From: Rhodospirillaceae bacterium
Lineage (GTDB): Bacteria > Pseudomonadota > Alphaproteobacteria > GCA-2731375
Direction: 5' to 3'
Assembly: GCA_018660265.1 (NCBI GenBank)
Contig: JABJKS010000051.1
Location: 62,001-126,000 of the forward strand
DNA: 64,000 nt
Shown here: positions 1 through 64,000 of the stretch, piece after piece
How the letters are laid out: each line of letters begins with the position of its first letter
How positions within the stretch are numbered: the stretch's first letter is position 1
Notes under the pieces: generated by a model
Told to the model about the DNA's origin: nothing
Databases searched by the model: none
The model's input: the letters and a program-made list of their open reading frames with translations, nothing else
Translations under genes and position numbers: made by a program

Positions 1-40
1 GGCTCTTAATAACAGAATAGCATTTCTCTAGGAGAGAACC

Positions 41-916
41 ATGTTCAAGGGCTCGATTGTTGCGCTTATTACACCGTTCCGCGATGGCCAGGTGGATGAA
101 GACGCACTGCGAAAACTTGTCGATTGGCATGTGGAGCAGGGCACCCACGGCATTGTCCCGTGCGGCACCACCGGTGAAAGCCCCACTCTGTCTCATGAAG
201 AGCATCGCCGGGTCGTGGAAATCGTCATCGACCAGAACGCGGGCCGGTTACCGATCATTGCCGGTGCGGGGTCTAATAACACGGCCGAGGCGGTGATGCT
301 GACACAACACGCCGAGGCGGCGGGTGCGGATGCGGTATTGCATGTGGCGGGATACTATAATCGCCCGAATCAGGAGGGGCTGTATCAGCATTTCAAGGCT
401 CTCCACGACGCTTCCGACATCCCTATTATCGTCTACAACATCCCCCCGCGCGCGATTGTGGATATTTTGCCCGAGACCATGGGCCGTCTGGCAGAGTTGC
501 CGCGTATTGTCGGTGTTAAGGACGCCACCGGCGATGTGGCCCGGGTCAGCCGGGAGCGGCTGTTGCTCGGCTCTGACTTTTGTCATTTGTCGGGTGAGGA
601 CGGCACGGCGCTGGCCTACAACTCTCAAGGTGGCCATGGCTGTATTTCTGTCTCCGCCAATATCGTGCCGAAACTATGCGCGGAGTTCCAGGAGGCCTGC
701 CTGGCCGGCAAGTATGATCTGGCTCTTAACCTCCATGATCGCCTGATGCCTTTGCATGTGGCTTTGTTTTTGGAACCCAGCCCGGCTGGCCCGAAGTACG
801 CCGCCTGGCGTCTTGGTCTGTGCGAGGCCGAGGCTCGTTTGCCGGTGGTGCCTTTGACGGAAGGGACTGCGGAAAGGATAGATGTCGCGCTACGTCACGT
901 CGGCGTGCTCGACTAG
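41..916 (+). CDS. dapA: 4-hydroxy-tetrahydrodipicolinate synthase
   Basis: [13 protein letters not shown]...[14 protein letters not shown]...[14 protein letters not shown] motifs; SD-like AGGAGAG upstream. Confidence 0.97.
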
Positions 917-921
917 GTAAT

Positions 922-1374
922 ATGAGCCGCTCAATTGCCGAAAACAGGAAGGCCCGCCACAACTATTTCATTGATGATACGTTGGAGGCGGGCCTGATCC
1001 TTACCGGAACGGAGGTGAAATCCCTTCGTGCCGGCCAGGCGAGTATTGGCGAAGCCTATGCAGTTGAGCGCGATGGCGATCTGGTTCTGATCAACGCTCA
1101 CATCTCGGAATACAAAGGGGGCAACCGTTTCAATCATGATCCCCTGCGCCCACGCCAGTTGCTGTTGCACAAGCGCGAGATAACAAAGTTGACAAATTCC
1201 ATTGCCCGCGCCGGCGTCACCGTCGTGCCCCTGAAATTGTATTTTAATGACCGGGGCATCGCGAAAATTCTGCTGGGGATTGCCAAAGGTAAAAAACAGC
1301 ATGATAAGCGCGCGACTTCGAAAGATCGGGATTGGAAGCGGGACCAAGGTCGCCTGATGCGTGATCGCAGCTGA
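922..1374 (+). CDS. smpB: SsrA-binding protein SmpB
   Basis: [40 protein letters not shown]...GKKQHDKR; internal start at 922 of the listed 820..1374 ORF. Confidence 0.97.
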
Positions 1375-1553
1375 AATGCTGAGCCAGGGCATGTTTCTTT
1401 TAAATATGCCATAGGCGCTGGACTCCTAGCGCATTCCGTTAAACTGAAATTTCTCCATGATCGAGGTTCCTTGCTTGCATTGAATGAAGTTCATGCCTTT
1501 CATAGATGCGGGGCCATCATGAAATTGCGCCGCCGTACCATTTCGTCAGATTA

Positions 1554-1600
1554 ATCATTCATTTATTCGGATATGCGATCATTCGTTTGCATCATTCATT
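1554..1600. repeat. Three direct copies of ATCATTC(A/G)TT upstream of the pentapeptide-repeat gene
   Basis: ATCATTCATT 1554-1563, ATCATTCGTT 1578-1587, ATCATTCATT 1591-1600. Confidence 0.5.
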
Positions 1601-1781
1601 GTAAAATGGTGTGATATTGGGGCTCTCTACTAGAAATACTGGCATTGATGAGGACGTAGCTTTAAATTGTGCATATCTTCAATTGATTAGGGATGGCCAG
1701 ATTTTGAAATCACAAGGAACGAGCAGGGCCCCTGGCTTGACTTAGGCAGTAAAGCGATAAATTGTATCTGACGGATTTGGG

Positions 1782-3077
1782 ATGGAAGACCTCAAAAAAA
1801 TTCCTCGATCAGAGCTGATCGCGATCTTGGCGGAGCATAAGAAGCTTCTTGCCCCGAACGGTGCGGGCCGGCGCGCCAATCTTTCGTTTTGCGATCTCTC
1901 GAACGAGGATTTTTCATCCCGGGATTTCTCGACAGCAGATTTTTCCGGGGCCAGTCTGCGGCACGCAATATTGACCAAATCAAATTTCACCCGGGCTACT
2001 TTGCTGGGCGTTGATCTTCGCGTTGCCAATCTGCGCCGAGCCAATATGACGCGCTGTGATTTGCGGGCTGCTTGTATGCGCGGTGCGGATCTGAGCGACG
2101 CCATCATGGTCGATGCTGACATGCGGGAAGGCGTATTGGCGTGGCATGATGGTACAGAAACGCGATATCAACACAACAACACAGAGATTTCAGCGGCCAT
2201 CGCCAAGCGGGCCGATTTCACCGGTGCCAAGATGTCTTCCAGCTTCGTTGCGCAGACTGATTTTTCCGATGCGGTCCTGCGCAACGCCAGCATGGGTGGT
2301 GCCGATATGCGAAATTGCCTTTTTGTTGGTGCGCAAATGGATGGCGCGGATTTATCCGGTGCAAAATTGATGGGCGCGGATTTGACCGGTGCCGATCTGA
2401 GTGACGTCAATATAAAGAATGCCAACTTTGAGGGTGCCGAGCTGGCTGGCGCAATCATTGATCCGAAAATTCTCGCAGCGCCGGAGTTGCGCAGGGCACA
2501 TTTGCCAACACCCAATACTGCGATTGCCGAACAATTGGACGAGTTACTGGACGCCCACCAGCTATGGGCGGAGAGCAAAGGTGGCGCACGGGCCAATTTT
2601 TCCAACGCGGATTTATCCGGCCGGGATTTGCACAATAACAACCTCGCGGCGGCCCTGATGGCGGCAATCATACTTAAGGGGGCCAATCTGTCTCACTGTG
2701 TTCTTAGCATGGCCGAACTTGGCGGGGCCGATATGCGCGCGGTGAACCTACGCGAAGCTGATATGCGCGGCGTGAAGATGGAGCGGGCAACCCTGAACGA
2801 CGCGAATTTGAAGGCTGCCAATCTTGGCCCACTGGAAAGTGCCGGTGCGGCGACGCGGATTTGGCGCAGTGAACTTGCTTATGCCCGGTTCCGCAAGGCG
2901 GATCTGTCCGGCGCCAAGTTAATGGATGCAGATTTGAGGGGGGCAAGTTTTGATCATGCTGATCTGCGCGGTGCCGACCTATCGGGCGCTGATGTTACCG
3001 ATGCATCTTTCCGGGATACGAATTTGACGGACTGCCGTCTTGAAGGAACCGATATGTCGGTAGCGCATTTGAAATAA
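1782..3077 (+). CDS. Pentapeptide-repeat protein with two repeat domains
   Basis: Many A(D/N)LxX repeats (GADLSGAKLMGADLTGADLSD, DHADLRGADLSGADVTDASF), with a helical, non-repeat break around aa 225-270. Confidence 0.93.
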   Translation: MEDLKKIPRSELIAILAEHKKLLAPNGAGRRANLSFCDLSNEDFSSRDFSTADFSGASLRHAILTKSNFTRATLLGVDLRVANLRRANMTRCDLRAACMRGADLSDAIMVDADMREGVLAWHDGTETRYQHNNTEISAAIAKRADFTGAKMSSSFVAQTDFSDAVLRNASMGGADMRNCLFVGAQMDGADLSGAKLMGADLTGADLSDVNIKNANFEGAELAGAIIDPKILAAPELRRAHLPTPNTAIAEQLDELLDAHQLWAESKGGARANFSNADLSGRDLHNNNLAAALMAAIILKGANLSHCVLSMAELGGADMRAVNLREADMRGVKMERATLNDANLKAANLGPLESAGAATRIWRSELAYARFRKADLSGAKLMDADLRGASFDHADLRGADLSGADVTDASFRDTNLTDCRLEGTDMSVAHLK

Positions 3078-3245
3078 ATTAGAGTCGGTAAAATATTAAA
3101 GTCCTAATAATTCAATAGCTTAGACATAAAACGTGACTGGCAATTGGTGATATCGGGCGGTTTGATGTAACTAAAATTTCACACATTTATCATATCCTCA
3201 AATCATTGAATACTGCGTCTAAGGACTAGCCATTGAGGGGCGTCG

Positions 3246-3386
3246 ATGAATCTGTGGAACGTACCGGACTCGATTCTGTATCTCGGATTGCTGATCTCCT
3301 GCACGGTGCCATTGAACTTTGCAATGGCCAATGGCTCTCAGCTTGCTGACGTCCGCGCGGCGTTGACGGAGGTTGGGGCAGCGTGA
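3246..3386 (+). CDS. 46-aa small ORF with N-terminal hydrophobic/signal-like segment, overlapping the start of the downstream kinase
   Basis: MNLWNVPDSILYLGLLISCTVPLNFAMANGSQLADVRAALTEVGAA; GAGG SD-like upstream; TGA at 3384-3386 overlaps GTG at 3383. Confidence 0.45.
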   Translation: MNLWNVPDSILYLGLLISCTVPLNFAMANGSQLADVRAALTEVGAA

Positions 3387-5656
3387 AGTTCAGCATTCTT
3401 CATAAATTATATGCGGTCCTCATCGTAACGACGGTGGTGCCATTGTCCGTCGCGGTGATCGGCGTGATGGACACGTTCGAGCGATGGAGTGAAGCGGACT
3501 ATCGATTGGAGTTGGAGGAGCGGCGAAATGTATTTCGCGCGCTTGTGGAAGATCGCAGGAGCCACTTACGTGAAGCGCTTTCGCGTTTGGCCCAGCGGAA
3601 CGACGTGATCGGGGCGCTAAATTCAAAGGATCGTAACCGCTTGCTCACATTGGCAATTTCGGCGACCGAGCAGACGCATTGGAAGGCGTTGTATTTGGTT
3701 TCGGCCGATCGCGATCTGCATATCGATCCCATCGGCATGACCCAAGGGCCTGCGGAACCCCAGTACAATTCATATCTTACTTTGGCCCTGTCACATAAAC
3801 GAGCCTATGGTTTGGAATATGACCCGGTTCGTGGCGTAGGGATCGTAGCCTCCATGCCGATCCTTGATGTGGGCGGGCGCCTCATCGGCGCTGTTACGGC
3901 TTTCGATCCATTAGGCCGGGAATGGCTGGATGGCATGAAAGCAATGATGAATTATGATTTTACCCTGATCACAACGGACCGACGGGTAATTTCCAGCACC
4001 TGGCTTCCCGGTGGTTCAATTGTCCCCACGCTTCAGGAGACTTCAGAAAGGCATGCGCCGGCGCGGCTGGTCGTCGCAGATCTTGTCTTCTTTGGCCTGC
4101 AGGAAGGGTTGCGCGGTCCTGCCGATACTGTCGTCGCACAGATACTAATATCCAGCTCCAGCGCCGGGTTCCAGGCGGTCCTGGAAGATTTCAGGTTCGA
4201 TCTTGCCGCCATGGGCTTCGGCGCCCTCTGTCTTGCCTTGGCGCTGGGTTTTCTGCTGTCGCGCGCCATCACATCCAATCTGAACCGCGAGATGCGACAT
4301 CGTATTGAGGCTGAAGAGGCGTCGAAGAAAAGTCATTTGAGCCTGAAACGACAAAGTGATCTGATCGCGTTCATGCAAGACATTGCACGCTTCGCGAACG
4401 AGGCGACTTCATTGGAACAAGGCGTGGAGGCGACGGTCAAGCGGATATGTGATTTCACAGGTTATGATCTGGGACACGCCTACCTTGCTGGCGAAGAGGA
4501 TCCTTCAGTTCAATTATCTACGGGGATATGGGCGGCCAAAACAGCGGATCGGCAGCGCTTTGCCCCATTTATGGAACGGACAGAACAGGGGTGCCTGCAA
4601 TCGGGCGAAGCTTTGTTCGATATGTTACTCGACAGCGGCAAACCGGTCTTGATTGACGATGTCAGCCGGAGCGTAGAATTCGCGCGTCGCGAGGTCGCCG
4701 TTGCGTGCGGTTTGCGGGGTGGCTTTTGTCTGGCGATCATGGCTGACGACCGGGTTGCCGGGGTGCTGGAATTTTATTCCAGGCAAGCAGGCCAACCGGC
4801 CCAGAATTTTTCGGACAGCTTAATGGAAATTGGCGTGCAACTTGGTCGGGTTGCTGAACGGACATGGATGTCCGACCGCCTGCGGCGTTCAGCCGGCGAA
4901 GCGGTCGCGGCGAACCAGGCAAAAACAACATTCCTCGCCAATATGAGCCACGAACTGCGGACGCCTCTAAACGCCATTATTGGCTTTTCAGAACTCATCA
5001 AGGCGGAGATTTTTGGCCCTGTCGGTGCGACGGAATATGCCGATTATGTCTCTGATATCCATGATTCGGGCAAACATCTTTTGCAGATTATCAATGACGT
5101 CCTTGATATGGCAAAGATAGAATCAGGCCAGCTTGAACCTTCGTTCAGGGATATCGATATGGCCCATATTGCCGAAACCTGTGTTTCGATGTCTTCAGTT
5201 CTTGCAGATAAAGGCGACGTTGCCCTGACCACAAATATTCCCAATGACTTGCCGGAGGTGCTTGCTGACTCCCGAATGATGAAGCAGATTATTCTTAACC
5301 TGTTGTCCAATGGGATTAAATTCACACCAGCACAGGGCAACGTGGTGCTCTCCATTGCCGCCGACAAAGCGCAGGGCTGTGTGATAGAAGTGCGGGACGA
5401 CGGCATAGGCATGGATCCGGCAGATCTGGACATCATCATGCAGCCGTTCGGTCAAGTTGATACCAATTTAAATCGCGAGAACGAGGGCACTGGCCTGGGC
5501 CTGCCCTTGGTCAAGTCCATGGTAGAGTTGCACGACGGAAGCGTTGAAATCGATACCCAGTTGGGGCGGGGCACGGCGGTAATTATAACGCTTCCGCCCG
5601 AGCGTCTGGCCGACAACGTTCGCGATCTGCTGAATTCCAGCGCCGCCAACGGTTAG
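3383..5656 (+). CDS. Membrane sensor histidine kinase (extracytoplasmic sensor, TM, GAF-like, HisKA, HATPase_c)
   Basis: FLANMSHELRTPLNAIIGFSELI (H-box), NLLSNGIKFTP (N-box), DDGIGMDP (G1), GTGLGLPLVKSMVELHDG (G2); two TM segments; GTG start. Confidence 0.93.
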   Translation: MKFSILHKLYAVLIVTTVVPLSVAVIGVMDTFERWSEADYRLELEERRNVFRALVEDRRSHLREALSRLAQRNDVIGALNSKDRNRLLTLAISATEQTHWKALYLVSADRDLHIDPIGMTQGPAEPQYNSYLTLALSHKRAYGLEYDPVRGVGIVASMPILDVGGRLIGAVTAFDPLGREWLDGMKAMMNYDFTLITTDRRVISSTWLPGGSIVPTLQETSERHAPARLVVADLVFFGLQEGLRGPADTVVAQILISSSSAGFQAVLEDFRFDLAAMGFGALCLALALGFLLSRAITSNLNREMRHRIEAEEASKKSHLSLKRQSDLIAFMQDIARFANEATSLEQGVEATVKRICDFTGYDLGHAYLAGEEDPSVQLSTGIWAAKTADRQRFAPFMERTEQGCLQSGEALFDMLLDSGKPVLIDDVSRSVEFARREVAVACGLRGGFCLAIMADDRVAGVLEFYSRQAGQPAQNFSDSLMEIGVQLGRVAERTWMSDRLRRSAGEAVAANQAKTTFLANMSHELRTPLNAIIGFSELIKAEIFGPVGATEYADYVSDIHDSGKHLLQIINDVLDMAKIESGQLEPSFRDIDMAHIAETCVSMSSVLADKGDVALTTNIPNDLPEVLADSRMMKQIILNLLSNGIKFTPAQGNVVLSIAADKAQGCVIEVRDDGIGMDPADLDIIMQPFGQVDTNLNRENEGTGLGLPLVKSMVELHDGSVEIDTQLGRGTAVIITLPPERLADNVRDLLNSSAANG

Positions 5657-5771
5657 CCTGAGGGGCGGTCGTCCTGGGTAATTTTCAGAGTAGGTTGATG
5701 TTGGGCTCAACTCCCGTTATTTACGGCGTCGGCGATTTATGATCAAAGATTCCAAAAAGGGGAACAGAACC

Positions 5772-6053
5772 ATGGCTCAAGCCACTGCACGACACATTCT
5801 GGTTGATACCGAGGCGCTTTGCGAAGAGTTGAAAACAAAAATCGCCGGCGGCGAAGATTTTGGCGAGGTGGCGCGCGCGCATTCCTCCTGCCCATCAAGT
5901 GCCCAGGGTGGCGATCTTGGTTCTTTTGGTCCTGGCCAGATGGTGCCTGAATTCGATCAGGTGGTGTTCTCGGCCGATGTCAACGAAGTCCAGGGCCCTG
6001 TGAAAACCCAGTTCGGCTATCACCTGCTTGAGGTCACCAGTCGTACCGACTGA
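5772..6053 (+). CDS. Parvulin-type peptidyl-prolyl cis-trans isomerase
   Basis: ARHILVDTEALCEELKTKIAGGEDFGEVARAHSSCPSSAQGGDLGSFGPGQMVPEF...VKTQFGYHLLEVTSR. Confidence 0.95.
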   Translation: MAQATARHILVDTEALCEELKTKIAGGEDFGEVARAHSSCPSSAQGGDLGSFGPGQMVPEFDQVVFSADVNEVQGPVKTQFGYHLLEVTSRTD

Positions 6054-6070
6054 TAGGTCTGCGGGCGGTC

Positions 6071-6754
6071 CTACAGGGCGTCCAAATCGGCGCGGATAGC
6101 CGCGAAGACATCCCTGAACATATCCGTGGTTAGACGCCGGGTGTTCGTGTTGTAGCGGGAGCAGTGATAGCTGTCGTAGAGCACCCGTGCGGCGTTCCCA
6201 TTGTCTTCTGTGCCCTCGTCTGGCAAAGCATGCCTGCCGCCATGGCTAAATGGATAGGCGGCCCGGCGCAAATTCAATGTCGTCAACATAGTGTCATGGG
6301 CAATCCGCCCCAGGGCGAGGATGGCGCATGGAGCGGGCGCTTGGCTCAATTGCCCAATCAGGAATTGCCGGCAGGTCTTAACTTCCGCCCCGATAGGCTT
6401 ATTCTGCGGCGGTACGCAGCGGACCGCGTTGGTGATCCGGCAATCGTTCAGGATAACACCGTCGTCGGCTCGTTTGTCGTATGTGCCCGTGGAAAAACCG
6501 AACTCCGCCAATGTTTGATACAAAAGATCGCCCGCAAAATCGCCCGTAAAGGGCCGTGCCGTGCGATTGGCCCCTGTCAGGCCCGGGGCCAGGCCAACGA
6601 TCAGCAGGCGCGCCTTGGGATCACCAAAAGAGCCGACGGCACCATTGAACCAATCAGGATTCTTGAGCTGGCTTTCTTTTCGAAAAGCCACCAAGCGGGG
6701 GCACAGATCGCAATCAGGGGCTGGGTCCGCAGGCGCGCTTGTCAGGGGCAGCAT
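6071..6754 (-). CDS. Uracil-DNA glycosylase superfamily protein, type 5 (UDGb)-like
   Basis: CPRLVAFR, GLAPGLTGANRTARPFTGDFAGDLLY, ILALGRIAHD, DSYHCSRYNTNTRRLT. Confidence 0.9.
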   Translation of the reverse strand: MLPLTSAPADPAPDCDLCPRLVAFRKESQLKNPDWFNGAVGSFGDPKARLLIVGLAPGLTGANRTARPFTGDFAGDLLYQTLAEFGFSTGTYDKRADDGVILNDCRITNAVRCVPPQNKPIGAEVKTCRQFLIGQLSQAPAPCAILALGRIAHDTMLTTLNLRRAAYPFSHGGRHALPDEGTEDNGNAARVLYDSYHCSRYNTNTRRLTTDMFRDVFAAIRADLDAL

Positions 6755-7428
6755 CAGGCGTTTTGGCTCTGGTCGTCGCCATAATATTCGTCATCATCGT
6801 CGTAGTCGCCAAAACCATCGTCAGAATCCTGGCCATCGTCAATAAGATCAGCGGCTTGGTTATTCCCGGCGGTCTGCGAAGGCGCTGTTACGGGCCGGCG
6901 GTTACCGGGGCGTGAAATTTCGGGGATCAGTTTTTCCAGTTCCAGGAAAACATCGGCCTGCCGACGCAGCTCATCCGCCGCCATGGGGGGGGAGGTGCGA
7001 ACTGTGGAAACGACGGTAACCCGCTTACCCTTGCGCTGCACCGCTTCAACCAGACGGCGGAAGTCACCATCGCCGGAGAAAACATACAGATGATCCAAGG
7101 AATCGGCCATCTCCAGCATATCAACAGCCAGTTCAATATCCATATTGCCCTTGATCTTACGCCGCCCGGTGGCATCGGTGAATTCCTTGGTCGGCTTCGT
7201 GATCATGGTGTAGCCATTGTAATCCAGCCAATCGACCAAAGGCCGGATGGGTGAATATTCCTGATCCTCAATCACAGCCGTGTAGTAGAGGGCCCGAACC
7301 AAGTAGCCACGCCCTGAAAAGAATTCCAGTAACTTCTTGTAGTCGATATCAAATCCGAGGGCTTTAGCCGCTGCAAAAAGATTGGAGCCGTCAATGAACA
7401 GCGCAATGCGCTCAAATGGTGGGGTCAT
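6754..7428 (-). CDS. NYN-domain (LabA/DUF88-like) protein with acidic C-terminal tail
   Basis: RIALFIDGSNLFAAAKALGFDIDYKKLLEF...KGNMDIELAVDMLEMADSLDHLYVFSGDGDFRRLVEAVQRKGKRVTVVS; start taken at MTPPFE. Confidence 0.93.
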   Translation of the reverse strand: MTPPFERIALFIDGSNLFAAAKALGFDIDYKKLLEFFSGRGYLVRALYYTAVIEDQEYSPIRPLVDWLDYNGYTMITKPTKEFTDATGRRKIKGNMDIELAVDMLEMADSLDHLYVFSGDGDFRRLVEAVQRKGKRVTVVSTVRTSPPMAADELRRQADVFLELEKLIPEISRPGNRRPVTAPSQTAGNNQAADLIDDGQDSDDGFGDYDDDDEYYGDDQSQNA

Positions 7429-7501
7429 AAAATATTCCTTACAAAATAAATAGTCGAACAATAGAAAATAGTTAGATTTAGAAATATTGAATTCTATCTA
7501 T

Positions 7502-7525
7502 GATATTTAAATATCCTGGTATAAT
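7502..7525. promoter_or_regulatory. Putative extended -10 promoter (TGGTATAAT) next to a 14-bp perfect palindrome GATATTTAAATATC
   Basis: GATATTTAAATATC 7502-7515 then TGGTATAAT; between divergent NYN and folK genes. Confidence 0.35.
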
Positions 7526-7635
7526 AGAGCATTATGAGCCTTATACTAAACTGGAATGGCGGCGGGGACCACTCGTGTTGCCAACAAAATTCCCTGAACA
7601 GGTAAGAACTTGAACAGGTGGGAAAAGGTGATGCA

Positions 7636-8139
7636 ATGATCCTGTTGGGTCTGGGCAGCAATTTATCCTCGTCGAAATTCGGCACACCGGTTGAAATATT
7701 AACCCAGGCGTTGGCAGAAATGCGCCTGGCCGGCGTCGAGGTGGCAGCGTGTTCGCCGTGGTACCGGTCGGCCCCTGTTCCAACCTCCGATCAGCCGTGG
7801 TTCATCAACGGCGTGGCGCGTGTTGAAACGGCTTTGGCACCATCCGCATTATTGGCTTTGCTACACCGGATCGAGGCCCGCCTGGGACGCCGTCGTGGCG
7901 TGCGATGGGCTGCCCGTATCATCGATTTGGATTTGCTGGCCTATGGCGACCTGGTAATGCCTGGAGACAGCGAAAGGGAACTGGTTCTACCCCATCCCAG
8001 AGCATCAGAACGCGCCTTCGTCGTATTGCCCCTGAACGATGTGGCGCCGGATTGGCGGCATCCGGTTTCGGGCAAAAATGCCGCTGAATTGTGGGCTGAA
8101 TTGGACCAAGGGCAACAAATCGAACGGTTGGTGCCATAG
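7636..8139 (+). CDS. folK: 2-amino-4-hydroxy-6-hydroxymethyldihydropteridine pyrophosphokinase
   Basis: MILLGLGSNLSS...SPWYRSAPV...QPWFINGVARVET...ARIIDLDLLAYGD...LPHPRASERAFVVLPL. Confidence 0.95.
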   Translation: MILLGLGSNLSSSKFGTPVEILTQALAEMRLAGVEVAACSPWYRSAPVPTSDQPWFINGVARVETALAPSALLALLHRIEARLGRRRGVRWAARIIDLDLLAYGDLVMPGDSERELVLPHPRASERAFVVLPLNDVAPDWRHPVSGKNAAELWAELDQGQQIERLVP

Positions 8140-8243
8140 ATTGTGAAATTATGTGCGCTAAGTCGTTTGCACTATTGGCAAATGTGCTTTACATGGGCCT
8201 TGATTTACCAATCCAGCCGCCCTATTTATAGCGCCGAATTCAG

Positions 8244-8265
8244 GATCCGTTCGGGATCCGTACGG
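8244..8265. repeat. Tandem 11-bp repeat GATCCGTWCGG x2 upstream of rpoZ
   Basis: GATCCGTTCGG 8244-8254 and GATCCGTACGG 8255-8265. Confidence 0.4.
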
Positions 8266-8318
8266 GGTCGGGCGAATTTTGGGTCGCGCATCCGGGATGC
8301 AGTGGAGATATAACGATT

Positions 8319-8699
8319 ATGGCTCGTGTTACCGTAGAAGATTGCATTGATAAGGTACATAACCGGTTCGATCTGGTGTTGATCGCCGCTGGCCGCGCGC
8401 GGCAGATTTCAGCCGGTGCCGAGATCACCGTGCCTGAAGACCGGGATAAATTTTCGGTCATTGCCTTGCGCGAAATCGCCGAGGAAACTATTTCCGCCGA
8501 CACTCTGCGCGACAACGTCATTCAGACGATGCAGCGCCACGTGGAAGTGGATGAGCCGGAAGAAGACGATATGGAGGCACAGATGCTGAGCCACCAATTC
8601 GCCGACAACATCGAGGAATCGGAAGTTCTGGTGGCGGATCCCGCCCCTATGGAAACCGACCCGAACGATGCAGCAGCCGAAGACGGGGATGCAGCCTAA
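8319..8699 (+). CDS. rpoZ: DNA-directed RNA polymerase omega subunit with acidic C-terminal extension
   Basis: [58 protein letters not shown]. Confidence 0.97.
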
Positions 8700-8758
8700 A
8701 GCCAATCGCTTCTCCCATAACGCGCCGGGGCACGCCGCGACGCGTTTGCGCCAACAAC

Positions 8759-8787
8759 CGGCGCCGCCCCGTGCGGCGCCGTTGCTG
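8759..8787 (+). terminator. GC-rich hairpin downstream of rpoZ, possible terminator/attenuator before relA
   Basis: CGGCGCCGC-cccgt-GCGGCGCCG (9-bp stem, 5-nt loop), followed by ttgctgtgt (weak T-tract). Confidence 0.5.
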
Positions 8788-8828
8788 TGTCTGGCATTGT
8801 TGATCGTAAAGACCAAAGGTCGCATGCA

Positions 8829-11024
8829 ATGATCCGGCAATTCGAATTGGTCGAACGGGTCGCAGATTACGACAGTCATCTGGACGAAGATCTGTTGAAC
8901 CGGGCTTATGTCTTTTCCATGAAGGCCCATGGCAGCCAGCTGCGTGCCTCGGGCGATCCATATTTTTCGCACCCCGTGGAAGTCGCCGCCATCCTGGCGG
9001 ATTACAAGCTTGATTGCGCGACCATCGTCACCGCCCTGTTGCACGATACCGTGGAAGATACTGTCGCCACGATTGAGGAGATCAGGGAAATCTTTGGCGA
9101 AGACATCGGCCGATTGGTTGATGGCGTGACCAAGCTGGCCAAACTTGAACTACAGCCGGAGGCGAACCAGCAGGCGGAGAACTTCCGCAAACTGGTCCTG
9201 GCCATGTCCGACGATATTCGGGTGCTGTTGGTCAAGCTGGCAGACCGCCTGCATAACATGCGGACCCTGAAGCACCTCAAATCAAAAGATAAACGCCTGC
9301 GCATCGCTACGGAGACCATGGAGATTTACGCACCCCTGGCGGAACGCCTCGGCATGCAGCGTTTGAAGCAGGAATTGGAAGACCTGGCCTTTGCCGAACA
9401 AAACCCGGATGCCCGGCAATCCGTGTTGCGCCGTCTGGAGTTTCTGCACGAAGGTGGCGAGGATTTGCAGGAACGGGTCAGCGCCGAGCTGGAAAAGACC
9501 TGCGAAGCATCAGGCATCCCGGCGGAGGTTGGCAGTCGTACCAAAACGCCTTATTCGATCTGGCATAAGATGCAGCGTAATCACGTCACCTTTGAACAAT
9601 TATCCGATACCGTGGCCTTCCGCCTGATCGTGGATACGGTGGCGGATTGCTATGCCGTCCTGGGCGTCGTGCATGGTCGCTATAAAATGGTTCCCGGGCG
9701 ATTTAAGGATTACATCTCAACCCCGAAATCGAACAATTATCAATCCCTGCACACCACGGTAATTGGCCCCGAGAACCGCCGAATTGAGATCCAGATAAAG
9801 ACCTCCATGATGCACCGGGTGGCGGAGTTGGGCGTGGCGGCCCATTGGCAATACAAACAAGATGTATCATCGGGCGAACTTGGCAACGACGGGGGCCAGT
9901 ACCGTTGGCTGCAAGGCCTGCTGGATATTTTGGAGAATACGCAGAACCCGGAAGAATTTCTGGAACATACCAAGTTGGAAATGTATTCCGACCAAGTATT
10001 TTGTTTCACCCCACGGGGCGGCGTTATCGCGCTGCCACGCGGCGGCACGGCGGTCGATTTTGCCTATGCCCTGCACACCGATGTTGGCCATACCTGTGTC
10101 GGCTGCAAGGTGAATGGCCGGGTCGCACCACTGCGTACACCGTTACAGAATGGCGATCAGGTGGAAATTCTGCGTTCCACGAAGGCCGCACCGGAACCCA
10201 GCTGGGAAAGCTTTGTCGTGACCGGCAAGGCACGGGCTGCGATCCGGCGGTTTGTCCGCGCTGAACAGCGTGAGGAATATCGTAAGTTGGGCCGTGCCAT
10301 TGCCGACAAGGCGTTCCGGGAGTCAGGCCATGAATTCTCCGATCTGGCGATGGAAAATGTCCTCAACGTGTTTGATGCCCCGACGGTTGATGAAGTTTAT
10401 GTGGAACTGGGCCAGGGTCATCTGACATCCCGTCAGTTCCTCGCCAAAATTTTTCCCGGAGAGGGGCGTTGGCGGGCGGCAAATGCCTTTGGTGCCATCA
10501 ATCGCATGTTGCCTGCACGTCTGCGGCGGGGAAATGGTGAGCACCGGGCCTCGGATCAAAACCGGGCGGAGCATGCCATCCCTATTCAGGGCCTGACGCC
10601 CGGCCTGGCGGTTCATTATGGGGAATGCTGCCATCCCTTGCCCGGTGATCGCATCGTCGGTATTGCCAGCCCCGGCAAGGGGATCGATATCCACACCATC
10701 GATTGCGCACAACTGGCCGATTTGCCCGATGACCGTGACGATTGGATCGATGTTCGCTGGGATTTGGACCCGAATGACCCCGGCGTCTATGTCGGCCGCA
10801 TTGACACCGTGGTCTCGAACCAACCAGGCAGCCTGTCCAGCCTGTCCAGCGTCATTGCAAAAAACATGGGCAATATTTCAAACCTGAAGGTCACGGACCG
10901 CAGTGCGGATTTCTTTGATTTACAGGTGGATGTGGAGGTTGCGGACCTGAAGCATCTGACCAATATTATCGCGGCCTTGCGGGCCACACCGGATATCAGC
11001 TCAGCGGAGAGATTACGCGGATGA
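8829..11024 (+). CDS. relA: RelA/SpoT bifunctional (p)ppGpp synthetase/hydrolase
   Basis: HD domain ([12 protein letters not shown]...[10 protein letters not shown]), RelA_SpoT synthetase ([19 protein letters not shown]), TGS, ACT; 731 aa. Confidence 0.96.
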
Positions 11025-11608
11025 ATGACGAAGACGTACTACAGCATTATCGTGACGCCGGCGCCTTGTTGGAGGGGCATTTTATTTTAACGTCCGGCCT
11101 GCGCAGCCCCACCTATCTGCAATGTGCCAAGGTCTTGATGTATCCTGATCGCGCCGGTGCCCTATGCTCTGAATTGGCCAGCCGCATCACTGCATCACTT
11201 GGGGAGGGGGCCATTGATCTGGTGGTCTCGCCTGCCATGGGCGGTGTCGTCGTTGGTTATGAAATGGGCCGGCAACTAAGATGCCCCGCCATATTTGCGG
11301 AACGGGTGGATGGTGAATTCGTCCTGCGCCGTGGCTTTGAAATTCCCCCTGGCGCACGGGTTCTGATGGCGGAAGATATCGTGACCACGGGCCTGTCGTC
11401 GCGGGAATGCATTGCCTGCATTCAGGACCTGGGTGGCGAGGTTGTCGCCGCATCCTGCCTGGTTGACCGCTCGGACGGTAAAGTTGATGTGGGTGTGCCC
11501 TTGTTTGCCCTGGTTGGCATGGAGGTGCCTGCCTATGAAGCCGACAACCTGCCGCCCGAATTGGCCGCAATACCAGCTGTGAAGCCCGGTAGCCGGGGCT
11601 TGAAATAA
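11021..11608 (+). CDS. pyrE: Orotate phosphoribosyltransferase
   Basis: [21 protein letters not shown]...[19 protein letters not shown]...[18 protein letters not shown]; overlaps relA stop by ATGA. Confidence 0.95.
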
Positions 11609-11679
11609 GGTGTGATCATTTGCCTTGGGGGTTGAGATCGTGGCAAATTGGTTGAATTGTTCCAGATTGGGAGTGTGAT

Positions 11680-12441
11680 ATGAGCAGAAAATTACGCTTA
11701 GGCGTCAATATCGATCATGTGGCGACGATCCGGAATGCCCGTGGTATTGCCCATCCGGATCCCATTCGTGCGGCCCGGATGGCGGCAGAGGCCGGCGCTG
11801 ATGGCATTACGGCCCATCTGCGGGAAGACCGGCGGCATATCTCGGACGATGATATCGACCGCCTAGCAGCGCAAATCGAACTGCCTTTGAATTTGGAGAT
11901 GGCCGCGACCGATGAAATGCTGGCCATTGCCTTGCATCATAAGCCCCACGCCGCCTGTATCGTCCCGGAAAAGCGTGCGGAATTGACCACTGAAGGCGGC
12001 TTGGATGCCCATGGCGGTGAAAATCACCTGCGCCGGTATGTGGATGAAATGGTCAAGGCCGGCATTCGCGTCTCGTTATTTATCGATCCCGACGAAAGCC
12101 AAATTCGTTCCGCCCGGCGCCTGGGCGCACCTGTTGTTGAATTGCATACGGGGACCTATGCCGAAATGACGCCGGGCAGTGATGCCTGGGCGCAGGAGTT
12201 GGAGCGTATCGTCCAAGGGGCTGCGTTGGCCGAAGACCTTGGCCTTGAATGTCATGCCGGTCATGGTTTGAGTTACGACAATGTGGGCGCGATTGCGGCA
12301 ATCCCCAATTTGGTTGAATTGAATATCGGCCATTTCCTGGTTGGTGAGGCCATATTCGGCGGTCTGGATTCAGCCATCAAACGTATGCGCGCCCTGATGG
12401 ATCAAGCCCGTGCCGAGGCAACAGGCAGTCGTTCTGCCTAA
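11680..12441 (+). CDS. pdxJ: Pyridoxine 5'-phosphate synthase
   Basis: [18 protein letters not shown]...[14 protein letters not shown]...[17 protein letters not shown]...[11 protein letters not shown]. Confidence 0.97.
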
Positions 12442-12456
12442 GATTGAAGGTTCCCA

Positions 12457-12870
12457 ATGATCATCGGCATAGGCAACGACCTGATCGATATTCGCCGGAT
12501 AGAGCGTACGTTGGAACGCTTTGGCGATCGCTTTATTGAACGGATTTTCACCCCGTTGGAGCGGACCAAGGCGGAGCGTCGGCGCAATCGTGTGGAAACA
12601 TATGCCAAACGCTTTGCCGCGAAAGAAGCCTGTTCAAAAGCCTTGGGCACGGGTTTTCGCAGAGGGGTCTATTGGCGCGACCTTGGGGTGATTAATTTGC
12701 CGGGCGGTAAGCCATCCATGGAATTGACGGGCGGGGCCTTGAAACGCTTGCAAGAACTGACGCCAGCAGGCATGAAGGCGCAAATCGATTTGACCCTGAC
12801 AGACGAGCCGCCCCTGGGGCAGGCTGTGGTCATCATTTCTGTTGTCCCCGATGACTTGGGACAATCCTGA
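12457..12870 (+). CDS. acpS: Holo-[acyl-carrier-protein] synthase
   Basis: [35 protein letters not shown]...[18 protein letters not shown]. Confidence 0.97.
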
Positions 12871-12907
12871 ATAAGATGGCTGAAATTTTAAGGCGCACCG
12901 TTGCGAT

Positions 12908-13681
12908 ATGGCTAATATGAATTCTGAAGAAATATCCAACGGAAAGGCTGAGCGCCAGGAAGGCTGGCGCGACACTCTTAAAACGGTTGTCTATGCGGTT
13001 CTGATTGCCTTGGTCATCCGCACTGTTGCTTACGAGCCGTTCAACATTCCCTCGGGCTCTATGCTGCCGACATTGTTAATCGGGGATTATGTTTTTGTAT
13101 CGAAATTCCCCTATGGCTATAGCCGGCATTCCATGCCCCTCAGCCCACCATTGTTCAGCGGACGGATCAATGAGTCGCCAGTAGTGCGCGGCGATGTTGC
13201 CGTCTTTAAATTGCCGAAGGATAATTCCACGGATTATATCAAGCGCATCATTGGTTTGCCGGGCGATCATATCCAGGTTCGCGAAGGCATCCTGCATATC
13301 AACGGCAAGGCGGTAAAGCGGGAACGGGTCGAAGATTTTGTGCAAAAGCATTCCGGTGCCCGCTATGGCCGGGTGCGCCAGTATCGGGAAACCCTGCCCA
13401 ATGGGCGCAGCTATATGACCCTGGATCTACAGCCCCGCGGCATGGCGGATAACACCAATGTCTATGTGGTGCCGCCGGAGCATTATTTTGCCATGGGGGA
13501 TAATCGGGATGACTCCACCGACAGTCGGTTTTTGGAGCATGTGGGTTTTGTCCCGGCAGAAAATCTGGTGGGCCGTGCTGACATGATCTTTTTCTCCGTC
13601 AATGGGACCGCCGCCATCTGGGAAATCTGGAAGTGGCCCAGTGCCATTCGCTTCGACCGCTTCTTTGGCGGCTTCGGTTAA
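12908..13681 (+). CDS. lepB: Signal peptidase I
   Basis: YEPFNIPSGSMLPTLLIGDYVFVSKFPYGYS...DYIKRIIGLPGDHIQV...PPEHYFAMGDNRDDSTDSRF. Confidence 0.97.
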   Translation: MANMNSEEISNGKAERQEGWRDTLKTVVYAVLIALVIRTVAYEPFNIPSGSMLPTLLIGDYVFVSKFPYGYSRHSMPLSPPLFSGRINESPVVRGDVAVFKLPKDNSTDYIKRIIGLPGDHIQVREGILHINGKAVKRERVEDFVQKHSGARYGRVRQYRETLPNGRSYMTLDLQPRGMADNTNVYVVPPEHYFAMGDNRDDSTDSRFLEHVGFVPAENLVGRADMIFFSVNGTAAIWEIWKWPSAIRFDRFFGGFG

Positions 13682-13684
13682 ACT

Positions 13685-14383
13685 GTGAGTAGCCCCGATC
13701 TTCCCACTCTCTATGCCCTGTTAGGACACGAATTCGCGCAGCCTGCCTTGTTGGAAGAGGCGTTAAGCCATCCATCCCTCGATCGACGTCGGGAAGGCGG
13801 GCGGGATTATCAGCGCCTGGAATTCCTTGGTGACCGGGTTTTGGGTTTGATCATTTCGACAGCGCTGTACCGCGATGACCCGAACGCGGACGAAGGCGGA
13901 TTGGCGGTGCGCTTCAATACCCTGGTGCGCCGTGAAACCGTGGCAGATGCCGCCCGGCTGATTGGTCTGGGGCAACATATGATGCTGGGCAAAAGCGAAG
14001 CGCGCCAGGGTGGCCGAGAGAAACCGGCAATTCTGGCTGATGTTTGCGAAGCGGTGATCGGTGCCCTATATCTCGATGGTGGCCTTGGCGTGGCGGAGGC
14101 GTTCGTCCTGCGCTATTGGTCCAATTTCATGGTCAGCAGCAACAAGGCACCGAAAGACCCTAAGACCCAGTTGCAGGAATATTTACAAGGGCGCAGCGGT
14201 AAGCCGCCGCGCTATAAAATTCTGTCCCGGGAAGGCCCTGACCATGCGCCGGTCTTTACGGTTGAAGTCCGGGCGGAGGGTGTGATGTCTGGTAGCGGGC
14301 AGGGTGGCTCCCGCCAGGAAGCTGAAAAGGCTTCGGCCCGGGACATGCTGGTCCAATTAGGTGAACTGCCCAGCGGTAAATAA
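13685..14383 (+). CDS. rnc: Ribonuclease III
   Basis: QRLEFLGDRVLGLIIS...ILADVCEAVIGALYLDGG...DPKTQLQEYLQGR...GSGQGGSRQEAEKASA; GTG start. Confidence 0.96.
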   Translation: MSSPDLPTLYALLGHEFAQPALLEEALSHPSLDRRREGGRDYQRLEFLGDRVLGLIISTALYRDDPNADEGGLAVRFNTLVRRETVADAARLIGLGQHMMLGKSEARQGGREKPAILADVCEAVIGALYLDGGLGVAEAFVLRYWSNFMVSSNKAPKDPKTQLQEYLQGRSGKPPRYKILSREGPDHAPVFTVEVRAEGVMSGSGQGGSRQEAEKASARDMLVQLGELPSGK

Positions 14384-14410
14384 CCGGGGCTAGGAAAGCG
14401 ACTACGTAGG

Positions 14411-15331
14411 ATGAATACGGACAAATCGGTTGAAGAGGTGGAGCGCTGTGGCTTCGTCGCCCTGCTAGGTGCGCCCAACGCGGGTAAGTCTACGCTGACC
14501 AATGCTTTGGTGGGCAGCAAGGTTTCCATCGTTACGCCAAAAGTGCAGACCACACGGGCGCGGATTACGGCTATTGCCATCCACGGCCAGTCGCAGGTGG
14601 TCTTTGTGGATACGCCGGGGATTTTTGCCCAAACCAGCAAACGGTTGGAAAAGGCCATGGTCGCCGCTGCCTGGGGTGGGGCGGAAGATGCGGACCTTCG
14701 CGTATTATTGGTCGATGTGGAACGGGGTATGTGCCGCAATACCAGGGCCATTATTGACGGTATGAAAAAGGCCAATATGAAGGCGATCCTGGTCCTCAAC
14801 AAAATCGATCTGGTGCGCCGGGATAGTCTTCTGGCCTTGGCAGAAAGCCTGAATGAAGAAGGTGTTTTTACCGAAACCTATATGCTGTCCGCCTTAAAGG
14901 GCGATGGCGTGCAGGATTTGTTGGCTGCATTGGCACCGCAATTGCCCGCCGGTCCCTGGCATTACCCTGAGGATCAATTGGCCGATATTCCGGAACGTTT
15001 GCTGGCCGCCGAAATCACCCGGGAAAAACTGTTCCTGCGCTTGCATCAGGAACTGCCCTATGCCGCGACAGTGGAAACGGAAGCCTGGAAGCCGGCCAAG
15101 GGCGGCAGCCTGCGCATTGAACAAGTGATCTATGTGCGCCGGGATACCCAAAAAGCCATTGTTCTGGGCAAAGGCGGACAGCAGATCAAACAGATCGGGG
15201 CGGAAGCGCGGGCCGAGATGATGGAACTTTTCGGCTGTACCGTGCATCTGTTCCTGTTCGTGAAAGTTCGCGATAACTGGCAGGATGATCCGGAACGCTA
15301 CCGCGAGATGGGCCTAGACTTCCATCGGTGA
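14411..15331 (+). CDS. era: GTPase Era
   Basis: VALLGAPNAGKSTLTNALVGSKVSIVTPKVQTTRARITAI (G1), VDTPGI (G3), LVLNKIDLV (G4); KH-domain C-terminus. Confidence 0.97.
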   Translation: MNTDKSVEEVERCGFVALLGAPNAGKSTLTNALVGSKVSIVTPKVQTTRARITAIAIHGQSQVVFVDTPGIFAQTSKRLEKAMVAAAWGGAEDADLRVLLVDVERGMCRNTRAIIDGMKKANMKAILVLNKIDLVRRDSLLALAESLNEEGVFTETYMLSALKGDGVQDLLAALAPQLPAGPWHYPEDQLADIPERLLAAEITREKLFLRLHQELPYAATVETEAWKPAKGGSLRIEQVIYVRRDTQKAIVLGKGGQQIKQIGAEARAEMMELFGCTVHLFLFVKVRDNWQDDPERYREMGLDFHR

Positions 15332-15345
15332 TTGTTATCCAATAT

Positions 15346-15450
15346 CGTCATCCCCGGGCGTAGCGCAGCGAAGACCCGGGGATCCAGGGTTGCGGACTCC
15401 TAAGTTTGTTGCTCTGGATTGCCGGATCAAGTCCGGCAACGACATTCGTG
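15346..15450. repeat. REP/palindromic intergenic element with two inverted repeats
   Basis: CGTCATCCCCGGGCGTAGCGCAGCGAAGACCCGGGGATCCAGG (TCCCCGGG/CCCGGGGA) then CTGGATTGCCGGATCAAGTCCGGCAACGAC (GCCGGA/TCCGGC). Confidence 0.75.
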
Positions 15451-15464
15451 CAAAGGAAAGCGAA

Positions 15465-16127
15465 ATGAAGCGTGAAGGGTCCCAGGGGCTTATGGCATTT
15501 TGGGTCGATATTGATGCGGCCAATACTTCGGCGTTTCAGGAGTGGCACAATTGCGAACATATCCCAGAACGTATCTCCATCCCCGGTTTTAACGTTGGCC
15601 GGCGCTATCGTGGCATTGATGACGCGCCGAATTTTCTGATGTTCTATGAAACCGATACGGCTGCAATTTTTGCCTCTGCCCCTTATATGGCGCGTCTGAA
15701 TGATCCGACGCCCTGGACCCAGGAATCCCTGACGTATTTCAAGAATCCATCCCGCAATATCTACAGCCTGGAAATCGAATATGGGCACGTAGCGCCCATG
15801 GAAGCGCCCTATATCGACACCCTGCGCTTCAACTTCGACGGCCCGGTTAGGGAAATCAAGCAATGGTTGGAGGCCATAGAGGCGGTGGAGGAAGTCGACC
15901 GCGCCCGCCTATACAAGGTGAACGAAGAGATATCATCCATCATGACCTCAGAGCGGCAGATCTATGGCGGCGGACCCGGTCAGCAGAAATACCTGGCCAT
16001 GATCGAAGGTGCGCTGCCCAGCGCAGCCCAGGACGGCCTGGCACCGCCCGCGGGCGCGATAGACATATTCAGCGATAGTTTCTGGCTGGAGATCGCCCTC
16101 TATCCCGACGTTCAACCTGAGGCCTGA
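15465..16127 (+). CDS. Conserved hypothetical protein, dimeric alpha-beta barrel / DUF4286-like
   Basis: LMAFWVDIDAANTSAFQEWHNCEHIPERISIPGFNVGRRY; SD-like AAAGGAAAG upstream of ATG. Confidence 0.75.
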   Translation: MKREGSQGLMAFWVDIDAANTSAFQEWHNCEHIPERISIPGFNVGRRYRGIDDAPNFLMFYETDTAAIFASAPYMARLNDPTPWTQESLTYFKNPSRNIYSLEIEYGHVAPMEAPYIDTLRFNFDGPVREIKQWLEAIEAVEEVDRARLYKVNEEISSIMTSERQIYGGGPGQQKYLAMIEGALPSAAQDGLAPPAGAIDIFSDSFWLEIALYPDVQPEA

Positions 16128-16978
16128 TCTTCTTCCAGCCAGGCGTTGAATTTCGCCGGGCGTTTTTCCACAAATGACTTCACACCGTCGCGGGCGTCCG
16201 GGTGATGATCAACCACGGCTGTTTTCGCCGCGATCTCGTCACAGGCCTGCTCAAACGTCAATTCGGCGGCATTATAGATGGAGCGTTTCAACATGCGCAT
16301 AGCGACCTGGGGGCCATCTGCGAGTTCACGGGCCAAATCGCCCGCCGCCTGGGCTAACTGGTCGCCTGGCACCACTTCCGTTACCAGGCCCAGCTCCAAC
16401 GCCTCCCGCGCCGTGACAATGCGTTTGCGCATGAGGAAATCCAGGGTCTTGGCCAGCCCCATGTGCTGTACCAACAGATGCTGGCCGCCTTCATCGGGCA
16501 GCAGGGCAAAGCGCAAGGTGGCGCTGCCCATGCGGGCATCTTCCGCCGCGATGCGGAAGTCACAGGCCAGGGCCAACGAGAACCCGGTCTGGATGGCAAC
16601 GCCGTTCAGGGCGGCGATGGTGGGTTTGTCGATGGTGCGGATCACCCGGTTTAATTCCTGCGAAATCATCCGCAGGCCATCGTAGGTACCGATGCCGTTG
16701 TCATGGCCAGGTGGCAGGGGCGGTACCAGGCCTGGCTCTGCCCGCAAGCCCTGGGCATAGGCCTTCAAATCATCGCCGGCGCAAAAGCCCCGTCCTGTGC
16801 CTGTGAAGATGATCACCCGGACAGCGTTGTCCATCTGTGCCTGGACCAGAGTTTCAACCAGGTCCCGCTTGATGGCGGAGGTCATGCCGTTCAGGCGTTC
16901 CGGGGTATTAAAGGTAATCCAGGCGATACCGGGTTCATCCAGTCGTACGTCAAAGCCGCGAAATGATCCTGTCTGCAT
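16112..16978 (-). CDS. Enoyl-CoA hydratase/isomerase family protein
   Basis: IAWITFNTPERLNGMTSAIKRDL...GTGRGFCAGDDLKAY...ALNGVAIQTGFSLALACDFRIAAEDARMG. Confidence 0.93.
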   Translation of the reverse strand: MQTGSFRGFDVRLDEPGIAWITFNTPERLNGMTSAIKRDLVETLVQAQMDNAVRVIIFTGTGRGFCAGDDLKAYAQGLRAEPGLVPPLPPGHDNGIGTYDGLRMISQELNRVIRTIDKPTIAALNGVAIQTGFSLALACDFRIAAEDARMGSATLRFALLPDEGGQHLLVQHMGLAKTLDFLMRKRIVTAREALELGLVTEVVPGDQLAQAAGDLARELADGPQVAMRMLKRSIYNAAELTFEQACDEIAAKTAVVDHHPDARDGVKSFVEKRPAKFNAWLEEDQASG

Positions 16979-17023
16979 GATGTTCTCCTATATTCAATTT
17001 TGTTTTTAGAGCAATTTTCAATC

Positions 17024-17102
17024 ACTTGGATTCACTTATTGCATCCAAGTAATTGGTTCAATTTCTCTTTTCTTAAGAATCAAGGCATGTTCAAAATGAA
17101 CA
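17024..17102. promoter_or_regulatory. Putative operator region with two inverted repeats upstream of the enoyl-CoA hydratase gene
   Basis: ACTTGGAT-N11-ATCCAAGT (17024-17050) and TGTTCA-AAA-TGAACA (17088-17102). Confidence 0.35.
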
Positions 17103-17106
17103 GGCC

Positions 17107-18882
17107 CTAGTTAGGTTTCGCCCACCAGGTCTCCAGGCGAAAGCCATAGACCGGCGTTAGATCCGGGCGGCCGAAACGATCCCACAGGGCAACACGGTCT
17201 GCCTTGAGATGAAATAATGGGATCACATAATGGCCCCATTGCAGCACCCGGTCCATGGCGCGCACGGCGGCGACCAGATCGTCGCGGTTGGCGGCATCGG
17301 ATATCCTAGCCACCAGATTATCAATGGCAGGGACCCGAATGCCGGGATAGTTGCGGGTGCCTTCCCGACCGGCGGCATCCGTGCCCCAATAAAAGGCCTG
17401 TTCGTTGCCCGGTGACAGGGAAGGATCCCAGAGATAGATCATGGCATCGAAGTCATAGGTGTTGGTGCGTTGTTGGTATTGCGCCGTATCAACTGTGCGG
17501 ATCGACACCTCGATGCCGAGTTTCTCCAGATTGCGGGCCAGATGCAGCGCCAGCTTTTCGTTGCTGCGGCGGATCAGCATAACCTCGAACTGAAACCGGA
17601 TGCCCGCATCGTTCACCAGCTTTAGATCTTTGATCTTCCAACCTGCCTGCGACAATAATTTGCGCGCCGTGCGTAAATTGCCGCGCAACCTGCCGCTGCC
17701 ATCTGCTTCTGGCGGGGCATAAACCTTTGTGAAGACCTCTTCGGCCAGATCGCCGCGAAAAGGTGCCAGCAAGGCAATTTCGCCAGGTGACGGCAATTTG
17801 GTCGCGGCCAGTTCCGAGTTCTCAAAATAACTGCGCGTGCGTTTATAGGCCCCATGAAAAAGCGTCTTGTTCAGCCATTTAAAGTCTATGGCATAGGCGA
17901 GGGCGGCGCGGACCCGGCGGTCCTGAAAAATTGGACGCCGGGTGTTTAGGGCGATGGCATACATGCCTGCGGGCCGGCCATGGGGGAACGCCATCAATTT
18001 AACATCGCCCCGTCTTTGGGCCGGGAAGTCATAGGCCTGGGCCCATAACTTCGGATCCGTCTCGCCCCGAAGGTCGACTTTGCCGGCCTTGAATGCCTCT
18101 AACATGGCGCTGTCGTCGCGGTAGTAATCATAACGCACCAGATCAAAATTATTCTGGCCCCGTTGGGATAGCAGCTTTTCGGCCCAATGGTTCTTGATCC
18201 GCCGATACTGCACTGAATGACCGGCATCCACCTTGTCCACCATGTAGGGTCCGCTGCCCATCAAGGGTGTCAGCGAGACCCGGTTGAAATCCCGGCCCTG
18301 AAGGCTGTCGCGCGAGAGGATGGGCATCATGCCCATGATCAGGGGCAGTTCCCGGTTTTGGTTGTTCTTGAAACGAAATGTCACCCTGCGCGGTCCCGGT
18401 CGTTCGATCTTTGCGACCTGGCCATAGTAGTATCGGTGATTGGGCCGGCCTTTCGTGCGCAAGGTCTCCAGGGAGAAAATCACGTCATCCACGGTGATCT
18501 CGCTGCCATCATGAAAGCGCGCGCCCTGGCGCAGTCGAAACGTGACCGAGGATCGGTCGGGGGGTGTTGATACATCCTCGGCAATCAGGCCGTATAAGGT
18601 GAATGGTTCGTCATAGGCACGGGCAAGAAGGCTTTGATGGGTCAGCCGCCGGCCATCGACCCGGGCACCACGGACGATGAAATGCTGCAGGGAATCGAAA
18701 CTACCAACCCGCCCCAGAACCAATCGTCCGCCCTTGGGCGCATCCGGGTTGGCATAGGTAAAATGCGTGGCCGCCGTATTGTATTTTGGCGCACCATGCA
18801 TGGCGATTGCAGGCGCTGCCTGGGCTTGCGGGAAGATCAGGCCACCGATCAGGCCTAAAATGACGAGGGCAATGTACTGCAT
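17107..18882 (-). CDS. ABC transporter substrate-binding protein, SBP family 5 (YejA-like)
   Basis: Signal peptide MQYIALVILGLIGGLIFPQAQAAPA; AMHGAPKY...HFTYANPDAPKGGRL...FRLRQGARFHDGSEITVDDVIFSLET. Confidence 0.9.
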   Translation of the reverse strand: MQYIALVILGLIGGLIFPQAQAAPAIAMHGAPKYNTAATHFTYANPDAPKGGRLVLGRVGSFDSLQHFIVRGARVDGRRLTHQSLLARAYDEPFTLYGLIAEDVSTPPDRSSVTFRLRQGARFHDGSEITVDDVIFSLETLRTKGRPNHRYYYGQVAKIERPGPRRVTFRFKNNQNRELPLIMGMMPILSRDSLQGRDFNRVSLTPLMGSGPYMVDKVDAGHSVQYRRIKNHWAEKLLSQRGQNNFDLVRYDYYRDDSAMLEAFKAGKVDLRGETDPKLWAQAYDFPAQRRGDVKLMAFPHGRPAGMYAIALNTRRPIFQDRRVRAALAYAIDFKWLNKTLFHGAYKRTRSYFENSELAATKLPSPGEIALLAPFRGDLAEEVFTKVYAPPEADGSGRLRGNLRTARKLLSQAGWKIKDLKLVNDAGIRFQFEVMLIRRSNEKLALHLARNLEKLGIEVSIRTVDTAQYQQRTNTYDFDAMIYLWDPSLSPGNEQAFYWGTDAAGREGTRNYPGIRVPAIDNLVARISDAANRDDLVAAVRAMDRVLQWGHYVIPLFHLKADRVALWDRFGRPDLTPVYGFRLETWWAKPN

Positions 18883-20048
18883 CAATCCTGCTGCCGTTGA
18901 TAGGTTATGGACATCCAGGCCGCTATCGCGACCACAGGCAGTATGATAAGGCCCCCGACCAACATGGGCCAGTTCGGACCCCAATGTGTGAACAACAGAC
19001 CTGCCATCGGTGGCGATGTGATCCGCCCCAGGGCGGAGACGGAATTGGCCGCACCCATGATCGTACCCTGATGATCGCCGTCGCCCCGTTCCGAAATCAT
19101 GGCGGTCAACGTGGGGTGACAGAACGAAGTGCCGATACATAAGGCCAAGGTCACAATTGCAAAGGAGACAATGTCTGTCACCACAATTACCGATAACAGA
19201 CCGCTGCTCATGGCGATTGCCCCTAACAGCAATACCCGTGGCGGGCCCATTTTCTTGGTCATGGGGCCGACCAGAACGCCTTGCAGGAAGGCAACCAGGA
19301 AGCCGATATAGACATAGGCAAAGCTGACCTCACGCGCGCCCCAACCCAGGCGGGCCTGGCACCATAGGGGCAGCAACGCCATCAGGGCGGTGAAGGCCAG
19401 GGTGACCAGGAAATTCAAACCTATGACCGCCGGAATGCCATTGCCGCTGACGGCAGCCCATAGAACTGCGAACGATGTCCGGCCTCGTTCTGCCAATTTT
19501 TGGCGAACCGGTTCTTCCAGCATGATCAGTCCCAGGATCACGGCGGCGAACGAGAAAGCGGCGGCAATGAAACATGGTAGCGCGAAACTGTCTGCGCTGG
19601 GGTGTGTTCCGATCAACAAACCACCCAACATAGGCCCCGCAACGAACCCGATTCCAAAGGCGGCACCAAGCCGGCCCATGGCCCCGGCGCGGTCTTCTGG
19701 TGCTGTAATGTCCGCCAGATAGGCCTGCGCCACGGCAATATTGCCGCCCATGGCACCGTTCAGACCCCGGGCCAGGAACAGCGCAGTCAGGCTGCCGGCC
19801 AGGCCGAACCAGAGGAAGGCGATGCCGCCGCCTGTCAACGTTACCAGTAAAATGACTTTACGACCGTAACGGTCACTTAAGCGGCCCCAGAGTGGCGACA
19901 TGATGATTTGCATCGCGGAATGCACCGACACCAACAATGTGATCTGCACCGGCGAAGCATCAAATGCCTGCGCGTAAAACGGCAAGATCGGCAGGATTAT
20001 GCCAAAGCCGACAAGGTCGACGAATACCGTCAGTAACAGGACGAACAT
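18882..20048 (-). CDS. MFS transporter (DHA1/Tet-like)
   Basis: DLVGFGIILPILPFYAQAF...PLWGRLSDRYGRKVILLVTLTGG; about 12 hydrophobic segments. Confidence 0.93.
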   Translation of the reverse strand: MFVLLLTVFVDLVGFGIILPILPFYAQAFDASPVQITLLVSVHSAMQIIMSPLWGRLSDRYGRKVILLVTLTGGGIAFLWFGLAGSLTALFLARGLNGAMGGNIAVAQAYLADITAPEDRAGAMGRLGAAFGIGFVAGPMLGGLLIGTHPSADSFALPCFIAAAFSFAAVILGLIMLEEPVRQKLAERGRTSFAVLWAAVSGNGIPAVIGLNFLVTLAFTALMALLPLWCQARLGWGAREVSFAYVYIGFLVAFLQGVLVGPMTKKMGPPRVLLLGAIAMSSGLLSVIVVTDIVSFAIVTLALCIGTSFCHPTLTAMISERGDGDHQGTIMGAANSVSALGRITSPPMAGLLFTHWGPNWPMLVGGLIILPVVAIAAWMSITYQRQQD

Positions 20049-20066
20049 CAGACCGTCTAACTGTCG

Positions 20067-21215
20067 CTAACTATTGCCTCGGGCTGCCACGGGCCAGATA
20101 TCCACCAATGTATCGCCCTGGACTACGTGATAGGCGTTGTACAAATTGACGTTCGGGTCACAGTGGGGCACCACGCATTCGACCCGGTCGCCCAGCGCCA
20201 TGGCATCGCTAGTATCGGTGGCATTGGCATAGTCAATGGCACCGTGTTCATCGCCCATATAGCGATAGCTGGCACCATCCGGTCCGCCGCGCGCGATCAG
20301 GGGGAAGGGGCCGTCGGTGGCGATTGATTTCAGGCCACCGTCGGTAACCGCGTAAGTGGGATGGTTGATATTGACCACGCTTGTTTGGACAAACAATCCC
20401 GTGCCATAGGGCCGCGCCCCCGCCGCGGTTTGCTGCACGGTCAAATACTGAACGTCCATGAACAAGTAGGACCCAACCTGGAATTCACCTATGGTACCGT
20501 TTTCCCCATCCATCCGATGGGTGCCTGTGCCGCCGCCTGAGACAATGGCCGGTGGCAGGTTGGCCTTGATCAAGGCGTCCACCTTGCCTTGCAGGTCGTT
20601 GGTGTCACCCGCCAGACGGCTGCGTCGTTCGCCATGATCGTCCACATGTTGCAGATGCCCCATATAGCCCTGGACACCAGCATAATTCAGGGCGGGATGG
20701 GCCGTGATCTGCCCAGCCAGTTCAATGGCAACGCCGGCAGATGGGGTGCCCGTTCGGCCCAGACCCACATCGAGATCCACGAACACATTCAATGCAATGC
20801 CGGCAGCTTCCGCCGCCGCGCCATAGGCTGCGACCAAGTCCTCATGATCCGCCACCACGGAAACATCGGCACCATCCTTGACCAGGGCGGCGACAAGAGG
20901 TGCCTTGCCCGGGGCCAAAGGCGTGGTGATCAACAATCCTGGAATGCCGTTCGCCGCCATAACCTGGGCTTCCCGTAACGAGGCACAACATAGACCGACC
21001 GCACCGGCAGCGACCTGCCGTTTGGCGATGTCGGGGGATTTGTGGGACTTGCCATGCGGGCGCAGGGTAAAGCCGCCCTCCCGTGCCCAGGCCGCCATGG
21101 TCGCGATATTGGCGTCCAGAACGTCGAGATCCAGGATCAAAGCCGGCGTCAGTATCTCCCAGCGAGAGCCTGGCTGGCCGATCAGTTCACTATTCACGGG
21201 CGTTGGGTTGGGCAA
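20067..21215 (-). CDS. DSD1-family PLP-dependent enzyme (D-threonine aldolase/D-serine dehydratase-like)
   Basis: TPALILDLDVLDANIATMAAWAREGGFTLRPHGKSHKSPDIAKRQVAAGAVGLCCASLREAQ; C-terminal ECVVPHCDPNVNLY metal-site region. Confidence 0.9.
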   Translation of the reverse strand: MPNPTPVNSELIGQPGSRWEILTPALILDLDVLDANIATMAAWAREGGFTLRPHGKSHKSPDIAKRQVAAGAVGLCCASLREAQVMAANGIPGLLITTPLAPGKAPLVAALVKDGADVSVVADHEDLVAAYGAAAEAAGIALNVFVDLDVGLGRTGTPSAGVAIELAGQITAHPALNYAGVQGYMGHLQHVDDHGERRSRLAGDTNDLQGKVDALIKANLPPAIVSGGGTGTHRMDGENGTIGEFQVGSYLFMDVQYLTVQQTAAGARPYGTGLFVQTSVVNINHPTYAVTDGGLKSIATDGPFPLIARGGPDGASYRYMGDEHGAIDYANATDTSDAMALGDRVECVVPHCDPNVNLYNAYHVVQGDTLVDIWPVAARGNS

Positions 21216-21238
21216 ATCTATCTCCTATGTTCTGGCGA

Positions 21239-21269
21239 TGCCAAACGCCGCAGCAGCGGCGCGCTGGCA
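21239..21269 (-). other. Hairpin in the 5' leader of the DSD1-family gene
   Basis: TGCCA aa CGCCGC agca GCGGCG cgc TGGCA nested inverted repeats. Confidence 0.4.
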
Positions 21270-21305
21270 TATATTAGACTGTAGCGTGGAAAATGCCCAT
21301 GTTGG

Positions 21306-21437
21306 TTGGATCATGGGCCCGGACTAAATTCTGCCTCCGATCTAAAAAAGCTTGTGATCCGGCTCGACACACCCTATGTGACACAGGTGAAAACTGACAT
21401 CGGTCAGCGGATTGTGGCAGGGCGCTATGTGCCCTGA
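21306..21437 (+). CDS. Possible small ORF preceding an orphan terminator; start codon uncertain
   Basis: From TTG 21306: MDHGPGLNSASDLKKLVIRLDTPYVTQVKTDIGQRIVAGRYVP; alternative GTG at 21354 gives 27 aa. Confidence 0.2.
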   Translation: MDHGPGLNSASDLKKLVIRLDTPYVTQVKTDIGQRIVAGRYVP

Positions 21438-21472
21438 CCCCGAAAGTCCCTTATCCATTAAGCATTGATCAC

Positions 21473-21506
21473 ACCCTCGGCACATGATGCGCCGGGGGTC
21501 TTTTAT
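21473..21506 (+). terminator. Rho-independent terminator-like hairpin
   Basis: ACCCTCGGC-acatgatgc-GCCGGGGGT (9-bp stem including one T.G) followed by cTTTTatt; T-run only on the + strand. Confidence 0.65.
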
Positions 21507-21687
21507 TGAATCCGGGATCAAATTAACCGCGCCTTTAGATCGTTACAGTATTTTTCCTAATCCAGATGCTGCCATACCGGTTTGACCGGCTTTGGCGCGC
21601 GGCTTTGCAAGACGTCATCACACGAGGGCGTTTGGCCGGCCATGATGGATTTGGACCCCTGATTTTAGCAACGGACCTGTTTATAAC

Positions 21688-23298
21688 GTGACAAAATCTG
21701 CACTTGCTGCCTTTGCCGAGCGCCTCTCCATCACTGATTGGAAAGACGCGAATTTGACTGTGTTCACCCCTAGCAGGGTCAAGACGGAGTTGCTGTCTGG
21801 CCTTACTGTTGCCTTGGCCCTGGTGCCCGAAGCAGTGGCATTTTCGTTCGTGGCCGGCGTTCATCCCCTGGTGGGCCTTTATGCCGCCTTTATCGTTGGC
21901 TTGGTCACGGCAGTGATCGGTGGCCGTCCGGGTATGATTTCCGGTGCTACCGGTGCCTTGGCCGTTGTCATGGTGTCGCTGGTTGCCAGTCACGGTGTCC
22001 AGTATCTTTTTGCCACCGTTGTTTTAATGGGGCTTATGCAGGTGCTGGCTGGGATCTTCCGGCTTGGGAAATTTATCAGACTGGTGCCACATCCGGTCAT
22101 GATGGGATTTGTGAACGGCTTGGCCATCGTCATTTTTCTGGCTCAGCTCAGCCAGTTTCAGGTATCGGGCCCGGACGGGGGTAAAGCCTGGATGGATGGT
22201 TGGCCTTTGGCCACCATGTTGGGTCTGGTTGCTTTAACCATGGCCATCATTTGGCTGATGCCGAAAATCACGAAAGTTATTCCAGCGCCCCTCGCGGGCA
22301 TTGCCATTGTCGCCGGGATTGTTATTGCATTTGGTATCGATGTGCCCCGGGTTGGTGATTTAGCCTCGATCAAGGGGGGCTTGCCGCTGTTTCACATTCC
22401 CCTAGTTCCCATAAATATAGAGACCTTGCAGGTGATTTTTCCCTATGCCCTGATCCTGGCTGCAATCGGTTTGATCGAAAGCCTTTTGACGCTTAATTTG
22501 GTGGGTGAAATAACCGGTAAACGGGGCGGCGCGTCGCAAGAATGTATCGCCCAAGGGTTGGCCAATACAGTAACCGGATTTTTCGGCGGCATGGGCGGTT
22601 GCGCCATGATCGGGCAATCTATGATCAATGTAAAATCGGGCGGGCGTACGCGTCTTTCCGGCATTGCAGCGGCTTTGTTTTTGCTGGCCTTTATCCTGGT
22701 GGCCTCCCAATTGATTGATCAAATCCCCCTTGCCGCCCTGGTCGGTGTGATGTTCATGGTTGTGGTGGGCACGTTTGCCTGGCATAGCCTGAAGATCATG
22801 CGCCGGGTGCCCATGACTGATGCCATTGTAATCGTTTTGGTGACAGCGGTGACCGTGTACAGTGATCTTGCCATTGCCGTTATTGTCGGGGTCATCGTCT
22901 CGGCCTTGGCCTATGCCTGGAATAACGCGAGCCGTATTCAGGGTATTGCCTCGATCTCGCCCGAAGGTAACAAAGTTTACGAGATCCAAGGGCCATTGTT
23001 TTTTGGTTCTGCCGATGGGTTTTCAGAAATCTTCGACCCGGCAGGTGATCCCGATTTGGTTATCGTCGATTTCAAAAACAGCCGCGTCGTCGATCAATCC
23101 GCCTTGCAGGCGATTGAGGCCATGGCCTTAAGGTACGAGGCGTTGGGCAAGACTTTGCAGTTGCGCCATCTTTCCCATGACTGTCACCGCCTGCTCAACA
23201 GGGCGGGGCAGCTCATAGTGGATGCCGATGATGATCCCGATTACGGGCTTGCGGTGGACTATGAGGTAAAACCTGGATTTTTCGGTGGCGGGCATTAG
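21688..23298 (+). CDS. SulP family inorganic anion transporter with C-terminal STAS domain
   Basis: LLSGLTVALALVPEAVAFSFVAGVHPLVGLYAAFIVGL...GATGALAVVM; STAS-like VIVDFKNSRVVDQSALQAIEAMA. Confidence 0.95.
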   Translation: MTKSALAAFAERLSITDWKDANLTVFTPSRVKTELLSGLTVALALVPEAVAFSFVAGVHPLVGLYAAFIVGLVTAVIGGRPGMISGATGALAVVMVSLVASHGVQYLFATVVLMGLMQVLAGIFRLGKFIRLVPHPVMMGFVNGLAIVIFLAQLSQFQVSGPDGGKAWMDGWPLATMLGLVALTMAIIWLMPKITKVIPAPLAGIAIVAGIVIAFGIDVPRVGDLASIKGGLPLFHIPLVPINIETLQVIFPYALILAAIGLIESLLTLNLVGEITGKRGGASQECIAQGLANTVTGFFGGMGGCAMIGQSMINVKSGGRTRLSGIAAALFLLAFILVASQLIDQIPLAALVGVMFMVVVGTFAWHSLKIMRRVPMTDAIVIVLVTAVTVYSDLAIAVIVGVIVSALAYAWNNASRIQGIASISPEGNKVYEIQGPLFFGSADGFSEIFDPAGDPDLVIVDFKNSRVVDQSALQAIEAMALRYEALGKTLQLRHLSHDCHRLLNRAGQLIVDADDDPDYGLAVDYEVKPGFFGGGH

Positions 23299-23398
23299 AG
23301 CGCTCTAAGTCAATTTGACGCAATTGACGGCGCCATCGTAAATTCCCATGATCAAGGCTATGACTGCGCCTTGGTATAAATGATGGAGTGCCCGCGTT

Positions 23399-24454
23399 TT
23401 GGATATTGTTGATCTACCCGAAAGAATTACCGGGCCCTCGGCTTGGTACGGCCCCGATTTGGCGGCCAGCGGTGCCTGGCTGGTCACCTTGGATAGTGCT
23501 CAGTCGGCTGAAGTAGAAGGCCAGGCGCAGGCCTATCTGGCCAAGGGTGGTGACATCGCGCAAATGACAAAGGCGGATTTCGCGCTGCCCAAATCCGTGC
23601 CACTGATCCGTGAAGCGGTGGATGAATGCCTGCATCGACGTGGCTTCGTCGTTCTGCGCGGACTGCCACCCCATGCGGAGAATATTCCCATGGCAGCGGC
23701 AATGTTTTATGGCATTGGCACGCACATGGGCAATGCCCGTTCGCAAAATGGCAAAGGGCATCTGCTGGGTCACGTCTGCGATCTTGGCCTTTCCACCACG
23801 GATGCCAATGTCCGGATATATCAAACGACGGAACGGCAGAATTACCACACCGATAGCTGCGATATTGTTGGCTTGATGTGTTTGCGCGGTGCCAAATCAG
23901 GCGGCTTGTCAGGCTTGGTCAGTTCACAAACCATCTATAACGAGATGCTGGCGCGGCGGCCCGATTTGCTAAAGCTGTTGTTTGAGCCCATTGCCACGGA
24001 TCGTCGGGGAGAGGTCACGGCGGATGGCCGTGAGTATTTTGAGATACCCATATTCAATTGGTATGAGAGTTATCTTTCAGCCCTCTACGCTCCGCATTAT
24101 GTCCGATCCGCCCCGCGACTGGATGGCGTACCGGATTTGACCGAGGCACAGATTGAAGCCCTCGATCTGCTCGACACCCTGGCAGACGACAAAGCCTTGA
24201 ATTTGGAATTTGCCTTGCAACCGGGCGATCTATTGTTCACCCACAATCACACCATCATGCACGATCGCACGGCGTATGAGGAATGGGGCGACCTGGCCCG
24301 CAGGCGGCATTTACTACGCCTGTGGCTGGCCATCCCCGGTGCCCGCCCATTGCCGGACGTCTACGCCCAGCGCTATGGCAGTACTACCATTGGTGACCGT
24401 GGCGGCATCGTCGTCGCGGACACGAAGCACAACGCACCTTTGGAACCGGTTTAG
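23399..24454 (+). CDS. TauD/TfdA-like Fe(II)-dependent oxygenase family protein (paralogue 1)
   Basis: IYQTTERQNYHTDSCDIVGLMCLRGAKSGG (HxD) and distal HNHTIMHDRTAYEEW...RRHLLRLWLA; TTG start. Confidence 0.88.
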   Translation: MDIVDLPERITGPSAWYGPDLAASGAWLVTLDSAQSAEVEGQAQAYLAKGGDIAQMTKADFALPKSVPLIREAVDECLHRRGFVVLRGLPPHAENIPMAAAMFYGIGTHMGNARSQNGKGHLLGHVCDLGLSTTDANVRIYQTTERQNYHTDSCDIVGLMCLRGAKSGGLSGLVSSQTIYNEMLARRPDLLKLLFEPIATDRRGEVTADGREYFEIPIFNWYESYLSALYAPHYVRSAPRLDGVPDLTEAQIEALDLLDTLADDKALNLEFALQPGDLLFTHNHTIMHDRTAYEEWGDLARRRHLLRLWLAIPGARPLPDVYAQRYGSTTIGDRGGIVVADTKHNAPLEPV

Positions 24455-24457
24455 GAC

Positions 24458-25660
24458 TTAGCTTTTTCCGGCCACCAGTACACCCGCACTTTCCAGTTCC
24501 GCCAAACGATCATCATCCAGCCCGAGGTGCTGGCGCAGGACGGCGTGGTTATCTTCGCCCAGCATGGGTGCCTTGGTGGGGGGCGGGGGTAGACCTTCGG
24601 AATAGCGCAGGGGGTTTGCGGGCACTATGAAGTCGCCCAAAACCGGGTGGCTCAATTCTTTGACCGTGCCGCGTTCAATGAGGTGAGGGTGTTTAATGGC
24701 CTGTTCAACGGTCAGGATCGGGGCGACGGGGACGCGGTCTTCTTCCAGTTTCGCCAGGGCTGTTTCCAGATCCGGTAAGGACTGTAGCCAGCTTTCGATG
24801 ATCGCCGTCAATTGATCCACATTATCCAGGCGGTTTTGATTGCTCACGAAGCGTGGATCATCCACCAATTCCGCTTGGCCCAACGCTTGGCATAATTGCG
24901 GCCATTGATGTTCCAACAGGACGATCATGATGAAGCCGCCGCGCGCCCGATAAATTCCCATGGGCGCAACAGCGCCGTGGTGGGAGCCATTGCGCATCGG
25001 GTGACCGCCTGTGGATGCCACTTCCACATTCAATTCATGACAATAGAAATAATAGTCCAGCAGCGAGATATCGAGAAATTGCCCCTTGTTGCCATTGCGG
25101 GAACGCCAGAATAATGCCCCGTTGATGGTCGCCAGGGCGGTCATGGCGGTGCCGATATCACCCATGGCAAGACCGGCCAGGGCAGGCGGCGCGTCGGCCT
25201 CGCCGATCATCGAGGTGACGCCGGCATAGGCCTGGGCAATATAGTCATAGCCGGGCAGGGCGCGGAGTGGCCCTTCCTGACCAAAGGCGGAGATGGAGCA
25301 CATGATCAGGCTTGGGTTCAAGGCATGCACGACGTTCCAGCCCAGACCCAGGCGGGCAATGGCGCCGGGTGAAAAGTTCTCCACCATGACATCGGCCTTG
25401 GCGATCAGATCCTTTAACAGTGCCAGGCCTTCGGGTTGACGGGGGTCAATGCAGATGCCCTTTTTGCCGTGGTTATGCTGGATATAATAGCCACTGAAAC
25501 CCTCCCTGAGGGTTGGCAGCATGCGGGAGGGGTCGCCTGTGGGGGCCAGTTCGACCTTAATAACTTCAGCGCCCAGTTCCGCCATCAGGCGGGTGCAGGC
25601 AGGCCCGGCAATAACCTGGGAAAAATCGACGACGACAATACCGCTCAATATGTGTTTCAT
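24458..25660 (-). CDS. CaiB/BaiF-type CoA-transferase
   Basis: LSGIVVVDFSQVIAGPACTRLMAELGAEVIKVE...DVMVENFSPGAIARLGLGW...GYDYIAQAYAGVTSMIG. Confidence 0.95.
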   Translation of the reverse strand: MKHILSGIVVVDFSQVIAGPACTRLMAELGAEVIKVELAPTGDPSRMLPTLREGFSGYYIQHNHGKKGICIDPRQPEGLALLKDLIAKADVMVENFSPGAIARLGLGWNVVHALNPSLIMCSISAFGQEGPLRALPGYDYIAQAYAGVTSMIGEADAPPALAGLAMGDIGTAMTALATINGALFWRSRNGNKGQFLDISLLDYYFYCHELNVEVASTGGHPMRNGSHHGAVAPMGIYRARGGFIMIVLLEHQWPQLCQALGQAELVDDPRFVSNQNRLDNVDQLTAIIESWLQSLPDLETALAKLEEDRVPVAPILTVEQAIKHPHLIERGTVKELSHPVLGDFIVPANPLRYSEGLPPPPTKAPMLGEDNHAVLRQHLGLDDDRLAELESAGVLVAGKS

Positions 25661-25719
25661 GATATGCCTGACCCCAACGCGTTACTGTTCAGGCCTTATT
25701 GTATGAGGAAAATGTAGAG

Positions 25720-26928
25720 ATGAAAATCACCGCGATTGAGACCATCCGCCTGGAAGAATTTCCCAACCTGTTGTGGGTGCAGGTGCACACGGACGAGGGG
25801 CAGGTGGGCCTTGGTGAAATCTTCTATGGGGTACCATCGGCGGAGGCGCATATTCACGGTTTCGCCGCGAAACAGTTGCTGGGCCAGGACCCTTTGCGCA
25901 TTGATTATCATTCCAAGGCGTTGACCGGCTATGTGGGTTTCTCTGGCTCGGGGGCTGAAGTTCGGGGCAATTCCGGTATCGATATCGCCCTCTGGGACAT
26001 TTGGGGACAGGCCACCAATCAGCCGATTTATCAACTTTTGGGCGGGGCCAGCCGGGATGAAATTCGCGTCTACAACACCTGTGCCGGATATCAATATGTC
26101 CGCGATCAGGTCAAACAGAGCACGGACAGCTTTAATCTGCCCGGCGATGCGCCGGAAGGACCGTACGAGGATTTGCAGGGCTTTTTGCACAATGCCGATG
26201 AGGTCGCGCTAAGTCTGCTGGAGATGGGCATCACGGGCATGAAGATCTGGCCCTTTGATTATGCGGCGGAAACCTCCGGCGGGCATTATATCTCACCGGC
26301 CGAACTTGATACGGCGTTGGAGCCGTTTCGAAAGATCCGCGATGCGGTCGGCTCAAAAATGGACATCATGGTCGAGATGCATGCCTTTTGGGATTTACCA
26401 CAGGCCAAAAAAATCGCCCGCGCGGTGGAGCCGTTTGAGCCGTTCTGGTTCGAAGATCCCATCAAAATGAGCAATCTGCGCAGCCTGAAGGAATTCAAGG
26501 ATTCCACGCGCATTCCCACCACGGCGTCCGAGACCATCGGTATGCGGGGTGAGTTTCGCGAGTTGTTGGAACTCCAGGCCTGTGATTTCGTGATGTACGA
26601 TCTGAGTTGGTGCGGTGGTTTGTCCGAAGCGCGTAAAATCGCTGCGATGGCCGAGGCCTGGCATCGTCCCGTAGCCCCCCACGATTGCACCGGCCCCGTG
26701 TTGTTGACGGCGTCTGTGCATCATTCCATCAATGCGACCAATGCACTGATCCAGGAAATGGTGCGGGCTTTTTATTATGGCTGGTATCAGGATCTGGTGA
26801 CCGAATTGCCCCCCGTCGAAAACGGCATGATCCGACCACCCAGCGGCCCCGGTTTGGGCACGAAGTTGCAGCCCGACGTTTTCAAGCGCTCGGATTGCCA
26901 CATTCAGCGCAGTAATCTGGGCGACTAG
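25720..26928 (+). CDS. Mandelate racemase/muconate lactonizing enzyme family (enolase superfamily) protein
   Basis: MKITAIETIRL...SGIDIALWDIWGQATNQPIYQLLGG...VEMHAFWD...FWFEDP...APHDCTGPV. Confidence 0.92.
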   Translation: MKITAIETIRLEEFPNLLWVQVHTDEGQVGLGEIFYGVPSAEAHIHGFAAKQLLGQDPLRIDYHSKALTGYVGFSGSGAEVRGNSGIDIALWDIWGQATNQPIYQLLGGASRDEIRVYNTCAGYQYVRDQVKQSTDSFNLPGDAPEGPYEDLQGFLHNADEVALSLLEMGITGMKIWPFDYAAETSGGHYISPAELDTALEPFRKIRDAVGSKMDIMVEMHAFWDLPQAKKIARAVEPFEPFWFEDPIKMSNLRSLKEFKDSTRIPTTASETIGMRGEFRELLELQACDFVMYDLSWCGGLSEARKIAAMAEAWHRPVAPHDCTGPVLLTASVHHSINATNALIQEMVRAFYYGWYQDLVTELPPVENGMIRPPSGPGLGTKLQPDVFKRSDCHIQRSNLGD

Positions 26929-26941
26929 TCAGGGCGAAAAA

Positions 26942-28171
26942 TCAGGCGGCGACCACTTGGCGGCGGACCTGCACCACCGTCAGGGCGGTAATGGCGAGGA
27001 AACCTGCGACGGAGTAGAACACAGCCTCCGGATGGCCATGATCCAGGGCTACGCCAAGGACCAGTGGTATGGCGGCAGAACCTAGGTCCAGGCCGGAATA
27101 GACAAAGCCGAAGACCCGGCCCGAGGCACCTTTTGGCGTCGCTGCGCGCACCAGCATGTCCCGCGACGGTGTGGTAATGCCTGATGCTATGCCGGCGGCA
27201 ACGAACAGGCCTAAAATCAGGCCGGGGCCGAAACTGTTCATGACAATAATCAGGACAAACAGGGATGAGGTGATCATACCCGCGATCGCGATACGATCAT
27301 GGCGGTCCGTTCGGTCGGCGGCAATGCCGCCAAAGAAAATACCCCCCGCCGTGCCGAGAAGAAAGCCCGTAACCGTACGCCCGGCCTCGGCCAAGGTCAT
27401 GCCAAACAAATCCACCATGGCCGGCATGCCGAAACTTTGAATGCCGATCAGGGCGGCTGCCAAAAAGGCGAAATACAAAAAGCACGAGATGATCGTGGTG
27501 GAGAACAACATGCGGATATTGTCCTCCAGTTTTCCCATGGGCACCCGGTCAACCACGCTGGTGGTGCCGGTGCTAATTGGATCATCGGCCAAATCGGCAC
27601 CCCAGATCAAAAAGGCCGCAACAATGGTCAGGCCGATTAACCCGGCGCAAATGACGGCGACCCGCCAATCCCATGTCTGCGCGATGGCGATCATAAATAT
27701 GGGTGCCGCAGCCCAACCTAAGTTGCCGCACAGGGCATGCGTGGCATAGCCACGGCCGAGGCGATGGCTGCTGACCTTGGCCGTCAGGATCGACAGGTCG
27801 GCGGGATGAAAGACACTATTGCCCAGGCCTGCCAATGCCGACAGCGGGATCAACATCCAATAGGATTGCACCAGACCGCAGGCCAGGGTGGCTATCGACA
27901 ATAGGCTCAGGCCCGCCAATAGGACACGCCGGGCCCCAAAGCGATCCACCAAAAAGCCCGCCGCGGTCTGCGCAATGCCTGAGGAGCCGTATAGAACCGT
28001 GGTCAATAGCCCCAGGGCAGCGAAGGAAACCTGGAATTCGTCGCGCAATAACAGGAACACCGAAGGCAGGACCAGATGAAAGAAATGGCTGGCCCAATGG
28101 GCCGCACCGACAAGGCCCATGACACGAATGTCGCGGCCCAGAGACGGTTGTGATGTGGGAAGGGTCGTCAT
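26942..28171 (-). CDS. MFS transporter
   Basis: AAHWASHFFHLVLPSVFLLLRDEFQVSFAALGLLTTVLYGSSGIAQTAAGFLVDRFGARRVLLAG; 12-TM pattern. Confidence 0.92.
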   Translation of the reverse strand: MTTLPTSQPSLGRDIRVMGLVGAAHWASHFFHLVLPSVFLLLRDEFQVSFAALGLLTTVLYGSSGIAQTAAGFLVDRFGARRVLLAGLSLLSIATLACGLVQSYWMLIPLSALAGLGNSVFHPADLSILTAKVSSHRLGRGYATHALCGNLGWAAAPIFMIAIAQTWDWRVAVICAGLIGLTIVAAFLIWGADLADDPISTGTTSVVDRVPMGKLEDNIRMLFSTTIISCFLYFAFLAAALIGIQSFGMPAMVDLFGMTLAEAGRTVTGFLLGTAGGIFFGGIAADRTDRHDRIAIAGMITSSLFVLIIVMNSFGPGLILGLFVAAGIASGITTPSRDMLVRAATPKGASGRVFGFVYSGLDLGSAAIPLVLGVALDHGHPEAVFYSVAGFLAITALTVVQVRRQVVAA

Positions 28172-28216
28172 AACTTTGTTAGATCAGACCGGCATGATCA
28201 GGTCAACCGGGTTGGC

Positions 28217-29068
28217 TTAGCCGGCCGGGCTGAATTGTAATACGGCGATGCCGATGGCGACGATACAGGTTGCCAGAATTCGCCGGCTGCCAAACGGCTC
28301 GTGCAACAAAATTGCACCGATCAGGGTGGCGGCAATGACGGAGGTCTCACGCAGGGCTGTGACCATGGCCAGCGGGGCCTGGGACATGGCCCAGATGGCC
28401 AGGCCATAGGCGGTTGCCGAGAGTGCCCCGCCAACCAACGATGGCAGCCAGTAGCGGCGCAATGCTGCGCCCAGCACCTGCGGGCGTCTGAGAAAGGGTA
28501 ATAATAGCGGCATTGGCAGGCCATCGAGCAGGAACAGCCAGGCGATATAGGCCAGGGTATCCCCTGATAATCGACCGCCCAGACCGTCGGCGATGGAATA
28601 TCCGGCGATGGTCAGGGCCGTAAACAAGGCCCAGGTGACGGCGTGCCGGTTCCCGTGCTGGCCCCGTCCGGACAGCGCCAAAGACAGAATGCCGCCCGTA
28701 ATCAACAAAATGGCCAGGATGGCCCACGGCGGGAGGCTTTCCCCGGCCCAGATCCAGGCCACGGCTGCGACCATCAGGGGAGAGGCACCACGGGCCAACG
28801 GGTAAACCTGACCCAGATCGCCAAAGCGATATTGCATAATCAAACCCGCATAATAGGCCTGATGGATCACCACCGAGGCGGCGAGATAGGGCCAGCTTTC
28901 CGGGTTTGGCAGGCCAACAAAGGGCAGAACCATCAAGGCAAGCAGGCTGTGAGTTAGATTGACAAGAGAAAGGGATACCACGCGGTCGGCGACAACTTTG
29001 ACAATCGCATTCCAGCAGGCGTGCATGAGGGCGGCTGCCAATATCAACAACAGCAATGATGTCGTCAT
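28217..29068 (-). CDS. EamA/DMT family transporter
   Basis: LLLILAAALMHACWNAIVKVV...YPLARGASPLMVA...ALRETSVIAATLIGAILLHEPFG. Confidence 0.9.
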   Translation of the reverse strand: MTTSLLLLILAAALMHACWNAIVKVVADRVVSLSLVNLTHSLLALMVLPFVGLPNPESWPYLAASVVIHQAYYAGLIMQYRFGDLGQVYPLARGASPLMVAAVAWIWAGESLPPWAILAILLITGGILSLALSGRGQHGNRHAVTWALFTALTIAGYSIADGLGGRLSGDTLAYIAWLFLLDGLPMPLLLPFLRRPQVLGAALRRYWLPSLVGGALSATAYGLAIWAMSQAPLAMVTALRETSVIAATLIGAILLHEPFGSRRILATCIVAIGIAVLQFSPAG

Positions 29069-29139
29069 TGGAATAACGCCGGTTTCTGGTGCTGGGCCCG
29101 CCCAAGAGACTGTGGGCCCGATTCGTGATAGGCAGACAT

Positions 29140-29376
29140 ATGGCGAAAGACTACTACCAGAGAATGCAACATTCCGTCCGCCGTTATCCCCGGTGGCTGC
29201 GCCTGATTATCGGCGCGCTGTTGCTCCTTGGGGGTATTCTTGGCTTCCTTCCCATCCTGGGTTTTTGGATGCTGCCCCTTGGCCTGTTGGTCCTCTCCTA
29301 TGATCTGCCCCCTGTGCGGCGCTGGCGTCGGCGGTTCGAGGTTTGGTGGTTGCGACGTTGGCGGGCCCGCACTTAA
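29140..29376 (+). CDS. Small membrane protein (78 aa)
   Basis: MAKDYYQRMQHSVRRYPRWLRLIIGALLLLGGILGFLPILGFWMLPLGLLVLSYDLPPVRRWRRRFEVWWLRRWRART; two TM segments with basic flanks. Confidence 0.65.
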   Translation: MAKDYYQRMQHSVRRYPRWLRLIIGALLLLGGILGFLPILGFWMLPLGLLVLSYDLPPVRRWRRRFEVWWLRRWRART

Positions 29377-29413
29377 AACCGGGATTTGGGCCTGATGTGG
29401 CGGAAAAAGGGGG

Positions 29414-29487
29414 TGGAGGCGCGGACCGGAATCGAACCGGTGTTCACGGCTTTGCAGGCCGCTGCGTAACCACTCCGCCACCGCGCC
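29414..29487 (-). tRNA. tRNA-Cys (GCA), CCA encoded
   Basis: Minus strand GGCGCGGTGGCGGAGTGGTTACGCAGCGGCCTGCAAAGCCGTGAACACCGGTTCGATTCCGGTCCGCGCCTCCA; 7-bp acceptor stem; GGTTCGATTCC T-arm; GCA anticodon. Confidence 0.97.
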
Positions 29488-29670
29488 ATCCAGCCTGATA
29501 TAGATATTTGCGAATTCGACCGCGCAATGCCATATCAAGTCACACGCTTCATAGTGTGCCTTCCATGTCTGGTCAATGTCTGCTTCGCCGATCTGCCGCT
29601 TTCGTCAATGGGATCATTGTTTTGCCGGGCCCGCGCGCCTATAACAACAGGTAACGGTTACTTAAGCCAT

Positions 29671-29698
29671 GGATGTGTGATGCAGGATGTGTGATGCA
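29671..29698. repeat. Perfect 14-bp tandem duplication GGATGTGTGATGCA x2 over a start codon
   Basis: 29671-29684 and 29685-29698 identical. Confidence 0.9.
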
Positions 29699-30347
29699 AG
29701 ATAATGCTACCGCTCGGCTGAATATGGTCAACAATCAATTGCTGACCAACAAGCTTACCGATGATCGGGTGGCCCAGGCGCTGTTGTCTGTGCCACGGGA
29801 AAATTTCGTCCCCAAGGCACTGCGCGGCGTTGCCTATGTGGACGAGGATATTGCGCTGGGCGCGGGGCGCTTTTTGATGGAGCCCATGGCCTTTGCCCGA
29901 ATGATCCAGGCCGCCAACGTTGGTGCGGAAGATGTTGTACTGGATGTCGCCTGTGCCACAGGGTATTCAACGGCTGTATTGGCGCAATTGGCGGCAACGG
30001 TCGTTGGCCTGGAGGCTGATGATGAGGCCGTGGCGGCGGCAGAGGCACAACTGTCTGCATTGGAGGTCGACAATGCTGCTGTTGTCGCAGGTGTGTTGAG
30101 CGATGGCTGCAGCGAACAGGGGCCTTACGATGTTATTTTCGTCAACGGTGCAGTGGCAACGGCACCTAGCGCTTATGCGGATCAGTTAACGGAAGGCGGG
30201 CGATTGGTTGTTGTAGAGCGCGAAGGGCAATCCAGTCGGGCTGTGATATACACGAATAAAGACGGCTTGATCTCGCGTCGGGAGCTGTTTGATGCCATGA
30301 TCCCGGTATTGCCGGGATTTCAGGCGGTTGAAGCATTTCAATTTTGA
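29694..30347 (+). CDS. Protein-L-isoaspartate O-methyltransferase family protein
   Basis: MVNNQLLTNKLTDDRVAQALLSVPRENFVPKALRGVAYVDEDIALGAGRFLMEPMAFARMIQAANVGAEDVVLDVACATGYSTAVLAQL. Confidence 0.9.
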   Translation: MQDNATARLNMVNNQLLTNKLTDDRVAQALLSVPRENFVPKALRGVAYVDEDIALGAGRFLMEPMAFARMIQAANVGAEDVVLDVACATGYSTAVLAQLAATVVGLEADDEAVAAAEAQLSALEVDNAAVVAGVLSDGCSEQGPYDVIFVNGAVATAPSAYADQLTEGGRLVVVEREGQSSRAVIYTNKDGLISRRELFDAMIPVLPGFQAVEAFQF

Positions 30348-30420
30348 TACGAAGAAGCATTTTTTGGCAATTGCCGTAGGCACTATTTAGGGCGGTCGCC
30401 TGTGCGACCGGAAAGTTTTG

Positions 30421-31818
30421 ATGATAAGACATATTGTTCGACCGCGTGTTCGTTTGGGGCTGCTGCCCTTGCTGGGTGCATCTGTTGCGGTCGTCGCGCT
30501 GTCGATTCCAACACTGGCAACGGCAGAAACTTTGTTCGAAGCGCTGGCCAGCGCCTACATTTCAAATCCCACCCTGCAGGCTGCCCGTGCTGCGGTGCGG
30601 ACCACGGATGAAGGTGTGCCCCAGGCGTTATCGGGATGGCGTCCCACGGTCTCCGTCAGCGGATCCGCGGGTGTGCAGAGCAGTGAAACGAACGCGTCAT
30701 CGACGACGACGGACCAGGATTTGGTGCCCACGACACTTAGCGCCGATATCAGCCAATCCTTGTACGCCGGTGGTCAAACCGTCGCCGGGACCAGTCAGGC
30801 AGAAGCCAACGTCCAGGTCGCCCGGGCCCAATTGGCGGTTGTTGAACAACAAGTGCTTTTGGACGGTGTCACTTCGTTTCTGGACGTATTGCGTGACCAG
30901 GCAACTGTGCAGCTGACGAAAAATAATGAAACCGTTCTACAGCGTCAGTTGGAGGCGACAAAGGATCGTTTTGAAGTGGGTGAGGTTACCCGCACGGACG
31001 TCGCCCAGGCGGAAGCCAGACTGTCAGGGACAGTTGCGGAACGGGTAAATGCCGAGGGTGCTTTGGCGATTTCCCGCGGCGCTTATCGCCAGGTCTTTGG
31101 TGCCATGCCGACAACGTTGCAGGCCGCCCCGCCTTTGCCGGCCCTACCGGCGAACGTCGCAGAGGCAATTGCCACGGCCGAGGCGGAGAACCCCGCTATT
31201 CTGGTCAATCTCCAAAATGAAATTGCCGCGCGTCATGCTGTCGTCGTGGCCAAGGGCAACATGTTGCCCACTGTTGATTTGGCCGGGCGTCTGCGCCGTA
31301 CGGATGAAGCGTCTATCGAAAACAGCGACACGACTTCATCGTCCCTGATCGCGTCCGTTTCCATTCCTTTGTATCAGGCCGGTGCCGTACATTCGCAAAT
31401 CCGCCAGGCCAAGGAATTGCTTAATCAGCGCCGCATAGAGGTGGAGCAAAGTCGTCGCGACGTGGTTCAGATTGCCAGTCAGTCCTGGGACCTGATGACC
31501 ACGACCCGATCGCAGATTTCAGCGAGGGCGGAGGAAATTCGCGCCAATGAAATTGCCCTTGAAGGTGTGCGTCAGGAGGCTGAGGTCGGTTCCCGCACCA
31601 CATTGGATGTGCTGGATGCGGAGCAGGAGCTGTTGAACTCCCGGGTGACCCTGGTTGTGGCTGAGCGCGATGAATATGTGGCCGGCTATACTTTGCTGGC
31701 GGCAATTGGCCGTTTAACGGCGCGCCATATCGGCCTGCCGGTAGAAGTCTATGATCCCGCCCGCCATTATCAAAAGGTGCGGAATAAGTGGTGGGGCTGG
31801 AATACGGTCAAAGATTAG
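30421..31818 (+). CDS. TolC family outer membrane efflux protein
   Basis: Signal peptide; LFEALASAYISNPTLQAARAAVRTTDEGVPQALSGWRPTVSVSGSAG...QEAEVGSRTTLDVLDAEQELLNSRVTLVVAERDEYVAGYTLLAAIGRL. Confidence 0.95.
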   Translation: MIRHIVRPRVRLGLLPLLGASVAVVALSIPTLATAETLFEALASAYISNPTLQAARAAVRTTDEGVPQALSGWRPTVSVSGSAGVQSSETNASSTTTDQDLVPTTLSADISQSLYAGGQTVAGTSQAEANVQVARAQLAVVEQQVLLDGVTSFLDVLRDQATVQLTKNNETVLQRQLEATKDRFEVGEVTRTDVAQAEARLSGTVAERVNAEGALAISRGAYRQVFGAMPTTLQAAPPLPALPANVAEAIATAEAENPAILVNLQNEIAARHAVVVAKGNMLPTVDLAGRLRRTDEASIENSDTTSSSLIASVSIPLYQAGAVHSQIRQAKELLNQRRIEVEQSRRDVVQIASQSWDLMTTTRSQISARAEEIRANEIALEGVRQEAEVGSRTTLDVLDAEQELLNSRVTLVVAERDEYVAGYTLLAAIGRLTARHIGLPVEVYDPARHYQKVRNKWWGWNTVKD

Positions 31819-31939
31819 GCATTTTTTAACCACGTTACGTTAACAACTTCTTGCAAGTGTTGATGATTGCAGTATTAGCCTTTTTGGCCGGCATCTTTTA
31901 CAATGCAGGTGAATCACTTTTCCTTCAAGGGTCGCGCCC

Positions 31940-32590
31940 ATGACTGACGCCGACGAACAAGACGACGACCGGGAACCAACGATGGAGGAGATTCTGGCCT
32001 CTATCCGCCGGATCATCTCTGACGACGAAGAAGAAGGCGGCGACGCTGACGCCGAAGAGGCTGAAGGCGAGGAAGAACCCGCTGAAGACGAACCCGCCGA
32101 AGAAGAACCGGCCGAGGAAGAGGAAGAGATCCTCGAATTGACCGAAGTGGTTGCGGACATTGATGATGTCCCTGATCTGGAACCGGAACTCGACCCCGCG
32201 ATGGAAGAGGGCGTTGCGGAGGAGGAAGAGCCGGTCCCCGTCGATGATTTTGATAGCATCGAGGTTGCGGAGCCGGAGCCCGAGCCTGTAATTGAGCCCG
32301 AGCCCATTGCCGCCGCTGCCCCCGCACCATCCCCCGCTACGGATCTGCACACCTTGTTGTCGGACCATGCTGCGGATGCGACGACTGATACTTTCAGCGG
32401 TTTGACCGGTGCCGTATCCGCTGCCCGTGGCATGCCCATGGGCTATGCCCATCAGACTTTGGAAGATCTGGTCAAGGATCTGCTGCGTCCCATGTTGAAA
32501 GAATGGCTGGACGAAAATCTGCCGGCGCTGGTAGAACGCCTTGTCGAAAAGGAAATCGTCAAGCTGGTCGGACGGGCAGAGAACGAGTAA
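31940..32590 (+). CDS. popZ: PopZ-like (DUF2497) polar organising protein
   Basis: N-term PTMEEILASIRRIISDDEEE; acidic Pro/Glu linker; C-term TLEDLVKDLLRPMLKEWLDENLPALVERLVEKEIVKLV. Confidence 0.88.
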   Translation: MTDADEQDDDREPTMEEILASIRRIISDDEEEGGDADAEEAEGEEEPAEDEPAEEEPAEEEEEILELTEVVADIDDVPDLEPELDPAMEEGVAEEEEPVPVDDFDSIEVAEPEPEPVIEPEPIAAAAPAPSPATDLHTLLSDHAADATTDTFSGLTGAVSAARGMPMGYAHQTLEDLVKDLLRPMLKEWLDENLPALVERLVEKEIVKLVGRAENE

Positions 32591-32729
32591 GTACAGCCAA
32601 CAACGCCTCGTTTGGGCTTTACCTAATCTCCTGGCCTGAAGATTATTTCCGCGATTATTTTGTATATTTGGCGGTGTCGGCTGCGAATTGGCGGCTGCTG
32701 CCCGCCCTGTTTTGAAAGAGGGTTCGGCG

Positions 32730-35393
32730 ATGCTGGACAAGACCTTTACGCCTTCGGAAGTTGAGGGCCGTTTGTATCAACAATGGGAAGACACCGGTGC
32801 GTTCGCCTGTGGTGCCCCGTTGACCGCCAACTCTGGCGATGGCGCCGACGCCGAGCCTTATGCGATCGTTATCCCGCCGCCCAATGTGACGGGCAGCCTG
32901 CACATGGGCCATGCCCTCAACAACACTTTGCAGGACATCATGATCCGCCTCAACCGCATGCGCGGGCGGGATGTCTTGTGGCAACCGGGCATGGATCATG
33001 CGGGTATCGCCACGCAAATGGTCGTCGAACGTATGCTGGCGGAGGAAGGCAAGACACGCCAGGACCTGGGCCGTGAGAAATTCATCGAAAAAGTCTGGGA
33101 GTGGAAAGAGCAATCGGGCGGTACTATCACCGGGCAATTGAAACGCCTTGGTGCCTCGTGCGACTGGTCGCGGGAACGCTTCACCATGGACGAGGGGCTG
33201 TCCACCGCCGTCCGCAAGGTTTTCGTTGATCTACACAAACAGGGTCTGATTTACAAAGATAAACGGCTGGTCAACTGGGATCCGAAACTGCGTACGGCAA
33301 TCTCGGACCTGGAGGTTCAACAGACGGAAGTCGCGGGCCACTTATGGCATATCAAATACCAGCTTGAAGATAGTCCCGACAAATTCATCACCGTTGCCAC
33401 CACCCGTCCGGAAACCATGCTGGGCGATACCGCTATTGCCGTCCACCCCGACGATGCCCGCTATAAGGATTTAGTTGGCAAGTATGCGATCCTGCCCCTG
33501 GTCGGACGGCGTCTGATCATTGTGGCGGATGATTATGCCGACCCCGAACAAGGCTCCGGCGCGGTGAAGATGACCCCGGCCCATGATTTCAATGATTTCG
33601 AGGTGGGCCGCCGGCACGATCTGGAAATGATCAATGTGCTGGATGATCAGGCCCGCATCAATGACAACGCGCCCGAAGCCTATCGTGGCCTGGACCGTTT
33701 CGATGCGCGGGAAAAGGTTCTGGCTGATCTCGACGCCCAAGGTCTGATCACACAGATTGATGAACATACCCACATGGTGCCCTATGGGGATCGCGGCGGT
33801 GTGCCCATTGAACCATGGCTGACGGAACAATGGTACGCGGATGCCGAAACCCTGGCCAAACCGGCTATTGCAGCTGTACGTTCCGGTCGAACCAAATTCG
33901 TGCCGGAGATGTGGGAGAAGACCTATTACGAATGGATGGAAAACATCCAACCCTGGTGTATCTCACGCCAGCTATGGTGGGGCCATCAGATCCCGGCCTG
34001 GTATGGCCCGGATGGTGAAATTTTTGTCGAGATGACGGATGACGCAGTAGAAGCTGCCGCCCTGGCCCATTACGGCGAAAAGGTTGAGTTGCACAGGGAC
34101 GAAGATGTCCTGGACACCTGGTTTTCGTCCGGCCTGTGGCCTTTGACCACCCTTGGCTGGCCTGAGAAGACACCGGAGCTGGAACGTTACTATCCCACTG
34201 CGTTGTTGGTGACCGGTTTCGACATCATCTTTTTCTGGGTCGCCCGGATGATGATGCTGGGCCTGCATTTCGCCGACGAGGTACCTTTCGATACCGTCTA
34301 TATCCATGCCCTGGTGCGCGATGCCAAGGGACAGAAGATGTCAAAATCCAAAGGCAATATTATCGATCCCTTGGATTTGATCGAAAAATATGGTGCCGAT
34401 GCGCTGCGCTTTACCTTGGCCTCCCAAGCGGCCCAGGGGCGGGATGTAAAGCTGTCGGAGCAGCGAATTGAGGGTAATCGCAATTTCGCCACCAAGCTGT
34501 GGAATGCGGCCCGTTTCTGCGAGATGAACGGCTGCACCCAGAAGCCGGGCTTTGATCCCGCAGCCGTCACCGGTACGGTCAATCAATGGATGGTCGGGCA
34601 GTTGAAGGCGGCCCAGAATCGCATCAATACGGGTTTGGATAGCTATCGCTTTAACGAGGCTGCCAACGATGCCTATCATTTCGTCTGGGGCACATTTTGT
34701 GATTGGTATGTGGAGTTCTCCAAACCCGCGCTTCAGGGCGAAGATGGCCCGGCCAAGGATGAAGCCCAGGCCACGGCTGCCTGGGCCCTGGATGCCATTC
34801 TGTGCCTGCTGCACCCCTTTATGCCTTTCGTGACGGAGGAGCTGTGGGGCCGCACGGGCACACGCGATACCATGTTGGTCCGTGCGCCTTGGCCCGATTA
34901 TGGCGATGAACTGGTGAACCCTGACGCCACGGCGGAAATCGATTGGGTGATCCGCATGGTCAGCGAAATCCGCTCCGTCCGCTCCGAAATGAACGTACCG
35001 CCCGGCGCGCATATCCCCATGCTGTTGAGCGGTGCCAATGCCACGACAATGTCCCGTCTGAACAACCAACGTGATTTGATCACCACCCTGGCCCGGATCA
35101 GCGACACCGGCGAACAGAGCGGTGAGCTGCCCGCTGGTTCCGTCCAGACCGTGGTGGACGAGGCGACATTGGTGCTGCCGCTGGCTGACGTCATCGACAT
35201 AGACCAGGAACGCCTACGGCTGACCAAGGCGCTGGGTAAACTGGACGGCCAGATTACCGGCATGACCAAAAAACTCGCCAACAAAGGCTTTACCGACCAG
35301 GCCCCAGCCGACGTGGTTGAAACCCAACGCGGTTTATTGGCCGATGCCGAACAAACCCGTGCAAAATTGGCAGATGCCCTGTCAAGGTTTTAA
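32730..35393 (+). CDS. valS: Valyl-tRNA synthetase
   Basis: PPPNVTGSLHMGHALNNTLQDIMIRLNRMRGRDVLWQPGMDHAGIATQ; KMSKSKGN. Confidence 0.98.
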   Translation: MLDKTFTPSEVEGRLYQQWEDTGAFACGAPLTANSGDGADAEPYAIVIPPPNVTGSLHMGHALNNTLQDIMIRLNRMRGRDVLWQPGMDHAGIATQMVVERMLAEEGKTRQDLGREKFIEKVWEWKEQSGGTITGQLKRLGASCDWSRERFTMDEGLSTAVRKVFVDLHKQGLIYKDKRLVNWDPKLRTAISDLEVQQTEVAGHLWHIKYQLEDSPDKFITVATTRPETMLGDTAIAVHPDDARYKDLVGKYAILPLVGRRLIIVADDYADPEQGSGAVKMTPAHDFNDFEVGRRHDLEMINVLDDQARINDNAPEAYRGLDRFDAREKVLADLDAQGLITQIDEHTHMVPYGDRGGVPIEPWLTEQWYADAETLAKPAIAAVRSGRTKFVPEMWEKTYYEWMENIQPWCISRQLWWGHQIPAWYGPDGEIFVEMTDDAVEAAALAHYGEKVELHRDEDVLDTWFSSGLWPLTTLGWPEKTPELERYYPTALLVTGFDIIFFWVARMMMLGLHFADEVPFDTVYIHALVRDAKGQKMSKSKGNIIDPLDLIEKYGADALRFTLASQAAQGRDVKLSEQRIEGNRNFATKLWNAARFCEMNGCTQKPGFDPAAVTGTVNQWMVGQLKAAQNRINTGLDSYRFNEAANDAYHFVWGTFCDWYVEFSKPALQGEDGPAKDEAQATAAWALDAILCLLHPFMPFVTEELWGRTGTRDTMLVRAPWPDYGDELVNPDATAEIDWVIRMVSEIRSVRSEMNVPPGAHIPMLLSGANATTMSRLNNQRDLITTLARISDTGEQSGELPAGSVQTVVDEATLVLPLADVIDIDQERLRLTKALGKLDGQITGMTKKLANKGFTDQAPADVVETQRGLLADAEQTRAKLADALSRF

Positions 35394-35405
35394 GGGCCTT
35401 TAGCG

Positions 35406-36176
35406 TTATGGCTGTTCAGAATTCATGAACGCGGTTATGGCGTCCGCAGCTTGGCTGGCAGTGGCGTATTGCACGTTTATCAGGTCTTCGGGCACCTGAT
35501 AGCCATGTTGGGCCATCATGGTGCTGTCTATTGACCATGTGGTTGGGGGGCGGTTTTGCCATTGTCTTTGGGTTTGCGCGGTGTCCGCACGCTCTATGGT
35601 GCCGCCGAACGCTGCGGCTATTTTACGGGCGCGTTCTTCGGCCAATTCAGGACCGCCGACGAACTTATCAGCCGTTTCATGCCTGAACAGTTTCTGCATA
35701 CGGGCGTTTGTCGCATTGCTGGTTTCCACGCCACCGCTATTCAGTATTTTGGCGATGACTTTTCCGCCTACTTTGACTTCGGCGAATGTGCCTTCTGCGG
35801 GAATATTAGGCACACTGAATAGTCGCGTTAACATTTTGTGTAATCGCTCGACCATGTCCAAGGGGGCGGCGATTGGTTCTAGATTGGAAACATCAATCGC
35901 TGTCAGCTGATTGACGGGGATGCGGCCTTTTGTATCGGATGTCGTTAAGGGAGCGGAGGCGGCTGTGAGAGAAGGCGGTGCCTTTTGGCTTCCGCCGCTC
36001 GTCGTCTTTGGTTCGGCAAATTTTGCCGGGTCCAGTTCAAATTTTGCCGTGCCGGTGGACGTTGGCGGCACTTTGGATTTATATAAATTTGGCCGATTTT
36101 CGTTGTTTTCGATCTGCATGGATACACTCAACCCCTCGAACATACTCAGTGATACCAAATATGCTGCAATTTCCAT
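35406..36176 (-). CDS. Hypothetical protein, low-complexity N-terminal half
   Basis: Long ORF convergent with valS; MQIENNENRPNLYKSKVPPTSTGTAKFELDPAKF...; no family recognised. Confidence 0.6.
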   Translation of the reverse strand: MEIAAYLVSLSMFEGLSVSMQIENNENRPNLYKSKVPPTSTGTAKFELDPAKFAEPKTTSGGSQKAPPSLTAASAPLTTSDTKGRIPVNQLTAIDVSNLEPIAAPLDMVERLHKMLTRLFSVPNIPAEGTFAEVKVGGKVIAKILNSGGVETSNATNARMQKLFRHETADKFVGGPELAEERARKIAAAFGGTIERADTAQTQRQWQNRPPTTWSIDSTMMAQHGYQVPEDLINVQYATASQAADAITAFMNSEQP

Positions 36177-36212
36177 GCCGGACCGGCCGTGGGTGAATTC
36201 TATCGGTTGGTA

Positions 36213-37184
36213 TTAACGCTCCTTGGTGAAATGGAAATGGCCGTCCGCATACAATTCTTCCGTAAACGACGGCTCATAGGCGTCCTCGGGATTGGCGCGG
36301 ACTTTTTCGTCCAGAGCGTAGGCATCGTCACCCACCAGAATGCGCCAGCGGTCCGCTTGCACACCGTCCAGGATGATTGCCGCCGCCTCCCTGGGAGAAG
36401 TGGGCGCTTTGTCGCGAAAATTTTCGCCCTGTTGCTGTATCGCAGTGCGCAGGGCGTCATCGGGCAGGTTATCCACAGGTCTGCCGCGTTTGACCAGCTG
36501 ATCCCGCAGGCTTGCCACATCTCCTGCGGTCATCTCCATGGCGGCTGGTTTGCCCTGAACTTTTCTGGAATTGATGCCAATGTTGGTGCCAATATGGCCT
36601 GGCATAACGACCGAGACTTTGACGTGCGGGGCATGTAGGCGCAAATCCGTCACCAGTGCCTCGGAAAAGCCCTTCACGGCAAATTTCGCGGCGGCATAGG
36701 CGGTTTGGGCCACATTCGGCCCTAAACTTGCCCAAACGCCGTTGATGGAGGAGGTATTAATCAAATGACCGTCGTCTGATGCAATTAACAGGGGCATGAA
36801 GGCGCGACCTGTATAGTAAACGCCGTGCCAGCAGACGTTGAAGGTGCGTTCCCAATCCGCCCGCTCGTCCACAATGAAGCTACCGCCGCCGCCAATGCCC
36901 GCATTGGCAAAGACCAGGTTGACCTGATCGGTATCGTGCGCCTCCATCACCTCATCACGAACAGCCAGCACCGCTGCCTCGTCCGAGACATCGCATATAT
37001 GGGTCGATATTTTGAGGTTTGGATTAATTGCTTGGCACAGATCTGACGTCTCCGCCAATCCGTCGGGGGAGAGATCGCACAAAGCAAGGTGGCAGCCGTC
37101 GCCAGCCAGTTGTTCCGCCAGGGCGCGCCCGATACCAGAGCCGCCGCCCGTGATAACCGCCAATTTTCCGTCGAAACTTTGCAT
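36213..37184 (-). CDS. SDR family NAD(P)-dependent oxidoreductase
   Basis: LAVITGGGSGIGRALAEQLAGDGCHLALCDLS...NAGIGGGG...NTSSINGVW...YAAAKFAVKGFSEAL. Confidence 0.94.
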   Translation of the reverse strand: MQSFDGKLAVITGGGSGIGRALAEQLAGDGCHLALCDLSPDGLAETSDLCQAINPNLKISTHICDVSDEAAVLAVRDEVMEAHDTDQVNLVFANAGIGGGGSFIVDERADWERTFNVCWHGVYYTGRAFMPLLIASDDGHLINTSSINGVWASLGPNVAQTAYAAAKFAVKGFSEALVTDLRLHAPHVKVSVVMPGHIGTNIGINSRKVQGKPAAMEMTAGDVASLRDQLVKRGRPVDNLPDDALRTAIQQQGENFRDKAPTSPREAAAIILDGVQADRWRILVGDDAYALDEKVRANPEDAYEPSFTEELYADGHFHFTKER

Positions 37185-37295
37185 TTAATTCTCTCCCTGT
37201 GATCCTAACGTCGCCTCATCGGTGCGTCGTGGACCTAAATGATCACCAATGGCATCCGGATAAACCAGGAAATCCACTGGTGGTGTGGGCACCCA

Positions 37296-37433
37296 TTAGC
37301 CGCTGCCATCATTACTCAAATGACGAAATTTCTCAAATGGCAGTAACAGCTTGCCATGGGTTACAAGATCCCTGTAGCCCGCGAAATAGATGCTGCAGAA
37401 GGTTCCGCTGAATTCTGGGTCCTCGTTCAGCAT
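37296..37433 (-). CDS. 45-aa small ORF beginning 2 nt after the EamA transporter stop
   Basis: MLNEDPEFSGTFCSIYFAGYRDLVTHGKLLLPFEKFRHLSNDGSG; EamA TGA 37438-37436, ATG 37433-37431. Confidence 0.35.
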   Translation of the reverse strand: MLNEDPEFSGTFCSIYFAGYRDLVTHGKLLLPFEKFRHLSNDGSG

Positions 37434-37435
37434 TG

Positions 37436-38317
37436 TCAGGATTTGGCTTTCTGCTCCCGATAGAAGGCATATAGTCCCGATGCCGCAATGATGCCGGCAC
37501 CCAGGACTGTCCATAGATCGGGTAAATCGCCAAACACCAGATAGCCGATGGCTGTGGCCCACAGCAGCACGATGTAGTGGAACGGTTGCAGGGTTGAAGC
37601 TGGTGCCGCCTTAAAGGCCTCGATCAGGATATAATGGCCCAGGCTGCCCACCACGCCGAGAGAGATTAGGAGGAGCCAGCCTGTGGTATCGGGCGGTTGC
37701 CAGAAAAACGGCGCCAGAATGGTCATAACCACGGCCCCCGTCACGGCCATGTACAGCAACGATGTGGCGGCGCTGTCGTCGGAAACCTTGCGCATGAGTA
37801 TTTGATAGATTGCCCACAGGGACGCGCCGGCCAAAGGGATCAGGGCCGTGGGATCAAAGATGCCAATGCCGGGGCGGACAATGACAAGAAGGCCCAGAAA
37901 GCCAATGGCAATGGCCCCCCAGCGGCGCGCGCCCACCCTTTCGCCCAGAAACGGCACTGCCAGGGCAGTGACCAGCAGGGGCGCTATACCGGCAATGGCA
38001 TGGGCATCCGCCAGGGGCAGGTGGCGGAACGCGATGATGAAAACACCCACTTCAATAACGATGATCAGGCTGCGGGTGATCTGCAGATAGGGGTGTTTTG
38101 AGCGAAAAGCCTGGCGAAAGCTTTTCGGTCGGGCCACCGCCAGGGCGAAGAGACAGAAAATGAGGAACCGTATCGACAGGATCTGCGGCACTGCATAATC
38201 CGCAGCCAAGGTTTTGGTAATGCCATCCATGCCAGCCAAAAGAAACATGGCCAAATTCATCAACAAGATGCCCTTGAAAGGGTTATTCTGCACGCTTTGT
38301 CCGATCCAATCTGGCAT
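37436..38317 (-). CDS. EamA/DMT family transporter
   Basis: NPFKGILLMNLAMFLLAGMDGITKTLAADYAVPQILSIRFLIF...LPLADAHAIAGIAPLLVTALAVPFLGERVG; start could be 38347. Confidence 0.9.
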   Translation of the reverse strand: MPDWIGQSVQNNPFKGILLMNLAMFLLAGMDGITKTLAADYAVPQILSIRFLIFCLFALAVARPKSFRQAFRSKHPYLQITRSLIIVIEVGVFIIAFRHLPLADAHAIAGIAPLLVTALAVPFLGERVGARRWGAIAIGFLGLLVIVRPGIGIFDPTALIPLAGASLWAIYQILMRKVSDDSAATSLLYMAVTGAVVMTILAPFFWQPPDTTGWLLLISLGVVGSLGHYILIEAFKAAPASTLQPFHYIVLLWATAIGYLVFGDLPDLWTVLGAGIIAASGLYAFYREQKAKS

Positions 38318-38374
38318 CCTGGTCGATTTGCCTTCACAATAGGGCAAAACCAGCGGAATACACAGGAGGATAGG

Positions 38375-38860
38375 ATGAGTAATTTGGATCTGGCAGCCGA
38401 AGTAGGCGCCTTGTTGAAGGAACGTGGCGAAACCGTCGCGGTATCAGAATCGTCTGCGGGTGGCTTGGTTTCAGCCAATCTGTTGAGCATTTCCGGGGCA
38501 TCGAAATATTTTCTTGGCGGCGGCGTCATCTATACCTACGACGCCCGAGAGAGAATATTGGGTGTATCAGACGAAGATATGAAGGGATTGCGGTCTTCGT
38601 CCGAGCCCTATGCCATGTTGTGCGCCCGTACCATGCGGGCAAAAATGGGCGCGACCTGGGGTCTGGCGGAAACCGGTGCCTCCGGCCCCACAGGCAACCG
38701 CTATGGCGATGCGGCGGGACATACCTGTCTGGCGGTAAGCGGCCCGGTGGAGCGGGTCATCACCCTGGAGACAGCGGATAATGACCGGGAAGCCAATATG
38801 TGGCGCTTTACCAAGGCGGCGCTGGATTTATTGCTTGCGTGCGTAAAAGAAAAAGGCTGA
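38375..38860 (+). CDS. CinA family protein (nicotinamide-nucleotide amidohydrolase domain)
   Basis: LLKERGETVAVSESSAGGLVSANLLSISGASKYFLGGGVIYT...WGLAETGASGPTGNRYGDAAGHTCLAV; AGGAGG SD. Confidence 0.9.
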   Translation: MSNLDLAAEVGALLKERGETVAVSESSAGGLVSANLLSISGASKYFLGGGVIYTYDARERILGVSDEDMKGLRSSSEPYAMLCARTMRAKMGATWGLAETGASGPTGNRYGDAAGHTCLAVSGPVERVITLETADNDREANMWRFTKAALDLLLACVKEKG

Positions 38861-38865
38861 GTACC

Positions 38866-40116
38866 ATGGATTTCAATATTCCCAATGAGATACAAGACAA
38901 ACTTAATGAATTAGATGAATTTATTGAACGGGTAATCAAACCCCTTGAAGCGAAAAATATGAAGTTTTTCGACTATCGACGGGAAAATGAACGTACTGAT
39001 TGGGATAACGACGGCAAGCCCACCAAGGAGTGGGAAAAGCTGTTACGGCAGATGAAGGATCTGGCGGATGAGGCGGGGCATTTGCGCTTTGCCCTGCCAA
39101 AGGAAATTGGCGGGCAGGCGGGTTCAAACCTGGCCATGGCCATGATCCGGGAACATCTGGCGCACAAAGGCCTTGGCCTTCATAACGATCTACAGAACGA
39201 AAGTTCCATCGTCGGTAATTTCCCTCTTGTGCATATGATGTGGCGTTTCGGCACTGATGCCCAAAAGGCGGAATTCCTGCCCGCCCTGATCACCGGCGGG
39301 CGGCGCGTCGGCTTTGGCCTGACGGAGCTGAACCATGGATCGGATGCCACCTATATGGAGACGTCCGCCGTGCGTGATGACGATCATTGGGTCATCAATG
39401 GCAACAAGCGTTTCAACTCGGGCATTCACGAGGCGACCCACGATCTGGTTTTTGCCCGTACCTCCGGCAAACCAGGGGAAGGCATCGGCATCACTGCGTT
39501 CCTGGTGCCGGTCACAGCGCCGGGCTTTGAAGTGGTCAAAATGGACTGGACCTTCAACATGCCAACCGATCACGGCATCGTCGCGGTCAAGGACGTCCGT
39601 ATGCCTATCGATACGGAATCATATCTGGGTGAAGAAGGCGATGGCCTGATCGTGGCGCAAACCTTTTTGCACGAAAACCGGATCAGGCAGGCGGCATCTT
39701 CGGTGGGCGCGGCCCAATTCTGCATTGACGAGGCTGTGGCCTACGCCAAACAGCGCACCACGTGGGGCAAGAAACTCGCCACCAACCAGGCAATCCAGTT
39801 TCCCCTGACGGAGTTGCATACAGAGGCCGAAATGGTCCGCAACCTGGTCTACAAGACCGCCTGGAACCTGGATCAGCAGAACCATATGGCGGTGACCGAA
39901 CAAGTCTCCATGGCTAACTATCGGGCCAACCGTCTGGTCTGGGAAGCCTCCGACCGCGCCATGCAGGTCTTTGGCGGTGAGGGCTATACCCGCAACCAAC
40001 CGTTCGAACACATCTATCGCCACCATCGCCGCTATCGCATTACGGAAGGGGCGGAGGAAATCCAAATCCGGAAAATTGCCGGCCATCTGTTCGGCTTTAC
40101 CGGCAAGAACAGATAG
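38866..40116 (+). CDS. Acyl-CoA dehydrogenase family protein
   Basis: ALPKEIGGQAGSNLAMAMIREHLAHKGLG...VGFGLTELNHGSDATYMETSA...AMQVFGGEGYTRNQPFEHIYRHHRRYRITEGAEEIQIRKIAG. Confidence 0.95.
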   Translation: MDFNIPNEIQDKLNELDEFIERVIKPLEAKNMKFFDYRRENERTDWDNDGKPTKEWEKLLRQMKDLADEAGHLRFALPKEIGGQAGSNLAMAMIREHLAHKGLGLHNDLQNESSIVGNFPLVHMMWRFGTDAQKAEFLPALITGGRRVGFGLTELNHGSDATYMETSAVRDDDHWVINGNKRFNSGIHEATHDLVFARTSGKPGEGIGITAFLVPVTAPGFEVVKMDWTFNMPTDHGIVAVKDVRMPIDTESYLGEEGDGLIVAQTFLHENRIRQAASSVGAAQFCIDEAVAYAKQRTTWGKKLATNQAIQFPLTELHTEAEMVRNLVYKTAWNLDQQNHMAVTEQVSMANYRANRLVWEASDRAMQVFGGEGYTRNQPFEHIYRHHRRYRITEGAEEIQIRKIAGHLFGFTGKNR

Positions 40117-40132
40117 CGGTTACCGTAGCCTT

Positions 40133-40167
40133 GCGGACAATGATATCATTGTGATATCATTGTCCGC
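40133..40167. promoter_or_regulatory. 35-nt palindrome abutting the antitoxin start codon; predicted autoregulatory operator
   Basis: GCGGACAATGATATCA-TTG-TGATATCATTGTCCGC, 16-bp perfect arms, with two internal TGATATCA half-site palindromes. Confidence 0.8.
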
Positions 40168-40410
40168 ATGGGACAGGTAATCATACGAAATCTGGATGAC
40201 AACGTCGTCGGTTTACTAAAAGACCGTGCGGCGCGACGTGGCCATTCTCTGGAGCAAGAGTTGCGGGATATCGTCTGCACGGTTGCGTCGAATGAATCCC
40301 AAAAATTCCTGGATCGATCAGCGGAATTGCGACGCGAATTGAGTGCTTGTATGCAGGGGCGAGAATTCCCAGATCTTACGGCAATGATCCGTGAGGACCG
40401 AGACAGGTGA
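40168..40410 (+). CDS. FitA-like ribbon-helix-helix antitoxin
   Basis: MGQVIIRNLDDNVVGLLKDRAARRGHSLEQELRDIV; followed by overlapping PIN gene. Confidence 0.92.
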   Translation: MGQVIIRNLDDNVVGLLKDRAARRGHSLEQELRDIVCTVASNESQKFLDRSAELRRELSACMQGREFPDLTAMIREDRDR

Positions 40411-40829
40411 GCCTGGTTATCGATGCCTCAATCGTCGTCAATGTCATAATTCCGCAACAGCTAACCGACAGTGCAGTGTTATGGATGGCGCGGCCGATTG
40501 CAAAATTGGCACCTGAATTTCTACGCATTGAAGTTGCGAATGCCCTGTGGAAAAGCGAAGCCGCAGGGTTGCTAAATACGGACCAGGCAGACCGGGCATG
40601 GCGCAATTTGGATGAAAGCGGTATTCGGCTCGTTCCAGATAATGACCATCTGGACCGGGCTCGATCTATCGCACGTGGTCTTCGGCACTCTATATACGAT
40701 TGTCTGTATTTGGCTGTGGCAGAGGCCAATGAAGCGACCTTATTGACGGCGAATCGCCGTCTTTACCGGCTGGCAAAAGATCATGGCGAAAGTGTACAGG
40801 TCGCCTGGATCGAAGATCAGCCCTACTAA
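40407..40829 (+). CDS. PIN-domain VapC/FitB-like toxin
   Basis: MSLVIDASIVVNVIIP...PEFLRIEVANALWK...HSIYDCLYLAVAEANEATLLTANRRLYR; GTG start overlaps antitoxin stop (GTGA). Confidence 0.92.
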   Translation: MSLVIDASIVVNVIIPQQLTDSAVLWMARPIAKLAPEFLRIEVANALWKSEAAGLLNTDQADRAWRNLDESGIRLVPDNDHLDRARSIARGLRHSIYDCLYLAVAEANEATLLTANRRLYRLAKDHGESVQVAWIEDQPY

Positions 40830-40852
40830 AACTGCCGATATAGCCAATCCGA

Positions 40853-41254
40853 CTATTCCGCTGCCTGTGCCGCTTCGGCCTCTGCCAACAGGACATATGT
40901 GTAGACTTTGGAGATGATCTGCCAGCGGCCGTCGATCTTCAGGAAATTCAGGTAGTCCGTGAACATTTTTGGTCCGATGGCGATGTTCACTTTGACCAAC
41001 GCGCTTTCGGGGCCGGATTTATCGATGGACAGGATTCGCTCCTGACGGCGGTAGTTTTCCGAGGCACCCGAGGGGCGGGTGGCGACGCGTGCATAGACCG
41101 TCTCCATGTCGTCATCCAGCAGGGGGCCGTCGGCGGCTGAGAACAAATGGCAACTGGGATGGAAGACGCGCTTTAGGGTGTCTATATCGCCGTCATAAAA
41201 TCCGTCGAAATAGGCCGCCATGGCCTGGGTGATTTCGTCATAGCTGCGGTCCAT
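40853..41254 (-). CDS. Nuclear transport factor 2-like / lumazine-binding-like (SnoaL-fold) protein
   Basis: ITQAMAAYFDGFYDGDIDTLKRVFHPSCHLFSAADG...YLNFLKIDGRWQIISKVYTY. Confidence 0.8.
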   Translation of the reverse strand: MDRSYDEITQAMAAYFDGFYDGDIDTLKRVFHPSCHLFSAADGPLLDDDMETVYARVATRPSGASENYRRQERILSIDKSGPESALVKVNIAIGPKMFTDYLNFLKIDGRWQIISKVYTYVLLAEAEAAQAAE

Positions 41255-41361
41255 GATGTCCTCCTGTATTGTGCAATTGCGCTATCTGCTTCAGTGCGTG
41301 CTCTTGTGCGAGCACCAGTGCGCCAATTGTGCCGTGGTAAAGGCGAATATGCAAAGAATAA

Positions 41362-41391
41362 GGGGGCGGTCGCCCCTCGGCCACCGCCCCC
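41362..41391 (-). terminator. Terminator-like hairpin after the MCP gene
   Basis: GGGGGCGGT-N12-ACCGCCCCC; on the minus strand followed by TTATTCTTT. Confidence 0.6.
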
Positions 41392-41414
41392 GTCATCTAT
41401 TGTAATCGAAACCG

Positions 41415-43517
41415 TTAGGCGGCTTGTACCTCCTTCAGGAAGGTCTCGATCTGATCACGCAGACGATCGGCCTGGGCTTTCATCTCCCGTGACGCCGTGG
41501 ATACCTCGCCCGCCGCCGTGCCGGTTTCCCCGGCTGCGGTGCTGACATCGGTGATATTCACGGTGACTTCCTGGGTGCCGGCAGCTGCCTGTTCGACGCT
41601 GCGGGCGATCTCATCGGTTGCTGAACCCTGCTCTTCAACAGAGCTTGCGACAGACGTTGCGATCTCGTTGATCTCGTCAATCACGGCGGAAATCGCGCTA
41701 ATTGCCGTTACGGATTCTTCCGTCGCGGTTTGGATGCCGCTGATCTGACTGGCAATCTCCTCGGTCGCCTTGCTGGTCTGTGTGGCCAGGTTTTTCACTT
41801 CAGAGGCAACCACGGCAAAGCCCTTACCCGCTTCACCGGCACGGGCCGCTTCAATCGTGGCATTCAGGGCCAACAGGTTGGTCTGTGAGGCGATGTCGTT
41901 GATCAGGTTGATCACATCACCGATGCTTTGGGCGGCCTCTGCCAGGCTTTGGACCCGCTGTGAGGCGCTTTGCGCTTCGCCGACGGCATCTTGTGAACGG
42001 GATGCCGAACTCGCCATCTGCCGGGAAATCTCGGCAATTGAGGATGACAGTTCGTTCGCGGCCGTGGCCACTGTTTGCACGTTGGCCGCGGCCTGTTCAG
42101 CGGCTGCTGCCACCGCGCCGGACCGCTCGTTGGTGCGATCCGCCGTTGCCGACATGGTGGAGGATGAAGACTGCATCTGATCCACCGTGGAACCGACCAC
42201 GTTCATGGCCTCTCCCACATCGCCCTCGAAAACAGAAACCAATTTCTCCATCTTGACGCGACGGGTTTCCTTGGCTTCGTCTTCTTTTCTTTGGGCCTCG
42301 GTCAATTCAGCCGTTTTGATCATGTTGTCCTTAAAGATCTGAACGGCACGGGCCATATCACCAATCTCGTCCTTGTTCTCCAGGGCCGGGACTTCCGTCT
42401 CCAGATCATTTTCAGCCAATTGCCCCATGGCACCGGTCATTTTGTTGATCGGCGTAACAATGGAACGGATGGTGAAAAAGCCGATGATGCCTGCGAGGAC
42501 TATGCCCAGAACCAGAACGACCCATTGCGTGGTCAATAAGGTGTCCATTGCCGATGCGTTGGCGTCGGCATCCTTGGTCAGCAAATTTCTCTGATTATCG
42601 ACCATACCACCGGTGCGGCTGCCATCTTCAGCTTTTGGACCAAGCAGAGAGGTCAGCAAACTACCGGCCCGTGGTGCGGCTTCCTTGACCAGAAGGTAAT
42701 TGGCCATGTTCCATTTTTTTGAAGCGCGAATAGAGAACATTTTTGCCGGTAGGGGCAGGAACTTAGTCCGTGCGGCATCAAATTTGTTAAAGGCTACAAG
42801 TTGCTTGGCGGTCAAAAGATGCTTGTTGTTCTTCAAATCACCAAACCGCACACCGTTCTTTTTCCACATGACGTCGAAACTTTTCTTGAACTTCTGATCA
42901 CCTGTCAAAAGAAAGGCCCGGATGGAGGCGAGACCGCGTGCCGTGGTGCCCCGGGTATCAGCCATCATGCCCAACAGCGCCTTGCGCTCTGGCGTTGCCG
43001 GCAGGTCCCGTTCCAGGGTGATGATTTTGGTAATTTCGGAAACCAGGATACCTGCCAGAGGGGCAGCGTCGCGGGTCAGGATCAGCGTGGCGGGTTGTTC
43101 TTCAGGTGTATTGGCAATCGCCTCAACCGTATTTTGCGCATTGGCGAACTCCGCCAGCACGACCTTCAACTCAGTCCAGGCTTCCTGGTTCGCTGGGTTT
43201 GTCCATTGCGCCGACAAGCCGTCGATTTTGGTGCTGACAAGGGCGATATCAGCCCAGACGGCGGATCGTTCTGTCTTGAAGGCAGCGTTGCCTGTCAGCA
43301 TCCAGCCGCGTAATGACGCAAGCGAGGCATAGATGTTGTTCACCAGCCTGGCACTGGATTGCGATGTTGGTGTACGCAAATTAACAATGCGATCGTTCAT
43401 GTTCTTGGCGCTGCTGACTTCAAACAACGTCGTTGCAATTGCTGCAATCAACACGACAATTAGGACGCCAAAGCCTAGGCTAAGGCGACTGGATATCTTC
43501 AATTCAGGCATTTTCAT
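41415..43517 (-). CDS. Methyl-accepting chemotaxis protein with long helical (HBM-like) periplasmic domain
   Basis: HAMP and MCP hairpin motif [57 protein letters not shown]; two TMs. Confidence 0.97.
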
Positions 43518-44013
43518 AACGTTCCCCTCGATAGTCGAATATTGTTTCTAATCTATTTATTCTCCAATGGTTCCGTGCGCTCGAAGGCGTTTAATGCCGG
43601 AACGTACGAAACATCGAATATGTTCATAGTATTTCTGAAATCTCTTAATAAATTGTTGCTAGTACTGATGCCGTTTAGGCTTATGCAAAAAGTTATATAT
43701 CCAAGTAAGGGCAGAGCATTCTTTGCATAGAATTAGTTTGGGAGTTCTTAAATAGGACGCACTTTCAAAAGAGTTTTGGTGGGAAATTTCGATATTTTCA
43801 ACAAATTATAAAGCGCCTGATTTGAGACCAGGATTGCAATCGACGCCAAATGCATCGTTGGGCGATTATCGAAAGACGCATCGTAAATTTTGCTTTTTGG
43901 TTGGCGATAACTCGGTATGCCACTACGCCCGGTTATATGGCTACACGATGACTCTCTCCATAATTTCGGTTAGCATGCCCGGATCGGGTTGATAGCAAAA
44001 GGATGCCACCACG

Positions 44014-44139
44014 ATGCAAGGCGTAGTCTTTCTTGGTGACCGTAAACTGGCGCTGCAGCACTTTGATGGCCCCATACCTGGGCCAGGCGAGGTGGTGTTG
44101 GAGATTAAGGCCTCCGGCAAGGGCATTATTCTATTTTGA
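44014..44139 (+). pseudogene. N-terminal remnant of a zinc-dependent (MDR) alcohol dehydrogenase
   Basis: MQGVVFLGDRKLALQHFDGPIPGPGEVVLEIKASGKGIILF* resembles the first ~35 aa of MDR dehydrogenases, then stops where the catalytic CGSD-type segment would begin. Confidence 0.7.
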
Positions 44140-44168
44140 CGACGATTCATGGTCTATAACGAAATCCA

Positions 44169-44549
44169 ATGAGCAAGCCGAACTTCAAAAAATGCCTGGT
44201 TGGAACATTTCTCACCTTCCTTCTCCTGACCGGGTGCGATGGGGGGGAGCCCGAGATGTTGAGCCTGTGCGAAAGATTGGTGCCCGGTATGGAAGCGGCT
44301 GGGGCGGAGATCGAAATTGGCACCCATGGCGCTATTGGTACGAAGAAGAATATCCTCTCAATAAATTACAAAGCCAGAATTAAGACGTCACCGTGGGAAG
44401 CCCATTGGTTGGCCTGCCATTTCTCCGGCGGTGGGTTATTCGAAGATCCCCTGCATATCGAGACTTTGGTGACGGATCGATTGGGAAAGGTTTCGCCGGT
44501 GCGGATGTTTCTGCTGGAGCGTTATTGGTTGAAGACGGCCAAAAAATAA
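44169..44549 (+). CDS. Putative lipoprotein, unknown function
   Basis: MSKPNFKKCLVGTFLTFLLLTGCDGGEPEML; lipobox LLTGC. Confidence 0.65.
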   Translation: MSKPNFKKCLVGTFLTFLLLTGCDGGEPEMLSLCERLVPGMEAAGAEIEIGTHGAIGTKKNILSINYKARIKTSPWEAHWLACHFSGGGLFEDPLHIETLVTDRLGKVSPVRMFLLERYWLKTAKK

Positions 44550-44594
44550 AATTACCAGATCAAAATATCAGATTGAACTATTGGGGGGTGCAGC

Positions 44595-46106
44595 ATGAGC
44601 CGAATTGTCATTGCAGGGTTCTTACACGAGACGAATACGTTCGCGCCGCAAAAGGCCGAATGGGATGATTTCGTCCGGGCCGAAAGTTTCCCAGGCTTAA
44701 CCGTCGGGGAAGATATTCTGAACGATATGCCGGGCAAAAATATCGCCATCGCCGGCTTCATTGAAGAAGCCAGGGCCATGGCGCATGAATTGCTGCCCAT
44801 TGCCTGGTGCTTTGCCATACCTTCAGCGCATGTGACGCAACATGCCTTTGAAACTTACATGACCCTGTTTTTTGAAGGATTGGACGCTGCCGCACCCTTT
44901 GATGCGGTTTATCTGGACTTGCACGGGGCCATGGTCTGCGAACATCTTGAAGATGGGGAGGGGGAGTTTCTGCGCCGTGTTCGCGAACACCTCGGCCCTG
45001 ATATGCCCCTGGTGGTCAGCCTGGATCTGCATTCCAATACGACCCGAACCATGTTTGACAACTGCGACGGCCTGATTGCCTATCGCACGTATCCCCATAT
45101 CGATATGGCGGAAACCGGCGGCCGGGCGGCCCATTATCTCAATGCCATACTGGCGACGCCGGGGGCAGCACTGCCCGCCAAGGCTCACCGCGCCATACCA
45201 TTCCTGATGCCGCTAACCGGGCAATGCACCATGGCAGAGCCCGCGAAGGGCACCTATGCTCGTTTGGCGGCGCTGGAAACAGAGGACGGTGTGCGATCAA
45301 TCTCCTTCACCCCCGGTTTTCCGCCTGCCGATATTTGGGATTGCGGGCCAGTGGTTGTCGCCTATGGCGATGATCAGGCGGCCGCCGACCGCGCTGCGGA
45401 TGCCGTTTATGACGGGATCATGGCAGAGGAAGCGGCGTTCCAGGTGCCTCGATTGAGCCCGGATGCCGCCGTGGCCCAGGCCATCGCCTCGAATGCCCAC
45501 AAGCCATATGTATTGGCGGATGTGCAGGATAATTGCGGTGCCGGTGCGACCTCGGACACGACGGGATTGTTGCGGTCCCTGGTGGAACAGGGGGCCGATG
45601 GCGCTGTGGTCGGTGCGCTGGTCGACGCCGAAGTCGCGGCCCAGGCCCATGCGGCGGGACAGGGGGCGGAGATCGATGTCGCCCTGGGCGGCAAAATATA
45701 CACGGACGGCGATCCCCCCTTTAAGGGGCGCTTTAAGGTATTGGCGTTGAGCGATGGTCGCTTCACCTGCACGGGGCCGTTTTACAAAGGGGCCACGCCC
45801 AATCTGGGACCCATGGCGTGGTTGGGCATTGGCGGCGTCTCGGTCGTGGTGTCCAGCCACCGTATGCAGGCGGCTGATAAGGAGATCTTTCGTCACCTCG
45901 GTTGCGACCCGGAAAAACAAAAAATTTTGGGGCTGAAAAGCAGCGTTCATTTTCGTGCTGACTTTACCGATATCGCGGAACAGATCCTGGTGGTGGAGGC
46001 ACCCGGTGCCAGCATCGACCGGCCCGAAAGCCTGCCTTATGAAAACCTGCGCCCCGGTGTCCGCCTGTGCCCTGGCGGCCAGGAATTTGCGCCATCTGGC
46101 GCGTAG
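44595..46106 (+). CDS. M81 family metallopeptidase (MlrC-like)
   Basis: RIVIAGFLHETNTFAPQKAEWDDF...DAVYLDLHGAMVCEHLEDGEGEFLRRVRE...SLDLHSNTTRTM...ADVQDNCGAGATSDTTGLLRSLVEQ. Confidence 0.93.
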   Translation: MSRIVIAGFLHETNTFAPQKAEWDDFVRAESFPGLTVGEDILNDMPGKNIAIAGFIEEARAMAHELLPIAWCFAIPSAHVTQHAFETYMTLFFEGLDAAAPFDAVYLDLHGAMVCEHLEDGEGEFLRRVREHLGPDMPLVVSLDLHSNTTRTMFDNCDGLIAYRTYPHIDMAETGGRAAHYLNAILATPGAALPAKAHRAIPFLMPLTGQCTMAEPAKGTYARLAALETEDGVRSISFTPGFPPADIWDCGPVVVAYGDDQAAADRAADAVYDGIMAEEAAFQVPRLSPDAAVAQAIASNAHKPYVLADVQDNCGAGATSDTTGLLRSLVEQGADGAVVGALVDAEVAAQAHAAGQGAEIDVALGGKIYTDGDPPFKGRFKVLALSDGRFTCTGPFYKGATPNLGPMAWLGIGGVSVVVSSHRMQAADKEIFRHLGCDPEKQKILGLKSSVHFRADFTDIAEQILVVEAPGASIDRPESLPYENLRPGVRLCPGGQEFAPSGA

Positions 46107-46243
46107 CAAGATTAGTGCCGGCAACGGCTGGGATCTGGCAGGGATATTGAGGGCTGTCGTCGACAGCCAGCCATGCTATTGAAGGACGAGACCAATCTGA
46201 TCGGTTCGGTGTTCATCCTTTCTGCCAAAAAAGAGACAATAAA

Positions 46244-47281
46244 ATGAAAGTTTCGATTTCCATTGGTGCCTACAAACATGTCGATGTTCCAGGCATAGTG
46301 GAGATTATTCAGCAGGCGGAAAAGCTGGGCGTTGAATATGCCTGGTCGTCGGAAGCCTGGGGTCATGATGCAGTAACCTCGCTGGCCTATCTGGGCGCGC
46401 TGACCGACAAGATCAAATTGGGCAGCGGCATCATGCAGATCAGTGCGCGAACCCCCTCTATGACGGCGATGACGGCGCTGTCTCTGGACGATCTAACCAA
46501 TGGCCGGTTTATCCTGGGCCTGGGCGTCAGCGGCCCGCAGGTTGTCGAAGGTTTGCATGGCAGCGCCTATAAAGCCCCCCTTAGCCGTTTGCGGGAAACC
46601 GTCGAAATCCTGCGCATGGCATTTCGCGGCGAAAAATTGCGCTATGACGGCGACTATCACGTTCTGCCCCGACCGGGGGGTGAGGGTAAGGCGCTGCGCC
46701 TGGATCACCCGCCCCGGGATATTCCCATTTACCTGGCAACCCTGGGGCCGAAGTCTTTGGAATATACCGGTGCGGCGGCCGATGGTTGGCTGGGGACCTC
46801 CTTTTCGCCCGATCATGCGGAGGCGCATTTGGCCCATCTGCGCAAGGGCGCGGAAAGTGCGGGGCGGACCTTGGCTGATATTGATCTACATGCCTCCTGC
46901 AACGTATCGGTCGGTGAGGATGTGGAGGCGTTGATCGACGCCCGGCGCGGCGGTGTGGCTTTCTCCATGGGGGCCATGGGGTCCGAGAAAACGAATTTTT
47001 ATAACGATGCGTTTAAGCGCGCCGGATTTACCGACGACGCCCTGGCCATTCAACGTTTGTGGAAAGACGGCAAGCGGAGGGAGGCAGCGGAACGGGTGCC
47101 CGATGCCATGGTCACCGATTTCGGTGCCATCGGCACTGCGGACATGGTGCGGGATCGTTTTAAGGTCTATCGGGACGCGGGCATTAACGCCCTGACCCTG
47201 CGTTTGGAAAGCCAGCAAAGCAATGCCGCGCAAATCGCGAATTTGGAGCAGGTGATGGACCTGCTGCCCGAGCAAAATTAG
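46244..47281 (+). CDS. LLM class flavin-dependent oxidoreductase
   Basis: GIVEIIQQAEKLGVEYAWSSEAWGHDAVTSLAYLGALTDKIKLGSGIMQISARTPSMTAMTALSLDDLTNGRFILGLGVSGPQVVEG. Confidence 0.94.
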   Translation: MKVSISIGAYKHVDVPGIVEIIQQAEKLGVEYAWSSEAWGHDAVTSLAYLGALTDKIKLGSGIMQISARTPSMTAMTALSLDDLTNGRFILGLGVSGPQVVEGLHGSAYKAPLSRLRETVEILRMAFRGEKLRYDGDYHVLPRPGGEGKALRLDHPPRDIPIYLATLGPKSLEYTGAAADGWLGTSFSPDHAEAHLAHLRKGAESAGRTLADIDLHASCNVSVGEDVEALIDARRGGVAFSMGAMGSEKTNFYNDAFKRAGFTDDALAIQRLWKDGKRREAAERVPDAMVTDFGAIGTADMVRDRFKVYRDAGINALTLRLESQQSNAAQIANLEQVMDLLPEQN

Positions 47282-47351
47282 ACAATAGAATTAAGCAGTA
47301 ATCGCGGTCCGCCCTTGCTAGACTGCGGACCTGAATTGGATGGAGAGAGCC

Positions 47352-48689
47352 ATGAATAAGCCCGTAACGACCGCCAACGTACAGCCCAACGATCTGGAAC
47401 AATTTTGGATGCCCTTTACCTCCAATCGGGAGTTCAAGGCTGCGCCCCGCCTTTTGGTTTCCGCCAAGGGTATGCATTACAAAAGCCACGATGGCCGGGA
47501 TATTCTGGATGGCTCTGCCGGTTTGTGGTGCGTCAATATTGGCCATGGCCACCCCAAGGTCGTGCAAGCCATCAAGGATCAGGCCGATACCCTTGAATTC
47601 ACCCCGTCGTTCCAATTCAGCCAACCCTTGTCGTTTGATCTGGCGCAAAGACTTTCGGCCATCACGCCGGAGGGGCTGGACAGGATTTTCTTCACCAATT
47701 CGGGCTCAGAGGCCGTGGATACGGCCCTGAAGATCGCCCTGGCTTATCATAGGGTCCGGGGTGAAGGTACGCGCACCCGCCTGATCGGCCGGGAACGCGG
47801 CTATCACGGCGTCGGCTTTGGCGGAATTTCCGTAGGCGGCATCCCGACGAACCGCAAGTTCTTCGGTCCCTTGATGAACGGTGTCGATCATCTGACCCAT
47901 ACCCATAATCTGGAAAAGAACGCCTTCACCAAAGGGCAGCCGGAATGGGGCGCGCACCTGGCCGATGATCTGGAAAACCTGATCGCCCTGCACGATGCCT
48001 CCACCATCGCCGCTGTTATTGTTGAGCCCATGGCCGGCTCCACCGGTGTTTTGGTGCCGCCCAAGGGGTATCTGGAACGTCTGCGCGCCATCACCAAAAA
48101 GCACGGCATTTTGTTGATCTTTGATGAAGTGATCACCGGCTTTGGCCGTTTGGGCAGCTCCTTTGCATCAGAATATTTCGGTGTGACGCCGGATATGTTC
48201 ACCATGGCCAAGGGCCTGACATCGGGCTATGTGCCCATGGGTGCTGTTGCCGCCAGCAACGATATCTATCAAGCCTTCATGGATGGCAGCCCGGAAGGGA
48301 TTGAGCTGTTCCACGGCTATACCTATTCCGCCCACCCCCTGGCCTGTGCTGCCGCAGTGGCGACTTTGCAGGTTTACGAGGAAGAGGGCCTGTTCCAGCG
48401 GGCCGCAGATATGACGCCCTATTGGCAGGAAGCCGTCCATTCCATGAAGGATTTGCCGAACGTCATCGACATCCGCAATATTGGTCTGGTCGCCGGCATT
48501 GAACTCTCCGCCCGCGAAGGTGCGGCGGGTAAACGTGGCATGGAGGCCTGCATCAAGGCCTATGAAGCCGGCCTGATGGTGCGGGTCACGGGCGATATTA
48601 TCGCCCTGTCGCCGCCCTTGATTCTGGAGGAACGCCATATAGATCAGATGGTGGAGATCACCTCCAACGTCATCAGGGACCTGGACTAA
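47352..48689 (+). CDS. Class III aminotransferase, omega-amino acid (beta-alanine):pyruvate type
   Basis: FWMPFTSNREFKAAPRLLVSAKGMHYKSHDGRDILDGSAGLWCVNIGHGHPKVVQAI...LLIFDEVITGFGRLG...MAKGLTSGYVPMGAV. Confidence 0.93.
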   Translation: MNKPVTTANVQPNDLEQFWMPFTSNREFKAAPRLLVSAKGMHYKSHDGRDILDGSAGLWCVNIGHGHPKVVQAIKDQADTLEFTPSFQFSQPLSFDLAQRLSAITPEGLDRIFFTNSGSEAVDTALKIALAYHRVRGEGTRTRLIGRERGYHGVGFGGISVGGIPTNRKFFGPLMNGVDHLTHTHNLEKNAFTKGQPEWGAHLADDLENLIALHDASTIAAVIVEPMAGSTGVLVPPKGYLERLRAITKKHGILLIFDEVITGFGRLGSSFASEYFGVTPDMFTMAKGLTSGYVPMGAVAASNDIYQAFMDGSPEGIELFHGYTYSAHPLACAAAVATLQVYEEEGLFQRAADMTPYWQEAVHSMKDLPNVIDIRNIGLVAGIELSAREGAAGKRGMEACIKAYEAGLMVRVTGDIIALSPPLILEERHIDQMVEITSNVIRDLD

Positions 48690-48703
48690 GGGACCTGGAC
48701 TAA
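48676..48703. repeat. Perfect 14-bp tandem duplication GGGACCTGGACTAA x2 including the aminotransferase stop codon
   Basis: 48676-48689 and 48690-48703 identical. Confidence 0.9.
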
Positions 48704-48752
48704 AACCCCGGATCAAAACGACAGATACATAGCTGCCTGAAAGGTTAGGCCC

Positions 48753-49874
48753 ATGCTAATCGGTGTTCCAAAGGAAATAAAAAACCACGAATACCGGGTT
48801 GGCCTTACGCCTACTTCGGTGCGGGAGGCGATCCACCATGGCCATTTCGCGGTCGTGGAAAGCGGTGCCGGGGCGGCGATCGGCTTAATGGACGACGACT
48901 ATAAAGCCGCCGGGGCCGAAGTCGTTGGGACCGCTGCAGATGTCTTTGCCCGCGCGGACATGATCGTCAAGGTGAAGGAGCCACAGTCCGGTGAAATCGC
49001 CATGCTGCGTGAGGGTCAGGTACTGTTTACCTACCTGCATCTGGCACCGGATCCTGATCAGACCAAAGGCTTAATCGCCTCGGGCGCCACGGCTATTGCC
49101 TATGAAACCGTAACGGACAATTTTGGCGGCCTGCCCCTGTTGGCCCCCATGAGCGAGGTTGCGGGCCGTATGTCGATCCAGGCCGGGGCCCACTGTTTGG
49201 AGATGTATCAGGGTGGTCGCGGCGCGTTGCTGGGCGGGGTTGCAGGCGTTCCGGCGGCAGACGTCTTGATCCTGGGCGGTGGTGTCGTCGGCGCTAACGC
49301 GGCGCGGATTGCCATTGGTTGTGAGGCACGGGTCACGGTAATTGATTTGAACCTGCGCCGCCTGAAAGAACTCGACGATCAATTTTCGTCCTCTTTGAAC
49401 ACGATCTATTCCACCGTCGATGCCATTGAAAAACACGTGATGAATTCTGATCTGGTAATTGGCGCTGTGCTGGTGCCCGGTGCCGCCGCACCGCGCCTGG
49501 TAACGGAAGATATGATCAAGGGCATGCGCAATGGTGCCGTGATCGTCGATGTCGCCATCGATCAGGGCGGCTGTATTGAAACGGCGCATGCGACGACCCA
49601 TGATGATCCGACATATAAAGTTCATGACGTGGTGCATTATTGCGTTGCCAATATGCCCGGTGCCGTGGCGCGAACCTCTACCTTTGCCCTGAACAACGCG
49701 ACGCTGCCGTTCATGCTCGCACTGGCCGACAAGGGCTTTGCCCAGGCTATGAAGGATGACGCTCATTTAAAAGCCGGCCTGAATGTCCATGGCGGTAAAG
49801 TGACATACCAGGCCGTGGCGAATGACCTCAATCTTGGCTACCAACCAGCGGACGAAGTGCTGGCCGCACTGTAA
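48753..49874 (+). CDS. ald: Alanine dehydrogenase
   Basis: MLIGVPKEIKNHEYRVGLTPTSVREAIHHGHFAVVESGAGAAIGLMDDDYKAAGAE...LAPMSEVAGRMSIQAGAHCLE...DVAIDQGGCIETAHATTHDDPTY. Confidence 0.97.
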   Translation: MLIGVPKEIKNHEYRVGLTPTSVREAIHHGHFAVVESGAGAAIGLMDDDYKAAGAEVVGTAADVFARADMIVKVKEPQSGEIAMLREGQVLFTYLHLAPDPDQTKGLIASGATAIAYETVTDNFGGLPLLAPMSEVAGRMSIQAGAHCLEMYQGGRGALLGGVAGVPAADVLILGGGVVGANAARIAIGCEARVTVIDLNLRRLKELDDQFSSSLNTIYSTVDAIEKHVMNSDLVIGAVLVPGAAAPRLVTEDMIKGMRNGAVIVDVAIDQGGCIETAHATTHDDPTYKVHDVVHYCVANMPGAVARTSTFALNNATLPFMLALADKGFAQAMKDDAHLKAGLNVHGGKVTYQAVANDLNLGYQPADEVLAAL

Positions 49875-49886
49875 GGAGTAAGCTTC

Positions 49887-50960
49887 ATGGATATTGGTCT
49901 TGGCGTGCCGTCGGGCGGCGATAGCTGGAAGATTGTGGAGCGGGCGGAAGAACTAGGCTTTGATTATGCCTGGTTCTACGACACCCAACAGCTTTGCGGC
50001 GATGTCTTTATGGCCATGGCGGCAGCCGCCATGCGGACCAAGAAAATCAAGCTCGCCACAGGCGTTCTGATCCCCTCCAACCGGATTGCACCGGTAACCG
50101 CCAATGCCTTCGCCACCCTGAATGCCATGGCGCCGGGTCGGGCCCATTTTGGCGTTGGTACCGGTTTTACGGGGCGGCGTACCATGGGCTATGGGGCCAT
50201 GAAAATGGACGACATGGAAGAATATATCGACGCCGTATACGGCATGTTGTCCGGCGGCATTGTTGAAGTACCGTTCGAGGGCAAGCATCCGAAAGCGAAC
50301 TTCCTGAACCCTGATCTGGGCCTGATCAATCTGGATGAAGCGGTACCCCTGCACATCTCCGCCTTCGGCCCGCGCAGCCGCGCCCTGACGGCGAAGTTGA
50401 AAGCGGCCTGGATCGACATCGTCTTTACCGAACATACCGGCTTGCGGGATCTGCAACGGATGCAGGCCAGTTGGGACGAGGCGGGCAATATTCCCGAAGA
50501 CCTATACGCCACCATGTTGACCCTGGGCTGTATTCTGGAACCCGGCGAGGCTTATGACAGTGATCGGGCCATCGCACACGCGGGCCCGGGTGCCGCCATC
50601 TTTATGCATGCAATTGTGGAGCAGGAGGCAAAGACCGGCGAAAAGGTGAACCTGCCCGATTGGCAGCGGGATCTGGTGGATCGTTACCACCAACTCTATC
50701 AATCATACGAACCCGCCGATGCCCGTTATCTCTCCCTCCATCGGGGCCATATGATGTTTGTGCGTGATGATGAGCGGCCCCTGGTCACAGCGGATTTGAT
50801 CAAGGAAAAAACCTTCACCGGCAGCCGCGACGATATCATTGAACGCATGACAAATTTGAAGAACGCGGGCTATAGCCAGATCGCGGTGCAGTACAATCCG
50901 GGCCGTGAGGATATGGTTGAAGAATGGGCCCCGATCCTGAATGCCGTTAAGACAGCGTGA
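49887..50960 (+). CDS. LLM class (F420/FMN-dependent) oxidoreductase
   Basis: DSWKIVERAEELGFDYAWFYDTQQLCGDVFMAMAAAAMRTKKIKLATGVLIPSNRIAPVTANAFATLNAMAPGRAHFGVGTG. Confidence 0.92.
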   Translation: MDIGLGVPSGGDSWKIVERAEELGFDYAWFYDTQQLCGDVFMAMAAAAMRTKKIKLATGVLIPSNRIAPVTANAFATLNAMAPGRAHFGVGTGFTGRRTMGYGAMKMDDMEEYIDAVYGMLSGGIVEVPFEGKHPKANFLNPDLGLINLDEAVPLHISAFGPRSRALTAKLKAAWIDIVFTEHTGLRDLQRMQASWDEAGNIPEDLYATMLTLGCILEPGEAYDSDRAIAHAGPGAAIFMHAIVEQEAKTGEKVNLPDWQRDLVDRYHQLYQSYEPADARYLSLHRGHMMFVRDDERPLVTADLIKEKTFTGSRDDIIERMTNLKNAGYSQIAVQYNPGREDMVEEWAPILNAVKTA

Positions 50961-51820
50961 CCACCAGATCTGACATCGTTGTTGAGGCGAATGGCGAGAG
51001 GCTTGCCGGTTGGCTCTATCAACCAGGGGAAGACGGCACTCATCCCCTGATCGTGATGAGCCATGGTTTCTCCGCCATTATGGCCATGGGGCTGGATGAC
51101 TATGCGGCCTGTTTTGCCGATGCCGGATTTGCGGTGTTGGTTTACGACCACCGCAATTACGGTGCCTCATCGGGCTGGCCACGCCACGAGACGGATCCCT
51201 GGCAACAGGTAGAGGATATGCGCGCGGTCATTTCCTATGGTCGCAACTTGGCCTTTGTGGATCCTGAACGCATTGGCTTGTGGGGCACGTCTTATTCAGG
51301 CGGTCATGTTCTCACTGTCGGTGCCTTGGACAGCCGGGTAAAGTGCGTGGTTTCCCAAGTGCCCCTGGTCTCGGGACAGCGCACGTTTGAGGCCTGGGTG
51401 CCGGAAAAAAGTCGCCCGCGCTTCCTGGAACGCCTGGCTGCCGACCGTGATGGCCGGGCAGGCGGGCAGCCGCCCGGCGTAACGCCCGCCGCCATTCCCG
51501 GTTCCGAAACCGCTGAATGGGCCGAGGCGGTGGACAAGGACGGCACCTACGGCAACGAGATCACCATCCGCAGTCTCGATCTGTTGCGCGGCTATGAACC
51601 AATTTCTTTTATGACCCGTATCGCGCCCACGCCGCTGCTGATGATCGTTGCCGACCAGGACACACAGACCCCCGTTGCCTGGCAGGGGGAGGCGTTCGAG
51701 ATGGCGGGTCATCCGAAGAAACTCGTGACCTTGTCAGGCCGCCATTACGATCCATATACCTTGCTGTTGGAAGAATCACGGCAAGCGGCCCTGGATTGGT
51801 TTCAGGAACATCTGAAATAA
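50957..51820 (+). CDS. Alpha/beta hydrolase
   Basis: HPLIVMSHGFSAIMAMGLDDYAACFADAGFAVLVYDHRNYGASSG...IGLWGTSYSGGHVL; GTG start overlapping upstream stop. Confidence 0.92.
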   Translation: MTTRSDIVVEANGERLAGWLYQPGEDGTHPLIVMSHGFSAIMAMGLDDYAACFADAGFAVLVYDHRNYGASSGWPRHETDPWQQVEDMRAVISYGRNLAFVDPERIGLWGTSYSGGHVLTVGALDSRVKCVVSQVPLVSGQRTFEAWVPEKSRPRFLERLAADRDGRAGGQPPGVTPAAIPGSETAEWAEAVDKDGTYGNEITIRSLDLLRGYEPISFMTRIAPTPLLMIVADQDTQTPVAWQGEAFEMAGHPKKLVTLSGRHYDPYTLLLEESRQAALDWFQEHLK

Positions 51821-51851
51821 TCCAAGGCCGTGATGACGCGGTCTGCTAGGT

Positions 51852-52796
51852 TTAAGAGGCCTCTTTGGCCTCTTCAGCCGGTGCAGCGTTAGGGATACCT
51901 TGCATCAAAGATCCCGGCACAGCGTCGATCAATTCATCAACGGTGAACATGCCGCCTTCGGTGTTTTTGTAGATGGCGCGCGCTTCCTCACCGTAATAGT
52001 AGGTGTGGATTTTTGAACGCTCCGCATGGAACAGCTGGCCGTTAACGTCACGGGAATCTTCTGCACAAAGGTAACCCACCATAGGTGCGATGAACTCGGG
52101 GCCGGGCATGGCCAGACGCGCTTCATATTGTGATTGTGATAAAAGCCCAGTTTCGAGTTTTCGCTTCCAATTCGCTTTCACTGCATCGTTCACTGTCATA
52201 CGGGTCGCGGCCAGGGGGCACATGGCATTGGCCGTAATGCCATAACGCCCTGCTTCCTGGGCGATGGACCGGGTCAGACCGATAATACCGGCCTTGGCGG
52301 CGGCATAGTTGCACTGCCCGACCGAGCCTTTGAAGGCGTCGGAGGAGAAATTGACAATGCGGCCATAACGGGCCCCGCGCATGACTTTGACGGCGTGGTG
52401 GCACATGTTCCAATGGCCTTTGAGATGAACAAGGATGACCTGGTCAAAATCTTCCTCGGTCATGTTCCAGATCATCCGCTCGCGCAGCATACCGGCGACG
52501 TTGACCAGGAAATCGATCTTGCCGAAAGTATCGACACATTGGCCGACCATACGCCCGGCGCTGTCGTATTCGGCAACGGAATCATAATTGGCAACGGCCG
52601 TGCCGCCGTCTGCCTTGATGGCGTTGACAATTGTATCGGCTGGTTTTTCCGCCAGCTCTTCCGCTTCGCCGCTGCGCCCGACGCCCGGATCATTGACAAT
52701 GACGCTGGCACCTTCCTTGGCCAAAAGCTTGGCAACTTCGCCGCCGATCCCACGCCCCGCACCTGTGACGATGCCGGCTTTTCCCTGAAGATTCAT
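51852..52796 (-). CDS. SDR family oxidoreductase
   Basis: LQGKAGIVTGAGRGIGGEVAKLLAKEGASVIVNDPG...NFSSDAFKGSVGQCNYAAAKAGIIGLTRSIAQEAGRYGITANAMCPLAATRM. Confidence 0.95.
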   Translation of the reverse strand: MNLQGKAGIVTGAGRGIGGEVAKLLAKEGASVIVNDPGVGRSGEAEELAEKPADTIVNAIKADGGTAVANYDSVAEYDSAGRMVGQCVDTFGKIDFLVNVAGMLRERMIWNMTEEDFDQVILVHLKGHWNMCHHAVKVMRGARYGRIVNFSSDAFKGSVGQCNYAAAKAGIIGLTRSIAQEAGRYGITANAMCPLAATRMTVNDAVKANWKRKLETGLLSQSQYEARLAMPGPEFIAPMVGYLCAEDSRDVNGQLFHAERSKIHTYYYGEEARAIYKNTEGGMFTVDELIDAVPGSLMQGIPNAAPAEEAKEAS

Positions 52797-52859
52797 AACG
52801 TTTCCTCTCATTTATGTTTCACGAATTAGTTTGCCTGATTTTGATCCGGACGTGAACAC

Positions 52860-55800
52860 CTACCAAGCATCGACCGAGGGGCGTTTTTTGCCGTCCCCCC
52901 TGGTTTTGGGTCTGATGGATTTCAGGCAATTGATCAACCAATGGCGGCTTTCCGCCGGGTCAATGGTGTCATCGATACCGAAATAAGACGCATAATTTAG
53001 TGCCTTGGCGCCTTCATAGGCTTCATCGACCATTTTCTGATATGTCTCCAACCGCTCCTCGGGATCCTCGATGGCGGCCAGATCGTTACGATAGCCCAGT
53101 TTCACCGCACCTTCGATGCCCATGCCATAGAATTCTCCTGTCGGCCAGGCCACGGTGAAGTAAGCCGCTTTGTATGATCCTCCCGCCATGGCAATGGCAC
53201 CAAGGCCATAACCTTTGCGCAAGACGATAGTGAAAAACGGCACGGATAGATTGGCCCCGATCAGGAACATCCGCGATGAATGCCGGACCAGGGCAGTCTT
53301 CTCTATCTCCGGCCCGACCATGATGCCCGGCGTGTCACACAGGTTCAGCAGGGGAATGTCGAAGGCATCGCACAGCTGCATAAAGCGGGCCGCCTTGTCG
53401 GATGCATCCGCATCGATGGCCCCGCCCAGATGTTTCGGATTATTGGCCAGTACACCTACCGGCCGCCCTTCAACCCGGATCAGACAGGTCACTGCGCCAA
53501 AACCGAAGCCGGGCCGCAGCTCCAACACGCTGTCGACATCCGCAAGGGTTTCGATGACTTCCCGGATTTCGTAAACGCGCAACCGGTTCTCCGGCACAAT
53601 GCGGCGCATCAGGCGTTGATCGGGCGCTTCCCATTCAGTGATGGGTCCTTGGAAGTAGGAGAGATATTTCTTCGCCACATCGATGGCTTCCGCTTCGTCC
53701 TCAACCAGAATATCGACGACACCGGCGGGGACCTGAATGCTCATCGGGCCAATTTCTTCCGGTGCAAAGACTCCCAAACCGCCGCCTTCAATCATCGCCG
53801 GGCCACCCATGCCGATGTTGGCATCCTTGGTCGCGATGATGACATCGCAACAGCCCAGCAATGACGCATTGCCGGCAAAGCAGCGCCCCGTGGTAATGCC
53901 CACCATGGGTACCAACGCGGACAGTTGGGCAAAGCGCGAAAAGGTCCGGCTGCCGTCACCCCCCGTGCGGTCCGTATCACCGGGCCGCCCGCCGCCGCCT
54001 TCGGCAAACAGTACAAAAGGCAAGCGGCCTTCTTCGGCCAGATCGATGATACGATCCGTTTTACGGTGGTTTTGCACACCTTGGGTGCCGGCAAAAACCG
54101 TGTAGTCATAGAACATGATGGCGCAACGATTTTCAGGTTCGTCAAACAAATCATCGTTGACGGCGGCTATTGCCGTGATCAGGCCATCAGCGGGGCTTTT
54201 GTCGATCAGGGTGGCGACGTCATGACGTTGCCGTTGGGCGGCCAATACCAGGGGCGCGTATTCAACAAATGTCTCCATATTGCACAGGGCGGCAATGTTC
54301 TCCCGCGCCGTACGCTGGCCCTTGTCGTGACGCCGTGCCGTGGCCTTGGGGCGGCCCGCATCGCTGTGCAGAAAGCGACGATCGAGAACCTCGGCCAGAT
54401 CAGGGCGGATTTCATCCAGGTCGATTTCCGCCACCACGTCGGTTTCCGGGGCGGCAACATCACCTTCTTCAATAAATGCCAGGGGTGCGCCGTCATAGAT
54501 CGTGTCGCCGACCGAGACGGCGATGGCGCGGACAAAACCACTGATATCTGCCGGGATCACATGTTCCATCTTCATGGATTCCATGACCAATAATGGCGCG
54601 CCTTTGGTGACCCCGTCATCGACATCCACATTGATGGCGACAATGGTGCCTTGCAAGGGGGAGAGGACGGGCACGGACCCATCCGGTCCCAGCATGGCTG
54701 TACTGGTCGGGCTGGCCACGGATGGCACTGTTGCGGTGTCTGCGGTCGCGCCTGATTGCCCGAAACTCAGCACGGCCAGGGGATCATTGTTGGCAACTTG
54801 TGCGCCGGCTAATTGACGCTCTGCCACAGGCGTTGCCGTCAGATAACCTGTCTTGTGTGGATCCCCATCAATTAACTCGGCAACATGTTCATCGATGAAC
54901 TGGGTGTACAAATCGCCCTTTGTAATGGCCTCATGCTGCAACAGGTTTTGCAGAAAGCCGATATTGTTGGCCACGCCTTCAATGCGGAATTCACACAGTG
55001 CGCGATAGCAGGCCTTGATCGCCGCGCTATAGCCTTCATCGCTGTGCGTGATGACCTTGGCCAGCAGGGAATCGAACCTTGGCGTGGTGGTGTAACCCGC
55101 ATAGCCAAAGGTGTCCGTGCGGATGCCCGGCCCCGTCGGCGGATCAAAGGCGGTCAGTTGCCCACCCGCCGGCATGGCCGCCCCCGTGGCATCCATGCGT
55201 TCCATATTGACCCGCGCCTGCACGGCAGTGCCGCGCATTTCCGGCCCAGCCTCAGGTATGGCCAAGTCATCCAGACTGGCACCCGCGGCAATACGCAGTT
55301 GCGCCCGCACCAGATCGACGCCGGTCACTTCCTCTGTGACGGTGTGTTCCACTTGAAGGCGGGGGTTGGCCTCCATAAAGACGAAATCGCCACGCGCGCT
55401 ATCGACCAGGAATTCGAAGGTCCCCAAATTGGTATATTCCAAGGCCTGGGCCAGAGTGACGGCGGCATCCAAAATGGCTGTGCGCAGATCTTTATCCAGG
55501 CCCGGCGCAGGAGCGATTTCGAGAATTTTCTGATGCCGCCGCTGAATAGAGCAATCCCGTTCACCCAGATGACGCACGTTACCTGCCGCATCGCCGATAA
55601 TTTGAACCTCAATATGCCGGGCACGGGGAAGATAACGCTCCACATAAAGCGAGCCGTCGCCAAAGGCGGCTGCCGCTTCCGAGGCGGCGCGGGTAACCGC
55701 CGCCTCCAGATCGTCCCCTGCACCGACCACACGGACACCACGGCCACCGCCACCTGATACGGCTTTGATAATCAAGGCTCCCCCTTGCAGCTCGTCGCGA

Positions 55801-56237
55801 AAGGCCTGGGCACCCGCCAGATCCACCGCTTCCATCGATCCCGACAGCACGGGTATGCCAGCCTGGGCCGCCAAATTTCGGGCCTTGACCTTATCGCCAA
55901 GTTTCTCCAACACATCAGGACTGGGCCCAACAAAACAAAGGCCGGCGTCTTCGCAAGCACGGGCAAAGGCGGCGTTCTCACTCAAAAAGCCATAGCCCGG
56001 ATGAACCCCGTCGCAACCCGTCGCCTTTGCCGCGGCAATGACGAGGTCAATGTCCAGATAGCTTTGCGCACCGACGCCCGCCAGGGAGTGGGCCTTGTCC
56101 GCGCGAAAGACATGCAGGCTTTGGGCGTCGTCTTCGGAATAAATAGCAACAGTGGGAATATCCAGGGCAGCTGCGGCACGTTGCACGCGAATGGCAATTT
56201 CGCCGCGATTGGCGATCAGCAATTTGGTAATGGACAT
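52860..56237 (-). CDS. Single-chain acyl-CoA carboxylase: biotin carboxylase, biotin carrier and carboxyltransferase fused
   Basis: LLIANRGEIAIRVQRAAAALDIPTVAIYSEDD (BC), VMESMKMEHVIPADISGFV (BCCP), RTARENIAALCNMETFVEYAPL...GLGAIAMAGGSYKAAYFTVAWPTGEFYGMGIEGAVKLGY (CT). Confidence 0.95.
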   Translation of the reverse strand: MSITKLLIANRGEIAIRVQRAAAALDIPTVAIYSEDDAQSLHVFRADKAHSLAGVGAQSYLDIDLVIAAAKATGCDGVHPGYGFLSENAAFARACEDAGLCFVGPSPDVLEKLGDKVKARNLAAQAGIPVLSGSMEAVDLAGAQAFRDELQGGALIIKAVSGGGGRGVRVVGAGDDLEAAVTRAASEAAAAFGDGSLYVERYLPRARHIEVQIIGDAAGNVRHLGERDCSIQRRHQKILEIAPAPGLDKDLRTAILDAAVTLAQALEYTNLGTFEFLVDSARGDFVFMEANPRLQVEHTVTEEVTGVDLVRAQLRIAAGASLDDLAIPEAGPEMRGTAVQARVNMERMDATGAAMPAGGQLTAFDPPTGPGIRTDTFGYAGYTTTPRFDSLLAKVITHSDEGYSAAIKACYRALCEFRIEGVANNIGFLQNLLQHEAITKGDLYTQFIDEHVAELIDGDPHKTGYLTATPVAERQLAGAQVANNDPLAVLSFGQSGATADTATVPSVASPTSTAMLGPDGSVPVLSPLQGTIVAINVDVDDGVTKGAPLLVMESMKMEHVIPADISGFVRAIAVSVGDTIYDGAPLAFIEEGDVAAPETDVVAEIDLDEIRPDLAEVLDRRFLHSDAGRPKATARRHDKGQRTARENIAALCNMETFVEYAPLVLAAQRQRHDVATLIDKSPADGLITAIAAVNDDLFDEPENRCAIMFYDYTVFAGTQGVQNHRKTDRIIDLAEEGRLPFVLFAEGGGGRPGDTDRTGGDGSRTFSRFAQLSALVPMVGITTGRCFAGNASLLGCCDVIIATKDANIGMGGPAMIEGGGLGVFAPEEIGPMSIQVPAGVVDILVEDEAEAIDVAKKYLSYFQGPITEWEAPDQRLMRRIVPENRLRVYEIREVIETLADVDSVLELRPGFGFGAVTCLIRVEGRPVGVLANNPKHLGGAIDADASDKAARFMQLCDAFDIPLLNLCDTPGIMVGPEIEKTALVRHSSRMFLIGANLSVPFFTIVLRKGYGLGAIAMAGGSYKAAYFTVAWPTGEFYGMGIEGAVKLGYRNDLAAIEDPEERLETYQKMVDEAYEGAKALNYASYFGIDDTIDPAESRHWLINCLKSIRPKTRGDGKKRPSVDAW

Positions 56238-56365
56238 GGGATCTCTCAACATCGGATGGGAAACCCATTATAGCGCGGATATCCGTAGATTTAGGGAAAT
56301 ATTAAGCATCTTTCGTTACAGGTTGTTGACCATAATGGATTTTATATAGGCAACGGATAACGGTT

Positions 56366-57049
56366 TTGAGGGCGCGGACAAAACTCCTGCTGTCGACCTT
56401 TCTGGTCGGCCTATTGCTGTTGCCTGAAATGCCGGCAGGGCCACAGGCGCGGGATATGCGCATTGGCGGCGTGACCCGGATCAGGGCCTCCGTCTCCGGT
56501 CAACTGGATGGCGAGCGCCGAAAGCTGGAGCGGAACCTGCCGATCTTCCAAAAAGAAAAGATCATCACCGGATCCGATGCCCGTGCGGTATTGCGCTTTC
56601 GTGACGGCAGTGTGTTGAGAATTGGTGCCAACGCAAAAGTGGTCCTGGACCATTTCGTCTATAAAGGCACAGGCGGCGTCATCACCTTGTTGAAGGGCGC
56701 TATACGATTTACCTCCGGCAAGATGGGACGGCCCGGCCTGCGTTTTAAATCGCCGGTGGCAACCATCGGCATTCGGGGTACGGATTTCTGGTTGGGGGAA
56801 ACGGACGACGGCTATGGGGTTCTGTTGCTTCAGGGTGCGATTACGGTCAGCAACAGTGCCGGGCACGTGGTTCTGGACAGCCCTGCCGAAGGGACTTTGG
56901 TAGCTTCTGCCTCCACGGCACCAACCGAACCTGAGAAATGGTCCGGTGGCCAGCAAAAGACGGCACTGGGCGGGGTGACTATCACGCCGGGGCCGTTGTG
57001 CGCTATCCTGCACAAATTGGGCAAGTGGAGCTTTGGTTCCTGCTCGTGA
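56366..57049 (+). CDS. FecR-domain protein with signal peptide
   Basis: GSDARAVLRFRDGSVLRIGANAKVVLDHFVYKGTGGVITLLKGAIRFTSG...FKSPVATIGIRGTDFWLGETDDGYGVLLLQGAITVSN; TTG start likely. Confidence 0.85.
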   Translation: MRARTKLLLSTFLVGLLLLPEMPAGPQARDMRIGGVTRIRASVSGQLDGERRKLERNLPIFQKEKIITGSDARAVLRFRDGSVLRIGANAKVVLDHFVYKGTGGVITLLKGAIRFTSGKMGRPGLRFKSPVATIGIRGTDFWLGETDDGYGVLLLQGAITVSNSAGHVVLDSPAEGTLVASASTAPTEPEKWSGGQQKTALGGVTITPGPLCAILHKLGKWSFGSCS

Positions 57050-57074
57050 TTTTACTTTGTGCGTGGACCTTAAG

Positions 57075-58121
57075 ATGCTGACCCTGCCTACCAAACAGAC
57101 GCTTCCCGCCGCCTGGACAGCTGCCGATTTCGCCGAGGGATCGCGGCAATGGCTCCGCACCTTAAGCGTTGATGAGATTACCGAGCTTGAGGCCGCCGCA
57201 AAAAGCTGCCTCGATAAGGGTTTGGCAATTGCCCAGATCACAAAGGAAAACTTTGCGCTGCCAGCCCTGGCGGCGCAGCTTGGCCATCTGAAGGAATGTC
57301 TGCTGCAAGGCATTGGCTTTGGTGTCCTGCGTGGCCTGCCTGTCGGGCAATACGATCGCCAGACGGCAGCGGCAATATTCTATGGCGTTGGGGCCCATCT
57401 TGGTCATGCGCGCTCGCAAAACGGGGCAGGGCATTTGCTGGGCCATGTGCGCGATATCGGCGCAAACAGCGAGGACACCAGCGTCCGCATCTATCAAACG
57501 TCGGAACGGCAATCCTTTCATACGGACAGTTGCGATGTGGTTGGGTTGCTATGTCTGAAGACAGCGAAGAGAGGCGGCGAAACTTTGCTGGTCAGTGCCG
57601 TCACGATCTTCAACGAGATGCTGGTGCGGCGGCCTGATTTACTGCCCCCCCTGTTTGAAGCCCTGGCAACGGATCGCCGCGGTGAAGTGGATACGGGGCA
57701 AAAGCCTTATTTTCAGATACCCGTCTTCAATTGGCATGCAGGCTATCTGTCTTCCATCTATCAACGCCAGTACATCGATAGCGCCCAACGTTTCGCGGAC
57801 GCCCCGCGTCTGAGCCAGCGTCATGTTGAAGCGTTGGATTTATTTGATGATCTGGCCAATGATCCCCGCCTGCAAGTGCGGATGCAGCTGGAACCGGGCG
57901 ATATGCAATTCGTCCATAACCATACCCTGTTGCATGACCGCACGGGTTTTGAGGACTATCCCGAGCCTGGTCAACGTCGGCATCTTTTACGCCTGTGGCT
58001 GTCTTCACCAGGCGACCGCCCCTTGCCTGAATGTTTCGCGGAACGTTTTGGCAGTGTCGAAATCGGCAACCGTGGCGGCGTTTTCGTGCCCAGCACCCAG
58101 CTGCATGCGCCCCTGGATTAG
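57075..58121 (+). CDS. TauD/TfdA-like oxygenase family protein (paralogue 2)
   Basis: IYQTSERQSFHTDSCDVVGLLCLKTAKRGG and HNHTLLHDRTGFEDY...RRHLLRLWLSSPGDRPLP; strongly similar to the 23399..24454 product. Confidence 0.88.
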   Translation: MLTLPTKQTLPAAWTAADFAEGSRQWLRTLSVDEITELEAAAKSCLDKGLAIAQITKENFALPALAAQLGHLKECLLQGIGFGVLRGLPVGQYDRQTAAAIFYGVGAHLGHARSQNGAGHLLGHVRDIGANSEDTSVRIYQTSERQSFHTDSCDVVGLLCLKTAKRGGETLLVSAVTIFNEMLVRRPDLLPPLFEALATDRRGEVDTGQKPYFQIPVFNWHAGYLSSIYQRQYIDSAQRFADAPRLSQRHVEALDLFDDLANDPRLQVRMQLEPGDMQFVHNHTLLHDRTGFEDYPEPGQRRHLLRLWLSSPGDRPLPECFAERFGSVEIGNRGGVFVPSTQLHAPLD

Positions 58122-58129
58122 GCGGGACC

Positions 58130-58747
58130 ATGCGGCGTTTTAAGGAACTGTTTCAGCCTTTGAGCGCGGCAGCGCGGGAACAGTCCTGCCGGGACGCCTT
58201 GGCGGGCCGGCCTGAGCCTTTGGGGAATCTTTGGATATTCGGCTATGGCAGTCTGATGTGGGATGCGCCCTTTCCCCATGCGGAGGTGGTGCCTGTTCAG
58301 CTTTTGAAATGGCATCGGGCCATGTCTATATGGACCGCCCTGGCGCGTGGCACACCCGATTGTCCCGGCCTGTCCCTGGGCCTGCTTCCGGGTGGGGTTT
58401 GTGATGGTGTGGCGTTTCGAATAGCCAAGGCTGATCAGGCCCAGGCACTGCCCATCATATGGGAGCGGGAGATGTGGACGGATACCTATCGGCCGACCTG
58501 GGTTTCCGTCGATATTGACGGTGTCGAACGTTCCGCGCTGACTTTCACCACCAATCTGGACAGTGGCCAATATGCAGCCGGTCTAGGACAGGACCAGATC
58601 ATCGAACATATCGCCCTGGCCCATGGGGAGCGCGGGCCCTGCCGTGACTATCTTACGAATGTGGTCGCGGAACTAGATGCCCTGGGTATTACAGATCGCT
58701 ATCTGACGGAGCTGGCACAAGCGGTTGCCGCGCGACCAAAAGCTTGA
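58130..58747 (+). CDS. Gamma-glutamylcyclotransferase (ChaC-like)
   Basis: LWIFGYGSLMWDAPFPHAEVVPVQLLKWHRAMSIWTALARGTPDCPGLSLGLLPGGVCDGVAFRI. Confidence 0.9.
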   Translation: MRRFKELFQPLSAAAREQSCRDALAGRPEPLGNLWIFGYGSLMWDAPFPHAEVVPVQLLKWHRAMSIWTALARGTPDCPGLSLGLLPGGVCDGVAFRIAKADQAQALPIIWEREMWTDTYRPTWVSVDIDGVERSALTFTTNLDSGQYAAGLGQDQIIEHIALAHGERGPCRDYLTNVVAELDALGITDRYLTELAQAVAARPKA

Positions 58748-59333
58748 TGGTGTCGGCGTGCAGGAAACGCCGCGCCACCAATTGCAATCCGGTTGTGGCG
58801 AGGTATTGCTCTGTCTCGCGATCAAAGGCGGCACCATAGGCAAAGCGGATCCAAGGGGCCCACAACTTCATGACGGCACGGCGTATCGGGTTCGCCGAAA
58901 TTGCGTATTCCAGAATACGGATTTCCCCCTCCGGCTTGCAGATGCGGGCCAATTCACGGAGGGCGGGCAGTTGCAAATCAGGCGGCAGCACGCAGAACAG
59001 GAAGGTGGAGACAACGGCATCGAAAGTATCGTCGGCAAAAGGCGTGGCGATAATATTGCCTTCGACCAGATGAACTGCCGTGCCGGTCTTTCGCCGCCGC
59101 ACTGCTGCGCGCGCCAGCATGGCAGGGCTTAGGTCAAGGCCGACCATTTCCACGCCGGCTGGGTAATAATCCATGTTCCGGCCGGTTCCGATGCCGGCAT
59201 CAAGAATGCGGCAGCATTCATCCAGGCCCGACCAGATTGTCGGCCGCAGGGGGCGGTACCGCAGGTATTCGAATGGCAGGTCGAGAATGTCGTAAGTCCG
59301 GGCAATGTGGCTGTATTTGCGTTGCCCCGCCAT
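58689..59333 (-). CDS. Class I SAM-dependent methyltransferase
   Basis: CCRILDAGIGTGRNMDYYPAGVEMVGLDLSPAMLARAAVRR...VVSTFLFCVLPPDLQLPALRELARICKPEGEIRILEY. Confidence 0.92.
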   Translation of the reverse strand: MAGQRKYSHIARTYDILDLPFEYLRYRPLRPTIWSGLDECCRILDAGIGTGRNMDYYPAGVEMVGLDLSPAMLARAAVRRRKTGTAVHLVEGNIIATPFADDTFDAVVSTFLFCVLPPDLQLPALRELARICKPEGEIRILEYAISANPIRRAVMKLWAPWIRFAYGAAFDRETEQYLATTGLQLVARRFLHADTIKLLVARQPLVPAPSDSDL

Positions 59334-59351
59334 GGCGCGCCGTAACCTGTA

Positions 59352-59735
59352 TCAACCTTTGGCGCTGTGGCAGACAGCCTGAATTTTGTTGCCGTCCGGG
59401 TCCCGCACATAGGCACCGTAGTAATTGGCGTGATAGTGGGGGCGTAGTCCGGGCGCGCCTTCATCGCTGCCGCCATTGTCCAAGGCTGCGGCATGAAACG
59501 CGTCGACGGCGGCACGGTTGGGGGCCAGGAAGGCCACGTGATTACCGTTGCCTGGGCTGGCGGTGGCTTTGTCGAAAGGTGAAAGAAGCCAGAATTGATT
59601 GCTGTTGGCCGCACCATATGCGGCATGGCTATCACCGCTGATAAAGCGGGCCTGTCCCAACGCACCTAAAACGGTATCGTAAAAGGCGCGCGCCCGATCA
59701 AAGTCATTTGTGCCAACGGTGACATGGCTGAACAT
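59352..59735 (-). CDS. VOC family (glyoxalase/bleomycin-resistance fold) protein
   Basis: MFSHVTVGTNDFDRARAFYDTVLGALG...NGNHVAFLAPNRAAVDAFHAAALDNGGSDEGAPGLRPHYHANYYGAYVRDPDGNKIQAVCH. Confidence 0.93.
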   Translation of the reverse strand: MFSHVTVGTNDFDRARAFYDTVLGALGQARFISGDSHAAYGAANSNQFWLLSPFDKATASPGNGNHVAFLAPNRAAVDAFHAAALDNGGSDEGAPGLRPHYHANYYGAYVRDPDGNKIQAVCHSAKG

Positions 59736-59751
59736 TTCTGGGCTTATCCTT

Positions 59752-61056
59752 CTAAGTTATCGCGAGGGCCTGTTCCAGATCGGCGATGATATCCTCAACG
59801 CTTTCAATTCCGATGGACAGACGGATCACGTCTGCACCGGCACCGGCGGCTTCCTGTTGTTCCGGGGTTAATTGTCGATGGGTGGTAGAGGCCGGATGAA
59901 TGATCAGGCTGCGTGTATCGCCGACATTGGCAAGGTGGGAGAATATTTCTACGCCGTTGACCACGGCTTCACCGGCAGCAAAACCGCCCTTCACACCGAA
60001 GGTAAAGACCGCGCCGGCCCCTTTCGGCAGGTACTTTTTGGCCAGATCGTAATAGGGGCTGGATGGCAGACCGGCATAGGATGTCCAGGCGACCTTTGGA
60101 TGACTATCAAGATATTCCGCAACCTTTTGCGCATTGATGCAATGGCGTTCCATGCGCAGGGGCAGGGTCTCCACCCCCTGTAGTAAGTTCCAGGCACTTT
60201 GTGCTGACAGGGTCGGACCGAAATCCCGCAGGGCTACAGCGCGCATTTTCATGGAGAAGCCGAAATCGCCAAATGTTTCGGCGAACGTCAGGCCGTGATA
60301 GCCAGGGTCAGGCTTCGTCAGGGAAGCGAATTTGTCGTTCTGGTACCAATCGAAGTGTCCGGACTCGGCCACGACGCCGCCCATGGTATTGCCGTGACCG
60401 CCAATGTATTTGGTCGCGGAATGGACCACGATATCCGCGCCCCACTCAAAAGGCCGGCACAAATATGGACTGGCCAAGGTATTATCGACGATTAGGGGCA
60501 CGCCCCATTCATGGGCAATATCCGCCAGGGCGCGCAGGTCCAGAACCACGCCACCGGGATTAGCCAGGATTTCGCAAAAGACGAATTTGATCTTGTCCGT
60601 CATGGCGGCCCGCAATTGCGCCGGGTCTGTCATGTCGACGAAATTGCATTGCCAACCCAGTTTGGCGAACGAGACACCGAATTGCGTGATGGAACCGCCA
60701 TATAGGTTTTTCGAGGCGATGAATTCATCGCCGGTTTCCAGCAATGTCGCCCCGATCAGAAACTGCGCGGCGTGGCCAGAGGCGCAGGCCACCGCGCCGC
60801 GACCGCCCTCCAGGGCACAGACCCGCTCCTCCAGAACCGAGACTGTGGGGTTCGTCAGGCGGGAATATATAAAGCCAAAGGTTTGCAGGTTGAATAATTC
60901 CGCGGCGTGCTCTGCATCCTGAAAAACAAACGCGTTGCTTTGAAAAATCGGTGTGGTGCGCGCACCCGTGGTCGGGTCGGGGCGGGCGCCTGCATGGACC
61001 GCCAGGGTTTCAAAGCCGTATTGGCTTGCGTTCGAATTGCCTTGATTATCGTTCAT
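59752..61056 (-). CDS. O-acetylhomoserine aminocarboxypropyltransferase/sulfhydrylase (Cys/Met PLP family)
   Basis: GFETLAVHAGARPDPTTGARTTPIFQSNAFVFQDAEHAAELF...YSRLTNPTVSVLEERVCALEGG...VVHSATKYIGGHGNTMGG. Confidence 0.95.
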   Translation of the reverse strand: MNDNQGNSNASQYGFETLAVHAGARPDPTTGARTTPIFQSNAFVFQDAEHAAELFNLQTFGFIYSRLTNPTVSVLEERVCALEGGRGAVACASGHAAQFLIGATLLETGDEFIASKNLYGGSITQFGVSFAKLGWQCNFVDMTDPAQLRAAMTDKIKFVFCEILANPGGVVLDLRALADIAHEWGVPLIVDNTLASPYLCRPFEWGADIVVHSATKYIGGHGNTMGGVVAESGHFDWYQNDKFASLTKPDPGYHGLTFAETFGDFGFSMKMRAVALRDFGPTLSAQSAWNLLQGVETLPLRMERHCINAQKVAEYLDSHPKVAWTSYAGLPSSPYYDLAKKYLPKGAGAVFTFGVKGGFAAGEAVVNGVEIFSHLANVGDTRSLIIHPASTTHRQLTPEQQEAAGAGADVIRLSIGIESVEDIIADLEQALAIT

Positions 61057-61556
61057 GCTCTTGGCGCCTTCAAAACTTTCGAGGTTACGATGCCGGAGTT
61101 AATGCCACTCCATGACAATTCACCGGATAGGCGGGCAAATTCGATTTTCGGACAGCGGTCCATAATTACCTGAACGCCTGCGTCCTCAACTTTTATTGCA
61201 GCTTCATCATTGCGAATGCCAAGTTGCAGCCATAGAAACTTGATCTGCTTTTCCTCTGCCAGTGCAATGGTCTCTTCGGCAATTCCCGCTACCGCTTCGT
61301 TGGCGCGGAAGACATCGACCATATCAATATTGCCCGGTATATCCGCCAGACTGGCATAGCACATTTCGCCCAAAATCTCCGTGCCAGCGCGTCCGGGATT
61401 AACCGGAATGACCCGATAACCCCGCCGTTGCAGATATTTCATGGCGAAAAAGCTGGGTCGTTTCCAGTCCGCGCTGGCCCCAACCATGGCAATCGTGCGC
61501 ACATTGGACAGGACATTGCGCAGGGTGGCATCGGTGTAGTGCAATTGTTCGGTCAT
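61053..61556 (-). CDS. CoA-binding domain protein (YccU-like)
   Basis: LRNVLSNVRTIAMVGASADWKRPSFFAMKYLQRRGYRVIPVNPGRAGTEILGEMCYASLADIPGNIDMVDVFRANEAV; start could be 61568 or 61586. Confidence 0.9.
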   Translation of the reverse strand: MTEQLHYTDATLRNVLSNVRTIAMVGASADWKRPSFFAMKYLQRRGYRVIPVNPGRAGTEILGEMCYASLADIPGNIDMVDVFRANEAVAGIAEETIALAEEKQIKFLWLQLGIRNDEAAIKVEDAGVQVIMDRCPKIEFARLSGELSWSGINSGIVTSKVLKAPRA

Positions 61557-61575
61557 TACAGCATCCATAATAAGA

Positions 61576-62382
61576 TTAGCGGTCACGCCAGACCGGCTCC
61601 CGCTTTTCGATAAACGCGGTCATGCCTTCATGGGCATCTTCAGCCAGCATGTTTTGAACCATCACTTCTGCGGCCATGACATAGGCCTGTTCAAGGTCCA
61701 TGTCCTGCTGGCGATAGAAGGCTTCTTTGCCAACGCGCAGGGTGTAGCTGGACTTCCGGGCAATCAGTTCGGCAAAATCCATCACTGTGCTATCCAATGC
61801 CGCGTTTGGCACATGACGGTTGATCAGGCCAAAGCGATAGGCGGTTGGGGCATCCATGGCCTCACCCGTCAACAGCATTTCCATGGCGTGCTTGCGGGCT
61901 ACATTGCGGCCCAGGGCAACCATGGGGGTGGAACAAAACAAACCAATGTTGACGCCGGGCGTGGCAAAACGGGTTTCATTATCGGCCACCGCCAAATCAC
62001 AACTGGCGACCAACTGACAGCCCGCGGCAGAGGCGACACCGTGAACCTTGGCAATGACGGGTTTGGGAGAATGCACGACGGACAGCATAAGTTGGCTGCA
62101 TTGCGCCATCAGCGCGCGCCGTGCCTCGACCGTTTCAAACGAGGTTACTTCGCGCAGGTCATGGCCGGCGCAAAATCCCCGTCCGGCACCTTCGATGATC
62201 ACCACGCGTACGGCTTCATCTTTTGCGATGGTATCGAGTTCGTCCTGCAGAGCGGTCATCAAATGGCTGGAAAGCGCGTTGAAGGCCTTTGGTCGGTTCA
62301 AGGTCAGATGTGCGATGCCGTTGCCGCGGTCTTGCCGCAGCAATAGGGCATCATCTTGTTCATCCACCGACATTTCAGTCAT
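61576..62382 (-). CDS. Enoyl-CoA hydratase/isomerase family protein
   Basis: GIAHLTLNRPKAFNALSSHLMTALQDELD...IEGAGRGFCAGHDLREV...KVHGVASAAGCQLVASCDLAVADNETRFATPGVNIGLF. Confidence 0.94.
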   Translation of the reverse strand: MTEMSVDEQDDALLLRQDRGNGIAHLTLNRPKAFNALSSHLMTALQDELDTIAKDEAVRVVIIEGAGRGFCAGHDLREVTSFETVEARRALMAQCSQLMLSVVHSPKPVIAKVHGVASAAGCQLVASCDLAVADNETRFATPGVNIGLFCSTPMVALGRNVARKHAMEMLLTGEAMDAPTAYRFGLINRHVPNAALDSTVMDFAELIARKSSYTLRVGKEAFYRQQDMDLEQAYVMAAEVMVQNMLAEDAHEGMTAFIEKREPVWRDR

Positions 62383-62438
62383 CTTAACCAGGTTCCTTAA
62401 ACGATATCTCGGCTTTTATAGCCGACTTGCCGAGAATT

Positions 62439-63422
62439 TCAGATCAAATTTCCAATACGCTCGATATTGGCCAATGCCTCGCCCTGGTCAAGGCCGGGCC
62501 ATTGCATGCGCATCAGAAAATGATCGCTGCCCGTAGCTTCGGCGCATTGCTGCAATTGATCGCGGACTTGGTAGATATCGCCGATCAGAAAATGTGCTGC
62601 GATAAATTCATCAAAGGCGGTTTCGAAGTCGCCAGCGCTTGCGCCTTCTTGGCCCCAGGCGGCATAGGTCGAATATTTTGCCAATAGCGGCCCACGGGAA
62701 ACTTCCCGGGCGTGGGCTGCATCGCGGCCAATGAAACATTCCCGCACGATGGGACATTTTGCGTCGTCGGCCAAGCCGTGGGCCCGGCGTTCGTTGCGGA
62801 ATATCTCGACGTATTCGGCCAGCTGGTCAAACGGCATGGTGGGTGCCGCCAGCCAGGCATCGGCCAGACGCGCTGCGCGCCGGACAGCTGCCTCCACATC
62901 GCCGCCCAGCCAGATCGGCGGGCGGGGTTGTTGTTTCGGGCGCACCCCGGGGCGGGCATTGTCCAACTGAAAATAGCGCCCTTGGTGATTGACGACCTCT
63001 TCGGTCCACAGGCGTTTGATGATCTCCAGGCCCTCGTTCATGCGCCCGACCCGGTTCTTGATGGAAACTCCCATGGCCTGAAACTCTTCTTCCCGATAAC
63101 CCAGGCCCGCAGCCAAAACGTAATTGCCGTTGGACAGCCAATCTATCGTGGCACCTTCTTCCGCCGCCAGGACCGGGTTCATCATGGACAACAACAACAC
63201 GCCCGGACCAATTTGCATCCCCGCAGCATCTTCCACCAATTGCCCCATAAGCGGCATGGTCTGAAACATACCCATGGGCCCGCTTAACAAATGCTGTCCC
63301 AACAACAAAGAGCAAAAGCCATTGTCGCGCGCCGTCCGAACCTGTTGGCGTAGATCAGCCAGGACCTGGCCCGGATCATCCTGGGCGCTCCACTGCGATG
63401 CGGTAAACATGCCAATGCGCAT
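62439..63422 (-). CDS. LLM class flavin-dependent oxidoreductase
   Basis: LLSMMNPVLAAEEGATIDWLSNGNYVLAAGLGYREEEFQAMGVSIKNRVGRMNEGLEIIKRLWTEEVVNHQGRYFQL. Confidence 0.93.
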   Translation of the reverse strand: MRIGMFTASQWSAQDDPGQVLADLRQQVRTARDNGFCSLLLGQHLLSGPMGMFQTMPLMGQLVEDAAGMQIGPGVLLLSMMNPVLAAEEGATIDWLSNGNYVLAAGLGYREEEFQAMGVSIKNRVGRMNEGLEIIKRLWTEEVVNHQGRYFQLDNARPGVRPKQQPRPPIWLGGDVEAAVRRAARLADAWLAAPTMPFDQLAEYVEIFRNERRAHGLADDAKCPIVRECFIGRDAAHAREVSRGPLLAKYSTYAAWGQEGASAGDFETAFDEFIAAHFLIGDIYQVRDQLQQCAEATGSDHFLMRMQWPGLDQGEALANIERIGNLI

Positions 63423-63540
63423 TTCGCTCTTCCTCCAATTTCGAACATTACGATGATTATTGTTGCAACCTTAAAGCAGTCGGCGATTATGTGGCCAATC
63501 TTTAAAAATTTACCCACAATTTAGAATCTGGAGGAAGCCC

Positions 63541-64000
63541 ATGCCCCGCATACCCTATGCCAACCCGACCGACGCCAGCCTCGAACCCGATGCTGCGGCC
63601 CTGTTGCCCAAGATGCAGCCTTTAAACGTATTTAAAATCCTGGCCCACAGTGGCAAGGCCTTTGGTGCCTATACCCGTCTTGCCTCGGCGTTGCTGTATA
63701 AAAGCAAGATCGATCCGATATTGCGGGAAATGGCAATTGTGCGGGCCGGCATTATTTGCGGCTCCGGCTATGAAGTGTTTCAGCACGAACATATCAGCCG
63801 TGCGGTTGGCATGTCGGAGGAAAAAGTTCAGGCCCTGAAGGTCGGTGCCGACGACCCGGTATTCAATGAGACAGAGAAAGTTGTCCTGCGTTTAACGGAC
63901 GAAGTGGTCAAAAATACCAAGGCTTCTGACGAGACGTTTAACGCCGCCGCGGCGATTTTCGATCACCAGGAATTGGTGGAATTGATCATGTGCATCGGCT
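63541..64000 (+). CDS. Carboxymuconolactone decarboxylase family protein, truncated by the window end
   Basis: MPRIPYANPTDASLEPDAAALLPKMQPLNVFKILAHSGKAFGAYTRLASALLYKSKIDPILREMAIVRAGIICGSGYEVFQHEHISRAVGMSEEKVQAL; no stop before 64000; ATG downstream of GGAGGAAG SD. Confidence 0.88.
   Translation, partial: MPRIPYANPTDASLEPDAAALLPKMQPLNVFKILAHSGKAFGAYTRLASALLYKSKIDPILREMAIVRAGIICGSGYEVFQHEHISRAVGMSEEKVQALKVGADDPVFNETEKVVLRLTDEVVKNTKASDETFNAAAAIFDHQELVELIMCIG

Follow-up and report, generated by a model that had tools for sequence, protein, structure and literature searches.

The perfect inverted repeat that abuts the FitA-like antitoxin gene is, we consider it likely, an autoregulatory operator of the FitAB/VapBC type superimposed on a leaderless sigma-70-type promoter; the palindrome would end at the ATG because operator and promoter are one and the promoter ends at the start codon. 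This reading draws on the geometry of the sequence within the window (the whole stretch of DNA analysed, 64,000 nucleotides), on its conservation in a congener, and on an association seen across the antitoxin family. Most likely, the leaderless layout accounts both for the absent Shine-Dalgarno (SD) sequence and for the position of the palindrome, with no call upon an RNA hairpin.

The operon and its start codon

Following the locus in the direction of transcription (Table 1), we see that the acyl-CoA dehydrogenase-like gene points the same way as the antitoxin gene, with 51 bp between its stop codon and the antitoxin ATG; no terminator-like site was found between the two, and no T-run follows the palindrome stem. 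The antitoxin scores 46.9 bits against PF22513 (cut-off 27) and also aligns with gonococcal FitA (phmmer, E 0.08). The toxin gene lies directly downstream, its GTG start sharing 4 nt with the end of the antitoxin gene and its product scoring 51.6 bits against PF01850 (cut-off 23.6). Judged by its ribbon-helix-helix (RHH) antitoxin, adjoining PIN toxin and operator layout, the operon is a type II toxin–antitoxin system of the FitAB/VapBC kind.

Table 1. Positions of genes, predicted promoter elements and palindrome parts in the window
Feature	Position	Strand	Remarks
Acyl-CoA dehydrogenase-like gene	38869..40116	+	start approximate
-35-like hexamer TTGCGG (orthologue: TTGCAA)	40131..40136	+	18 bp from -10
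Left palindrome arm, 17 bp	40132..40148		includes T40132
Half-site 1, TGATATCA	40141..40148		self-symmetric
Right palindrome arm	40152..40168		last base is the A of the start codon
Half-site 2, TGATATCA	40152..40159		self-symmetric; 11 bp from half-site 1
Predicted extended -10, TG-A-TATCAT	40152..40160	+	ends 7 nt before ATG
Predicted transcription start, A of ATG	40168	+	inferred; C at -1, A at +1
FitA-like RHH antitoxin, 80 aa	40168..40410	+	PF22513, E 2.6e-12
PIN-domain toxin, 140 aa	40407..40829	+	PF01850, E 1.8e-13

All four acidic residues of the PIN domain are required for an active toxin, though not for membership of the family. D6, E42 and D98 are present here and common to the toxin of the congener; the fourth position, which we take to be residue 116 (all four being assigned on the general pattern of PIN domains), is Asn in the window (N116, within TAN; 40752-40754) versus Asp (TAD) in the congener, a replacement that may leave the toxin weakened. 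A search for the toxin across the genome contigs returned three distant loci only, and plasmids yielded a single weak protein relative; the defence-system library gave no match and the phage records no DNA match, on which latter ground a phage origin is rejected.

The antitoxin ATG at 40168 is the only plausible start, as judged from the reading frame, because no in-frame start precedes it and the match to the RHH domain already starts with residue 3. The frame stays open for 24 nt before the ATG and contains no ATG, GTG or TTG; an upstream start served by an SD, which the earlier note had listed among the findings that would refute its reading, is thereby rejected. Its remark that an SD is missing before the ATG holds, the best anti-SD pairing of positions -20 to -4 amounting to -2.1 kcal/mol.

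The palindrome and the predicted promoter

As first described in that note, a perfect palindrome, GCGGACAATGATATCA-TTG-TGATATCATTGTCCGC, occupies positions 40133-40167 (arms 16 bp, loop 3 nt) and its end adjoins the ATG at 40168; T40132 additionally pairs with A40168, lengthening the arms to 17 bp such that the symmetry takes in the A of the start codon. It is the sole perfect inverted repeat of the 64-kb window with arms of at least 11 bp and a loop of at most 12 nt, the longest perfect arms in five shuffles of the window reaching only 9-10. Both the antitoxin family and the paired half-sites point to a role as operator.

A strict consensus scan found no promoter at the site, and for this reason a weighted promoter score, shuffles and a second gene set were used. 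With generic weights rather than ones fitted to this organism, the leaderless position scores 9.8, a value reached by 0.85% of dinucleotide shuffles. The extended -10 consists of the gene-proximal half-site 2 plus the following T, and the -35-like hexamer—a poor one, with 3/6 consensus bases and an 18-bp spacer—sits at the left edge of the palindrome, the inverted-repeat operator overlapping, by sequence, the predicted promoter.

In the mechanism that we infer, two FitA dimers, together with FitB, would occupy the two half-sites one helical turn apart, and the bound FitAB would cover both spacer and -10, so excluding RNA polymerase. Once the repressor is lost, polymerase would use TTGCGG-N18-(TG)TATCAT and begin transcription with the A of the ATG; the resulting mRNA, beginning 5'-AUG, would be translated by leaderless (5'-AUG) initiation, with translation of the toxin following by coupling through the overlap with the antitoxin. 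This model of operator plus leaderless promoter has no need of dyad symmetry in the outer arms.

Conservation in a congener and across the antitoxin family

The operon is present in one of ten congeners (L003), at the equivalent chromosomal site and following the same acyl-CoA dehydrogenase gene, with an antitoxin 59% and a toxin 53% identical to those of the window. The earlier note had proposed comparing the upstream regions of close homologues; in this orthologue (acttGCAAAGTATGATATCGTCGTGATATCATACTTTGC, immediately followed by ATG) the palindrome is kept next to the ATG at the same distance, together with CTTGC and the gene-proximal TGATATCAT with its TATCAT. The upstream half-site reads TGATATCGT, with TATCAT changed to TATCGT, and as a -10 the gene-proximal copy scores 12.7 versus 2.1 for the upstream copy. 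Between window and orthologue, four pairs of the outer arms are changed on both sides, all of them still complementary, and one inner pair of the palindrome is broken. The two antitoxins share their first eleven residues (MGQVIIRNLDD), DNA-reading strand included, and it is therefore probable that the RHH strand does not read the outer-arm bases that have changed.

Behind the acyl-CoA dehydrogenase gene the site varies among congeners (L029-L037): G007 carries a strong stem of the terminator kind plus a T-run, G008 a different RHH-antitoxin-like start (MIDIVVPDVPDFVIESIERRAKINGRTFDQEV), G003 the terminal part of a GMC oxidoreductase gene, and the remaining congeners other sequence again. A toxin remnant in G003 was considered and rejected, since the shared bases also encode that gene end. 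This looks like a variable spot with gain or loss of toxin–antitoxin genes.

Our survey of the family covered 198 usable upstream regions of PF22513 antitoxin genes: 119 from the window's class (set 1) and 79 further genes from the class and phylum (set 2). Promoters were called leaderless-like where a -35/-10 pair with a score of at least 7.5 ended 5-8 nt before the start, the 7.5 cut-off having been chosen after seeing set 1 and all criteria left unchanged for set 2. Such promoters precede 10 of the 40 SD-less genes of set 1 versus none of its 79 SD genes (p 8e-6; shuffle expectation 0.7 and 1.1, respectively), and 3/20 versus 0/59 in set 2 (p 0.014); over both sets, all 13 leaderless-like cases among the 198 are SD-less, with 0/138 for SD genes. 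The association is robust to other cut-offs. The surveyed genes are not wholly independent, L066 resembling L069 and L205 resembling L207; with the window, L003 and L069 left out, set 1 still gives p 2e-4. The 13 genes span several taxonomic families (e.g. L024, L081, L088, L098, L198, L205).

Position of the palindrome follows the same division. The best palindrome ends at -5 to +4 of the ATG in 8/13 leaderless-like genes versus 2/185 others, and L004 (AGGAGGT) and L012 (AAGGAGG), near relatives with an SD, carry the same kind of half-site farther upstream; an operator touching the ATG thus accompanies the leaderless-like layout. The best promoter of SD genes lies mostly 20-35 nt upstream (set 1). 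Leaderless mRNA, one of the two alternatives offered at the outset, is accordingly supported by the spacing of the extended -10, by conservation in the orthologue and by a geometry that recurs only in SD-less relatives.

Several individual members show arrangements of their own. L066 and L069, of another FitA subfamily, are SD-less, with a -10 at the leaderless position and a TGCAATCA/TGATTGCA-type half-site array running into the start codon; in L025 the half-site TGCTATCA, at -7 to +1, overlaps the ATG, and a repressor bound there would cover the start codon. In L018 palindrome arms CCTCCG/CGGAGG lie 36 nt before the ATG, the right arm containing the SD, which would be hidden in a hairpin, if transcribed. 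Half-site spacing across the survey falls into two groups, ~9-12 bp and ~19-20 bp, which suggests two binding geometries among PF22513 antitoxins.

Alternative readings and relation to known systems

It had also been proposed that the palindrome, besides being the operator, forms a hairpin in the RNA at the start codon. For the main transcript this finds no support: the predicted +1 falls on the A of the ATG, after the palindrome, and the hairpin would therefore not be transcribed from the operon's own promoter. What is left of the idea applies to read-through RNA from the acyl-CoA dehydrogenase gene upstream, in which the hairpin would close the antitoxin start, with only own-promoter RNA being translated. 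For the palindrome as RNA, the predicted folding energy is -29.4 kcal/mol (z -5.2), or -40.8 when 16 further nt are included, and the AUG lies at the foot of the stem; nothing resembling a terminator separates the two genes, and outer-arm pairing has been kept through four double changes beside identical antitoxin N-termini. The compensated pairs are, however, seen in only two orthologues, palindrome-templated mutation yields the same pattern, and most leaderless-like relatives have palindromes shorter and weaker than that of the window; that one element serves as promoter, repressor site and start-codon hairpin in read-through RNA we hold to be unlikely. Were such a triple role true, translation would depend on the promoter that made the mRNA, and selection would act on the outer-arm pairing for its structure, not for a sequence that protein binds.

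Possible agents keeping the outer arms symmetric are a hairpin function, FitAB contacts past the half-sites, and palindrome-templated mutation. The last, by which template switching alone would maintain the outer symmetry and only the two 8-bp half-sites and the promoter would be functional, is a tenable suggestion to which we give rather less than even weight; it concerns the outer arms alone and is compatible with a leaderless promoter under an operator. PMC7202029 describes this palindrome-templated process, quasipalindrome correction being an established form of mutation, and the outer-arm sequence does differ between the orthologues while the symmetry stays; yet four paired replacements are a lot for mutation bias alone, and a dyad extension toward the ATG is found also in the unrelated members L024 and L098. 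A short leader, with half-site 1 as the -10, a start ~11 nt upstream of the ATG and SD-independent translation, would be served by TTACCG-N18-TATCAT, which scores 9.5 in the window versus 9.8 for half-site 2; with scores so nearly equal, the choice between half-sites falls to the orthologue only, where this -10 is lost (2.1). The leader would, besides, be without an SD, and we regard it as quite improbable. Perfect palindromes are also typical of REP/MITE-like elements, one of which might have inserted upstream of the antitoxin gene, but the operator core TGATATCA-N3-TGATATCA occurs in single copy in the 5.5-Mb genome (its closest other match, with 2 mismatches, being at control level) and the orthologue keeps position and symmetry though the arms differ. 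For this genome we reject a repeat-element origin on the uniqueness of the core, its probability being negligible; a known RNA family was rejected likewise, the search giving no more than a chance hit that falls far short of the gathering score.

The operon has its closest counterpart in FitAB of Neisseria gonorrhoeae (VapBC family), which shares the RHH antitoxin, the PIN toxin and the inverted-repeat operator upstream, and whose TGCTATCA/TGATAGCA half-sites presumably resemble TGATATCA. Unlike gonococcal FitAB, the operon here has no SD and its operator reaches the start codon; centre to centre, its half-sites are 11 bp apart, as against ~22 bp in the gonococcal system. The FitA–FitB structure was solved on 36 bp of its own regulatory region (PMC3920265), with specific contacts at 6/8 positions of each half (PMC6118392). 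Among toxin–antitoxin transcripts of Mycobacterium tuberculosis leaderless ones predominate (PMC8485053), and the operators of mycobacterial toxin–antitoxin systems usually have their centre at the -10 (PMC9477884); the operon here is like these in its (predicted) leaderless layout and in its operator at the -10, and unlike them in phylum, in promoter class, and in having a perfect palindrome whose symmetry extends to the A of the ATG. Sinorhizobium meliloti has 171 leaderless transcription starts, all at AUG (PMC3616915), a start on the A that is measured there and predicted here. Leaderless toxin–antitoxin operons, leaderless AUG starts, operators on the -10 and FitA–FitB on DNA are each known individually; in the literature searched, the combination of leaderless start and operator in alphaproteobacterial FitA operons, tied to palindrome position, was not found described.

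Most likely, the layout is toxin–antitoxin self-regulation of the ordinary sort, in a compact form that recurs. From it comes a criterion, at the level of sequence, by which a leaderless class of FitA-type operons can be told in alphaproteobacteria, together with a reason for the contact between operator palindrome and start codon in that class; if the reading is true, repression and leaderless initiation would use the same few bases. Leaderless messages have often been proposed to be favoured under stress, and a leaderless antitoxin–toxin operon would therefore be a clean test case of that proposal outside the mycobacteria.
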